From: Actinomycetes bacterium
GTDB taxonomy: Bacteria > Actinomycetota > Acidimicrobiia > Spongiisociales > UBA5794
Length of the DNA: 49,246 bases
Reading direction: 5' to 3'
Assembly: GCA_023336815.1 (NCBI GenBank)
Contig: JAMBLJ010000032.1
Span: 1-49,246 of the forward strand
Part shown: in pieces, positions 1-49,246 of the stretch
Position numbering within the stretch: the stretch's first letter is position 1
How the letters are laid out: each line of letters opens with the position of its first letter
The notes under the pieces: model-generated
Databases searched by the model: none
What the model saw: only the letters and a program-made list of their open reading frames with translations
What the model was told of the DNA's origin: nothing
Program-made: the position numbers and the translations under genes

Positions 1-29
1 CAGAATCCCTTGCGACGCAAGGGATTCTG
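1..29. terminator. Perfect 14-bp inverted repeat (hairpin)
   Basis: The first 29 bases are a perfect palindrome with 14-bp arms around a single central base; in RNA the innermost pairs would open into a small loop. No T-tract follows on the plus strand (next bases are CGCGTTTGG), so it is not a textbook intrinsic terminator. It may be a bidirectional terminator of a gene to the left, or a fold-back artefact at a contig end, because it starts exactly at base 1. The structure is certain, its role is not. Confidence 0.5.
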
Positions 30-68
30 CGCGTTTGGGGTCAATCCTTCGAAAGCGCCAATTCGGGC

Positions 69-200
69 TTGGGACACCTGGGACACATTGCTGCAGCGTT
101 CTACCAGCGTCACGGCTTCGTGCCACTCGAGCAGAACCCGAACCACCTGTACGTGTTGATGGAGGACCTGAGAGCAGCGATACGACGAAGCCTCGGATAG
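69..200 (+). pseudogene. C-terminal remnant of a GNAT acetyltransferase (TacT-like)
   Basis: This frame reads AAAFYQRHGFVPLE, then NPNHLYVLMEDLRAAI, and stops at TAG 198-200. That is the typical end of a GCN5-related N-acetyltransferase: the acetyl-CoA-site FYxxxGF motif, then the final strand and helix, closest in pattern to TacT/AtaT-like toxins that acetylate aminoacyl-tRNA. Only about 35-43 residues are convincing. The frame stays open to base 1, but the upstream residues, which include the palindrome, do not look like the preceding GNAT strands. No start codon with a ribosome-binding site and no DUF1778/CopG-type antitoxin is visible. It is either a gene cut by the window edge or a 5'-truncated relic; I favour a relic because the upstream homology breaks off. 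Confidence 0.5.
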
Positions 201-355
201 CGAAGCAATCGGCGTTGGTCCTGCGGTTGACGGTGCAACGCCTTGACGACGTGTCGCGCGCACCACATAGTGCCGACAGGGTTCGCCGATATGGAGGTAT
301 CGGGTTGGACCCCAGGTGTGCCGATTCTGTCTAGGCCCCGGCCCACCACAACCGC

Positions 356-361
356 TAGGAT
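356..361 (+). promoter_or_regulatory. Candidate -10 box TAGGAT for the receptor-channel operon
   Basis: TAGGAT fits the TAnnnT hexamer seen before many genes here and lies 53 bases before the TTG start at 414, implying a 5' leader of about 45 bases. No clear -35 box is visible. The bases 201-413 otherwise hold no gene that I can support. Confidence 0.3.
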
Positions 362-413
362 TCCGACCGAATACACGGGCTCACAAGCCTGAAGCCGACT
401 GGATGGGACGCGC

Positions 414-2564
414 TTGGTGGGCCGGCGAACCGACAATATCTCGATCGCAACCCGGATCGCTGTTGCGATCACGGTCATAGCGGTTGGCGCACTTGTCGTC
501 ACGCTCGTGTACGGATCGATCGTCCGGGACGAGTTCACCCGATCAGGACTTGAGGCCCGATTCTCAGCAACTGCTGTTGCGAAGGCTGACGAACTCGATC
601 GTTATGTTGCGTCGCTGAGGTCTGACACGCTCCAACTCGCCGCAAGTCCGATGATCGTTGAGGCTGCGCAGAGCTTCTCGACCGCATACGGAGAACTGCC
701 TTCGTACGAGTCCCTGCCTGATGAGCAGAAGGACTCCCTGCTTGCTGAGTATCGCGATGATGTCGTACCTGGGCTGTCTGAGGCGCGGGGGCATCCGATT
801 CCCATCAGGGATGTGCTTCCTGTCACCAGCGAAGCAAGGTATCTCCAGACGGTGTACGCATGGATGGCGATCCAGGATGATCTCGCTCCTGTAAACATCG
901 ACGATGCGCGTGACGGATCGTCGTGGTCCGACGTGCATCTTGAGTTTCATCCTTCGCTTCGAGCGACTGCAGAAGCGTTCGGCTTCTCCGATATCTTTCT
1001 GGTCGACCCTGATACAACGGCGATCGTGTACTCGGTGGCCAAAAACTCGGACTTCGCGACCAGTTTGGCAGTCGGACCCGTCGGCGGATCTGGGTTCTCG
1101 ACCCTGGTCCAACGGATCGCACAGAACCCACAACCAGGAACAGTCTCGACGGTCGACTTCTCAAGGTACGACCCCGACATCGCCGCTCCTGTCGCATTCT
1201 TCGGCAGCCCGGTCTTCGATGGTGACCGGTTGGTATCTGTGCTGGTCGCAAAGATCACACCAGAACGCTTGACAGAGATCACAACTCAAGGCGGCGACTG
1301 GGATTCGATGCGCATCGGGGAGCAAGGTGAGATCCTCATCGTGGGTCCGGAGGGCCGTTTACGCAGTGACTCGCGTGCCTACCTTGAGGATCCGGATCGG
1401 TACTTCGACGCTGCTGTGGCATCAGGAACACTCGACTCCGGGGATGTTGGGGGTGTGCAATCGGCTGGGACCACGGTTCTTTTCCAACGCATGGACGCTT
1501 CGACATTCCGTGCGCTCCAGTCGTCGCCAGACGAGATGGTGGCGTCGAATAACTACCTCGGAGAAGCTGTATTCACCTCGATCGACGAAATCGGCGATGG
1601 GACCGTCGGCTGGAAACTGATCGTTCAAGTACAACGAGGTGAAGCGCTTGCGATCAGTGACGATGCCGAGCGGATGGGAGCGATCGCGGTCAGCATTTTT
1701 GTTCTCATCTTGACCTTCATCGCGGCAATGTGGGCTGCGTCTTTCATCAGGCCAATCGTGGTGTTGTCCCTGAGGCTGAAAGCCCTTGTTGTCGGGGGAG
1801 ACGGGACGAAGCAGGCGGCAGCACTCAGCTTGGAGGCGACACGCACAACAGCGGAGTTCGCCGAACTCACTGATGCGATCAACTCCATGCTCGTCAATCT
1901 CAATGAACGTGAGCGATCGGCCGTTGAGGCCGAGGCCGAGCGAATAGAGGTGATCCGCCGCTTCTTGCCGCGCGACGCTGCACGCCAGATCGCTTCCGGC
2001 GAACGCAGTATCGAACGCGCCGCCCACGCCTCCGTGGTCTCGGTAGCGATCACCGATATGGGTGCATCGGGTGGGGACAATCCAGTTGATTCTGCTAGAG
2101 AACGTATAGCGTCGCTGGTCGAGACACTTGATCAGATCGCTGTTGAGCATGATCTGAAACGCGTCAAGGTCGTCGGAGATCTATGGGTGGCTGTATGTGG
2201 ACTGGGTACACCGCACGTCGACCACGTCGCAAGGTGCCTCGCTCTCGCTGAAGACATCGTTGATATCCATCTAGATGGGGACCGAACTGGCAAGACGGTC
2301 GCGATCGCCATCGGCATTGCCTCTGGCCCCGTGAGTGCGGGTCTTGCAGGTAGCAACCGGCTTGTATACGACGCCTGGGGTGCCCCGGTCGACCAGGCGA
2401 ACGATCTCGCACGTGTAGCGAAACCGGGCGAGATCGTCGTGTCAGAATCCGTGGTCGAACAATTGCCTTCGGGAGTCATATCGGTGCAGCGACCCGTAGG
2501 GACGAAGGGTCGTGTTGCGTGGACGATCGACCCGGATGTGTCGAGTTCGGAGGTACCCGCGTGA
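414..2564 (+). CDS. Membrane receptor with dCache-like sensor, HAMP and degenerate class III cyclase domain
   Basis: The 716-residue protein has a membrane segment at about 13-35, a large extracytoplasmic dCache-like region (about 40-415, with FHPSLR, FGFSDIFLVD and IVYSV typical of cyclase and chemoreceptor Cache sensors), a second membrane segment (about 422-445), a HAMP-like linker and a class III nucleotidyl-cyclase fold (about 535-705). The two metal aspartates are present (D548 in ITDM; D589 in KVVGD), as are the purine-recognising Lys585 and Asp653. The transition-state Asn and Arg positions read Asp660 and Asp664 (VDQAND instead of VNxAxR). It may therefore bind a nucleotide without normal cyclisation; this is inference. 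The start is TTG 414 (GTG 417 is an alternative). It overlaps the next gene by four bases (GTGA), so the pair is translationally coupled. Confidence 0.88.
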   Translation: MVGRRTDNISIATRIAVAITVIAVGALVVTLVYGSIVRDEFTRSGLEARFSATAVAKADELDRYVASLRSDTLQLAASPMIVEAAQSFSTAYGELPSYESLPDEQKDSLLAEYRDDVVPGLSEARGHPIPIRDVLPVTSEARYLQTVYAWMAIQDDLAPVNIDDARDGSSWSDVHLEFHPSLRATAEAFGFSDIFLVDPDTTAIVYSVAKNSDFATSLAVGPVGGSGFSTLVQRIAQNPQPGTVSTVDFSRYDPDIAAPVAFFGSPVFDGDRLVSVLVAKITPERLTEITTQGGDWDSMRIGEQGEILIVGPEGRLRSDSRAYLEDPDRYFDAAVASGTLDSGDVGGVQSAGTTVLFQRMDASTFRALQSSPDEMVASNNYLGEAVFTSIDEIGDGTVGWKLIVQVQRGEALAISDDAERMGAIAVSIFVLILTFIAAMWAASFIRPIVVLSLRLKALVVGGDGTKQAAALSLEATRTTAEFAELTDAINSMLVNLNERERSAVEAEAERIEVIRRFLPRDAARQIASGERSIERAAHASVVSVAITDMGASGGDNPVDSARERIASLVETLDQIAVEHDLKRVKVVGDLWVAVCGLGTPHVDHVARCLALAEDIVDIHLDGDRTGKTVAIAIGIASGPVSAGLAGSNRLVYDAWGAPVDQANDLARVAKPGEIVVSESVVEQLPSGVISVQRPVGTKGRVAWTIDPDVSSSEVPA

Positions 2565-4060
2565 CTGTGGTCCCTGATGACGCCATTGTGATCTGGGTCG
2601 TCGCCTTCATCGTGATAGCACCGCTCATCGTCATAGGTGCTGGAGAGCTGGAGGGACGACTGAGATTTCGCGACTCCGCCTTCGTTCCGACGATATCGAT
2701 ACTCAGAGTCTGGGTTCTTCCTCTGACCGCGATCTGGTTGGTTGGTTCGGCGATTCTCGGATTCAACGCTCTACTCGTACGGCTGGTTGCAACTGCCGCC
2801 GTGTTCGCGATCGGTGCTGACCTGGTCGCGATGGCTGCGGTTTTCGTCGGACTTGTCCGATCCCGTGCAGCGAGCGGCGCGAGACGCAACGTCCCAAGGC
2901 TGCTTCTTGCGATACCGAAGATCATCGTTGTGCTGTTCGTCAGTTGGGTTCTGCTCCAGGTCGTCTGGGCCGTCGATCTCAGTGCCATGTTCCAGGCGCT
3001 TGGTGTGACAACACTCATCATCTCGGTGGCACTCCAGGACACGATCGGTGGGATCGCCTCGGGGTTCCTGCTCATGCTCGATCGCCCGTTCCAGCCAGGC
3101 GATTGGATCAAGGCTGAGGACGTCGAGGGCAGGGTCGTGGATACGAACTGGCGCAGTTCGCGCATCGAGAACAGAGATCACGATCTCATCATCGTGCCGA
3201 ACGGGAAGCTGGCTGGTGCAACGATCATCAACTTCGATCAACCTGCACGACTCCACCGCGTTCAAGTCGATCTCCAGGTCGCCTTCTCGAACCCGCCCAC
3301 CCTTGCCAAGGAGATGATCCTCGACGCGGCGCACTCGGTGTCGGGTGTGCTTGAAGATCCAGCCCCTTCTGTCATCGTGACCCAGGTTGATGATCCCCTC
3401 ATGGGCTACTCCGTGCGGATGTGGATCGAGGACTTCGCGATCGATCCGCGAGTCAAGAGCGACTTTCGGTCGCTTGTTTGGTATATGTCCCACCGGCACG
3501 GTGTGCCGCTTCCAAGTCCTGCCTTCGACCTGTACACATACGACGGTCCGGAGACTGCGGCAGCGGGAGCACCGAAGGCCTCCGAGATTCGATCACGGCT
3601 CATCAGTTCTCACCTCCTTGATGGCATGGCCGATGAAGATGTGGATCATCTCACTGCCCTGTCATCGCTCGACCGCTACGCCGCGGGAGAGATCATTACC
3701 GATCGGCTCGGTTCAGACTCGGTTCTGTTCACGCTCTGGCAAGGTGAAGCCAGCATGGAGATCCATGGGCCGAACGATGCGATCCGCGTGATGACGGATC
3801 TCACGCCAGGCGATGTCTTTGGACTCGTATACCCGCCCGAAACGGAAGATTTCTCCCTCCAGGTCGTTGCTGTGAGTGACTGTGAGGTCGTTCGCACCGA
3901 CTTTGAGACAGCTGGGCCTGTCGTTGCGAAAGACCGAGCTCTCCTTGACGCGATCGGTCAGATTCGTGCGACGAGAACGAGGCGGATGGACAGACTCGTT
4001 GCCTTGATGGATAGCAGCGTGATCGATGCCGGATCGAGTGATGCGGCGGAACGATCATGA
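2561..4060 (+). CDS. MscS-family channel with C-terminal cyclic-nucleotide-binding-like domain (bCNG type)
   Basis: The 499-residue protein has about five hydrophobic segments, ending in the glycine/alanine-rich pore helix (GVTTLIISVALQDTIGG), then the MscS beta domain (RPFQPGDWI, VPNGKLAGATIINF) and alpha/beta domain to about residue 325. A C-terminal beta-roll (about 345-470) has the cNMP-binding layout: YAAGEII, LF-L-GEASMEI, LTPGDVFG, VVAVSDCEVV. This is the architecture of bacterial cyclic-nucleotide-gated MscS relatives. The phosphate-cassette Glu after FG is Leu422 and the expected RxAT arginine is absent (FSLQVVA), so classical cAMP/cGMP binding is doubtful. GTG 2561 was chosen because GGAGG lies seven bases upstream and it overlaps the previous stop as GTGA. 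Its own stop overlaps the next start as ATGA. Confidence 0.88.
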   Translation: MTVVPDDAIVIWVVAFIVIAPLIVIGAGELEGRLRFRDSAFVPTISILRVWVLPLTAIWLVGSAILGFNALLVRLVATAAVFAIGADLVAMAAVFVGLVRSRAASGARRNVPRLLLAIPKIIVVLFVSWVLLQVVWAVDLSAMFQALGVTTLIISVALQDTIGGIASGFLLMLDRPFQPGDWIKAEDVEGRVVDTNWRSSRIENRDHDLIIVPNGKLAGATIINFDQPARLHRVQVDLQVAFSNPPTLAKEMILDAAHSVSGVLEDPAPSVIVTQVDDPLMGYSVRMWIEDFAIDPRVKSDFRSLVWYMSHRHGVPLPSPAFDLYTYDGPETAAAGAPKASEIRSRLISSHLLDGMADEDVDHLTALSSLDRYAAGEIITDRLGSDSVLFTLWQGEASMEIHGPNDAIRVMTDLTPGDVFGLVYPPETEDFSLQVVAVSDCEVVRTDFETAGPVVAKDRALLDAIGQIRATRTRRMDRLVALMDSSVIDAGSSDAAERS

Positions 4061-6237
4061 CGACCCCCTCGCCACAACCCACGGTAGAACAGGACGGACA
4101 AGCGCAGGGCGCTTCTCGTCTCCGGTCGTCCGGGACCGTTCTCACGAGGATGTTCGTGGCTGTTGCTGTGCTGGCGGTTGTTGTCATCGGCGTCGTGAAC
4201 GTTGTTGGAGCGTTGCGGATCTTCACTGCAACCATCGACAGTCAACTCTCGAGTTTGGCGACCGACCGTGCCGGAACTGTGACCAACGAACTCGAACATG
4301 TGAAAGCCCAGGTCGCAGTGCTCGCCCAGGATGCATCAATCGCCGCAGCGTCGCGGGACCTCGTGTCGTCTTTCACTGAGCTTGGCGAGTCAGGTGGAGA
4401 GCTGACGGCGAGCCAGGAGCAGGAACTCGTCGAATTCTACGCTCGGGACGAGATCGCATCTGGAGCTGTGGAGGAAAGCGCGGCGATCCCCCAATCTATG
4501 TCCGGGCAGTACGTCCAGTATCACTACATCGTCGACAACCCCGACGTCGACAGCGACCGAGCGCTCCTCGTCGATGCGGGCGATGGTTCTGCCTACAGCC
4601 AGATGCACAGCCAGTACCACCCGATGCTCAGAGCGAGGGCGGAATTGCTCGCAGTCGAGGATCTGCTTTTGATCGATCTTGGCGCAACCTCCGAAGTGGT
4701 GTACTCGGTCAACAAGCGGATCGACGTGGGGACTTCGTTGCAGTCCGGTCCGTACCGTGACTCCACACTCGGTGTAGCTCTGGCCGAACGGCTCGACACC
4801 GTTCCTCCAGGTGAGGCGATCCTCGTCGACTTCGATCGCTATGTACCTGCTGGCGGCTCTCCGACGATGTTCGCGGTCGCGGCTGTTCGAGATAAGACGG
4901 AAGTTGTCGGTGCGGTTGCGGTGGCACTCCGTGGAGACTTCCTCGATTCGATCACCACGTTCGATGGCGGCTGGGAATCCGTCAACGTAGGTGACACCGG
5001 CGAGATGTATCTCGTTGGTAGCGACAGCCTCATGCGCTCAGTGTCACGGATGTGGGTGGAGGATCCTGCCTCGTATCTGTCAGCGGTCGAAAAGGAGGGG
5101 TATCCCCCAGAAGTATCGGCTGCGATCAATGATGTCGGCACAACGGTTCTTGGTCAACCTGTTGCGACCGACGCCGTCGCAGCGGCCCTCAATGGCTCTG
5201 TCTTCTCTGACGGGAGTAAGAGCTACCTCGGTGTTCGGACATTCGTATTTGCGCAACCGCTCGCCGTACCCGACCTCGACTGGGTGATCGTTTCCGAGTT
5301 CGCCAGGTCGGAGGCCCGGGGTCCTCTGTGGGGTTATCTGATAACCCTGGGGCTCCTCGCTCTTGCGGTGATTCCTGTGGTCACGATCATTGCTGTGTAC
5401 ATGGGGAGACGTCTCACGCGGCCCGTCGAACCCCTGGTTGGTGCGGCCGATGCGATCGCATCTGGAGATGTCGACGTTGAGATTCCCGCGCTCGGTAGGA
5501 ACGAGTACGGTGACCTGGGCAATCGAATCAACACCCTCACTCGTGAATTGAGAGAACGCGATGATAGGAGGCGAGAGGAGGAGCGATCCACATCACAAGT
5601 GCTCCTCGCTGCTCTACCGCCGAGACTCGTGGAAGGCGTCAGGGGCGCTATCAAAGACGGCACCATCACGGTGGCATCAGATTTCAGCGACCTCATATCC
5701 GATTGCACGGTCATTGCCGTCTCTGTGCGTGGATACTTCGATCTCGGTGCATCGGATATGGAGCAGACGCTCGAGGTAAGCACAGAGCTGGCAAAGTCGG
5801 TCGAAGAACTCGCTAGGCAGTGTGATCTCGAACGCGCTCGATCTACGCCAGGAGACTTCGTGTTCTCGGCAGGACTGCAGTCCGAGGGTCATGGGACCGC
5901 CGACGCTGTGAGGTTCGTCGGTGGGTTGCTCGTTCTTCTTGCCGAGCTTCAGGAAGAAACTGCTCATACCGGCGAGTTCCGGATCGGCGTGAGTTCTGGA
6001 CAGGTTGCCTCCGGTCTGCTGCGTGGGAATGAGATTTCTTTCGGGACGTGGGGCGCACCCGTACGAACGGCGATGCTCCTCAGTCAGATCGCCGATCCGT
6101 ATCAAGCCCTGGTAGACGAGGTAGCGGCAGAGGAATTCGAGAATTCCTGGGATCTCCGCCGCGTCGAGACGGTGGACCTTCAGGGCAGTGAGCTTGTTGT
6201 GTTCGCTCTCGACGATTCGTCGAGTCCATCTACGTGA
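4057..6237 (+). CDS. Second membrane receptor, Cache-HAMP-pseudocyclase
   Basis: This 726-residue paralogue of the first receptor has a membrane segment at about 28-53, a Cache-like outer region (YHPMLRAR, LLLIDL, VVYSV, YLVGSDSLMRS), a second membrane segment (about 425-448), a well-formed HAMP (RRLTRPVEPL...NEYGDLGNRI, about 449-500), a short coiled linker rich in Glu/Arg, and a cyclase fold (about 545-715). Almost all catalytic positions are lost: metal Asp to Ser556, purine Lys to Ser596, purine Asp to Gly663, Asn to Arg670, Arg to Leu674; only Asp600 remains. It cannot form a cyclase active site by known rules, and it cannot supply the Asn/Arg missing from the upstream partner. I infer a signal-receiving or regulatory subunit that pairs with the first receptor or the channel. 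ATG 4057 overlaps the channel stop by four bases. Confidence 0.86.
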   Translation: MTTPSPQPTVEQDGQAQGASRLRSSGTVLTRMFVAVAVLAVVVIGVVNVVGALRIFTATIDSQLSSLATDRAGTVTNELEHVKAQVAVLAQDASIAAASRDLVSSFTELGESGGELTASQEQELVEFYARDEIASGAVEESAAIPQSMSGQYVQYHYIVDNPDVDSDRALLVDAGDGSAYSQMHSQYHPMLRARAELLAVEDLLLIDLGATSEVVYSVNKRIDVGTSLQSGPYRDSTLGVALAERLDTVPPGEAILVDFDRYVPAGGSPTMFAVAAVRDKTEVVGAVAVALRGDFLDSITTFDGGWESVNVGDTGEMYLVGSDSLMRSVSRMWVEDPASYLSAVEKEGYPPEVSAAINDVGTTVLGQPVATDAVAAALNGSVFSDGSKSYLGVRTFVFAQPLAVPDLDWVIVSEFARSEARGPLWGYLITLGLLALAVIPVVTIIAVYMGRRLTRPVEPLVGAADAIASGDVDVEIPALGRNEYGDLGNRINTLTRELRERDDRRREEERSTSQVLLAALPPRLVEGVRGAIKDGTITVASDFSDLISDCTVIAVSVRGYFDLGASDMEQTLEVSTELAKSVEELARQCDLERARSTPGDFVFSAGLQSEGHGTADAVRFVGGLLVLLAELQEETAHTGEFRIGVSSGQVASGLLRGNEISFGTWGAPVRTAMLLSQIADPYQALVDEVAAEEFENSWDLRRVETVDLQGSELVVFALDDSSSPST

Positions 6238-6274
6238 ACCTGCTGTCCTCGGTTCGTTGGATCTTTCAAGGGTC

Positions 6275-6886
6275 TTAGAGCTGTTCACCGACAGGAATCG
6301 ATGTGTGAAGCCAGTTGTCGCGCGGTGGGAGAGGACACGACCATCGGTCTGAATACACACACGAAGGGTGATAGGCGTAGTTGAAGTCCAGCACGAGTTG
6401 TTCGCCGTCGTGCCCGAGATCCGCCCCTTTGGGTGAGTCCAGTAGATAGCGCCCTCCACCGTATGTCGATGTTCCGGAGCTGCCGTCGCGGAAGGCCAGG
6501 AAGATACCGTCCGCGTACTGTTCGAACCGGAACAGGTTCAGTGTCGGCCCGGCATCGATCGGCAGTCTTACGCGTCCGAATCGCTTGAGGGGTGTGCTCC
6601 CTGGGCCGCTGTGCTCGGCATGCACCTCGACGGGCTCTTCCGGCTCGACCTTGAGCTCAAAGCGCCACGCAGGGTCATAGTCGGCGTATCTGAGCCCGCT
6701 GCGCCGGCGTTCGTCACCTTCGTCCAGCGGCGAGTGTGGATGAGTAGCGAAGAGTTCGTCGCGTGCGATACGCCATCCATTCCATGCTGCAGCTCCCGGG
6801 GGTGAGATCCTGACCGTGCGGTACACATCGGCGACACGTCGGCGGTAATCGAGCAGAGCGAGCGTCCCAGTTGCCGGATCCATCAT
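6275..6886 (-). CDS. DUF1684 family protein
   Basis: The 203-residue protein carries the DUF1684 (PF07920) signatures: an N-terminal stretch with WR...RDELFATHPHSPL, RF-RVRLP, FLAFRD-SSG-STYGGGRYL, and the C-terminal block LDFNYAYHPSCVYSDRW-CPLPP-N-L. These proteins are cytosolic, of unknown biochemical function, and common in actinobacteria. The length fits the family. There are two adjacent ATG codons at the start; GGGAGA lies about ten bases upstream. The gene is convergent with the receptor operon. The conserved Cys-Tyr-Ser and Asn-Tyr-Ala-Tyr motifs are intact, so it is probably functional. Confidence 0.85.
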   Translation of the reverse strand: MMDPATGTLALLDYRRRVADVYRTVRISPPGAAAWNGWRIARDELFATHPHSPLDEGDERRRSGLRYADYDPAWRFELKVEPEEPVEVHAEHSGPGSTPLKRFGRVRLPIDAGPTLNLFRFEQYADGIFLAFRDGSSGTSTYGGGRYLLDSPKGADLGHDGEQLVLDFNYAYHPSCVYSDRWSCPLPPRDNWLHTSIPVGEQL

Positions 6887-7049
6887 CTGTCGGGGGTCTC
6901 CCTCATGGGCCAGGAGACCGGATGGCTACCCAGACAAGATACGGATGTCGCTTCCGCCATACGGACGTGGGCGCCTCCCTGGTTACAAGATTCCACGTGA
7001 ACACATTACACACGGTCGTATTGACGCCCGGCAACGGAGTGCGCGTCCC

Positions 7050-7346
7050 ATGTCAGAAGTCTCAAGTGACGCCACGGAGAACCGGACGTGAAGAAATTGG
7101 CTCCGTTCGGTCGAGGCAGCGGCGACGGCGGGAATTGATCGCCGTAGCGGGCTTTCTCTGGTTCATGGCCGTGATTCGCGACCGTATGGGTGATCGCGAG
7201 CCGAAGCTGTTCGCTACGGTGTTCTTTGGTGGTGGGATCATCATCGCGGAGGTCTGCTCTTCGGTACGGCGGCCCTCGCTGCGCCGTCGGTGCTCATCGT
7301 TGTCAGCGCTGTGCTCCTCATTCGTCCGAGACACGAAGAGCCATGA
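7050..7346 (+). pseudogene. Decayed small membrane protein gene (two frameshifts)
   Basis: Between the DUF1684 gene and the ClC gene there is no intact gene, but three segments in two frames read like one protein. From ATG 7050, MSEVSSDATENRT ends at TGA 7089-7091. The next frame then gives a basic stretch and a membrane-like run (IAVAGFLWFMAVIRDRMGD, then EPKLFATVFFGGGIIIA, 7138-7250). From 7251 the original frame resumes as GLLFGTAALAAPSVLIVVSAVLLIRPRHEEP and stops at TGA 7344. The sense is consistent with a helical membrane protein of unassigned family, probably also shortened internally. Bases 6887-7049 hold no gene that I can see. Confidence 0.5.
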
Positions 7347-7376
7347 TTCGGGGGATCAGTGGAAGCAGAACCGAAC

Positions 7377-9359
7377 TCACGCCTGATGGGGAGAGAGACG
7401 TTCGATCAATCGGCGTCGCGATGCCTGGTCACCGAACACGGTGAGCGCGTCCCCTGATTGGAGTTCCAGATCGCCAGACGCAACGAGCAGGTCGTTGCCA
7501 CGGTGTACCGAGACGACGATGCACCCCTCTGGCCATGAGACCTCACGGATCTTTCGCCGATCGGCCGCTGATCCTGGTGGGATCTCGAATTCGAGGTATC
7601 CGGTCGCTTGTGAGGTACGGGTCGCGATCCGCTGAGGGAGATGATTCGCCCTTGCCGCCGTACCCAGAGCGAGATGGTACGCAGCGATCGCATCCTCGCG
7701 CCTGAACATTGCCTCGATCTGCCCGGGATGTCGACGATCGACAACCGGGAGTCTTCCGACACCGAGGACCGCCATCCGTTCGAGGGCCTGTGACACCGGG
7801 AGATCGATCGAGACGGTCGCTGGATCCGGGGTCATCGCGTCCTTGGCCGTGAGTTGGTCTGCGGCACCCCCGAGTCTGGTGATATCTGAATCAGAGACGA
7901 TGCCAACGAGACGACCCTCCGCATCAACGACCGCCACCCCATTGAGGCGGTTACGCCGCAGCAACCCGTGTACCTCGGCGAGGGTGTCCGACGGTGACGC
8001 CGTTGGAGGGCGTTCAAGACCCAGATCACCGATCGTCACCGTGGCCAGGATATCGACCTGATCACTGGGGACGGTGTGGATACCCATACGAACCAGTGGG
8101 GAGGTGTAGGCGCTCTCGGGATGCAACCGACTGGTCAGGACGGTCGCGATGGCGACCGCAAGCATGAGCGGAAGCACAAGCCCGTAATCGCCAGTGATCT
8201 CAAAAACGATGAGGATCGATGTGAACGAAGCTCGCGACACACCTGCGAATACCGCAGCCATCCCTACAAGGGCGAACGCTCCCGGGTCGAGGCGTGATGC
8301 GGTCCAGATCGGATCGGCGACGATGGCGAAAGCGGATCCTGCCATCGCGCCGATGAACAGGCTCGGCATGAAGATCCCACCGGAACCTTTTCCCCCGAGC
8401 GTCGACGATGTCGCAACAAGTTTGGCGATCGCCAGGATCGCGAATATCCACCATGCCCTGGTGACCTCTTGGCTCAGTACCGACCCGATGAACCGCTGAC
8501 CTGTACCCAGTACCTCAGGATACGCGTACCCGATCGCAGCGACTCCGAGACCCATAATCAGTGGCCTCATCCAGGGGATCAGTCGGTCCGGCACGATCGT
8601 GAACCAGTCAAGAGCTTCGATGAAGAGGATCGCCAGCCCGACCGCGATGAGGCCGAGGACAGCGTAGGGGAGAAGCTGGGTCGGGTCGTCGAGCGAATAG
8701 GGTGAGACATCAAACGTGAGTTCGTCGCCGATGAGTGTGTGGGAGACAACCGCTCCGGCAACGGATGCGACGGCAATGGTGTGCAGATGGCGTATCGATA
8801 CGTCGCGGAGGATCACCTCCATGGCGAAGAACATACCTGCGATGGGCGCGTTGAAAGTGGCGGCGATACCAGCACCAGCTCCGGCAGCCACAAGGGCACG
8901 AACCTCGGTCTCCTCCAACTTCGTGACCCTGCCAACGAATGACCCGATACCTGCGCCGATCTGAGCGATGGAACCCTCTCGCCCTGCTGACCCACCGACA
9001 CCGATCGTGAGCGCTGTCGCGATCGTCTTGAGAAACGGCACCCGCATCGGGATCCTTCCCCGATGCAGGGTGAGGGAGGCAAGTATCTGGGGAACACCGT
9101 GGCCAGCGGCCTCTGGTGCCCACTTCGCTGTGATCGCCCACGCGAGCCAGATCCCTGCAGGGACAACGATGAACAGCCATGTCCTGCCAAGAGCGGGGCC
9201 CGCTGCTGTGAGGTTGAGCACTGTGGTGGAAACAACACGTAGCGCATACACCAATGCTGCGGCACCGACTCCTGCGCCTACGCCGATCAGCAAGGCCAGG
9301 GCCATAAGGGAGGCCTTGCTGGAGGGGTGTAGCCAACCCTTGCGTTCTGGAGCGTTCAC
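7377..9359 (-). CDS. ClC-type chloride channel/transporter with CBS pair and RCK_C domain
   Basis: The 660-residue membrane protein has the ClC pore region (about 15-435), then two CBS repeats (about 455-575) and a C-terminal TrkA-C/RCK_C-like domain (about 585-655, ending LQSGDALTVFGDQ). Pore motifs are GHGVP (86-90), GSAGREGS with gating Glu128, and FNAPIAG-FFAMEV (169-182). The residue aligned with the internal proton glutamate of exchangers (Glu203 of E. coli ClC) appears to be Val182, which favours channel-like or altered coupling; the alignment is by eye. CBS domains normally bind adenine nucleotides and RCK_C domains ions or small ligands, so gating by cellular state is likely. The gene stands alone on the minus strand. 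Confidence 0.92.
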   Translation of the reverse strand: MNAPERKGWLHPSSKASLMALALLIGVGAGVGAAALVYALRVVSTTVLNLTAAGPALGRTWLFIVVPAGIWLAWAITAKWAPEAAGHGVPQILASLTLHRGRIPMRVPFLKTIATALTIGVGGSAGREGSIAQIGAGIGSFVGRVTKLEETEVRALVAAGAGAGIAATFNAPIAGMFFAMEVILRDVSIRHLHTIAVASVAGAVVSHTLIGDELTFDVSPYSLDDPTQLLPYAVLGLIAVGLAILFIEALDWFTIVPDRLIPWMRPLIMGLGVAAIGYAYPEVLGTGQRFIGSVLSQEVTRAWWIFAILAIAKLVATSSTLGGKGSGGIFMPSLFIGAMAGSAFAIVADPIWTASRLDPGAFALVGMAAVFAGVSRASFTSILIVFEITGDYGLVLPLMLAVAIATVLTSRLHPESAYTSPLVRMGIHTVPSDQVDILATVTIGDLGLERPPTASPSDTLAEVHGLLRRNRLNGVAVVDAEGRLVGIVSDSDITRLGGAADQLTAKDAMTPDPATVSIDLPVSQALERMAVLGVGRLPVVDRRHPGQIEAMFRREDAIAAYHLALGTAARANHLPQRIATRTSQATGYLEFEIPPGSAADRRKIREVSWPEGCIVVSVHRGNDLLVASGDLELQSGDALTVFGDQASRRRLIERLSPHQA

Positions 9360-9420
9360 AGCAGCAGGCTACATCGCCCAGAGGTCCTGACAGCGCGTCG
9401 CGTCGTGTGGCGCCTCGGAG

Positions 9421-9837
9421 TCACGTCCCCTGATCGATCGCGAGGACCGAGTCGATCTCCGCCTCGAGGCGGGCGAGAAGTGCGTACGCCTCAGCGAAGC
9501 CGTCGAGCTTCTGACCTCGCGGTGGACATTCGAAGAACGCCTCCTCCGCGATATCGATCCATTCGCGAACCGGTTCATCGAGCGTGAGATCGGGCGTCGG
9601 ATCTACCGAAGCGCGACTCGACCGCAGGAACGTCAGAGTTTCGTTGCACAGCGACCGGGGAGGAGACTCACCGACGACCGATTCATCTGGGACACCGTTG
9701 ACGATGGCTTCCCAAGCTGGTTGCCATGTCTCGACACCGGGCCTAGCGGTTGCACAGGCAGACCCAAGCAGGAGGATCGCGGTAGCGAGGGCGACGAACC
9801 TTGAGCGTCGATGGACTGGAATGAAGCGCTTCGTCAT
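9421..9837 (-). CDS. Small lipoprotein of unknown function
   Basis: The 138-residue protein begins with a basic n-region (KRFIPVHRRSR), a hydrophobic core and the lipobox LGSAC, so it should be exported and lipid-anchored. The mature part is acidic and mostly helical, with two further cysteines (LCNETL and FFECPPRG) that could form a disulfide. I do not recognise the family. It has its own start region: a TAGGAT hexamer lies nine bases upstream of ATG 9837, and GATGAG precedes the start. It reads toward the ClC gene but 61 bases separate them. Confidence 0.75.
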   Translation of the reverse strand: MTKRFIPVHRRSRFVALATAILLLGSACATARPGVETWQPAWEAIVNGVPDESVVGESPPRSLCNETLTFLRSSRASVDPTPDLTLDEPVREWIDIAEEAFFECPPRGQKLDGFAEAYALLARLEAEIDSVLAIDQGT

Positions 9838-9846
9838 CTCATCGAA

Positions 9847-9852
9847 ATCCTA
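9847..9852 (-). promoter_or_regulatory. Candidate -10 box TAGGAT for the lipoprotein gene
   Basis: On the minus strand TAGGAT is followed by nine bases and then ATG 9837, giving a very short leader. It fits the TAnnnT pattern repeated in this window. Confidence 0.35.
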
Positions 9853-9933
9853 GCCAACTCCCTGAATTCCCCACGCTTGCGACTGCGTCGTGATCGCCGA
9901 GACGAGGCATCTCGCTCCCCTTCAGGATTGCAG

Positions 9934-9939
9934 TAGGGT
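9934..9939 (+). promoter_or_regulatory. Candidate -10 box TAGGGT for the antiporter gene
   Basis: TAGGGT lies 26 bases before the chosen GTG 9966, leaving room for a leader of about 20 bases that contains GGGAGG (9952-9957). Confidence 0.35.
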
Positions 9940-9965
9940 GTGCGGCGGCACGGGAGGTGCACACA

Positions 9966-11264
9966 GTGGCCGTCATCGTCGTTCTTGTGTTGTTCCTTGC
10001 CTACGCCCTGTTGTCACGACGACTCGATCGCAGCTCGCTCACCGGTCCGATGGTTTTCACGATCGCCGGCATTGCCATTGCGAGTTTCTTCATTTGGACC
10101 GGGACAACCGTCGGGTCGTTGGAGCAGGACATCGAGAGTCCGGCTGTGCAGTTCCTCCTCGAGATAACGCTCGTGATCATCCTGTTCTCTGATGCGGTGT
10201 TGATTGATTTCAGGGCAGTTCGCAAGGAGGCATTCCTCCCAGGAAGACTTCTCGGTATCGGTCTCCCCCTGACCATCGTTGCCGGAACTGTGGGTGTGAT
10301 GGTCATCGTTCCTGGTATCGGATTCTGGCCAGCTGCGGTGATCGCGATCATCCTTGCACCAACCGACGCCGCGCTCGGGCAAGCCGTTATATCGAATGAG
10401 GAGGTGCCAGGTCTGGTGCGTCAGGGGCTTGGTGTGGAGAGCGGTCTCAACGATGGGATCGCTGTTCCCTTTCTCGCCATAGCGGTTGCGGGTGCCGCCC
10501 AAGAGATGCAGACGGGTGCCGAGATAGCGGTCGTGTTCCTGGAGGAGATCGGACTTGCCGTTGCCATCGGGCTCGGCGTCGGCTGGCTGGGCGGCAAGAT
10601 AGTCTCCCTGGCCTACGAGAAACAGTGGATGACACGTGGCTGGCGTCAGGTGTCCGTGGTCCTTCTCGCTCTGCTGTGTTTCGCTCTTGCTGACCCGATC
10701 GGCGGATCAGGCTTTATCGCGGCCTTCGTAGGTGGGTTGACGTTCGGTGCACAGATCCGAAGGTCGTATCCCGACATCTGCAACTTCTCAGAGAGTGTTG
10801 CACACGTTTTCACGATGCTGGCGTTCCTGGTATTCGGAGCGTTCATCCTGACGCCGGCGCTGGGTCTGGTGAACTGGCAGATCGTCCTCTACGCCATTCT
10901 GAGCCTGACAGTCATCCGGATGGTTCCTGTCGCGCTCGCCCTCATCGGCACAGGTCTTGGACTCCGAACCCAGTTGTACATCGGTTGGTTCGGACCACGA
11001 GGTCTCGCGTCGCTTGTCTTCATGGGTACCGTGGTCGTCGGTGCAGACGCCGGTGGAGCCGCGGCGATTATCGCTGTTGGAGCCACAACAGTTGGTCTGT
11101 CGGTTCTCCTGCATGGACTGACTGCCTGGCCATTGTCCGCACGCTACGCCAGCTGGTATGCGACGTCGATGGAGGGCGACGGAACCGAGGAGATGGTAGA
11201 GAGTCAAGAAGTCGAGCACATGCCGGTGTCCAAGTTTCAGGGACGTCTACGGCAACCGACGTGA
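9966..11264 (+). CDS. Cation/proton antiporter, CPA1 (Na+/H+ exchanger) family
   Basis: The 432-residue protein has about twelve hydrophobic segments and the Na_H_Exchanger fold. Recognisable motifs are FSDAVLIDF in the fourth segment, APTDAALGQAV (the ion-binding TD region of the CPA family) and VESGLNDGIAVP, whose Asp is the conserved ND residue of electroneutral CPA1 exchangers. The late segment has GPRGLASLVF. It would exchange Na+ or K+ for H+ across the inner membrane for pH and ion homeostasis. GTG 9966 was preferred over GTG 9957 because GGGAGG (9952-9957) is correctly spaced only for the former. It is convergent with the GMC oxidoreductase, with eight bases between the stops. The ClC gene nearby also concerns ion balance. 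Confidence 0.9.
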   Translation: MAVIVVLVLFLAYALLSRRLDRSSLTGPMVFTIAGIAIASFFIWTGTTVGSLEQDIESPAVQFLLEITLVIILFSDAVLIDFRAVRKEAFLPGRLLGIGLPLTIVAGTVGVMVIVPGIGFWPAAVIAIILAPTDAALGQAVISNEEVPGLVRQGLGVESGLNDGIAVPFLAIAVAGAAQEMQTGAEIAVVFLEEIGLAVAIGLGVGWLGGKIVSLAYEKQWMTRGWRQVSVVLLALLCFALADPIGGSGFIAAFVGGLTFGAQIRRSYPDICNFSESVAHVFTMLAFLVFGAFILTPALGLVNWQIVLYAILSLTVIRMVPVALALIGTGLGLRTQLYIGWFGPRGLASLVFMGTVVVGADAGGAAAIIAVGATTVGLSVLLHGLTAWPLSARYASWYATSMEGDGTEEMVESQEVEHMPVSKFQGRLRQPT

Positions 11265-11272
11265 CACCAGCG

Positions 11273-12868
11273 TCATAGGTCGATCTGTGCTGGGCGTCCG
11301 TCCCCCTGGCCCTTATCAGGCCACATCGATATCGCCCTCTCTGCCATTGCGGTGATCGTCAAGGACGGGTTCACGCCAAGATTTGCTCCGATGGCAGCTC
11401 CATCGATCACATGGAGACCCCGGTATCCGAACACACGATGGTACGCATCCACCACACCGTGGTCGGCATCGACCCCGATGGGTGCACCACCAAGGATGTG
11501 TGCGGTTGTCGGTGAATCGAAAAGGACCTCGTTGACGGTGCTGCCTGGCGAACCGCCCATCTCATCCGCGGCAAGCCTCGCCGCCAGATTCGCTTCGGGG
11601 ATATACGTCGGATTCGGCTCGCCATGTCCTTGCACCGTGGTGAGTCTTCGTTTGAACCAGCGCCGCTTCATCAGCATGCGAAGGCTGTTGTCACGACTTT
11701 GCATGACGAGAAGGATGATGCCGCGTTCGGACCAGTGCCATACCGACAGCGATCTCAAGAACACGATCGGGTGATGGAAGATCTCCTTGATCAAGCGAAT
11801 CTGACGGGTTGCGCCCGCACCACCGTCAACGAGGATCGTCGCAAGAAGACCAAGCGCATTGGAACCTGGACCATATCTCACTGGCTCGATGTGGGTCTCT
11901 GTATTGGGATGAATCGAGGATGTGATCGCGATGCCCTGTGAATAGTCAACGTCTCTCGACCGAGATACCGCACCGACGAGTGCTTCGCTGTTCGTTCGTG
12001 TCTGATAGCCAATGCGTTGAGACAGGCGCGGTAGTCGCCCCCTGTCAGCAAGCGTGAGAAGAAGCCTTGTCGTTCCGAGAGCGCCTGCGCTGAAGACGAC
12101 ATCCCTTGCCCGCAAGGTCTTTCGATGTTTTGCGAACCATGCTCCTGACCGTTCGGTCGTAACGATCCAGCCATCGCCGTCCTGCTTGAGATCGACCACG
12201 GTGTGTTCCGGGTACACGCTTGCGCCGCCGCGTTCAGCGAAGTAGAGATAGTTCTTGTCGAGTGTGTTCTTGGCATTGAACCTGCATCCGACCATACAAT
12301 TGCCACAGGCGATGCATCCACCCCGAGGCGGACCCTCGCCTCCGAAATATGGGTCGTCGACCTCAACTCCTGGTGAACCGAAGAACACACCAACCGGTGT
12401 TGATTGAAACGTGTGTTCCACACCAAGGGACGTGGCCACACGCCGCATGATGGCATCAGCGGGAGTATCGAGCGGGTTCGTAACGACACCAAGCATCCGC
12501 TTGGCTGTGACGAAATGTGGTGCGAGCTCGCTTCGCCAATCAGTAATCGAGTCCCATTGGGGATCTGAGTAGAAGGCATCGAGTGGCTCGTACAGCGTGT
12601 TGGCGTAGACGAGCGAACCGCCCCCAACTCCGGCTCCGGACAGGATGAGGATGTTCTTCAACAGGGTAATTCGTTGGATCCCCTTCATGCCGAGTCTCGG
12701 AAACCAAAGAGACCGGCGGAGATCCCAGTTCGTTCTCGGGAAGTCTGCTGTCTTCCAACGACGTCCGGCTTCGAGAACACCGACCGAGTAACCCTTCTCG
12801 GTCAACCGGTGCGCCGATACGCTCCCTCCAAAACCTGAGCCGATGATCAGAACGTCGAATGCATCCAT
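11273..12868 (-). CDS. GMC-family FAD oxidoreductase (cholesterol-oxidase-like) with cysteine cluster
   Basis: The 531-residue flavoprotein has an N-terminal FAD-binding motif (VLIIGSGFGGSVSA), the E-AGRRW strand, the GAGVGGGSLVYANTL flavin loop, and a C-terminal GMC block (VNPSLTITAMAERA with a preceding DGAAIGANLG). A ferredoxin-like cluster CIACGNCMVGC (Cys185, 188, 191, 195) is followed by RFNAKNTLDKNYL, a hallmark of the mycobacterial ChoD-like branch of sterol or long-chain alcohol oxidoreductases. The substrate is unproven; a sterol or hydroxyl-lipid alcohol is plausible given the catabolic genes in the window. ATG 12868 was chosen; a GTG at 12892 immediately after the upstream SDR stop is an alternative. 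It forms a probable two-gene unit with that SDR. Confidence 0.88.
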   Translation of the reverse strand: MDAFDVLIIGSGFGGSVSAHRLTEKGYSVGVLEAGRRWKTADFPRTNWDLRRSLWFPRLGMKGIQRITLLKNILILSGAGVGGGSLVYANTLYEPLDAFYSDPQWDSITDWRSELAPHFVTAKRMLGVVTNPLDTPADAIMRRVATSLGVEHTFQSTPVGVFFGSPGVEVDDPYFGGEGPPRGGCIACGNCMVGCRFNAKNTLDKNYLYFAERGGASVYPEHTVVDLKQDGDGWIVTTERSGAWFAKHRKTLRARDVVFSAGALGTTRLLLTLADRGRLPRLSQRIGYQTRTNSEALVGAVSRSRDVDYSQGIAITSSIHPNTETHIEPVRYGPGSNALGLLATILVDGGAGATRQIRLIKEIFHHPIVFLRSLSVWHWSERGIILLVMQSRDNSLRMLMKRRWFKRRLTTVQGHGEPNPTYIPEANLAARLAADEMGGSPGSTVNEVLFDSPTTAHILGGAPIGVDADHGVVDAYHRVFGYRGLHVIDGAAIGANLGVNPSLTITAMAERAISMWPDKGQGDGRPAQIDL

Positions 12869-12892
12869 GGTTCTCTTGTGGCTCCATATCAC

Positions 12893-13606
12893 TCAGATGA
12901 GAGCTGAGCCCCAAACCGGGAGGTGCGCGCCGTTGATCACTTTCGACCGCTCCGATGCAAGAAAGTCGATGACTTCCGCAATATCCTTCGGTTGAGGCCA
13001 GTTGACGTAGTCTGCGTATGGCAATGCGGAACGTGTCGCATCGGTGTTGATGACCGATGGCAGCAACGCGTTACAGGTTGTGTTCGTGTCGACGAGTTCG
13101 ACTGCAATGGACCTGGCGAGGGTCAGAACACCAGCCTTGGCGACGTTGTATGCGGCCTGTCCGGCAGGGGAATCGATAGCGTGCCTCGATCCCATCAGGA
13201 TGATGCGGGCCCAATCTTCAGAGAGGTGGGGGATCGCTGCGCGCGTTGTGTTCCAGGCCGTCCGGAGGTTGAGATCGAACATTCTTTCGAGGCGCACATC
13301 AGACGTCTCCGCGACGTCTCGTCCACCGGCCCACCCTCCGACGAGCGAAGCCATCACATTGATCTTGCCGTATCTACCGACGACTTCGTCAAAGAATCCC
13401 CCGACTGCCTCGGCATCCGAAACATCGACGCGCCTCAGGATAAGTCGATCCTCATCCAGGTCGAGTGTCTTCTCGAGCCTATTGACTTCCTCAGGGATCA
13501 GGTACGTCGCGGCGACGTTGAAACCACGATCGATCAGCATCGGGATCAGACAGCAACCGACCGATCCCGTGCCTCCGGGCACAACTGCAACATTGGATTC
13601 ACTCAT
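12893..13606 (-). CDS. Short-chain dehydrogenase/reductase (SDR)
   Basis: The 237-residue protein is a Rossmann-fold oxidoreductase with the cofactor motif PGGTGSVG near the N-terminus, VDVSDAEAV (adenine-binding Asp), and the catalytic pair Ser in ILMGSRHA and YNVAK. The usual NNAG is replaced by SLVGG, which some atypical SDRs show. The C-terminus ends in the typical NGAHLPVWGS. Substrate unknown. The start at 13606 (MSESNVAVV) places the glycine motif where the family has it; the frame is open to 13642 without a better start. The stop is followed directly by the GMC oxidoreductase on the same strand, suggesting joint oxidation of an alcohol substrate. Confidence 0.85.
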   Translation of the reverse strand: MSESNVAVVPGGTGSVGCCLIPMLIDRGFNVAATYLIPEEVNRLEKTLDLDEDRLILRRVDVSDAEAVGGFFDEVVGRYGKINVMASLVGGWAGGRDVAETSDVRLERMFDLNLRTAWNTTRAAIPHLSEDWARIILMGSRHAIDSPAGQAAYNVAKAGVLTLARSIAVELVDTNTTCNALLPSVINTDATRSALPYADYVNWPQPKDIAEVIDFLASERSKVINGAHLPVWGSALI

Positions 13607-13711
13607 GCCAGCCAGACTAGCGGTACCCGTAGAGCAGCACACGTTGCCGGTCCCGAGTCGAGTCTGATCGTCGCCATGTGGCCTCGAGTTCCGGACGGCG
13701 GTGGCAGGTGG

Positions 13712-13717
13712 TACGCT
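13712..13717 (+). promoter_or_regulatory. Candidate -10 box TACGCT for the ABC ATPase gene
   Basis: TACGCT lies 33 bases before GTG 13751 and matches the window's TAnnnT pattern, implying a leader of about 25-28 bases that carries GGAGG at 13741-13745. Confidence 0.3.
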
Positions 13718-13750
13718 CCTGTGACCAGAAATCGGGACACGGAGGCACCT

Positions 13751-14970
<1,220 letters not shown>

Positions 14971-14974
<4 letters not shown>

Positions 14975-16080
14975 CTCTCGACGGCAATGATCCCGACGCT
15001 TGTGAGTTCTCTCATAAGGTCCTGTGTTTCGACGGCCTCATGCATCGCGCGTACCCCCGGCTTGTGAACACGCCCCGACGCGATCAAGTCTGCAAGGGCG
15101 GTCGCAGGGAACGCTGTCGTGCGAGCGAGCGCAGAGAACGCGCCATGTGCTCTATCTTCGATCTGTAGCGAGGTTGTTTCGCCATGATGTTCCCTCCATA
15201 CCCTGACGAGGACGATGTCGGGCTGGTCCCGCGGAAGCGATCGCTGCAGCGAATCGATGAGCACGGCTCGAGGCTCGATCTGGCGGTTGCCCACGAGGTG
15301 AGATGACTCGTCGAACAGACCCAGCTCGAGCATTGCTCTGAAGATCCTCCCATGTCCCGGAAACCGCAGTGTCTTGTACTCGAGGTTGCGTACGTTTCCC
15401 TCATGGCTCCTACACAGGGTGGATGTACCGCCTGCTGTGGAGAACGCTTCCAGAGGACCCCAGTTCGCCCACGCCACGTCCTCCAGTCTGGACAGCGGCT
15501 CAACCGTTGCGTAGAGACCGTCTTCGATAACCTCGCATGGCTCTGCGTACTCGTTGATGAGACCCGCCGAGTTGAAGGCCAGCTGGTACCCCAACGCACC
15601 CAGAGGCTCCTGGGGCAGCGCACCGACTCTCATCTGGATGCTGTCTATAACACCTTCAGATGCCGAACGAATGAGACCCTCGGCGAGCACGTTTGCGAGG
15701 CCTGGGGCGAGCCCGCAGTCTGGGACGATCATCACAGATGATTCGATAGCTTCTCCGTGGAGGTGTTTCTGAGCGGCGACCACCGATGGATTCCCACCGA
15801 AGTCGAGGTAATGGGTGCCTGTAGCAAGAGCAGCCGAAGCCACGCCGAAACCGAATCGGTACGGAACCGCGCTCACCACGAGGTCGAACGCCTCGAACAT
15901 CCTCATGAGCTCAGACGCGTCGGCAACATCGAGATGAGCCGGTTGCGAACCGTAGGATGTCGCGATTCGTTCGGCTCGTTCGAAATCGTCGTCAGCTACA
16001 ACGACGTCGTATCCACGTCGTCGCAGATCCCACGTGGCCGCGGATCCTACGATCCCTGCTCCGAGTACGAGTATCGCCAT
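14971..16080 (-). CDS. Saccharopine dehydrogenase-like NAD(P) oxidoreductase
   Basis: The 369-residue protein starts with a Rossmann motif (ILVLGAGIVGSAA), then DLRRRGYDVVVADDDFERA, HLDVADA, VVSAVPYRF, and the saccharopine dehydrogenase hallmark DFGGN followed by VPDCGLAPGLANVLAE. These features match the Lys9/LYS9-like family (saccharopine reductase or lysine 6-dehydrogenase, also carboxynorspermidine-type enzymes). The exact substrate is not decidable; an amino-acid-derived imine is most likely, fitting the amino-acid importer upstream on the same strand. ATG 16080 has GGGAG about seven bases upstream. The PIG-L gene ends 13 bases before it, so both are probably co-transcribed. Confidence 0.87.
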
Positions 16081-16093
16081 GTGGTCTCCCTTG

Positions 16094-16843
16094 TCACGGC
16101 TCGAGTGTTTTGAAGATTTCAGAAGGCCCAACACCGAGCTGTGCGCCGCTGGACCGATGCCACTCGGTGAGCCGCATCTCAAAAAGCTCTCTTTCGTCAC
16201 TCCCGCGGGCCGGGTCTCCCATGGTTGTTACACCCTGGGATGAATGGCACAACAAGGCAGCGAGCTTCGTGGCCGCATCCGCTTCTGATACCGGCTCAGC
16301 ATGATCCGGTTCATCTGGTGACCACAGCAGGATGGCATCGGGTCTGTGCGCGGGCAGGCCTGCGTCGACGAGAGCACGAGGCTCTCTCGCTGTTACCACC
16401 CCGTCAACCGCTGCCAGTCCTGTCGCTCGGTGATCAGGGTGGAGCTGGTACCGCTCCCAGGGATCATGGGTCAGCACGATGTCGGGCCGTACGGTCCGGA
16501 TAGCAAGTGCGATCTCGATTCTCAACGCCATCGAGTACTCAAGCTCACCATCGATATGATCAAGATGTGTGCAGTGTCTGACGCCAAGGAGGTCTGCGGC
16601 AGCTCGTTGCTCGCGTATACGTTGGTCGATCAGCGTCCTGGCATCGAGATCCTTGTCCCACGAACCTTTCGACCCATCCGTGACCACAAGGATCGTGATA
16701 TCGGCTCCGTTCCGTGACCACCGTGCAAGCGTCGCACCAGCTCCGAATTCAGCATCGTCGGGGTGTGCACCGATGGTGAGCACCGTACGGGGATGCTGAG
16801 GCACGCTACTGAGTTTCTGGAGACCGTCGTGGAGGTTCGTCAT
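16094..16843 (-). CDS. PIG-L family N-deacetylase
   Basis: The 249-residue protein has the LmbE/PIG-L zinc site: GAHPDD near residue 26-31 and the second half YQLHPDHRATG. It also has DGSKGSWD and the ILLWSPDEPDH segment. The family removes acetyl groups from GlcNAc-type amides (mycothiol or bacillithiol synthesis, sugar modification, some antibiotics). It is clearly distinct from the Mca-like paralogue at 26554, and could be an MshB-like or an unrelated deacetylase; the neighbours do not settle the substrate. A minus-strand TATAGT eleven bases before the ATG, inside the stop region of cofC, could be an extra promoter. Confidence 0.85.
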   Translation of the reverse strand: MTNLHDGLQKLSSVPQHPRTVLTIGAHPDDAEFGAGATLARWSRNGADITILVVTDGSKGSWDKDLDARTLIDQRIREQRAAADLLGVRHCTHLDHIDGELEYSMALRIEIALAIRTVRPDIVLTHDPWERYQLHPDHRATGLAAVDGVVTAREPRALVDAGLPAHRPDAILLWSPDEPDHAEPVSEADAATKLAALLCHSSQGVTTMGDPARGSDERELFEMRLTEWHRSSGAQLGVGPSEIFKTLEP

Positions 16844-16855
16844 GCTAGGTGCCCA

Positions 16856-17419
16856 CTATACGAGCCGGGGTAGGGCCTCGAGGTGGTCGGGAGTGTCGAT
16901 ATCGATCGAGAGCGCTGGCAGGACCATGACCCGCGCCGTGGGCACAGATGCGAGGTGCCGGTGGAACGAACCGGGGCCGTATGCGAACGGGAATCGCCCG
17001 TACCCGGAAAGTACACTCGTCCCGCCATCCTGGCTCGGAACGATCACGGCAGAGTGTTGCGACGCGTCGGCGATGGATCTGATCGCTGAAGCGGTGGCTA
17101 AGGGTAGGTCGGCATGGAGAACGATCCAGGGTCGGTCGCCCCCACAAGCAATACCCGTCGCAGCAGCAGCTGACAACCCGTCTCCGGAATCATCACACGT
17201 CGGAATCGAGCGTGACACAGCCCATCGCCAAACAACCTTTGAGGACGTGACGACCAGAGGGCGAAGACCAGCCTCGATCGTTGCATCGAGGACCCCTGCG
17301 GCGAGACGCTCGGAGAGCCGGCGTCGTTGGTCACCGGTAAGTACGGTCGCGAGCCTGGTCATACCTGCGAAGTCGCGAATCGGGACTACCGCAACGATGT
17401 CGTTGATGGGATCGTTCAT
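16856..17419 (-). CDS. cofC: 2-phospho-L-lactate guanylyltransferase-like protein (F420 biosynthesis)
   Basis: The 187-residue protein has a MobA-like nucleotidyltransferase fold: N-terminal VVPIRDFAGMTRL (the family usually reads VP-KxxxxAKxRL), VLHADLPLAT with the metal-binding Asp, DGGTSVL and FPFAYGPGSFHRHL, which is the CofC/FbiD signature. The enzyme activates 2-phospholactate or phosphoenolpyruvate with GTP to build the side chain of coenzyme F420. The nucleotide-binding lysine of the AKxRL motif is replaced (MTRL), so activity deserves checking. The ATG overlaps the epimerase stop by four bases (ATGA). An F420-type LLM oxidoreductase occurs at 42422, consistent with F420 use. Confidence 0.75.
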   Translation of the reverse strand: MNDPINDIVAVVPIRDFAGMTRLATVLTGDQRRRLSERLAAGVLDATIEAGLRPLVVTSSKVVWRWAVSRSIPTCDDSGDGLSAAAATGIACGGDRPWIVLHADLPLATASAIRSIADASQHSAVIVPSQDGGTSVLSGYGRFPFAYGPGSFHRHLASVPTARVMVLPALSIDIDTPDHLEALPRLV

Positions 17420-17892
17420 TCCTTTTCGGGGAACTCCGCTAACTGGATGAGCACACCGTGCGCTGACTTCGGGTGCACGAACGCCTCTTTCCAATTTTCG
17501 TGGCTGACGTCGAGACCGGTCACCGTAAAGCCGAGCTCCTCCGCCGCTGCCACAGCTGCATGTATGTCGTGCACTTTGAACGTCAGATGGTGGAGACCCT
17601 CACCGCGTTCCTTGATGAAACGTCGGATGAAATGATCCGGACTCGTGTCGACCGCTGCGATGAGTTCAAGCGTGCCCCCACCGGGAAGGGCGTACTGCTC
17701 CCAGGCGAAACCGGCATCGGGGCTCCTCCCACCATCGGTTCGCTGGCCACTCATGAGCGCGATCAGTCGTGATGACGCTTGTATGTTCACAACTGCGATC
17801 GAGACATGGTCGAACCGGTCGATGTGTTCTCGAAGATCCTGAGCGGCCTGCGGTTCATCGTTCAAGGCGTTGCCAGCCGTCGTTCGTACCAC
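17416..17892 (-). CDS. Methylmalonyl-CoA epimerase-like VOC protein
   Basis: The 158-residue vicinal-oxygen-chelate protein has two beta-alpha-beta modules: FDHVSIAV (metal His29), TLELIAA (Glu76), GEGLHHLTFKV (His101/102) and VLIQLAE (Glu near 153), matching the metal site of methylmalonyl-CoA epimerase. That enzyme interconverts R- and S-methylmalonyl-CoA in propionate, odd-chain and branched amino-acid breakdown. The mutase is not in the window. The GTG start at 17892 overlaps the upstream permease by 31 bases; its ribosome-binding site is weak, and a start slightly inside the frame is possible. Coupling to cofC and the importer suggests one transcript. Confidence 0.82.
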   Translation of the reverse strand: MVRTTAGNALNDEPQAAQDLREHIDRFDHVSIAVVNIQASSRLIALMSGQRTDGGRSPDAGFAWEQYALPGGGTLELIAAVDTSPDHFIRRFIKERGEGLHHLTFKVHDIHAAVAAAEELGFTVTGLDVSHENWKEAFVHPKSAHGVLIQLAEFPEKE

Positions 17893-18671
17893 TGGAGAGC
17901 GAGGCTGAGGGATACCGTGAGCGCAAGGTAGATAGCCGCAAGGATCATGAATCCTGCAAAGAACTGGAAACTACGACCCGTCCAGAGCTTCGTCATCTGG
18001 GTGAGTTCTCGCACAGCCAGGATCGAAACGAGAGACGAGTCCTTGAGCAGCGCAATGAGATCGTTGCCCAAGGCAGGGAACACGTTCTTGAGGGCCTGAG
18101 GCCATACGACCAGCCGGAAGACCTGAAATTTGTTGAGTCCTACCGCCATCCCGGCCTCACGCTGTCCGATCGAGATCGACTCGATACCAGCTCGGAATAC
18201 CTCGGAGATGAACGCAGCGTAGATGAGGCCCACAGCGATGGTTGCGCGGAGAGCTTTCGAGCCGAGTATCGACTGCTGGTCGGCGCCCACTACGTCGAAG
18301 ATCCACGGAACTATGACGAGTCCGAACATGAAGATCGTCACGAGCACAGGGATGCCGCGGATGACTTCGATGTAGAACGTCGCGATGTTACGAAGGAAGG
18401 TGTTCTTCGACATGCGACCAAGCGACACGATGAGGCCAAGTACCATCGCGATCACGAAGCCACCCAGCGTGACGGTTGCTGTGAGCGTCAGGCCATCCTT
18501 GATGAACTGGAATCCTTCGTTCCACTTGTCGTCTGTGAAGATCTTGAACAGTGGAAACGCTATGAAGGCGAGGATCCCGAGAAACCACCAGGGGAAGCCA
18601 GACCACTCGTAGGAGACGCTTGCGCCGGGTGGAGTCGGATCGGTACCGATGGCTGGTTCAGTCGTTGTCAT
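17862..18671 (-). CDS. Polar amino-acid ABC transporter permease (HisM/GlnP type)
   Basis: The 269-residue inner-membrane protein has a cytosolic N-terminus, one extra early membrane segment (about 28-47), then the conserved five-segment permease core: GLTLTATVTLGGFVIAMVLG, YIEVIRGIPVLV, and the EAA loop EVFRAGIESISIGQREAGMAVGL that docks the ATPase. The family imports glutamate, glutamine, histidine or similar. The binding-protein gene lies 94 bases upstream on the same strand. No ATPase of this class is adjacent, which is unusual. GAGGA precedes ATG 18671. Confidence 0.9.
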   Translation of the reverse strand: MTTTEPAIGTDPTPPGASVSYEWSGFPWWFLGILAFIAFPLFKIFTDDKWNEGFQFIKDGLTLTATVTLGGFVIAMVLGLIVSLGRMSKNTFLRNIATFYIEVIRGIPVLVTIFMFGLVIVPWIFDVVGADQQSILGSKALRATIAVGLIYAAFISEVFRAGIESISIGQREAGMAVGLNKFQVFRLVVWPQALKNVFPALGNDLIALLKDSSLVSILAVRELTQMTKLWTGRSFQFFAGFMILAAIYLALTVSLSLALQWYERRLATP

Positions 18672-18713
18672 GTGTCCTCGCTATCGGTGAGCGAAAGTTA
18701 CTTCATACATCAG

Positions 18714-18742
18714 GAAGGGGTCGGGATGAACCCGACCCCTTC
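18714..18742 (-). terminator. Intercistronic stem-loop between binding protein and permease genes
   Basis: A perfect 12-bp inverted repeat (GAAGGGGTCGGG and its complement) surrounds a five-base loop. It sits between the stop of the binding-protein gene and the start of the permease gene, with no T-run after it on the minus strand. Such structures typically protect the upstream mRNA or partly end transcription, so that the binding protein is made in excess over the permease. The structure is seen; the role is inferred. Confidence 0.65.
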
Positions 18743-18765
18743 TCTATCCGGATTGGAAACGATGT

Positions 18766-19536
18766 CTATCCCTCGAAGTCGACGAACCACTTCGTGATGA
18801 GATCTTCCATCGTGCCGTCGGCCTTCATATCAGCTATCGCTTCATTGACCTTGGCGGTGAGAGCGGAACCCTGGGGAAAGATGAACCCGAGAGGATCCGA
18901 CTGCAGATCATCAGCAAGCAGACGGGTCTGATTCGAGTTGACACCAAGATACCCCTGCCCAGCGATGTCATCGATGATCACAGCATCGACATCGCCAGCT
19001 ATCAACGCCTGAACGGCGACGCCGAACTGATCGAAGGCATCGATACGGTCTTCGCCCACAAGCGTCGCCCCGAGTTCGTAGTTCGTTGTGCCTACCTGGG
19101 TACCAAGAACGTAGTCGCCCTCTTGGAACTGCGCCAGATTGCCAAAGCGGCTTTCATCGGTTCGGACCATGAGCTTCTGGATCGTCGTCATGTACGATTC
19201 TGAGTAATCGACGATCGCTTTGCGCTCCTCGGTGATCGAGATACCGTCGGCAGAGACGTCGTAGACGCCCTGGCCGGTCTCTTCGATGACTGCTGGCCAT
19301 CCGGCTTCGACGAACGTGGGCTCGCAACCGATCCTGTTACAGATCTCTGCGAAGATGTCGTAGTCGAATCCCGCACCATTGCCGTCGGCGTCGATGTAGT
19401 TGAACGGTGTGTAAGCGTTCTCGACACCGATCTTGATCTCACCGAGATCGCCGCCCCCACTGTCATCACTGCTACACGCTGTGGCTACCAGCGCAAGCGC
19501 GAGCGCAACAACAAAAATTCGAATCAGCTTCTTCAT
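18766..19536 (-). CDS. Amino-acid ABC transporter substrate-binding lipoprotein (family 3)
   Basis: The 256-residue protein has a lipoprotein signal (KKLIRIFVVALALALVATAC) with the lipid-modified Cys at about residue 21, then the SBP_bac_3 fold: IKIGVENAYTPFNYID, GFDYDIFAEICNR, VSADGISITEERK, SYMTTIQKLMVR, GTQVGTTNYELG and VDAVIIDDIAGQGYL. It captures polar amino acids outside the membrane and delivers them to the permease. ATG 19536 has GGAGGA seven bases upstream. The 137 bases to the divergent pyruvate kinase gene contain both promoters. Confidence 0.92.
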   Translation of the reverse strand: MKKLIRIFVVALALALVATACSSDDSGGGDLGEIKIGVENAYTPFNYIDADGNGAGFDYDIFAEICNRIGCEPTFVEAGWPAVIEETGQGVYDVSADGISITEERKAIVDYSESYMTTIQKLMVRTDESRFGNLAQFQEGDYVLGTQVGTTNYELGATLVGEDRIDAFDQFGVAVQALIAGDVDAVIIDDIAGQGYLGVNSNQTRLLADDLQSDPLGFIFPQGSALTAKVNEAIADMKADGTMEDLITKWFVDFEG

Positions 19537-19660
19537 GTGATAGTCCTCCGTTAGTGGTGCGCTCTCGCGCGACCAATACGGTACTCCTTTGCGGGGGCTT
19601 GCGGAAGTGTCAGTGCCAGAGGTGTGCACGCCACCGTCCAAAGTCAGGACTGGGGTGTCC

Positions 19661-19666
19661 TAAGGT
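19661..19666 (+). promoter_or_regulatory. Candidate -10 box TAAGGT, leaderless pyruvate kinase mRNA
   Basis: TAAGGT ends seven bases before ATG 19674 and no ribosome-binding site lies in between, so transcription should start at or next to the A of the start codon. Confidence 0.45.
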
Positions 19667-19673
19667 TGACGGG

Positions 19674-21107
19674 ATGCACCGGAAAACGAAGATCATCGCG
19701 ACCCTCGGCCCTGCAACATCGTCTCCTGAAATGATCGAGAAACTGATCACCAGGGGCATGAACGTTGCACGACTGAACTTCTCGCACGGCCAACACGAAG
19801 AGCACGAAGCCAGGTACACGCTCGTGCGTGACATCTCATCCGATCTGGGCATACCCGTTGCGATCATGCAGGACATCCAAGGTCCCAAGATACGCGTGGG
19901 CACCTTCTCAGGCGGATCGACGGTGCTGGAGCAAGGCTCGACCATCCGACTGCATCCCGGAATCGGTGATGGCGATTCTGAGAACGTGTTCATCGCGTAC
20001 CTCGATGACGTTGACATGCATGTCGACGGAAAGATCGTGCTGGCCGACGGTCTGATCGAATTGGTCGCAACACATGTGTCCTCAGAAGGGATTACCGCAA
20101 CAGTGACCGGGGGAGGCGAACTACGTGATCAGAAAGGGGCAGCGTTCCCTGGGGCAACGACACAGATCCCTGTGATCACGGAAAAGGATGAGGAAGATCT
20201 GGCGTTCGGTGTTCAGCTGGGTGTTGATCTGGTCGCAGCATCATTCGTCAACACGGCAAGAGATATCCGCTCAGTCCGTGAACGTGTCGGTACGACACCG
20301 ATTATTGCCAAGATCGAGACAGCCCTCTGCTATATGAACCTGGATGCGATCCTCGAGGAAGCCGCAGGGGCCATGGTCGCTCGTGGTGATCTCGGTGTCG
20401 AGCTCTCGATTCAATCCGTCCCAAGGGCACAGAGCGACATCGTCCATTCAACGAACGCGGCAGGGAAGGTATCCATCATCGCAACGGAGATGCTCGAGTC
20501 GATGATCGGCAGTCCACGGCCGACTCGCGCTGAGGTTTCCGATGTGTACCGCTCCGTTCTCGACGGCGCGGACGCAGTGATGTTGTCGGCGGAGACCGCG
20601 GTCGGCGAGTATCCCACACGCGCTGTGCGTCTTATGGCGGACATATGCATCGAGGCTGAGACATCAAAGGAATATGGCCGTGCGTCCGACATCTCCAATC
20701 TGGCACACGGCGCTGCATTCGCCTCCGCTACCGCCGAAGCGTCGGTCGATACAGCGGATCGGTTGGGGATCGCCACGATCGTAGCCTTTACCGAGTCCGG
20801 AACTACCGCAAGGCTCCTTGCCAAGTATCGCCCCCACGCACACATCTTTGCCTTCACCCCTGACATCTCGTCCTACCGCCGGATGGCGATGTACGGAGGT
20901 GTCACACCGATCCAGCTGGATCGTGTTCGCTCGACAGACGAGATGATCCTGGCCGCTGAAAAGGAGCTTCTGCGCAGAGATCTGGTACAGCACGGTGAGG
21001 GGCTTGTGATGGTCGCTGGCGTTCCACCCAATCAGAGAGCTTCCACGAATCTCATGAAACTCCACGTTGTTGGATCGGGAGATACGCTCGCACCAGACGT
21101 CGATTGA
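19674..21107 (+). CDS. pyk: Pyruvate kinase
   Basis: The 477-residue enzyme transfers phosphate from phosphoenolpyruvate to ADP, the last step of glycolysis. Signatures are KIIATLGPATSS, MNVARLNFSHG, DIQGPKIRVG, the active-site IIAKIETA, VARGDLGVEL, TEMLESMI-SPRPTRAEVSDV and DAVMLSAETAVG, followed by the C-terminal regulatory domain (TESGTTARLLAKYRP). Length is normal. The start at 19674 fits the conserved N-terminus; upstream in-frame codons are not used because the promoter lies among them. It is divergent from the amino-acid binding protein. Confidence 0.97.
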   Translation: MHRKTKIIATLGPATSSPEMIEKLITRGMNVARLNFSHGQHEEHEARYTLVRDISSDLGIPVAIMQDIQGPKIRVGTFSGGSTVLEQGSTIRLHPGIGDGDSENVFIAYLDDVDMHVDGKIVLADGLIELVATHVSSEGITATVTGGGELRDQKGAAFPGATTQIPVITEKDEEDLAFGVQLGVDLVAASFVNTARDIRSVRERVGTTPIIAKIETALCYMNLDAILEEAAGAMVARGDLGVELSIQSVPRAQSDIVHSTNAAGKVSIIATEMLESMIGSPRPTRAEVSDVYRSVLDGADAVMLSAETAVGEYPTRAVRLMADICIEAETSKEYGRASDISNLAHGAAFASATAEASVDTADRLGIATIVAFTESGTTARLLAKYRPHAHIFAFTPDISSYRRMAMYGGVTPIQLDRVRSTDEMILAAEKELLRRDLVQHGEGLVMVAGVPPNQRASTNLMKLHVVGSGDTLAPDVD

Positions 21108-21132
21108 GGTCGGTTCCCGTGTGGCGCGGCGG

Positions 21133-21138
21133 TAGGAT
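21133..21138 (+). promoter_or_regulatory. Candidate -10 box TAGGAT for the Nfu-N-like gene
   Basis: TAGGAT lies 28 bases before GTG 21166, with GGGGAG in the short leader. Confidence 0.35.
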
Positions 21139-21165
21139 GGCCCTGGAGCCGACAGGGGAGACTAC

Positions 21166-21468
21166 GTGGGTCAACGAATCGAGATCGAGGACGAGGTGGT
21201 CGTTGACGATTCGATCATTCTCAGCACGGACCGAAGTCTGACGAGCGCCGATGGCGAAGGCTACGGATCGGCAGATGAGGCGACGGACTCCGGTACCTTC
21301 GCTGGCGGGCTGGCCTCTGATCTCTTCGAGTCGAGTGATGTGATCACCCGCGTGTACGTTGCATCGAACGTGGTTGTTGTCCAGCGAAAGGGCGGTTGGT
21401 CGGCCGATGCAACAGCATCGACCCGGTCGATCATCGAGGAGTTCTTTCTCTACTACCCGGCGGTGTGA
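21166..21468 (+). CDS. Small protein resembling the Nfu/NifU N-terminal domain
   Basis: The 100-residue acidic protein has a low-complexity N-terminal third and a C-terminal part (AGGLASDLFESSDVITRVYVASNVVVVQRKGGW...IIEEFFLYY) that resembles the Nfu N-terminal domain (PF08712: LAxxLFxxxGVxxVFxxxxFITVxK). There is no Cys-x-x-Cys iron-sulfur scaffold domain, so it would be a stand-alone N-domain, perhaps an adaptor for Fe-S delivery; this is tentative. GTG 21166 has GGGGAG seven bases upstream. It is convergent with the first VanW gene, two bases apart. Confidence 0.7.
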   Translation: MGQRIEIEDEVVVDDSIILSTDRSLTSADGEGYGSADEATDSGTFAGGLASDLFESSDVITRVYVASNVVVVQRKGGWSADATASTRSIIEEFFLYYPAV

Positions 21469-21470
21469 AG

Positions 21471-23465
21471 TCAACCCTCGCTGAACGATCCGACAGTCAC
21501 GGTCACCGTGGTCCCCGGCTTGAGCCATTCGCCACGCCCCGGGGTTTGTGACAGCACGACGTTGTCCTTTGCCGGATCATCGACGGCCTCGATCTGTTTT
21601 GCGGCGAGCATTCCTGAGTTGGACAGTGTTGCAAGGGCCTGCTCCCACGTTTGTCCGATCACGGATGGGATCTTGACAGGGCAATTGATCGGCTCCCCAC
21701 TGACCTCACAGGCGTTGACAAAATACCGGGTGGTGAGTGGCCGGTAGCGCCAAACCAGTTTCAGATCCGTCTCCTGTCGCCCGTCTGGATACGTGACGAC
21801 ACGATCGACTCGCTGGAGATACCCGTTGATCCCGTTGCGATCCTTGACCTTCTGACCCGGAAGGAGCTTGCCCTCTGGATCCGCAACGAGCTCTTCCTCA
21901 GCCTCGACAACGGCCTCGGGTTCATACGTGACGTCTGTGCACTTCTTACCACCGTTGTTTCCGAACATCTTGACGGAGATACTCGTACTTCGGTACTGGG
22001 TCTTGATGACGACAGGGAACTCGGTGTTGTTCTTCAAGCGAACGTCGGGGCTAGGGAATCCCAGGGTTGCCTCGCGTCCCGAAGGATAACGAGAGAACCT
22101 GAGGGAGTGGGGCTGATGTTCGACGTCTTCTAGGCAGGAGAAGAAAATGGCGTTGTAGAGAGTGGTACCGAACTGACTCACGCCCCCGCCGATGTTCGCT
22201 GGATGGTCGCAGCAATACGGTTCACCGTTGATGATCGCTGGCGCCGCAACGTATCCCTTTGCCTCGGTCCGGATCCCGACCTGTTCATTGATCGACCATT
22301 CGTGACCGGGAAGCACGATCGCACCGTCCACCGCCCTCGCCATCGTCTGGATATTCGTCACTCGATCCTGGCCAGCTGGATGTTCCGTCGTGAATCCGCC
22401 AAGGAACTCCATGTCCGGCAGGGCAGCTGTTGCATCCGCGGTCGTGAACTTCGGTTCCGCGCCAACAACGAGCGGGAAGATGCCTGTCCCATCACCGAGA
22501 GCGGCGCGCTTCATCTCAGGGAGGAGCGACTCCATATCGATCAGCGTTCCATCGCGTCCAGGGATCATAGAGATCTCGTTCGTTGACAGTTCGACGTCGA
22601 ATGTGGCATCCACAGGCTCGCGTTCGAGTTTGCTGCGTAGCGGGTCGATGACATGCAGGACGCCATGTTCGTCGAAGGAAACGATCATCGCATCCCCTGA
22701 GGGCGAGAGATCCGCTCGGACGGCGGCTTCGAGGTCGTGCGGTGTGAAGGAAACCCGCACGCCGACCTCATTTGACGTGAGCGTGATCTCCGAGTCGATC
22801 ATCTGCTCCATCTCAGCAACAGCGGCATCGATGTCGTCATCGGTCAACGTCGGCTCGGATGTTGAGATCGTGAGAGGCATCGTGGCCTTGTTCAGCGTCG
22901 ACATCGTTGACTTGATGGTTGCCGCCGATACCGCTTTCTCGATCGAGTCTCCTGTCTGGGGGTATTCAGGAACCACAACGCCATCGATCAGAGTCACCGA
23001 TCCCTCGAACGCTGGATTCGTGATGGCTACCTTCTCCCACTCTGTCAGCCGTGTGTCTATAGCGTCATCGCTGAAGGAGATTGTGAGAGGAACGTCCTCG
23101 ACAGAGCCGAAGGATCTCAACCAGGAAGCGAAATTGGCGACCATGTTGCCAGATCGACCCACTTGCAGTGCCTCATCGAGCGCACTGTCGATCGCGGCCG
23201 TGAGACCGATCGAGAGCGGGTTCAGTTCGAATGACTGATCGAGCGCCGTGAATGTGCCAGGACTCTGTCGTAGTTCTGACTGATATGCCTCAAGAACCAG
23301 AGTGGCATCCGAGCGCGCCAGACCACCGACGGGCAGTTCGGCGATCGCCACGTTGCGTGCGATCTGGTCTGTGGAGTTCGTGGTGTCTGCAACGTAGATC
23401 GCCAGGGGGAGGAGAAACAGGACGAGCGGAACCAGGATGAAAATGGAGGTTCGAGTCGACTTCAT
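21471..23465 (-). CDS. VanW-family envelope protein with PG-binding-like repeats and C-terminal PASTA domain
   Basis: The 664-residue protein has an N-terminal signal-anchor (IFILVPLVLFLLPLAIYVA), a long extracytoplasmic region with two YoaR/PG_binding_4-like modules, the VanW domain (about 370-520: NIGGGVSQFGTTLYNAIFFS, HQPHSLRFSRYPSGREATLG, FPSPDVRLKNNTEFPVVIKT), a G5-like stretch (GKLLPGQKVKDRNG) and a PASTA-like tail (VPSVIGQTWEQALATL...VVLSQTPGRGEWL-PGTTVTVTV). VanW domains are found in cell-envelope proteins of unresolved biochemistry, and PASTA domains bind peptidoglycan or muropeptides. It is a tandem paralogue of the gene 62 bases upstream. ATG 23465 was chosen for the signal; its ribosome-binding site is poor, which suggests coupling to the upstream gene. 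Confidence 0.87.
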   Translation of the reverse strand: MKSTRTSIFILVPLVLFLLPLAIYVADTTNSTDQIARNVAIAELPVGGLARSDATLVLEAYQSELRQSPGTFTALDQSFELNPLSIGLTAAIDSALDEALQVGRSGNMVANFASWLRSFGSVEDVPLTISFSDDAIDTRLTEWEKVAITNPAFEGSVTLIDGVVVPEYPQTGDSIEKAVSAATIKSTMSTLNKATMPLTISTSEPTLTDDDIDAAVAEMEQMIDSEITLTSNEVGVRVSFTPHDLEAAVRADLSPSGDAMIVSFDEHGVLHVIDPLRSKLEREPVDATFDVELSTNEISMIPGRDGTLIDMESLLPEMKRAALGDGTGIFPLVVGAEPKFTTADATAALPDMEFLGGFTTEHPAGQDRVTNIQTMARAVDGAIVLPGHEWSINEQVGIRTEAKGYVAAPAIINGEPYCCDHPANIGGGVSQFGTTLYNAIFFSCLEDVEHQPHSLRFSRYPSGREATLGFPSPDVRLKNNTEFPVVIKTQYRSTSISVKMFGNNGGKKCTDVTYEPEAVVEAEEELVADPEGKLLPGQKVKDRNGINGYLQRVDRVVTYPDGRQETDLKLVWRYRPLTTRYFVNACEVSGEPINCPVKIPSVIGQTWEQALATLSNSGMLAAKQIEAVDDPAKDNVVLSQTPGRGEWLKPGTTVTVTVGSFSEG

Positions 23466-23527
23466 GCGGGTAAGGCTGGCTTCTCTTGGGGACGATGGGA
23501 TTGTAGGAACAGGTCCCAGCAACTGAA

Positions 23528-25618
23528 CTAGGCGTCCCCACCACCCTCATCTGAAGGTGCGGTGTAGCGACCGACCGTGATGGTGACCGTTGTCCCAGGT
23601 GTCTGATAGCCGGTCGGGCTGACCGACAGAACCACGCCGTTCTTGTCGGGGTTCGATGTCTCGGACTCCACGACGACGACGGTGAACCCGGCAGCGGCAA
23701 GTGTCGCCGTTGCATCGGCCGAGGCCAAGCCGGATACACCGGGAACGACAACGGGGCAATTGCCGTTTCCTCCGGCACGAGTATCACAGGCGTGAACGAG
23801 GATGACGTTCTTCTCGCCTCGATAACGCCAGGGGAAATGCTCTCGTTTGAGTTCGTTGCCAGCAGCATCGTAGAAAATGCGTGTGTTCGTCACGGTCCAT
23901 CCCTTGGAGCCCCTGGACTTGACACGCTCACTGCCAGGTGCCACCCGTCCGTCAGGGTCGACCTGATACTCCTTGACAGCGCTGGTGACGTTGGAACGTT
24001 CCGATCGCTCGGTGCCACACGTCATACCCTCCTGGTTGCCGAAGAACGTGACAGTGAGTGAGTGTTTCGTATTGGTTGCCCGGATGATGACAGGAGCGTC
24101 TGAGTCATTGCGGAAGGCAACGTCGGGAGATGGGAAGCCGAGCGTCGCCTCACGACCTTCTGGATACTTCGAGAAATAGATGCTGTGCGGCTGGTGGATC
24201 ACATCCTCGTAACAGCCGAAGTAGATCGCATTGAAGATCGTGGTACCGAATTGACTGACGCCGCCGCCGACATTGACCGGGTCCTCTTCACACGAGAGTT
24301 CCCCACTGACGATCGCACAGTCGTACTTGAAACCCTTGTCGATCGTTCGGATACCAACGAAATCGTTCACCGAGAACGTGTCACCCGGCCAAACGACCGT
24401 GTCATCGATTAACTCGGCCATGAGAGCGATGTTGAATGCACGGTTGGTACCTGGCATACGCGTCGTGAACTCGGCGACCTCGTAGAGATCGCCGTATTTC
24501 GCCGCATCGTCGGTGGTCAGACCGGGCTCTGCATCCAGATCGAGTGGGAGTGGGCCCTGTCCGCCGCCCACCAAGGCAGCCTTCTCGACTTCAGCGAAGA
24601 CCTGGTCTGCGTCCACTGACGTTCCGAGAAGCGATGGCATCAGCGTGATCGAATCGTTGGTGGGGAGACCGCCCTCGCCTGGGACCCGTTCACGTTCGGC
24701 GTCAGGGATGGCGTAGTTCTCATCCCAATCCTCGGTGTCGTCAACGACGACCGTCTTCCACCAGGCATCGGTCGGAGGGATTTCGAGGCTCGGCGTTGCG
24801 CTCTTGATGAGCGGTTGGATACCTGCACGATCAAGGGAGAACACGATCGTGTCGGTTCCGTCCGTAGTCACGTCGATCTCAAGCGCAGCACCCATGGTGA
24901 ACGAATCGACCTCGAAACTGAACCCGTATTCGTCGTTGGTGAGAATCACGCCCTGGTCGACGATGTCTTCAGCGGCCTCAGCGGCGATGGCGAGATCCTC
25001 GCTCGTGTGGACGGGTGTCGCTATCTCGGTTGCGAGTACGATCGTTGTGCTCGAACCTGAGCGAAGTGCAGCCCCAACGAGTGGGACGGCGCTAGCCCTG
25101 TCCAGCGCTTCGCCCTCCTTGGGGTCCAGGATCACAGCGTTCTGATTGGCGATCTCGATCGACCCCTCGAACGCCGGGTTCGGGATTGCTGCGAGTTCCC
25201 ACTCGAGGAACTTGTCCAGAAGGAGATTCTCGTTAATCGTCGAGTTCACAGGGACGTCTATCCCATCTGAGAAGGATGTGAACCAATCCGAGATACCCGC
25301 CTTGTACTGGGACATGGCATCCTCGACGGCCCCGCTCGTGTCGAACGTGAGCTCGACCTCTGCCGGGTCAAGCGTGAAGGTCTGACCGTTCACCTCGACC
25401 GTCACCGTGTTCTCAAGGATGCCGGTCGTGTACGTCTCGATGGCCGAAGCAGCCTCCTCTTCGGTATATCGGGCAACATCGATGCCTGCGATCGAGACGT
25501 TGCGAGCGACCTTGTCAGATGCCGCAGCACTATCGACGAAATACACTGTCAGGGGTAACAGAAGGATGAGCGCGGGTACCGCGATGAGGGCGAGTAGTCG
25601 TGATTTGGGGATGGCCAT
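23528..25618 (-). CDS. VanW-family envelope protein, tandem paralogue with PASTA-like tail
   Basis: The 696-residue protein has the same plan as its neighbour: signal-anchor (LLALIAVPALILLLPLTVYFV), two PG_binding_4-like modules each with ARNVSIAGIDV/LDPAEVELTF-type signatures, the VanW domain (NVGGGVSQFGTTIFNAIYFG, HQPHSIYFSKYPEGREATLG), a G5-like segment and a PASTA-like end (VVPGVSGLASADATATLAAAGF...GTTVTITVG). Four cysteines around the VanW core and before the PASTA part suggest disulfides. It probably acts outside the membrane on or near peptidoglycan. GGAG precedes ATG 25618, and a minus-strand TATACT lies about 36 bases upstream. Confidence 0.87.
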   Translation of the reverse strand: MAIPKSRLLALIAVPALILLLPLTVYFVDSAAASDKVARNVSIAGIDVARYTEEEAASAIETYTTGILENTVTVEVNGQTFTLDPAEVELTFDTSGAVEDAMSQYKAGISDWFTSFSDGIDVPVNSTINENLLLDKFLEWELAAIPNPAFEGSIEIANQNAVILDPKEGEALDRASAVPLVGAALRSGSSTTIVLATEIATPVHTSEDLAIAAEAAEDIVDQGVILTNDEYGFSFEVDSFTMGAALEIDVTTDGTDTIVFSLDRAGIQPLIKSATPSLEIPPTDAWWKTVVVDDTEDWDENYAIPDAERERVPGEGGLPTNDSITLMPSLLGTSVDADQVFAEVEKAALVGGGQGPLPLDLDAEPGLTTDDAAKYGDLYEVAEFTTRMPGTNRAFNIALMAELIDDTVVWPGDTFSVNDFVGIRTIDKGFKYDCAIVSGELSCEEDPVNVGGGVSQFGTTIFNAIYFGCYEDVIHQPHSIYFSKYPEGREATLGFPSPDVAFRNDSDAPVIIRATNTKHSLTVTFFGNQEGMTCGTERSERSNVTSAVKEYQVDPDGRVAPGSERVKSRGSKGWTVTNTRIFYDAAGNELKREHFPWRYRGEKNVILVHACDTRAGGNGNCPVVVPGVSGLASADATATLAAAGFTVVVVESETSNPDKNGVVLSVSPTGYQTPGTTVTITVGRYTAPSDEGGGDA

Positions 25619-25654
25619 TCCTGCTCCGGAGTGGTTGGTGTCGAGGCGTTTGGC

Positions 25655-25660
25655 AGTATA
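25655..25660 (-). promoter_or_regulatory. Candidate -10 box TATACT for the VanW pair
   Basis: TATACT on the minus strand is close to the consensus and lies 36 bases before ATG 25618, in the 100-base divergent region shared with the nuclease gene. Confidence 0.4.
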
Positions 25661-25707
25661 TGAGCGGCCTTCGAATAGCAGTACCATTTCCCAACCGATG
25701 TGTGCGA

Positions 25708-25713
25708 TACGAT
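25708..25713 (+). promoter_or_regulatory. Candidate -10 box TACGAT, leaderless nuclease mRNA
   Basis: TACGAT is followed by five bases and ATG 25719 with no ribosome-binding site, so the mRNA probably begins at the start codon. Confidence 0.45.
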
Positions 25714-25718
25714 GCGGT

Positions 25719-26495
25719 ATGGCTACTTTCGACGATCTGGCACCAGGCGAATCCATCACCGTGTCAGCCACGCTGTACACCACCTATCGCCAGTGCCCGC
25801 AGCAGGCGCTTGGTCGATTGCAGGGCTTCTACCCGCCAACCACTCGAGCATCGTTCAAGGGCAGCCTCGCACATCGGATCTTTGCGAGGCACCTCGAGAG
25901 TGGACCCATCGCACCGGATGACTTCGAAATGGTGTGCAGGCAAGAGGTCGGTGCAAATCTCGGTGGGGCGATGTCGTCGCTGCACCTGAAGCCATCAGAT
26001 TTCCGATCGCTTGTGACCGAAGTGGGCGATCTTTACCAGCGGTTCGATGCTATCCCGGTGGATGGTTTTCTCGAAGCCGAAGCTTTGCTGGACCACGAAC
26101 CAGCCTCAGGCGTGCGTCTTCGGGGTCGTGTTGATGCCGTGTTCAGCGATCCTGGGTCTGATGCGGTTCGCATCGTGGATTGGAAAACAGGCCACGACCT
26201 CGAAGGGTCGAAGCCACAGCTCGATTTCTATGCAATGGCGTGGACCGAAACCCATGGACAGCAACCAGCGTCTCTGGAAGCACTGTCCTTACGCACAGGC
26301 GAGAAGGTCGTTGTTGAACCTTCACACAGCGATATCGACCGCGTGAAGGGCGAAGTGGTTTCCATGATCGAGGAGCTACGAACAGCGATGGAGTCTGATA
26401 CCGATCTACCAAGGACCGCCGGCCCGTACTGTCGATGGTGTCCGCTGCTTGACGACTGCAGCGAAGGATCCGTGGCACTAGCCATCCTGGCGTAG
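25719..26495 (+). CDS. PD-(D/E)XK nuclease with Fe-S cluster ligands (Cas4/RecB-like)
   Basis: The 258-residue protein has the RecB/Cas4 nuclease motifs in order: FKGSLAHRIF (His52), GRVDAVF (Asp139), VDWKTG (Asp154, Lys156) and QLDFYAMAW (Gln167, Tyr171). Four cysteines, Cys26 in YRQCP and Cys238, Cys241 and Cys247 in CRWCPLLDDC, match the 4Fe-4S site of AddB/Cas4-type nucleases. No cas genes or helicase are adjacent, so it is a stand-alone nuclease, likely for DNA repair or processing of single-stranded ends. The upstream in-frame extension is excluded because the promoter overlaps it. It is 58 bases ahead of mca on the same strand. Confidence 0.88.
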   Translation: MATFDDLAPGESITVSATLYTTYRQCPQQALGRLQGFYPPTTRASFKGSLAHRIFARHLESGPIAPDDFEMVCRQEVGANLGGAMSSLHLKPSDFRSLVTEVGDLYQRFDAIPVDGFLEAEALLDHEPASGVRLRGRVDAVFSDPGSDAVRIVDWKTGHDLEGSKPQLDFYAMAWTETHGQQPASLEALSLRTGEKVVVEPSHSDIDRVKGEVVSMIEELRTAMESDTDLPRTAGPYCRWCPLLDDCSEGSVALAILA

Positions 26496-26553
26496 CGGGG
26501 TCTCGAACGTGTGACGTCAAACTTGCTGCGTGATTCCGCCATACTCCAGCGTC

Positions 26554-27402
26554 ATGTCGCGAACCATTCTGTCCCTTCACGCACATCCTGACGACGAGTC
26601 GTCCAAGGGCGCTGGCTCCGTAGCCAGGCTGGTCTCAGAGGGTGTCCGCGCCGTCCTCGTCACGGCGACCGGTGGGGAGGCTGGAGACATTCTGAATCCT
26701 GTGATGGACCGACCAGACGTCGCGAACAACCTTGCGAGTGTCCGCGAGGACGAGCTAGCCAGAGCGGCGAAGATCATCGGCTACGACACCGTTGTCTTGC
26801 TCGGGTATCGGGACTCGGGAATGCCGGAGTCCACTGACAATGCACGTCCCGACGCGTTCTGCAATCAGCCTTTCGATGCCGTACTCGAGCGCACCGTGGA
26901 GATAGTTCGGGCTGAACGACCTGACGTCGTTCTCGGCTATGACGCTCACGAGTTCTACCCTCATCCCGATCATCTCAAGGTCCACGAACTCACGATGCAG
27001 GTGGTGGATGCAGCGGCCGATGCGGAGCGTTTTCCCAATAGGGGTACACCCTGGCAGGTCAAGAAGCTGTACGCACCGATATTCACTGGCAAGAGAATGT
27101 CGATGCTCCACGAGGCGATGCTCGAGTTAACCGGTGAGTCGCCGTTCGCTGGTTGGATGGAACGAATAGATCAGTTCCCACAACCGGATCGCAGGACGAT
27201 GCGATTCGACGTAACAGGGTTCATCGATCAGGGTCGTGAAGCCCTCCGGGCACATCGGACCCAGGTGGATCCGGATGGATTCTGGTTCGCTGTCCCAACG
27301 GAGCTGGTCGAATCGGTCTATCCGTGGGAGGATTTCGAGCTGCTGGCAAGCACCGTTGGCTGGGATCCTGATGAGACGAATCTCTTCGATGGGCTCGACT
27401 GA
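26554..27402 (+). CDS. mca: Mycothiol S-conjugate amidase
   Basis: The 282-residue zinc amidase has the Mca-specific form of the PIG-L motif, HAHPDDESSKGAG (His11, Asp14), then TGGEAGDILNPVMD, and the second zinc motif YPHPDHLKVHE (His140). Mca cleaves mycothiol adducts of electrophiles into a mercapturic acid, for export, and GlcN-inositol, for recycling, which implies that the organism makes mycothiol. Length is typical (about 280-300). ATG 26554 is preceded at six bases by TACTCC, a near match to the leaderless -10 pattern. The GTPase operon begins about 60 bases downstream. Confidence 0.92.
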   Translation: MSRTILSLHAHPDDESSKGAGSVARLVSEGVRAVLVTATGGEAGDILNPVMDRPDVANNLASVREDELARAAKIIGYDTVVLLGYRDSGMPESTDNARPDAFCNQPFDAVLERTVEIVRAERPDVVLGYDAHEFYPHPDHLKVHELTMQVVDAAADAERFPNRGTPWQVKKLYAPIFTGKRMSMLHEAMLELTGESPFAGWMERIDQFPQPDRRTMRFDVTGFIDQGREALRAHRTQVDPDGFWFAVPTELVESVYPWEDFELLASTVGWDPDETNLFDGLD

Positions 27403-27452
27403 CCTGTCGCCTTTGCGCCCGTGATTCGGCGGGGAACATGACACAACACCGC

Positions 27453-27458
27453 TACCTT
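27453..27458 (+). promoter_or_regulatory. Candidate -10 box TACCTT for the GTPase-MscS operon
   Basis: TACCTT is followed by exactly six bases and ATG 27465, the same geometry as several other genes in the window. This is the reason for preferring 27465 over the in-frame ATG 27438. Confidence 0.35.
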
Positions 27459-27464
27459 CGGGCG

Positions 27465-28754
27465 ATGGAACGCGTGAGTGAGCTACGCCGGGCTCTGACG
27501 AAGATCCCCGATGTGTTGATCGATGCAGACGACCTCGCTATCAGGGATGATGCATTGCACTCGATCGGTGTTCTCGCGAGTCTCGAGAGTGTCGAAAGCG
27601 TTGTTGTTTTCGTTGGCCCCTCAGGTGCGGGCCGATCGTGGGTGTTCAATACCTTTGTCGGATCGGTCATATCTGCCGAGGGTGCGATTCGCCCAACGAC
27701 GACGGAATGTATCGCGGCTACGACGACAGGATTGCCGATCGACGGTTTCGCTGGGGTTGTGTATCAAGTCATTGATCTTGCAGACTTCCTTGTGGTGATC
27801 GACACACCTTCGTGGGAGCACGACCCTTCGACGGTGGCAGCTCTCGTCAGACACGCGGATCTCGTTGTGGTTGTCGTCTCGCCGTCGCGATACGCCGATG
27901 CTTCAGTTGCTGCGCTGTGGACCAAAGTGGGACGTTCCGCGGTCCTCGTACTCAACAGGGTCGAGGCGACACCTGACGAGACAGTGGAACTCGAGCGATC
28001 CGTCGAGTCTGTCTTTGGTGTCGAACCGATCGTCGTTGCTACAGGCGACACAACCGTGCCAGCGCTGCGCAGCATCATCACAGATTCCTTGGTCACCGAT
28101 CGCTACGCATCGGAACGCACAATCGTCACGAACGCGCTCAGATCCTCGTCCCGGTACCTCGCCCGAGCGACCGCTTCGGCCGCCGGTGAGATCGCGGCGG
28201 TGAATACTGCCGTACAGAGTGAGGGCGAGTTCGACGTGCCGGGTGCTGTCTTTAACGTTGCCGACAGTTGGCTCGCCACAAAGCAGTCCATGGTCGAGGA
28301 GGTGGCGACGGAGATTCGAGGCGGCGACGATCGAATCGTGCGTTCCGCGAACGTTCCGCTCGCGGAACGCTTACGCGTCGACAACGGCCCTTGGACAGAG
28401 GATGTGATCGATACAGACCTCGATCTCTGGCGTGACAGATGTCGCGGGATGTTCCTCGAGAGAGCATCCATCAGATGGCGACGGGGATCGGCGGAACAAC
28501 TCATCGATCACTATTCGTGGAAGACGGCGATCAACCGCAACGTCATCGCACCACGCCGTCTTGCAAGGATCATGGGAAAGCACCTTGAGGATGTCACATC
28601 GACGGCTCACCACGAACTCCTGGTGATCCTCGCAGGATCCGTTGAGGAGCGTCGCAGGACATGGATGGATTCGCTTGCGCGTCTCGGGTCGTACCAACCG
28701 GGTCGCTTGTTGGCCTTCGCTGACGAGCCTAGGTTCGAGGTCGACCTTGGGTGA
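27465..28754 (+). CDS. Dynamin-like GTPase with altered P-loop (first of a pair)
   Basis: The 429-residue protein has a GTPase domain in its first half: P-loop GPSGAGRS (51-58), in which the catalytic lysine is replaced by Arg57; G2 RPTTTE; G3 DTPSW, where the usual Gly is Ser; G4 LNRVE in place of NKxD. The C-terminal half is a long helical region with many charged residues, as in bacterial dynamin stalks, without an obvious membrane segment. Nucleotide hydrolysis may be weak, so it might serve as the regulatory half of a heterodimer with the next GTPase. An ATG at 27438 would add nine residues. The next gene overlaps its end by eight bases. Confidence 0.82.
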   Translation: MERVSELRRALTKIPDVLIDADDLAIRDDALHSIGVLASLESVESVVVFVGPSGAGRSWVFNTFVGSVISAEGAIRPTTTECIAATTTGLPIDGFAGVVYQVIDLADFLVVIDTPSWEHDPSTVAALVRHADLVVVVVSPSRYADASVAALWTKVGRSAVLVLNRVEATPDETVELERSVESVFGVEPIVVATGDTTVPALRSIITDSLVTDRYASERTIVTNALRSSSRYLARATASAAGEIAAVNTAVQSEGEFDVPGAVFNVADSWLATKQSMVEEVATEIRGGDDRIVRSANVPLAERLRVDNGPWTEDVIDTDLDLWRDRCRGMFLERASIRWRRGSAEQLIDHYSWKTAINRNVIAPRRLARIMGKHLEDVTSTAHHELLVILAGSVEERRRTWMDSLARLGSYQPGRLLAFADEPRFEVDLG

Positions 28755-29649
28755 TCTGCGCGGGCTTCTCGATCTCGCGGACATGGCCGTCGCACGTTCC
28801 GAAGGAGTGCTGTCCATCGATGAGCGGAAGTCGGTCGCTGCCATAGCGAGGAGGGCGAGGCTGCGCGCGGGCTATATAGGCGAGGGACTTGTCGTTGCGC
28901 TCGCTGGCGGAACAGGCTCAGGGAAGTCTTCGCTCCTCAATGCTCTCGTTGGTCACGAGGTCGTTCGTGTTGGGGTTGTCCGACCGACAACCACATCGGC
29001 GGTGGCCGCAGTCCCTGCCGAGGGGGTCGTGCTCGGTCGGTTGATCGGCGACCTCGGCATTGGAACGATCGTCCAGACGAGTGGCGAGAAGCAGATCGTG
29101 TACGTCGACCTTCCAGACTTCGACAGTATCGAACAGGCGCACCGCCAGATCGTCAACGAGGTGCTCCCTGTTGTCGACGCGGTCGTGTGGGTATTCGATC
29201 CGGAGAAGTACTCGGACCCTGTAATCCACACTGAGTTTCTTGGTTCCCTGGGCAACTACAGCCGTCAGTTCATCTTTGCGCTCAACCAGATAGACCGTAT
29301 CGCTGACGATGCCCGATCTGTGGCGATGGATCTCGAACGGCAGCTCCTTGCCGACGGCATCGAGGATCCGATGGTCGTGCTGACGACGGCCCAAGGACAT
29401 ACCGACGTCGGTGACCTCACAGTCGCGATAGAGGAGCGGTTGGACGCCAAACGAACGGCTCTCTCGAAGCTTGCGATCGATCTCACACAGGTCGCCAACC
29501 GATCCTGGGCTACGAGCGACCGCCTCGTTGACGTACGTGCGGGGGCGGATGCGTCATCCGCAGCGCTTGCGGCGGCGACGTTCGTATCGTTGGGTGTTGA
29601 GGCGTTCGAGTTTGCGAAGGTCATCGATGCGGAGGGTACGAACCAGTGA
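28747..29649 (+). CDS. Dynamin-like GTPase with intact P-loop (second of a pair)
   Basis: The 300-residue protein has a canonical P-loop GGTGSGKS (54-61), G2 RPTTTSA, G3 DLPDFDS and G4 NQID, and a short helical tail. The RPTTT switch-I motif is shared with the preceding GTPase and is typical of bacterial dynamin-like proteins and their relatives. Unlike the first protein it lacks a long stalk. TTG 28747 was chosen because GAGGT lies six bases upstream; ATG 28783 is an alternative. It starts inside the end of the first GTPase gene and its stop overlaps the MscS start as GTGA, so the three proteins are probably made in fixed ratio. Confidence 0.82.
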   Translation: MGDLRGLLDLADMAVARSEGVLSIDERKSVAAIARRARLRAGYIGEGLVVALAGGTGSGKSSLLNALVGHEVVRVGVVRPTTTSAVAAVPAEGVVLGRLIGDLGIGTIVQTSGEKQIVYVDLPDFDSIEQAHRQIVNEVLPVVDAVVWVFDPEKYSDPVIHTEFLGSLGNYSRQFIFALNQIDRIADDARSVAMDLERQLLADGIEDPMVVLTTAQGHTDVGDLTVAIEERLDAKRTALSKLAIDLTQVANRSWATSDRLVDVRAGADASSAALAAATFVSLGVEAFEFAKVIDAEGTNQ

Positions 29650-30548
29650 GTGATGCAGTAGGGGAGATCTGGAGCGGCTGGGGATTCGAGATCTCTGCGA
29701 CGGTCGGGGTGATCCTCGTTGCTGTGATCCTCGTGCTTGTTGTGCGCCGAGCTGCAGCACGATGGACGAATCGCATCGATAGGCGACTCGGAGCATCCAA
29801 CGAAACCCACGATCGAGAACGAGGTCAGCGTCTCGCGACACTCGCTGATGTCGGCCGCCTCATAGCGTCGCTCGTTATCTGGATGATCGTCATCGTCACG
29901 ATCATGGGTATCTGGGGAATCCCGATGGCCCCCTTCGTGGCGATCGGGGCGACGCTTGGGCTGGCAGTTGGATTCGGCGCCCAGGATGCGGTCCGTGACG
30001 TCATCGCTGGATTTCTCATCTTGCTCGAAGACCAGTACGCGATCGGCGATGTGGTCGCGATTGCCGGTGTGAGCGGTACCGTCGAAACGATAACGCTGAG
30101 AACAACGGTTCTCCGGGACCTGTCCGGGTACGCACACCACGTCCCCAACGGGCAGATCAAGGTTGCCTCGAACAAGACCGCCGATTTCGCGAGGTACGTA
30201 GCCGACATCCCGGTCGCCTATGACGTTGATGTCGACCGAGCCATGGCCGTGATACAGGATGAGGCGATCGCTATGTCCTCGGATCCAGACTGGTCAGGTG
30301 CGTTTCTCAGCGATCCCGAGATGCTCGGTGTCGATGAGCTCGGTGACTCCGCTGTGATAATTCGACTTCTCATGACGGTGGCGACCGAACAGCGATGGGC
30401 GGTCAAACGAGAGTTCCTGAGGCGGATCAAGATCCGTCTCGATGCAGACGGCATCGAGATTCCGTACGCCTACATGAACGTGATCGTGCGAAACGCTGGA
30501 ACAGATCCTGACACAGGATCTGGTCACTTCAGTTCTTCGGAACGCTGA
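29646..30548 (+). CDS. MscS-family mechanosensitive channel
   Basis: The 300-residue membrane protein has three main hydrophobic segments: an N-terminal one (about 18-33), a second (about 71-92) and the pore helix region (about 95-128, APFVAIGATLGLAVGFGAQD, VRDVIAGFLILLEDQYAIGD). The MscS beta domain follows (VSGTVETITLRTTVLRDLSG, HHVPNGQIKVASNKT) and then the cytosolic alpha/beta vestibule. It should release solutes at hypo-osmotic shock or sense membrane tension. It is smaller than the channel at 2561 and lacks a ligand domain. GTG 29646 overlaps the upstream GTPase stop. Its last 20 bases overlap the end of the convergent lipid-kinase gene. Confidence 0.92.
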   Translation: MSDAVGEIWSGWGFEISATVGVILVAVILVLVVRRAAARWTNRIDRRLGASNETHDRERGQRLATLADVGRLIASLVIWMIVIVTIMGIWGIPMAPFVAIGATLGLAVGFGAQDAVRDVIAGFLILLEDQYAIGDVVAIAGVSGTVETITLRTTVLRDLSGYAHHVPNGQIKVASNKTADFARYVADIPVAYDVDVDRAMAVIQDEAIAMSSDPDWSGAFLSDPEMLGVDELGDSAVIIRLLMTVATEQRWAVKREFLRRIKIRLDADGIEIPYAYMNVIVRNAGTDPDTGSGHFSSSER

Positions 30549-31467
30549 TCTCGTCTGGTCTGAGAATGAAGATCGCATCCTCAACGGCTCGCATCGAGAG
30601 CCGGGTTGCGTATCCGAGCAGTTCACCATCAGCCTGGAACGGCGTCTTCGGCTCAGCGTCGATAACGAGCTCCCGGTAGTCGCTCCACAGGCGAGTCCCA
30701 GTCGCCTCGCGGTGCTGACGTCGCAATGCGGCTCTTCCGAAGATCTCAGCTGCCTTGATGACACCGAGATTGTTCGCCGCGAGCGTTGCGATTCCCTCTG
30801 GAGGGTTCGCGGTGAGGTGAAGCGGCACTCTTCCGAAGTACGTGTACGGATTATGTACTTGCGTGAGGGCAACAACTGCATCGAACCGATCACCATCACA
30901 ATCGATCCTGAGATTCGGGTATTCGGTGCGCCAGTTCGACAGCAATCGTGTCACGGCCGTAGTGGCATAGTGCACGCCACCGAATCGTGATTTGGCGAAC
31001 GGTCGTGCCTCGGCGACCTCTACGACATCCGCGTCAAAGCCGACGCCGAGTGAGAAGGTTGCGTACCTCACGATGTCCCCGAAGTCAGTGTGGGCCCCGA
31101 CACGGACCATGTCCGTTGGCAGCGGCGAGTACTCAGTTGCTGCACGCGCTGCAGCCACTGGTTTCTGTGGTATTCCGAGAATCCGCGACAGGACGTTGGT
31201 TGTCCCAGACGGGATGAGTCCCAGCGCGGTGGTCGAACCGACGAGGGCATTGGCGACATGGTGGGCAACACCGTCGCCACCCATGGCGAACACGACATCG
31301 ATGCCTCGCTCGACGGCTGCAAGTGTCGTGATACCCGTTTCCTTGGCCGATACGGGCCACTCGGTATCGAGATCGAATCCCGCCTTCAGTGCAGCGACGA
31401 CCTCGCGATACAACCCGCCCGTGAACTGGGAGGCCGAGGCGTTGGCGATGAGGAGGGCCGATGGCAT
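30529..31467 (-). CDS. Diacylglycerol kinase / sphingosine-kinase-family lipid kinase
   Basis: The 312-residue protein has the DAGK catalytic fold: N-terminal LLIANASASQ, AMGGDGVAHHVANAL (the nucleotide-binding GGDG motif), LIPSGTTNVLSRILG (the PxGTxN loop) and the C-terminal beta-sandwich with QADGELLG. It phosphorylates a lipid alcohol such as diacylglycerol, or may make a phosphatidylinositol-type precursor as other actinobacterial members do; the substrate is open. ATG 31467 is preceded at six bases by TAGGCT on the minus strand, so the mRNA is probably leaderless. It is convergent and overlapping with the MscS gene. Confidence 0.88.
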   Translation of the reverse strand: MPSALLIANASASQFTGGLYREVVAALKAGFDLDTEWPVSAKETGITTLAAVERGIDVVFAMGGDGVAHHVANALVGSTTALGLIPSGTTNVLSRILGIPQKPVAAARAATEYSPLPTDMVRVGAHTDFGDIVRYATFSLGVGFDADVVEVAEARPFAKSRFGGVHYATTAVTRLLSNWRTEYPNLRIDCDGDRFDAVVALTQVHNPYTYFGRVPLHLTANPPEGIATLAANNLGVIKAAEIFGRAALRRQHREATGTRLWSDYRELVIDAEPKTPFQADGELLGYATRLSMRAVEDAIFILRPDEISVPKN

Positions 31468-31473
31468 CTAGGA

Positions 31474-31479
31474 AGCCTA
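31474..31479 (-). promoter_or_regulatory. Candidate -10 box TAGGCT, leaderless lipid-kinase mRNA
   Basis: On the minus strand TAGGCT is followed by exactly six bases and ATG 31467, with no ribosome-binding site. Confidence 0.45.
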
Positions 31480-31510
31480 CGTTGCCCTGACGGCGACCGT
31501 TGCGGTGTGG

Positions 31511-31879
31511 TCAGCTTGCGAGAAGTTTCTCGACCTGTATACGTAGATCGAGTGGACGGAACGGCTTGGTCATAAAGGAGTCGGCTCCACCCTTTGCAGC
31601 CTTGTCTGCCATCTCCGGCTGGGCATGAGCCGTTAACACGAGAACCTTCAGGTCAGCTGTTTCGGGATCGTCTCGAAGTTGTCGGAGGACTTCCCATCCG
31701 TCGAGTCCTGGGAGGCCGATGTCAAGGACGACAGCGTCCGGTCGTTCCTCCTGGATCGCCTCAAGTCCCGATGTTCCATCGTTGGCTGAGCGAACGTCCA
31801 CGCCGAGAACGCGCAGACAAACCTCGATCAACCTTCTGACCGACGCGGAGTCTTCGATGACCAGTACGTGCTGTTCCAC
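31511..31879 (-). CDS. Single-domain response regulator (CheY-like receiver)
   Basis: The 122-residue protein is a complete receiver domain with nothing attached: acidic pocket Glu9-Asp10, phosphoacceptor Asp53 in VVLDIGLPGLDG, the Thr of VLTAHA and the conserved Lys of MTKPF. It would relay phosphate or control a partner by binding. No histidine kinase or output protein is in the window, so its partner is unknown. The start is GTG 31879. It is divergent from the glutamate-semialdehyde dehydrogenase gene, and the 150-base gap contains an inverted repeat. Confidence 0.9.
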   Translation of the reverse strand: MEQHVLVIEDSASVRRLIEVCLRVLGVDVRSANDGTSGLEAIQEERPDAVVLDIGLPGLDGWEVLRQLRDDPETADLKVLVLTAHAQPEMADKAAKGGADSFMTKPFRPLDLRIQVEKLLAS

Positions 31880-31925
31880 AGTTCTGCTATCGGTCGATCC
31901 TCAGCGCACTTCACTGTTTCTTGAC

Positions 31926-31943
31926 GTACCCGGTCCTGGGTAC
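31926..31943. promoter_or_regulatory. Inverted repeat, possible operator
   Basis: GTACCC and GGGTAC, separated by six bases, form a perfect two-fold symmetric site in the 150-base region between the divergent receiver gene and the aldehyde dehydrogenase gene. TTGACG, a fair -35 box, overlaps its left edge at 31921-31926. The symmetry suggests a dimeric regulator; none can be assigned. Confidence 0.35.
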
Positions 31944-32029
31944 TCGTCGGAGATACTCCATGATGGGACGTCCGAGTCTGCCGAGCCTGCGTATTCTTCG
32001 CACACGAGTCCCCGAACGGAGGAGACACA

Positions 32030-33580
32030 GTGCTGAGTCCTTATCTCACGGAGCCGTATTCCGATTTCAACCAGCGAACCACGGCAGACAAGTATCGGTC
32101 GGCCATCGACACGGTGGAGTCCCAGCTCGGCGAGCGAGCGTTGCTCGTCATCGGGGGCGAACATGTAGACACATCGGCCAGCATCACGTCTGTCGATCCT
32201 GCGGCTCCCGAGCGCGTCGTTGGGACCGCTGCGTCAGCCGACGGTGGTCATGTAGATCGAGCCATCGAGGCGGCATGGTCTGCGTTCCCCTCCTGGTCAC
32301 GACGCACAGCAGAGGAGCGGGCTGGCGTCATCCACCGGGTCGGCGACCTCATCGCCGAACGCACCTTCGAGTTCGCAGCGTGGCAAACATTTGAGGCTGG
32401 TAAGAACTGGGCAGAAGCCGAGGCTGATGTGGCAGAAGCGATCGACTTCTGTCGCTACTACGCCCACCAGGCACTGCGGTTGGCGGAACCTGTAGCCGTT
32501 GCCTCGTATCCCGGCGAGGTGAACGAATCGTGGCTTCAACCGATCGGAGCCGGGGTTGTCATCCCTCCATGGAACTTCCCTCTTGCGATCCTCGTCGGTA
32601 TGGCTATAGGTCCCGTTGCCGCTGGCAACACGGTTGTGGTCAAGCCTGCGTCGAATACACCCCTTGTCGGATGGGGATTCATGAACGTCCTCGAGGAAGC
32701 AGGTATTCCGCCTGGGGTCGTGAACTATCTCCCGGGATCAGGAGGAGCGATCGGCGACAAGCTCGTCGATCACCCGCACACACGTTTCATCAATTTCACC
32801 GGTTCAAAGGAGGTTGGGCTTCGTATCGCTGAGCGATCCGCGAAGGTTCACGACGGTCAGCGTTGGCTCAAACGGTCATATATGGAGATGGGAGGCAAGG
32901 ATGCCCTCATCGTTGATGACACGTGCGACCTTGACGCAGCAGCCACTGATGCGGTCCGGTCGGCGTTCGGCTTCCAGGGTCAGAAGTGCTCTGCGTGTTC
33001 GCGGCTCATCGTATTCGCATCGATCCATGACGAACTTCTCGACAAGGTCGCGAGTGTCGCCGCACAGTTGTCTGTCGGTCCTCCCGTTGACAACCACCCC
33101 GTCGGCCCTGTCATTTCGGGTGCACAGCATGCATCGATTCTCTCCGAGATCGCTTTGGGCGTCGATCAGGCTGATCTTGTCATGGGTGGGCGGGCGATCG
33201 ATCTCGACGGGGGCTACTACATAGAACCGACGATATTCGACGGTGTCGAAGCTACATCCCGGCTTGCGCAGCACGAGATCTTTGGTCCTGTGCTCTCGGT
33301 GATCAGCGTTGACGACTTCGACGAGGCGCTCGATGTTGCGAACGGAACCGAATTCGGTCTGACCGGTGGTGTGTATTCCAGCGACGAACGACGCCTCGAA
33401 CGTGCCAAACGCGAGTTCCATGCTGGCAACCTGTATCTCAACAGAAAGATCACGGGAGCTCTCGTCGGCATACAGCCGTTCGGCGGATTCAACATGTCGG
33501 GGAGCAACGCCAAGGCTGGCGGACCTGACTACCTGCGGTTATTCATGGAGATGAAGTCTGTCGCCCGTCGACTGTCCTAG
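32030..33580 (+). CDS. L-glutamate gamma-semialdehyde dehydrogenase (1-pyrroline-5-carboxylate dehydrogenase)
   Basis: The 516-residue NAD-dependent aldehyde dehydrogenase oxidises glutamate semialdehyde, formed from proline or arginine, to glutamate. Key features are VVIPPWNFPLAI, VVVKPASNTP, the NAD-loop FTGSKEVGLRI, the general base region YMEMGGKDA and the catalytic cysteine in FGFQGQKCSACSR, all typical of the RocA/PruA group. Length fits the stand-alone enzyme (about 515-540), not the PutA fusion. GTG 32030 has a strong GGAGGAG site upstream. Proline dehydrogenase is not in the window. Confidence 0.93.
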   Translation: MLSPYLTEPYSDFNQRTTADKYRSAIDTVESQLGERALLVIGGEHVDTSASITSVDPAAPERVVGTAASADGGHVDRAIEAAWSAFPSWSRRTAEERAGVIHRVGDLIAERTFEFAAWQTFEAGKNWAEAEADVAEAIDFCRYYAHQALRLAEPVAVASYPGEVNESWLQPIGAGVVIPPWNFPLAILVGMAIGPVAAGNTVVVKPASNTPLVGWGFMNVLEEAGIPPGVVNYLPGSGGAIGDKLVDHPHTRFINFTGSKEVGLRIAERSAKVHDGQRWLKRSYMEMGGKDALIVDDTCDLDAAATDAVRSAFGFQGQKCSACSRLIVFASIHDELLDKVASVAAQLSVGPPVDNHPVGPVISGAQHASILSEIALGVDQADLVMGGRAIDLDGGYYIEPTIFDGVEATSRLAQHEIFGPVLSVISVDDFDEALDVANGTEFGLTGGVYSSDERRLERAKREFHAGNLYLNRKITGALVGIQPFGGFNMSGSNAKAGGPDYLRLFMEMKSVARRLS

Positions 33581-33601
33581 GGAATATATCCAGATCGGGT
33601 G

Positions 33602-34540
33602 TCAGCTTCCGTCGTATGTGAACCAGATGACAGCGTTCCCCAGGGTGTCGGACACGATGATCGTGTCGCCATCGTTCGACCACACGGGTGAGTCCGAGCA
33701 CCATCGGATGGCCTCTGCTGGGCCACCGTCCCCATCGCAGCCTGTCGTTACCGTCACGGTGTCGCCAGGCGCCAGTACGACACCACTAGGAAACGTCAGG
33801 CGGTTGGAGGAGCTTTCATCTCGCAGCACCCAGCCCGAGAATGACACCCGGCCATACCCCTCGTTGACGAACGTGACGTACTCATCGCCGAGCGCATCAT
33901 CGTCCGGGCCCACAGGGTCGAACGCAACCTCGGCCACTCGCACGACTGGTCGGTCTGCTCGGAGCGCTTCCTCGTCGCCGCAGATCAGCGTCCCCCACAT
34001 CCCTTTGCCCGACTGGAACGCTCGAGCTTCGAGGGCCTTGAGGGAGGTGACGTGTGTGCCGCCGTTCTGTACGGCAATAGCGTTACCGTCTCGCACCATC
34101 TGTGCGTTCACGAACGTTGCTCCATCATCCGTGTCGAGGTACACGTACCGGAGGAGTCGACCGAACTGATCGAGATCGGTCTCACCGGCAACCAGGATCA
34201 GTTGCTGTCCGGAAACGAGCCCGGCCAGCAACGCGGTCGATTCCGCACCCCAGCACTCGTTTGTCTCCGGGGCGTTGATGCCGTCCAGGCGGACATCCAC
34301 GGTTGCGCCATCGACGGTCATCGTCAATGTGTCCCCGTCAACGACATCCACCACCGTGCCGAGGACCTGCTCTTCAGGGGGAGGGAGGGCAACAGTGGTG
34401 GTCGTTACACCTGATCCGTCAGGGATCGTCGTTGTTGTCGTACTCGACTCGGTGAACTCCGGCGCGGTCGGTCTGGTACCCGTGCACGCCGATGCAACCA
34501 GCATCAGGGCGAATATCCCAAAAACGGCGTTTCGTCGCAT
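33602..34540 (-). CDS. Secreted lipoprotein with thermonuclease (SNase) and lamin-tail domains
   Basis: The 312-residue protein has a lipoprotein signal with lipobox VASAC, a Thr/Pro-rich linker (about 30-55), a staphylococcal-nuclease domain (about 58-195: VVDGDTLTM, VRLDGINAPET, DQFGRLLRYV, ALEARAFQSGKGMWG) and a C-terminal lamin-tail-like beta domain (about 200-312: EYVTFVNEG, FSGWVLRDESS...LTFPSGVVLAPGDTVTV). The active-site Arg/Glu/Asp pattern appears preserved, so it should cut extracellular nucleic acid at the cell surface, for nutrition or defence. ATG 34540 is preceded at six bases by TACTGT on the minus strand (leaderless). Confidence 0.9.
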   Translation of the reverse strand: MRRNAVFGIFALMLVASACTGTRPTAPEFTESSTTTTTIPDGSGVTTTTVALPPPEEQVLGTVVDVVDGDTLTMTVDGATVDVRLDGINAPETNECWGAESTALLAGLVSGQQLILVAGETDLDQFGRLLRYVYLDTDDGATFVNAQMVRDGNAIAVQNGGTHVTSLKALEARAFQSGKGMWGTLICGDEEALRADRPVVRVAEVAFDPVGPDDDALGDEYVTFVNEGYGRVSFSGWVLRDESSSNRLTFPSGVVLAPGDTVTVTTGCDGDGGPAEAIRWCSDSPVWSNDGDTIIVSDTLGNAVIWFTYDGS

Positions 34541-34546
34541 GGGGGA

Positions 34547-34552
34547 ACAGTA
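34547..34552 (-). promoter_or_regulatory. Candidate -10 box TACTGT, leaderless nuclease-lipoprotein mRNA
   Basis: On the minus strand TACTGT, six C-rich bases and ATG 34540 follow each other, with no ribosome-binding site. Confidence 0.45.
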
Positions 34553-34611
34553 GAGCGGCTTTCACTGAACTCGCGGTCCCAGCGTGCAGATCTGAGCAGC
34601 CGTTCGACTCC

Positions 34612-34617
34612 TAGAGT
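34612..34617 (+). promoter_or_regulatory. Candidate -10 box TAGAGT for the SDR at 34650
   Basis: TAGAGT lies 32 bases before ATG 34650; the leader contains GGAGG, correctly spaced from the start. Confidence 0.35.
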
Positions 34618-34649
34618 GCCATCACAAAAGCAACCTGGAGGCACAAGAC

Positions 34650-35414
34650 ATGAGGAACCTCTTCGATCTCACGGGAACAGTCGGACTCGTAACAGGTGGA
34701 AACAACGGCATCGGACGTGCAATGGCAGGCGCTCTTGCTCAGGCGGGCGCGAACGTCGCCATCTGGGGCCGCAACGAAACCAGGAACAAGGACGCTGCAG
34801 AGTTCCTGCGCTCCCATGGTGGTGAGGTCCTGGCGCTTGAGGTAGATGTTTCAGACGAATCGGCTGTCGTGGAGGCCTTCGCTGCAACCGTAGACGGGTT
34901 CGGTCAGGTCGATACTGTGTTCGCAAACGCTGGCGTTGGATCGGGCATCACTCGTTTCGAGGACATGACGACCGATGAGTGGCGTTATATCTTTCAGGTC
35001 AACATGGATGGTGTGTTCTGGACGTTTCGCGAGGCAGTGAAACACATGAAACCCCGCGGAAACGGATCGCTCGTCGTTACGTCCTCCGTTTCGGCGGACA
35101 TCGGTTTTCCGCGAGGCGAGCACTACGCGGCGACGAAGGCGGGCGTCCGTGCCCTCATCCAGGGCATAGCTGTGGAATATGGCAAGTACGGGATACGAGC
35201 GAACGCGATCGCACCTGGATACGTAGCCACTGGCATGACGGAGGGGGTAATCAGTTCTGAGCAGTTCGAGACGAAGGTGAAACCGCGCATTCCTGTCGGC
35301 CGTTTCGGTGTGCCAGGGGACTTCGAAGGAATCGCGGTCTATCTCGCATCGGATGCATCGGTATGGCATACAGGCGACACCATCACGATCGATGGTGGTT
35401 TCCTCAACAAGTAG
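34650..35414 (+). CDS. SDR-family oxidoreductase (FabG-like)
   Basis: The 254-residue protein is a classical SDR: cofactor motif TGGNNGIG, DVSD, FANAGVG, catalytic Ser in VVTSSVSA and YAATK, and the C-terminal GDTITIDGGFL. It probably reduces or oxidises a 3-oxo/3-hydroxyacyl or similar alcohol with NAD(P). It opens the plus-strand acyl-CoA cluster and is followed 52 bases later by a second SDR with its own promoter-like TAGAAT. A strong GGAGG site precedes ATG 34650. Confidence 0.9.
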   Translation: MRNLFDLTGTVGLVTGGNNGIGRAMAGALAQAGANVAIWGRNETRNKDAAEFLRSHGGEVLALEVDVSDESAVVEAFAATVDGFGQVDTVFANAGVGSGITRFEDMTTDEWRYIFQVNMDGVFWTFREAVKHMKPRGNGSLVVTSSVSADIGFPRGEHYAATKAGVRALIQGIAVEYGKYGIRANAIAPGYVATGMTEGVISSEQFETKVKPRIPVGRFGVPGDFEGIAVYLASDASVWHTGDTITIDGGFLNK

Positions 35415-35430
35415 ACCGCATCGCGCTCGG

Positions 35431-35436
35431 TAGAAT
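35431..35436 (+). promoter_or_regulatory. Candidate -10 box TAGAAT for the MFE2-type dehydrogenase
   Basis: TAGAAT lies 30 bases before ATG 35467; the short leader contains GAGGA. Confidence 0.35.
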
Positions 35437-35466
35437 CATCGAACGGTCGCAAACAATCGAGGAATC

Positions 35467-36375
35467 ATGATCACGTTCGATGAACAGGTTGCAATCGTCA
35501 CGGGTGCAGGGCAAGGTCTTGGACGTTCACATGCACTGGCCCTTGCCAAACGGGGTGCCAGGGTCGTGGTGAACGACCTTGGTGGAACACGCGACGGAAC
35601 GGGCTCGTCCGCGACGGCTGCAGAAGCCGTGGCAGCCGAGATAGAGGCTTCCGGTGGGGAGGCGATGGCAAACGGTGCCGACGTCACCGATGCCACGGCC
35701 GTAGACGACATGGTGGCGATAGCGATCGAGCGATGGGGCCGCGTCGACATCCTCGTCAACAACGCAGGGATCCTCAGGGACAAGTCGTTCGCGAACATGG
35801 ACCAGACCGATTTCGATGTGGTCGTCAAGGTCCATCTCACGGGAACAGCGATCTGTACCAAGGCTGTCTGGAGTGTGATGCGCGATCGTGCCTACGGCCG
35901 CATCCTCGTGACAACATCGTCGTCGGGTCTGTATGGCAACTTCGGACAAGCGAACTACGGTGCAGCGAAGCTCGGTGTTGTCGGTCTGATGAACACGCTG
36001 CGGGCCGAGGGGGCAAAGTACGACATCCGTATCAATGCTCTTGCTCCTGTCGCGCACACACGGATGACCGATGATCTACTCCCAGACGAGGCGAAGGATC
36101 TGCTGAAGCCGGAAGAAGTAACCCCTGGCGTGGTGTTCCTGGTATCGAAGGATGCACCGAACGGCATGATCCTCACCGCTGGTGCCGGCGGATATGCGGC
36201 CGCCAGGATCTACGAAACCGAGGGCGTGTGGCTGGAACCAGCCGAACGCACCCCGGAGACGATCGCTTTGCGATTCGACGAGATCGTCGACCCTGCAGGG
36301 CAGCGGGAGTATCTCTCGGGAGGCGAACAGACGATGAAGTTCCTCGAGAAAGCCACACACGGCCTCTCGAACTAG
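35467..36375 (+). CDS. (3R)-hydroxyacyl-CoA dehydrogenase, MFE2-type SDR
   Basis: The 302-residue protein matches the dehydrogenase unit of peroxisomal multifunctional enzyme 2: VTGAGQGLGRSHALALAKRGARVVVNDLGG, DILVNNAGILRDKSF, catalytic Ser in VTTSSSGLYGNFGQANYGAAK, then the longer C-terminal extension after the Rossmann core (to about 300). It should oxidise (3R)-hydroxyacyl-CoA to 3-oxoacyl-CoA with NAD+, the step fed by the MaoC-type hydratase encoded at 39575 and followed by the thiolase immediately downstream (nine bases apart). This supports one beta-oxidation route. Confidence 0.9.
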   Translation: MITFDEQVAIVTGAGQGLGRSHALALAKRGARVVVNDLGGTRDGTGSSATAAEAVAAEIEASGGEAMANGADVTDATAVDDMVAIAIERWGRVDILVNNAGILRDKSFANMDQTDFDVVVKVHLTGTAICTKAVWSVMRDRAYGRILVTTSSSGLYGNFGQANYGAAKLGVVGLMNTLRAEGAKYDIRINALAPVAHTRMTDDLLPDEAKDLLKPEEVTPGVVFLVSKDAPNGMILTAGAGGYAAARIYETEGVWLEPAERTPETIALRFDEIVDPAGQREYLSGGEQTMKFLEKATHGLSN

Positions 36376-36384
36376 GAGGACACG

Positions 36385-37566
36385 ATGAAAGAAGCAGTGA
36401 TCGTATCGGCGGCCAGGACACCCATCGGGAAGGCGTATCGGGGGGCATTCAACAACCTCGAGGCGCCAAGCCTTGGTGCAGTCGCGATCAAGGCAGCCGT
36501 TGAACGCGCTGGCGTCGATCCGGCCGAGATTGACGATGTGATCATGGGTTGTGCGATGGCTCAGGGATCCCAGTTCCTGAACCTTGGCCGGCTGGCTGGT
36601 CTCGCGTCCGGGCTGCCGACCTCCGTGAGCGGCATGACGATCGATCGTCAATGCTCGTCTGGGATGATGGCGATCGCGACGGCGGCGAAACAGGTCATGT
36701 ACGACGGCATGGACACCGTGGTCGCGGGAGGCATCGAATCGATATCTCTTGCACAGAACGAGCACACCAACACATGGCGAATGATCGATCCCGCGCTCAT
36801 CGAGAAGCACCCGGCAGCCTATATGCCGATGCTCGGAACGGCTGAGGTCGTTTCGGAACGCTTCGGGATCTCACGTGATGCGCAGGACGCGTACGGATAC
36901 CAGTCCCAGATGCGCACGGCCGCGGCGCAGGAGGCAGGCGCACTCGACGAAGAGATCGTGCCTGTCACAGCAAACAAGATGTTGGTCAACCGCGAAACCG
37001 GCGAGACTTCGTACGAAGAAGTTACGCTGACCAAGGATGAAGGGAACAGGCCCTCCACGACTCTCGAAGGTCTGGCGAACCTCGGTGCAGTGAACGATGG
37101 AGGGACGATCACGGCTGGCAACGCAAGCCAGTTGTCCGATGGTGCGGCGGCAACCGTTGTTATGGATGCCGCTCTCGCTGAGAAGCGGGGGCTCGAGCCC
37201 CTCGGGTACTACCGGGGGATGGCCGTAGCCGGTGTTGATCCCGACATCATGGGGATCGGGCCCGTGTTCGCCGTCCCGAAACTCCTGGCACACGCCGGGC
37301 TCACGATGGACGACGTCGACCTCTGGGAGCTCAATGAGGCTTTTGCCGTTCAGGTGCTCTACTGCAGGGACGAGCTTGGTATCCCTGACGAGAAGCTCAA
37401 CGTCAATGGTGGTGCGATCTCTATCGGCCATCCGTATGGCATGACCGGCGCTCGTATGGTCATGCATTCGCTGATCGAGGGCAAGAAGCGCGGTGCCAGG
37501 TACGTCGTGTCCACGATGTGTGTTGGTGGGGGTATGGGTGCAGCCGGACTCTTCGAGGTAGCTTGA
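36385..37566 (+). CDS. Acetyl-CoA acyltransferase (thiolase)
   Basis: The 393-residue enzyme has the three thiolase signatures: the nucleophile Cys90 in DRQCSSGM, the His of [16 protein letters not shown] and the C-terminal acid/base Cys in [13 protein letters not shown]. It cleaves 3-oxoacyl-CoA with CoA, yielding acetyl-CoA; the FadA/AtoB-like pattern does not fix chain length. AGGAGG precedes the ATG. Its TGA overlaps the ATG of the next gene (TGATG), so the quinone-oxidoreductase-like protein is translated with it. Confidence 0.95.
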
Positions 37567-38552
37567 TGCGTGCACTCATGTGCACCGAGTACGGTTCACA
37601 TGAGACGTTGACGCTTGCCGACGTCCCGGAACCGTCACCCGGTCCCGGGCAGGTCCTCATCGACGTCCACGCAGCGAGCCTGAACTTTCCAGACCTTCTC
37701 GTGATTCGCGGCGAGTACCAGTTCAAACCCGAGCCGCCCTTCATCCCTGGAGCTGAGGCTGCAGGGGTTATCAGCGCACTTGGCGAGGGGGTCACGCGCT
37801 TTGCCGTCGGTCAACGTGTGACGTCGTTCGGTGTTGCCGGGGCCTTTGCGCAGCGACGCGTAGCGGATGAAGGGATGGTGATCCCCATCCCCGACGAGAT
37901 CTCGTTCGCTACGGCAGGGGCGATGACCATGGCGTACGGAACGTCTTACCACGCGCTCGTCCAACGAGGAAGGCTCGAACCCGGCGAAACGCTCCTCGTG
38001 CTGGGAGCGTCGGGCGGGGTTGGTTCAACGGCGGTCGAGATCGGCAAGCTGCTCGGCGCAACCGTCATCGCCGCAGCGAGTTCTGAGGCCAAACTTGAGT
38101 TCTGCCGCTCCCTCGGAGCCGATCACACGATCAACTACACGACAGCGGACCTTCGTGCGACCATTAAGGAGATGACCGACGGTAGAGGGGTCGATGTCAT
38201 CTATGACCCTGTTGGTGGCGATATCGTCGAACCGGCGTTTCGTTCAATCGCTTGGGGTGGACGGTATCTCGTTATCGGCTTCGCAGCGGGTGATGTCCCT
38301 GCCATCCCGCTCAACCTGCCCCTTCTCAAGGTCGCATCGATCGTCGGTGTCTTCTTTGGCTCATTCTCCGCGAAGCAGCCAGAGCTCGCAGCAGCGAATC
38401 TCGAGTCGATCGCAACCTCGATAATCGCCGGCGATCTGAAACCACCGATCACGAAGACATTTCGACTGGATGAAGCGGTCGATGCGTTCGATCTTCTTGC
38501 GACACGCACCGCAATGGGCAAGGTCGTCCTCCAGATCTCGGACGACAGCTGA
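37566..38552 (+). CDS. NADPH:quinone oxidoreductase-like (zinc-free MDR family)
   Basis: The 328-residue protein is a medium-chain reductase without the catalytic zinc ligands: [39 protein letters not shown], the NADP motif GASGGVGSTAVEIGKLLGA and FDLLATRTAMGKVVLQ. Such enzymes reduce quinones or the double bond of enoyl-CoA and related compounds. Being coupled to the thiolase, an enoyl-CoA or enone reductase role in the same pathway is plausible but unproven. The start is ATG 37566, one base into the thiolase stop; in-frame codons further upstream lie within the thiolase gene. Confidence 0.88.
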   Translation: MRALMCTEYGSHETLTLADVPEPSPGPGQVLIDVHAASLNFPDLLVIRGEYQFKPEPPFIPGAEAAGVISALGEGVTRFAVGQRVTSFGVAGAFAQRRVADEGMVIPIPDEISFATAGAMTMAYGTSYHALVQRGRLEPGETLLVLGASGGVGSTAVEIGKLLGATVIAAASSEAKLEFCRSLGADHTINYTTADLRATIKEMTDGRGVDVIYDPVGGDIVEPAFRSIAWGGRYLVIGFAAGDVPAIPLNLPLLKVASIVGVFFGSFSAKQPELAAANLESIATSIIAGDLKPPITKTFRLDEAVDAFDLLATRTAMGKVVLQISDDS

Positions 38553-38567
38553 CAGCCACCCTCGATT

Positions 38568-39350
38568 TCACTCCCCGGACATACGATCGTTCAGGTCTTG
38601 CATGCCGGAGATCCACCGGTCGTAATCCAATGCTTTGCGTTGGAAATAGTCCAACACGATCGGGTGAGGGAGGATGAGAAAGGATTCACTCCTCATTCCG
38701 TCCACGACGGCTGTCGCGACGTCGTCGACGTCGATGGCGAGTTCTTCAACCCAATCGCGCATGTGGTCCGAGTGCTCGGCGAACGCTTCGAGCATCGGCG
38801 TGTCGACGAACATCGGACAGAGGCACGATACTTTGATACCGCTCCGCCCGTAGGTCACCGACAACCACTCGGCGAAGGCGACAGCCGCGTGTTTCGTGAC
38901 TGAGTACGGAGCGGCCCCAATATTGGTGAGGAGCCCAGCAGCAGATGCAGTTGTCACGATGTATCCGTTGCCACGATCGAGCATGCCTGGGAGCACGTGA
39001 CGCGTCGCATAGACGTGGGCCATGACGTTGACATCCCAGGTCCTCTGCCAATCCTCGTTCAAAGCGTCGACCGAACCATCGGTGGCGATGCCCGCGTTCA
39101 GGCAGAGAATATCGATGCGCCCATGACGCTCCTCAATCTCGCTCACTACCGCAGCGGTTGCGCCCTCATCGGTGACATCGAGGTCGAATGCTTCTCCACC
39201 GATCGCCGACGCAACTGTTCGAGCGCTTGATCCGTCGATATCTGTGACGATCACTGCTTCGGCGCCATCGGTTGTGAACCGATGCGCCATCGCTGCACCG
39301 ATGCCGCTGCCGGCGCCCGTAATGAGTGCGACCTTCTTCGCAATGTCCAT
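38568..39350 (-). CDS. SDR-family oxidoreductase
   Basis: The 260-residue classical SDR has TGAGSGIGAAMA, VTDIDG, LDVTDEGA, CLNAGIA, VTTASAAGLLTNIGAAPYSVTKHA (catalytic Ser, Tyr, Lys) and a C-terminus lacking the usual DGG, ending instead in a longer helix (DYFQRKALDYDRWISGM) like members acting on bulky hydrophobic alcohols or steroids. It lies on the minus strand, interrupting the plus-strand cluster. AAGGAGAG precedes ATG 39350. The 224 bases between this gene and the MaoC gene hold their two promoter regions and no other gene. Confidence 0.9.
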   Translation of the reverse strand: MDIAKKVALITGAGSGIGAAMAHRFTTDGAEAVIVTDIDGSSARTVASAIGGEAFDLDVTDEGATAAVVSEIEERHGRIDILCLNAGIATDGSVDALNEDWQRTWDVNVMAHVYATRHVLPGMLDRGNGYIVTTASAAGLLTNIGAAPYSVTKHAAVAFAEWLSVTYGRSGIKVSCLCPMFVDTPMLEAFAEHSDHMRDWVEELAIDVDDVATAVVDGMRSESFLILPHPIVLDYFQRKALDYDRWISGMQDLNDRMSGE

Positions 39351-39574
39351 AATCTCTCCTTCGATGTCGAACGTATTCTGGCAGTCTGTGATGACGTCGG
39401 CGGTTGGAGATCAACAAGGTCGAGATGGTGAGACCGGGGGATGCGACGTACGTCGCTGGTGGTACTTCTGTGGTGCCAGACTCTGCCGTCCAACGGTCGT
39501 GGGGCGCACTTCTCGACATATGAACGCTGCGAGGTGCCGGGTAGACTGCCATCCAATCACAGCGAAAGGGTGTC

Positions 39575-40042
39575 ATGCCAGTTGTACCCGCGGCGGAACT
39601 GTCGTCTCACGTCGGTGAAGAAACCGGCAAATCGTCATGGTTTACGATCGATCAGGATCGCATCAACACGTTCGCTCAAGCGACGAATGATCATCAATGG
39701 ATTCATGTGGACGTCGACGCGGCCGCTCGAGGTCCCTTCGGGGCAACGATCGCTCACGGCTTCCTGACCCAGTCTCTGCTCAGTCATCTGACGGTCGAAT
39801 CGACACTGCTACCCGATGGTGCGGTCATGTATATCAACTATGGATCCGACAAGGTGAGATTCCTCAGTCCGGTCACAGTGGGCTCGCGTATTCGCTCTGT
39901 ATCCGTTCTTAAGGGGGTGCGTGAGAAGTCGCCAGGAAAATTGCTCATCACGAACACCGTGACAGTTGAGATCGAGGGAGAGGAGACCCCTGCGCTCGTG
40001 GCCGATGTTCTGACACTTGCGATCATGGGGGATTCAGAATGA
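39575..40042 (+). CDS. MaoC-family (R)-specific enoyl-CoA hydratase / NodN-like dehydratase
   Basis: The 155-residue hot-dog protein has the hydratase-2 motif: FAQATNDHQWIHVDVDAA (catalytic Asp and His region) then FGATIAHGFLTQSLL. It would hydrate enoyl-CoA to (3R)-hydroxyacyl-CoA, the substrate of the MFE2-type dehydrogenase at 35467. It is a single-domain member, which normally dimerises. GAAAGGG precedes the ATG, and TAGACT at 39542-39547 is a possible -10 box. Its stop overlaps the next gene as ATGA. Confidence 0.9.
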   Translation: MPVVPAAELSSHVGEETGKSSWFTIDQDRINTFAQATNDHQWIHVDVDAAARGPFGATIAHGFLTQSLLSHLTVESTLLPDGAVMYINYGSDKVRFLSPVTVGSRIRSVSVLKGVREKSPGKLLITNTVTVEIEGEETPALVADVLTLAIMGDSE

Positions 40043-41241
40043 CGGAGCACCGCGAGCAGACGGTCGTTGCTGACGCAATCGATCGACTTATCGACAGCTA
40101 TCCGCCTGCAACGACTGAAGCGAAGGTTTTCTGGGGTGCGCAGTTCGATGCTGGTCTTGCCTGGGTCGACTTTCCGGAGGGCCATGGAGGGCTCGGTGTG
40201 TCCCCGAAGCACCGGGAGATGGTTCAACGCCATCTCGTCGAGGCCGACGCACCAACCTGGAACCGAACTGCGAACGTCCTCGGTATCGGGATGGGTGCTG
40301 GTGTCCTGGCAGCACACGGGACGGATGAGCAGCGCATGCGTTGGCTTCGTCCGATGTTCACGATGGATGACATATGGTGCCAACTCTTCTCCGAACCCGG
40401 AGCGGGCTCCGATGTCGCTGGACTGTCGACCCGCGCCGAACGTGATGGTGACGAATGGATTGTCAACGGCCAGAAGGTATGGACAACACTCGCACACCTT
40501 GCGAAATGGGGTCTTCTCGTTACACGTACGGACCCTGACCAGCCGAAACACAAAGGTATGACCTACTTCGTGGTCGACATGGAGGCAGAAGGCGTGGAGA
40601 TCCTGCCGCTGTACCAGATCACCGGTGAGGCCGAGTTCAACGAAGTGTTCTTCAGCGACACACGGATTCCTGATGACCAGAGAATCGACGATGTCGGTGC
40701 AGGCTGGCGGGTGGCGATGACGACACTGATGAACGAACGGGTTGCGATTGGAGGCAACCCTGTGCCCCGCAACCACGGTGCGATCGGCGTTGCAATGGAC
40801 ACATGGGCGTCATCGGGAACCGGTGATCAGGCGACTCGCAGGGAACTCGTTCGCTTGTGGGGTGAGGTCGAGGCGATGCGGCTCACAACATTGAGGGCGT
40901 CGGAGAACATGAAGGCGGGTGTGCCCGGTCCCGAAGGTTCCACGGGGAAACTCGCCTGGGCGGATCTCAACAAGGAAGTCACGTCGTTCACCGTGTCGAT
41001 GCTTGGTCTCGAGGGCGCAACGATCCCCGAGGGGTACGCACTCGAGGCCACCACGTATGACACCCGCGAGATCGAGCGTGTGATGAGTCCTCAGCGCCAC
41101 TTTCTGCGGTCCCGTGCCAACAGCATCGAGGGAGGTACGTCGGAGATCATGAGGAATATCCTTGGCGAACGAGTGCTCGGTCTCCCTGGCGAACCCCGGG
41201 TAGACAAGGATCTCCCGTGGAAGGAGGTGCCTCGTGGATAG
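40039..41241 (+). CDS. Acyl-CoA dehydrogenase, alpha-type subunit
   Basis: The 400-residue flavoprotein shows FSEPGAGSDVAGL, NGQKVWTT, and the C-terminal SIEGGTSEIMRNILGERVLGLP of the FadE family. The position of the classical catalytic Glu (YEGTS in medium-chain enzymes) reads Gly here, as in branches where the base sits elsewhere. The gene is directly joined to a second, shorter acyl-CoA dehydrogenase, the arrangement of heteromeric actinobacterial enzymes acting on sterol side chains or other bulky acyl-CoAs. It oxidises acyl-CoA to enoyl-CoA and passes electrons to ETF. It is coupled to the MaoC gene (ATGA) and overlaps the next gene by eight bases. Confidence 0.9.
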   Translation: MTEHREQTVVADAIDRLIDSYPPATTEAKVFWGAQFDAGLAWVDFPEGHGGLGVSPKHREMVQRHLVEADAPTWNRTANVLGIGMGAGVLAAHGTDEQRMRWLRPMFTMDDIWCQLFSEPGAGSDVAGLSTRAERDGDEWIVNGQKVWTTLAHLAKWGLLVTRTDPDQPKHKGMTYFVVDMEAEGVEILPLYQITGEAEFNEVFFSDTRIPDDQRIDDVGAGWRVAMTTLMNERVAIGGNPVPRNHGAIGVAMDTWASSGTGDQATRRELVRLWGEVEAMRLTTLRASENMKAGVPGPEGSTGKLAWADLNKEVTSFTVSMLGLEGATIPEGYALEATTYDTREIERVMSPQRHFLRSRANSIEGGTSEIMRNILGERVLGLPGEPRVDKDLPWKEVPRG

Positions 41242-42358
41242 CAGTCCATCCTTCACACGTACCGAAGAACAGATCATGCTGGCTCGGACGGTTCGCGAAC
41301 TCCTCGAGACGCACTCGGACCCTGACGACATTCGGGAGATGTCTCTGACCCTGGACGCGTTCGACCGAGACACGTGGCGAAACCTTGCGGAGATGGGTGT
41401 CATCGGTCTCCATGTCCCTGAGGTTTATGGAGGAGCGGGATATGGATTCGTCGAGATGGCCGTTGTGTTCGAGGAACTCGGGCGAAGGGTCACCCCCGTG
41501 CCCCTTGTGTCGTCCTTCGTTGCATCCACAGCCATTCTCGCTGCAGCCACGGAAGAGCAGCGGTCGTCACTGTTGCCTTCGGTCGCCTCCGGGGATGTCG
41601 TCGCGACGTTGGCGGTGTTCGAGGATGCGCATGGGCAACCTGGCGATTCGATGACGACGACCGCAACGCGCCGTGATGGTGGGTGGGTGCTAACGGGAAG
41701 CAAACGTTTTGTTACGGATGCTCCAGTGGCTGATCTGTTCATCGTTGCAGCCAATGTCGATGGAGGTGTTGGGCTCTTCGCGGTGTCCGTTGACAACGAA
41801 GGCGTCAGTGTGGAACCTGTGCCGTCACTCGACGGAACTCGACCACTTGGCACCGTCACGTTGTCGGCAGCACCGCTTGGGACCGATGCGTATCTCGGTG
41901 GCCAACCGAGTCCCAATGCGATCCGCGAGGCTCTCGATGCTGGTGTTGTCGCCCTAGCTCAAGAGCAGGTCGGGGGAGCGCAACGATGTCTTGAGATGTC
42001 GGTCGAGTACGCACAGTCGCGCTACCAGTTCGGACGTGCGATCGGATCCTTTCAGGCGATCAAGCACATGTGTGCGAACATGCTGGTTGCAGTGGAGCAC
42101 GCGAAGTCTGTGGCGTGGCACGCTGCTCGATCTCTCGATGATCCCGAGGAGGCTCTGATCGCCGTGCCGCTCGCAAAGTCGGTGTGTTCCGATGCATACC
42201 TGCTGGTTGCAGGGGACGCGATCCAGATCCATGGCGGCATCGGATTCACGTGGGAGCACGATGCGCACCTCTACTTCAAACGGGCGAAGTCGACATCGCT
42301 GCTGTTCGGTTCCTTAGGTGCGTACCGTGACAGGCTTGGTGACGCTCTCGGTGCATAG
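41234..42358 (+). CDS. Acyl-CoA dehydrogenase, beta-type subunit
   Basis: The 374-residue protein keeps the fold and FAD contact region (YAQSRYQFGRAIGSFQAIKH, IQIHGGIGFTWEHDAHLYFKR), but its middle domain is reduced (LTGSKRFVTDA; no SEPGAGSD) and the usual catalytic Glu loop is absent. It likely forms a heterotetramer with the preceding subunit, one supplying the base and the other the flavin site. The GTG start lies eight bases inside the upstream gene. The cluster ends here; a leaderless LLM gene follows. Confidence 0.88.
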   Translation: MDSSPSFTRTEEQIMLARTVRELLETHSDPDDIREMSLTLDAFDRDTWRNLAEMGVIGLHVPEVYGGAGYGFVEMAVVFEELGRRVTPVPLVSSFVASTAILAAATEEQRSSLLPSVASGDVVATLAVFEDAHGQPGDSMTTTATRRDGGWVLTGSKRFVTDAPVADLFIVAANVDGGVGLFAVSVDNEGVSVEPVPSLDGTRPLGTVTLSAAPLGTDAYLGGQPSPNAIREALDAGVVALAQEQVGGAQRCLEMSVEYAQSRYQFGRAIGSFQAIKHMCANMLVAVEHAKSVAWHAARSLDDPEEALIAVPLAKSVCSDAYLLVAGDAIQIHGGIGFTWEHDAHLYFKRAKSTSLLFGSLGAYRDRLGDALGA

Positions 42359-42409
42359 CCGGGTACGAAGTGGCAACGTACCCCTGCAGCGCAGCACATG
42401 CAGTGGCGG

Positions 42410-42415
42410 TAGGGT
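42410..42415 (+). promoter_or_regulatory. Candidate -10 box TAGGGT, leaderless LLM-oxidoreductase mRNA
   Basis: TAGGGT, six bases and ATG 42422 follow each other with no ribosome-binding site; this also argues for ATG 42422 over GTG 42419. Confidence 0.45.
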
Positions 42416-42421
42416 CGTGTG

Positions 42422-43408
42422 ATGCAATTTGGAGCTTTCACCCCGCAAGGATGGCGCCTCGACCTCGTCGGCATCGACACGTCGGAGCATTGGACGACGA
42501 TGGTCGATGTAACCAGAAAGGCCGAATCTCTCGGATTTGCATCTGCCTGGGTGTACGACCACTTCCACACGGTTCCGGAACCGACACAGGAAGTCACCTA
42601 CGAAGCGTGGACGTTGATGGCGGCCCTTGCGGCCTCAACCGAATCGATTCGTCTTGGTCAGATGTGTACCTGCAACGGTTATCGACATCCGTCGTACCTA
42701 GCCAAGGTGGCAGCTTCGATCGATGTCATCTCGGGTGGTCGCGTCGAGATGGGGATCGGTGGCGGGTGGTACGAACACGAATATCTGGCCTACGGATACG
42801 ACTTCCCGAAACCTTCTGTGCGCCTGGGCGAGCTTGACGAGGCGATCCAGATCATGAGAAGTATGTGGACAGACGAACAGGCCACATTCACGGGTCGGTA
42901 CTACTCGATCGATGGGGCGATCTGTCAACCGAAGCCCATTCAGGATCCGATGATCCCGCTGTGGGTGGCAGGCGGGGGCGAACAACTCACCCTCAGGACC
43001 GCGGCGCGGTACGCCGACTACACGAACTTCGGTGGCACGCCTGAGACCTTCGCACACAAGTCTTCGGTTCTCGAGCGGCACTGCGAAAACGTTGATCGCG
43101 ACTACGGCGACATCACAAGGTCTGTGAACTTCAATGTATTGATCGGGTCTACAGAATCAGCGCTCGAATCGGAGCTCACGAGGCTAAGAACTCAGTTCGG
43201 CACTGTGCTCAAGGAACCTCAGAACGCGATCGACCGGTTGTACGGCGACATCGGATCGGCGAGGGGAACACCAGACCAGATCATCGAGCAACTCAAGATG
43301 TACGAAGACGCTGGGATGGAATACGCCATCATCTACTTCGCCGACGCGGCGTACACGACCGATTCCATGGAACTCTTCGCTTCAGATGTGATGCCAGCGT
43401 TCATGTGA
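42422..43408 (+). CDS. LLM-class F420-dependent oxidoreductase
   Basis: The 328-residue luciferase-like TIM barrel has FGAFTPQGW, KAESLGFASAWVYDHFHTVPEP, IRLGQMCTCNGYRHPSYLAKVAASIDVISGGRVEMGIGGGWYEHEY and PLWVAGGGEQLTLRTAARYADYTNF, the pattern of actinobacterial TIGR03560-like members that use F420 rather than FMN. Substrate unknown. The cofC gene at 16856 makes F420 use credible. It is convergent with isocitrate lyase, which is 12 bases away. Confidence 0.9.
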   Translation: MQFGAFTPQGWRLDLVGIDTSEHWTTMVDVTRKAESLGFASAWVYDHFHTVPEPTQEVTYEAWTLMAALAASTESIRLGQMCTCNGYRHPSYLAKVAASIDVISGGRVEMGIGGGWYEHEYLAYGYDFPKPSVRLGELDEAIQIMRSMWTDEQATFTGRYYSIDGAICQPKPIQDPMIPLWVAGGGEQLTLRTAARYADYTNFGGTPETFAHKSSVLERHCENVDRDYGDITRSVNFNVLIGSTESALESELTRLRTQFGTVLKEPQNAIDRLYGDIGSARGTPDQIIEQLKMYEDAGMEYAIIYFADAAYTTDSMELFASDVMPAFM

Positions 43409-43413
43409 GCGAC

Positions 43414-43430
43414 CGAGGAACTATTCCTCG
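43414..43430. terminator. Short hairpin between convergent LLM and isocitrate lyase genes
   Basis: CGAGGAA and TTCCTCG are perfect 7-bp arms around CTA, which is the complement of the isocitrate lyase TAG stop. It lies between two convergent genes and could end transcription from both sides. There is no T-run, so confidence is limited. Confidence 0.4.
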
Positions 43431-44722
43431 CCGTCGTAGAACTGTGACTCTTCCGTGGATCCACCCAGGGCGAGTGTCGACGACACCCCACCTGCCATCG
43501 CCTGGCTGACCTGGTCAAAGTAGCCCGCACCGACCTCGCGTTGATGTCTCGTTGCCGTGTAGCCATCGGACTCCATCGCGAATTCTGCTTCCTGGAGTTC
43601 GACATACGCTTCCATGCCCCGTTCCGAATACCCCTTCGACAACTCGAACATGGTGGCATTGACGGCGTGGAAACCCGCAAGGGTGATGAACTGGAATCGG
43701 TATCCCATCGCGCCGAGTTCCTTCTGGAATGTTGCGATTGTTGCATCGTCGAGGTGGCGTTTCCAGTTGAACGACGGTGAGCAGTTGTAGGCGAGCATCT
43801 TTCCCGGGTACACGGCGTGAATCGCTTCCGCAAATGCAGCCGCCTCCTCGAGATCAGGCGTCGAAGTCTCACACCAAATGAGATCGGCGTAGGGGGCATA
43901 GGCAAGTCCTCGTGAGATCGCCGCGGCCATGCCGTTGCGGATCGTGTAGAAACCCTCGCTCGTACGCTCACCAGTCGTGAACTGCTGATCTCGATCGTCG
44001 ACATCCGTCGTGAGTAACGTTGCGCCAAGCGAATCCGTGCGGGCGATCACAAGTGTCGGTGTGTCCATGACGTCCGCGGCGAGTCTTGCTGCCTTGAGCG
44101 TTCTCACATGCTGTGCGGTCGGTATGAGCACCTTGCCACCCATGTGGCCGCACTTCTTCTCCGACGACAACTGGTCTTCGAGGTGGACGGCAGCAGCACC
44201 AGCCTCGATGAAGGCCTTTGTGAGCTCGAAGACATTCAGTGCACCTCCGAATCCTGACTCAGCGTCGGCGATGATCGGGACCATCCACTGGCGTCTGCCA
44301 TCGCCCTCGGACCATTCGATCTCGTCAGCTCTCTTCAGCGCATTGTTGATTCTCTTCACGAGAGACGGTGCTGAGTTGGCTGGATACAGAGACTGATCTG
44401 GATAGACCGAGCCGGCGAGGTTCGCATCCGCCGCAACCTGCCAACCTGAGAGATAGATGGCTCTGAGGCCTGCCTTGACCATCTGTACGGCTTGCCCGCC
44501 TGTCATAGCACCGAGTGCGTTGACGTAGTCCTGAGAGCCAAGCAGATCCCACAGATCGAGCGCCATTGCGCGTGCGATCGTGTGTTCCTCGGTGAACGAT
44601 CCCTGGAGTCGAACCACATCAGCGGGGCTGTAGTCACGCTCGATACGGTGCCAACGCGGGTTCGTTTCCCAGTCTGCTCTGATAGCGTCCGCTCGTGAGG
44701 CGATCATGTCTTCGTTGGTCAT
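43421..44722 (-). CDS. aceA: Isocitrate lyase
   Basis: The 433-residue enzyme splits isocitrate to glyoxylate and succinate, the first step of the glyoxylate shunt. Signatures are [34 protein letters not shown], the active-site [19 protein letters not shown] and [11 protein letters not shown], and NCSPSFNW. Length matches the actinobacterial type. GGAG precedes the ATG, and malate synthase ends 21 bases upstream on the same strand, giving an aceB-aceA operon. It allows growth on acetate and fatty acids. Confidence 0.97.
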
Positions 44723-44743
44723 GGTTCTCTCCAGCTCCTGGTA

Positions 44744-46333
44744 TCAGTTCTCGAGGATCTCGTATGCGGGCACGGTGAGAAAGGCTGGGAAGTTGTCCGC
44801 AAGAGCGACCTCCTCGAACACAGCTCTCGCTTCGTCAAAGTGGGCATCGTCGTAGACAGAGTGACCAAGTTCTGACCGAAGTCGGTCGGTCTCCTCGTCG
44901 GCGATCTTGCTTATGTACTGGGGTGTGATCATGGTGCCGTCTGTTGTCCTCGAACCTGCGTGGATCCATTGCCAAATCTGTGACCGTGAGATTTCTGCTG
45001 TTGCGGCATCCTCCATCAGGTTGTAGATCGCAGCAGCACCGGTGCCTCGGAGCCAGGATGCGAGATACTGAATGGCGACGTCGACGTTCTGACGCACACC
45101 ACCCTCGGTGATCTCCCCCCCCTCAACGTCGAACCGCGTCAGATCTGATGCGGTTACCGACACCTCAGGTCGTTGTTTGGTCACCTGGTTCGCGCTGTCG
45201 CCGAGTACGCCGTCAAAGATGCCCGTGACGAGTGGGACAAGATCGGGATGAGCTACCCATGTGCCATCGCAGCCGTCGGCCGCCTCCCTGGTCTTGTCCT
45301 CTGTGACCTTGGCAAAAGCGTTCTTGTTGATCTCCTCGTCCCGGCGCGACGGAATGAATGCAGCCATCCCACCCATGGCATGAGCGCCCCGCTTGTGGCA
45401 GGTCTTGATCAACAACTCCGAGTACGAACGCATGAACGGAACTGTCATGCCTATCTGTCCACGGTCAGGGAGGATGGCGTTGTCGTGGGTCCGAAACTTC
45501 TTGATCACCGAGAATATGTAGTCCCAGCGTCCGGCGTTGAGACCAGCAGAGTGATGGCGGAGTTCGTACAGGATCTCCTCCATCTCGAACGCGGCAGGGA
45601 TGGTCTCGATGAGAACTGTGGCGCGTATTGATCCTGTTTCGATGCCGATCTGGTCCTGTGCTCTCACGAACACGTCGTTCCAGAGCCTGGCTTCAAGATG
45701 GCTCTCCAGCTTCGGGAGGTAGAAGTAGGGACCCGATCCCTCGTCGAGCAACACACGGGCGTTGTGAAAGAAGTAAAGCCCGAAGTCGAACAGGGAGGCG
45801 GAAACGGGTTCGCCATCGACGAGAACGTGTCGCTCATCCAGGTGCCATCCGCGCGGGCGTACCATCAGTGTTGCTGGTTCGGCTGTGAGTGTGTAGACCT
45901 TCCCCGCATCGTTGGCGAAGTCGATCTGACGCCGGATGGCATCGTACAGATTGATCTGGCCGTCGACCATGTTGTGCCACGTTGGTGAATTGGAATCCTC
46001 GAAATCGGCCATGAACACACGCGCCCCTGAATTGAGGGCATTCACCACCATCTTTCGGTCCGTCGGGCCGGTTATCTCGCATCTGCGATCAACAAGGTCT
46101 ACCGGTGCCCGGGCAACGCGCCAGTCGCCATAGCGAATCTCGGCGGTTGCAGGAAGAAAGCGCAGGTCAGCACCAGCGTCGAGGGCAGTCTGTCGCGACG
46201 CTCGTGCCGCGAGCAGTTCTCTTCTCCTCGCATCGAACCGGCGATGGAGACCCGCTACGAAGTCAAGCGCTTCGTCGGTGAGTATCTCGTCGTATCGCTC
46301 GCCGATAGGTTCCAGTGTCGTGATCCCGGTCAT
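44744..46333 (-). CDS. aceB: Malate synthase (A type)
   Basis: The 529-residue enzyme condenses glyoxylate and acetyl-CoA to malate. It has the short, A-type layout: [24 protein letters not shown], the active-site [20 protein letters not shown] (catalytic Arg and metal Glu), [23 protein letters not shown]-like AHPDLVPL and the C-terminal base in [23 protein letters not shown] 46333 has AAGGGA just upstream. It is divergent from the ramB-like regulator, with 107 bases between the starts, and leads the aceB-aceA unit. Confidence 0.96.
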
Positions 46334-46355
46334 GTCATCCCTTCGTGTACCGTCA

Positions 46356-46386
46356 GGAAACGCCAAACTTGTCGGAAACGCAAACT
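46356..46386. promoter_or_regulatory. Direct repeats between aceB and ramB, candidate regulator site
   Basis: GGAAACGCCAAACT (46356-46369) is repeated as GGAAACGCAAACT (46374-46386), centre spacing about 18 bases. Read from the aceB side this is AGTTTGCGTTTCC, which partly resembles the RamB-type box of corynebacteria (AACTTTGCAAA-like); that comparison is from memory. The repeats lie in the aceB leader just downstream of possible -10 boxes (TATCGT, TATGAG on the minus strand), a good place for repression. Confidence 0.5.
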
Positions 46387-46433
46387 CATAGGACGATAAG
46401 AATCGTTATAATTGCGATTACGCGACGGTTAGG

Positions 46434-46439
46434 TATATT
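46434..46439 (+). promoter_or_regulatory. Candidate -10 box TATATT for ramB
   Basis: TATATT ends seven bases before the second ATG (46447) of the gene, consistent with a leaderless transcript starting there rather than at ATG 46441. Confidence 0.4.
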
Positions 46440-46440
46440 C

Positions 46441-47889
46441 ATGGCCATGATCGATCCACTCATGTTCGGTCAGCGGGTTCGGTACTACCGAAAACGAGCG
46501 GGGATGACACTCGATGATCTTGGTGTGCTCGTCGGGAAGCCTGCTCCCTACCTATCGTTGCTCGAGAACGGCAAGAAGGAACCGCGCCTCGGAATCATCA
46601 ACGACCTATCCGTGGCGCTGGGTGTTGACGCGGGTGATCTCTTGAATGCAGAGCCACCGACGCACCGCGCCGATCTTGAAGTCGCTATCGAACGAGCGCA
46701 GCGAGACCAGGCGTACCTGGATCTCGGTCTTCCCTACCTCAAGCCCGGTTCGCGCCTACCCGATGCCGCGCTCGAACACATCGTGCGTCTGTACGAGGAG
46801 CTGAAGGGTCGCGATGCCGCTGCACCCTTCACCAGGGATGAAGCCCGGGCGGCGAACGCTCAGCTGCGAGCCGAGATGACCGAACGAGGCAACTACTTCG
46901 CCGACATCGAACGGATAGCCGCCGACGCTGTGGCAGCCATTTCGTACACCGGTCAGGGTGCGATGTCGAAGGGCGATCTCAACGCCCTGGCGAAACACTT
47001 TGGGTTCAAGGTTATTCGGACGCCCGATGTGCCTGCGTCGGTTCGATCCGTTACTGATACTCGCAACGGCAAAATCTACGTTCACGGTCGAGACAGCCTC
47101 GATTCGAAGCAGGCGCGTTCGGTGATCTTGCAAACACTCGGTCATTTCGCTCTGGACCATCCCGACCCCAAGGACTTCGGCGAATTCCTCCGTCAACGAG
47201 TGGAGGCCAACTACTTCGCAGGCGCAGTCCTGCTTCCGGAGTCATCCGCCGTCCCGTTCCTCAAGGACGCCAAGGATGATCGCAACCTTTCTGTTGAAGA
47301 TCTCAAGGATCGTTTCTTCGTGTCCTATGAGATGGCTGGTCACCGTATGACCAATCTCGCAACACGGCATCTCGAGCTGGGAACGCACTTCCTCAGGTCG
47401 GATGATCAGGGGATCATCTGGAAGGCGTACTCCAACAACGGTGTGCCGTTTCCCAAGAATTCAGCGGGTGCGATCGAGGGTCAGCGATTGTGCCGGGAGT
47501 GGGGAACAAGGCAGGCCTTCAACTCGGATGCCAGATACACGATCCACTACCAGTACACAGACACGAGCTCCGGTACGTTCTGGTGCGCGACCTTCGTCGA
47601 GTCAGCGAGAGAACCGTCCCATGCCATCACCGTGGGTGTCAGGTTCGAGGACGCGAAATGGTTTCGAGGTTGGAATACCGACCGCCATTCGGTTTCTAAC
47701 TGCCCCAACGGTGAATGCTGTCGCTCTGTGAGTGAAGACGCCGCCGAACGCTGGAACGGTCATTCGTGGCCATCGGTACGACCGAACTCTCACGTGCTCG
47801 CAGCGATGCCTGTCGAGACCATCCCCGGTGTGGACATGGTGGAGATATACGAGTTCCTGACGCGACAGGAAGACGGCGCCTTCCAATAG
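46441..47889 (+). CDS. ramB: RamB-like XRE/IrrE transcriptional regulator of acetate metabolism
   Basis: The 482-residue protein has an N-terminal XRE helix-turn-helix (about 8-65: FGQRVRYYRKRAGMTLDDLG, YLSLLENGKKEPRLGIINDLSVAL), an ImmA/IrrE-like domain in the middle (about 180-300) and the C-terminal short-chain-fatty-acyl-regulator domain with a cysteine cluster (CPNGECC). The IrrE metallopeptidase site HExxH reads QTLGH, so it is not a protease. RamB of Corynebacterium and Mycobacterium has this architecture and controls isocitrate lyase and malate synthase; here it is divergent from exactly those genes. It may sense an acyl-CoA. ATG 46447 is an alternative start. Assignment to RamB is by domain order and location. 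Confidence 0.82.
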   Translation: MAMIDPLMFGQRVRYYRKRAGMTLDDLGVLVGKPAPYLSLLENGKKEPRLGIINDLSVALGVDAGDLLNAEPPTHRADLEVAIERAQRDQAYLDLGLPYLKPGSRLPDAALEHIVRLYEELKGRDAAAPFTRDEARAANAQLRAEMTERGNYFADIERIAADAVAAISYTGQGAMSKGDLNALAKHFGFKVIRTPDVPASVRSVTDTRNGKIYVHGRDSLDSKQARSVILQTLGHFALDHPDPKDFGEFLRQRVEANYFAGAVLLPESSAVPFLKDAKDDRNLSVEDLKDRFFVSYEMAGHRMTNLATRHLELGTHFLRSDDQGIIWKAYSNNGVPFPKNSAGAIEGQRLCREWGTRQAFNSDARYTIHYQYTDTSSGTFWCATFVESAREPSHAITVGVRFEDAKWFRGWNTDRHSVSNCPNGECCRSVSEDAAERWNGHSWPSVRPNSHVLAAMPVETIPGVDMVEIYEFLTRQEDGAFQ

Positions 47890-47927
47890 ACGCCAGGCTC
47901 TCGCGACGTCTTGGTGTTGCATGGCGG

Positions 47928-47933
47928 TACGCT
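47928..47933 (+). promoter_or_regulatory. Candidate -10 box TACGCT, leaderless dehydrogenase mRNA
   Basis: TACGCT, six bases and GTG 47940 follow each other without a ribosome-binding site, matching the leaderless pattern. Confidence 0.45.
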
Positions 47934-47939
47934 GAGCTG

Positions 47940-49199
47940 GTGCCGGCTCTTACGATTCATCGCCCGTTTCTGGTCCTCATCGGTTTTGTGATGCTTGCGA
48001 GCGCATGTACGTCGACGTCGACGCCAACGACGACGAAAACCGATTCACCGACGACCACCATCGTGTCGATACCTGCACCGCTACCCGACACAACCCTTCC
48101 CGATGGTGAGCCGTCCTCGTCCTCGACACCAGCGTCTCGAGGGCAGTCGCTTACGTCTCTCGATGCGTTGCAGCTTGCCCTCGTCGCTACGGATTCGGAC
48201 TTTGCAGCACCCGTCCTCCTTCGTGCGGACCCTGATGGAGGTCAAGATTTCGTTGTTGAACAGCCAGGTCGCATTGTGAGGGCCGATGGTGGCGAGCATC
48301 GCGTGGCTCTCGATATCCGCGACGATGTGCTGTTCGAGGGGGAGCAAGGTCTTCTTGGTCTTGCCTTTCACCCCGACTTTGCTGTGAACGGACTGGCATA
48401 CGTCAATTATGTTGACACCACCCGTCAGACTGTCGTTGAGGCTTTTGTTGTGTCGGATGGTGTCTTCGATGCCGCTACCCGGCGGCGTGTCATCACGATT
48501 CCCCAACCGGCAGCCAATCACAACGGAGGGATGATCGAGTTCGGTCCAGCGGGGAACCTGTGGATCGGAATGGGTGACGGCGGGGCATCCAACGACAAGT
48601 TCAGAAACGGACAGCGGGCAGACACCCTTCTCGGATCGATGCTGAGGATCCGCGTCGGGCCAGGTATCGATACGTACGAGATCCCTGTGGACAATCCCTT
48701 CGCTGATGGCGAATCCGGGTCTCCGGAGGTGTGGGCTGTGGGTCTGCGCAACCCTTGGCGCTTCACGATCGACGGAGACGCTGTGTGGATCGCTGATGTG
48801 GGTCAGGATCTCATCGAGGAGGTCAACCTCGCTGATGCATCTATTCCCGCGATCAACTACGGCTGGCCGATCGCCGAGGGTGACCACTGCTTTCAGGATG
48901 AATGTGACATGCGCGGGTTGCACCTACCCACCGTCGTGTACGAGCACCCCGATGGTTGCTCGGTAACAGGAGGTGTCGTGTACCGTGGCGATTCGATACC
49001 CGAGATCGATGGGCACTACTTCTATTCAGACTTCTGCACGGGCTTCATTCGTAGCCACGTGAGCGGCGAAGGCAGCTTCGACTGGACGCCAGTTACGGGA
49101 AATGTTCAGGCAGTATCTGCCTTTGGCATAGGTGGTGATGGAGAGCTCTATGTCGTGTCCCGGCAGGGAACGATCTTCAAACTCGTGGTCGAGCGATGA
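47940..49199 (+). CDS. PQQ-dependent sugar dehydrogenase-like lipoprotein (GSDH family)
   Basis: The 419-residue protein has a lipoprotein signal (FLVLIGFVMLASAC), a Ser/Thr/Pro-rich linker (about 25-65) and a six-bladed beta-propeller of the glucose/sorbosone dehydrogenase family: EQGLLGLAFHPDF, NHNGGMIEFGPAGNLWIGMGDGG (the active-site His), GLRNPWRFTIDGDAVWIADVGQD and YGWPIAEGDHCF, with paired cysteines. It should sit outside the membrane and oxidise an aldose or similar alcohol using PQQ, though many members have unknown substrates. GTG 47940 was chosen for the signal peptide and promoter. It overlaps the next start as ATGA. Confidence 0.9.
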   Translation: MPALTIHRPFLVLIGFVMLASACTSTSTPTTTKTDSPTTTIVSIPAPLPDTTLPDGEPSSSSTPASRGQSLTSLDALQLALVATDSDFAAPVLLRADPDGGQDFVVEQPGRIVRADGGEHRVALDIRDDVLFEGEQGLLGLAFHPDFAVNGLAYVNYVDTTRQTVVEAFVVSDGVFDAATRRRVITIPQPAANHNGGMIEFGPAGNLWIGMGDGGASNDKFRNGQRADTLLGSMLRIRVGPGIDTYEIPVDNPFADGESGSPEVWAVGLRNPWRFTIDGDAVWIADVGQDLIEEVNLADASIPAINYGWPIAEGDHCFQDECDMRGLHLPTVVYEHPDGCSVTGGVVYRGDSIPEIDGHYFYSDFCTGFIRSHVSGEGSFDWTPVTGNVQAVSAFGIGGDGELYVVSRQGTIFKLVVER

Positions 49200-49246
49200 T
49201 CGTCGTTGTCGGTTCGGTGAACACTGATCTGGTATTCGAGGTCGAA
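49196..49246 (+). CDS. Start of a ribokinase/PfkB-family sugar kinase (cut by window end)
   Basis: Only 17 codons are present. They read MIVVVGSVNTDLVFEVE, the classic N-terminus of ribokinase (VVVGSxNxDLV). ATG 49196 overlaps the dehydrogenase stop by four bases, so the two are co-translated. It would phosphorylate a sugar in the cytosol, fitting a sugar-use operon. Confidence 0.7.
   Translation, partial: MIVVVGSVNTDLVFEVE

Follow-up and report, generated by a model that had tools for sequence, protein, structure and literature searches.

A conserved actinobacterial operon of two predicted pseudocyclase receptors and an MscS-type channel with a degenerate CNB-like domain

Gene layout and predicted domains

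The window analyzed here is the whole 49,246-nucleotide stretch of DNA, and near its start lie three genes, R1, CH, and R2, which are joined by 4-base overlaps as an earlier note on this DNA had described (Table 1). The contig starts within what appears, when read by eye, to be the C-terminal end of a GNAT acetyltransferase (window 1-200). An ion-transport neighborhood is present 3' of the operon, comprising a ClC-type chloride channel with CBS and TrkA_C domains (7377-9359, minus strand) and a Na+/H+ exchanger (9957-11264, plus strand).

Table 1. Features of the R1-CH-R2 operon and residues assigned to catalytic or pocket positions
Feature	Position in window	Strand	Description
R1	414..2564	+	Receptor, 716 aa, TTG start (exact start uncertain); order TM1, double Cache, TM2, HAMP-like, class III pseudocyclase
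R1 first-metal region	2046..2057	+	A545 at the metal-1 position; D548 three residues further
R1 purine Lys and second metal	2166..2180	+	K585 (purine Lys) and D589 (second metal)
R1 base and transition-state region	2370..2405	+	D653 (purine Asp), D660 (Asn position), D664 (Arg position)
R1 stop/CH start	2561..2564	+	GTGA overlap
CH	2561..4060	+	MscS-type channel with C-terminal CNB-like domain, 499 aa, five predicted N-terminal helices
CH CNB-like domain	3578..3970	+	aa 340-470; L422 in place of the pocket Glu, F431 in place of the pocket Arg
CH stop/R2 start	4057..4060	+	ATGA overlap
R2	4057..6237	+	Receptor, 726 aa; order TM1, double Cache, TM2, HAMP, pseudocyclase
R2 pseudocyclase	5689..6207	+	S556, R595, G599, G663, R670, and L674 at the six catalytic positions

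The products had been read as two Cache-HAMP-cyclase receptors around an MscS channel with a CNB-like domain. These domains were found, several of them as weak or sub-threshold matches. In Pfam, R1 matched Guanylate_cyc (E = 1.8e-19) and, under the gathering score, dCache_1 (2.7e-7), and its HAMP match was weak (E = 0.34), while R2 matched HAMP (2.8e-11), Guanylate_cyc (2.9e-6), and, weakly, dCache_1 (0.034). PF00211 exceeded the Pfam cut-off in both receptors, which places both domains in the class III cyclase fold. The AlphaFold model of R2 contains a long stalk helix, a large mixed α/β periplasmic domain, and a second membrane helix; the modeled periplasmic domain is consistent with a double Cache domain, and the cyclase domain aligns with Pseudomonas aeruginosa CyaB (TM 0.80), with the class III fold retained.

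CH matched MS_channel (PF00924, 6.8e-18) and PF21082 (2.5e-6), and both phmmer and Foldseek returned MscS structures, which top the Foldseek ranking; the TM3, β, and cage regions of MscS are recognizable. In the AlphaFold model of this protein (mean pLDDT 80.6), five N-terminal helices precede the MscS β/cage region, and a CNB-type β roll lies between helices. The cNMP_binding match of this CNB-fold domain was sub-threshold (E = 2.6e-5, 24.5 bits versus a 27.5 cut-off). NCBIfam gave no family for R1 and only generic families for CH and R2. The CNB-like region (aa 344-477) weakly matched NF041163, a family 2B encapsulin shell protein (E 6.6e-4), as did the mycobacterial channel described below (E 1.2e-5); the NF041163 protein also carries a CNB-type insert.

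Conservation of the triad and its two-gene relative

In a search of 60 related genomes, we found eight orthologous channels (44-60% identity), with R1 ahead of all eight (8/8) and R2 behind the channel in the seven whose contig continues. A scan of GTDB genomes yielded 26 triad loci, mainly from Acidimicrobiia, with single loci from MAGs labeled Thermoleophilia and Nitriliruptorales, and the phylum and class samples contained further R1-CH-R2 loci. This neighborhood search had been set as a check on the original observation, and the order R1-CH-R2 was kept wherever it could be read, that is, in every locus reaching far enough (26 tabulated). R1 and CH overlap by 4 bases in 21/26 loci and by 8 bases in 5/26, and CH and R2 by 4 bases in 23/24; the loci are related, and these counts are hence not independent. 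Conservation across genomes excludes a chance neighborhood.

The receptor family was found in 9 of 247 sampled genomes of the class, and the channel was present in all of them (9/9). Each of the eight triad genomes has two receptor copies and the one genome with a single receptor-channel pair (G607) has one; no lone receptor was detected in this genome sample of the class at E<=1e-60. The channel is carried by about 5% of sampled class genomes (21/395).

Across four close locus pairs, dN/dS was 0.06-0.33 in the pseudocyclase and CNB domains, similar to what the Cache and pore domains show. Purifying selection maintains the pseudocyclase and CNB domains, which therefore do something. These values, together with the conserved R2 substitutions described below, exclude decaying pseudogenes. 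At one locus (L063, 2958-8451), each receptor is spread over two reading frames, possibly through sequencing error. The two R2 frames there share 4 bases (7450-7453) and lack the central part (about query residues 258-398), which looks as if the sensor and effector had turned into separate polypeptides.

A two-gene form was also found. At 13 loci of the phylum sample, a single receptor of this type immediately precedes an MscS-CNB channel. Ten of these loci come from one genus (f42/g92; nine genomes) and three from another family (f70; three genomes), and G607, of the same class as the window, contributes one more. All of these (L117-L129 and L132) share the architecture and encode homologous proteins. 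The f42 genus carries PE proteins in up to 106 copies per genome, and since the PE family is mycobacterial, we take this genus to be Mycobacterium.

In Mycobacterium tuberculosis, Rv2435c has been described as a dCache adenylate cyclase (PMC4822843), and the adjoining Rv2434c as a membrane protein linked to cAMP signaling (PMC11205783). A 2004 survey of actinobacterial cyclases names both Rv2435c and Rv2434c and contains the words "operon," "cNMP binding," and "inactive cyclase domain" (PMC2447327). Based on architecture and this literature, the two-gene form is very probably Rv2435c-Rv2434c. The claim that no described system has this composition was, with this mycobacterial version in the literature, too strong. 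In the literature searched, we came across neither the three-gene form nor the joint degeneration reported below, nor anything relevant on MscS-CNB structure or under "pseudocyclase," and a plasmid search with the mycobacterial channel returned only distant MscS-type channels, mostly rhizobial. The kind of system is already on record through its mycobacterial relative; what appears to be undescribed, within this literature, is the form with two receptors and the degeneration on both sides.

In the Rv2435c-Rv2434c type, as in the triad, the gene for a dCache-HAMP-class III cyclase receptor immediately precedes that for an MscS-CNB channel, in most cases with an overlap of a few bases, and the catalytic and CNB residues are degenerate. 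The two-gene type has one receptor, whereas the triad has a second, anciently diverged receptor after the channel. In an unrooted tree, R1, R2, and the pair receptors form three separate clades, and the triad receptors would therefore stem from one old duplication.

Catalytic and cyclic nucleotide-binding residues

To assign catalytic positions, we aligned 30 R1, 26 R2, and 14 pair receptors with a mycobacterial Cya (Rv1625c-type) as the reference. The earlier note had credited R1 with both metal Asp residues, taking D548 as the first. The family alignment rejects D548 as a metal ligand: its column is Gly in 29/32 R1 rows, and the metal-1 position is occupied by V/T/I/H/A/Q across the 30 R1 proteins, never by Asp (0/30). 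In a small alignment that lacks orthologues, D548 can shift into the metal column, which explains the misplacement. The assignments of K585, D589, D653, D660, and D664 were borne out by the same alignment. Across R1, the purine Lys is present in 28/30, the metal-2 Asp in 25/30, the purine Asp in 30/30, the transition-state Asn in 0/30, and the Arg in 5/30; at most loci R1 retains 3 to 4 of the 6 catalytic residues.

R2 has lost more. Asp is found at the metal-1 position in 4/26 and at the metal-2 position in 12/26; the Lys position holds Lys in 0/26 and Arg in 18/26, the purine Asp position Asp in 1/26 (a fragmentary row) and Gly in 18/26, the Asn position Asn in 0/26 and Arg in 18/26, and the Arg position Arg in 0/26. 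The Arg, Gly, and Arg replacements at the Lys, purine Asp, and Asn positions are themselves conserved (18/26 each). In the window, the losses previously read at S556, G663, R670, and L674 stand, but S596 does not: the second metal position is G599 (beside D600), and R595 occupies the Lys position.

No locus has a complete six-residue site in an R1/R1 or R2/R2 homodimer or in either R1/R2 composite; the best reach 4/6, as does the composite of R2 metal and R1 base residues in 5 loci. A composite active site in an R1/R2 heterodimer was ruled out, being incomplete at every locus counted. The description of two pseudocyclase receptors without a canonical active site holds in any homo- or heterodimer, and the cyclase domains of R1 and R2 are, as judged from sequence, folded and catalytically incomplete. 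Mammalian adenylyl cyclase C1/C2 and the α/β subunits of soluble guanylate cyclase likewise bring together two unequal domains of the kind expected to pair; these keep one working site, whereas the R1/R2 pairings give none that is complete.

The pair receptors have the metal-1 Asp in 11/14, Lys in 1/14, the metal-2 Asp in 1/14, the purine Asp in 13/14, Asn in 8/14, and Arg in 3/14. Their losses differ from those of the triad in that the metal-1 Asp and the Asn are often kept and the changes are Lys to Arg, metal-2 Asp to Asn, and Arg to Gln. Because the two forms lost partly different residues, catalytic loss may have occurred more than once. The closest full-length relatives among named records are dCache-HAMP cyclases of Sinorhizobium/Ensifer (L216-L218), which share the R1 architecture (27-30% identity over about 90% of its length) but have all six catalytic residues and no MscS-CNB channel alongside.

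Bacterial cyclic nucleotide-gated (bCNG) channels consist of an MscS pore and a CNB domain (Caldwell et al. 2010 and Malcolm et al. 2012, as cited in PMC4560390). CH has the same layout, with a CNB-fold domain after the MscS pore and cage, but lacks the Glu and Arg of the phosphate-binding cassette that mark bCNG pockets. The cassette Glu is present in 0/29 triad and 0/14 pair channels (0/43 together), and Arg occupies its column in 6/29 and 0/14, respectively. As a control, we used 65 reading frames for MscS-CNB proteins, drawn around one Acidobacteria and one Rhodospirillaceae genome; almost all belong to two other phyla, and a few overlap. These keep the Glu in 64/65 and the Arg in 55/65. 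In the AlphaFold model of CH, residues 421-431, which correspond to the cassette, form a coil, and the usual short helix is absent. The equation of MscS-CNB proteins with bCNG channels therefore stands for the CNB-type fold only; that CH is a cAMP-gated bCNG channel does not follow, because its own cAMP pocket is degenerate. From sequence, loss of the canonical Glu and Arg lowers the likelihood that the domain binds cAMP or another ligand, without abolishing it.

Seven of the Acidobacteria control channels (L066, L210-L215) have a class III cyclase of CHASE2 type upstream (sensor type judged by eye). In all seven cyclases, the metal Asps, Lys, Asn, and Arg are retained and Thr replaces the purine Asp, a substitution common among bacterial class III enzymes; the cassettes of the linked channels are intact (7/7). 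Like the triad, this operon joins a membrane receptor cyclase to an MscS-CNB channel; it differs in its intact active-site residues and CNB pocket, its other sensor, and its single cyclase gene. It is likely to be a working unit of receptor cyclase and cAMP-gated channel, as predicted from these residues, and our search found no published description of it. In L066 (1548-6149), a gene for an M48-like protease lies between the cyclase and the channel. A Planctomycetota MAG (L065, 2935-6146) carries a tandem pair of MscS-CNB channels whose cassettes are both intact.

Because intact cyclases accompany intact channels in Acidobacteria, the channel-free receptor relatives are intact, and the receptors and channels linked here are both degenerate, the loss of cAMP synthesis and the loss of cAMP-binding residues coincide. 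On these residue patterns, a live enzyme accompanies a live sensor and a dead enzyme a dead sensor, and this predicted joint loss, which the earlier note had missed, is our main finding.

A receptor-controlled channel as the candidate mechanism

From these results, we consider the chances about even that the MscS-type channel of this operon is under receptor control and has ceased to use cAMP. The best reading of the sequences would have the receptors coupled to the channel directly or through another nucleotide, and the route is probably direct contact between the pseudocyclase and CNB domains. In class III enzymes and in soluble guanylate cyclase, pairing runs through the cyclase domains, and by analogy an R1-R2 heterodimer, joined through HAMP and cyclase domains, is plausible. 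A ligand on the outside Cache domains would alter the conformation of the pseudocyclase dimer, which would touch the CNB-like domains attached to the cytoplasmic cage, pass the change on to them directly, and so shift channel gating. The former enzyme and the former cyclic nucleotide sensor would then be two halves of a protein-protein relay, and an adenine nucleotide still bound at the R1 Lys/Asp pair may serve in it as an allosteric cofactor. Against direct coupling, MscS channels are heptamers and the receptors would be dimers, a stoichiometric match that is not obvious.

Other readings assign the degenerate domains a different part. The pseudocyclase dimer might itself be a nucleotide sensor, with the Lys and Asp of R1 binding ATP or another adenine nucleotide and the occupancy of this site, together with the Cache signal, setting the channel; in some genomes the metal Asps would come from R2. 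Such a sensor would be an allosteric version of the route through another nucleotide that the earlier note had raised. The retention of Lys (28/30), purine Asp (30/30), and metal-2 Asp (25/30) in R1 fits such a sensor, as do the five loci in which R2 metal and R1 base residues add up to 4/6. Nucleotide binding is nonetheless no constant of the family, because R2 of the window lacks metal ligands (S556, G599) and the pair receptors lack the Lys (1/14), and a nucleotide sensor alone leaves the degenerate CNB domain unexplained; we regard this reading, including its contribution of metals from R2, as unlikely. It is somewhat less easy to believe that the channel is still gated by cAMP from other cyclases, or by a small ligand, through a non-canonical CNB pocket that the receptors tune. 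The standard Arg is not indispensable for ligand binding by CNB domains, and the CNB roll is retained under selection. In addition, the genome contains intact class III cyclases (for example, L075, with six of six residues) and three other CNB proteins, and cAMP signaling therefore probably exists apart from the operon. What weighs against such gating is the loss of the Glu in 43/43 linked channels, when controls keep it in 64/65, and the coil at the pocket in the model.

Two further possibilities we hold to be very improbable. One is that some unusual mechanism still lets R1, R2, or a dimer of the two produce a cyclic nucleotide. Class III sites tolerate some substitutions, and R1 mostly retains 3 to 4 of 6 residues, but R1 is without the metal-1 Asp and the Asn in 30/30, R2 is without nearly everything, and the receiving CNB domain is degenerate as well. 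The other, to which we give equally little credence, is a shared operon without a shared mechanism, with the channel acting as a plain osmotic valve and the receptors signaling elsewhere. MscS channels act alone in many bacteria, and sharing an operon need not imply contact; however, no readable locus has a receptor or channel alone (contig ends limit a few), and the receptor-channel order, mostly with overlapping genes, recurs in the pair form.

The original observation holds with one key residue corrected, and its interpretation is partly supported, with the channel side strengthened. Somewhat short of an even chance, in our estimate, is the wider proposal of a class of bacterial ion channels that transmembrane receptors gate by way of a dead cyclase directly touching a dead cyclic nucleotide sensor, with two receptors in Acidimicrobiia and one in mycobacteria. 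If it is true, a second-messenger pathway has been turned into a protein-protein relay, which would mean that a messenger-based pathway can lose its messenger at both ends yet keep its wiring, and bacteria would gain a receptor-operated channel. For the mycobacterial Rv2435c-Rv2434c pair, it offers the hypothesis of a "cyclase" that does not produce cAMP and a "cAMP-binding" channel that does not bind it.
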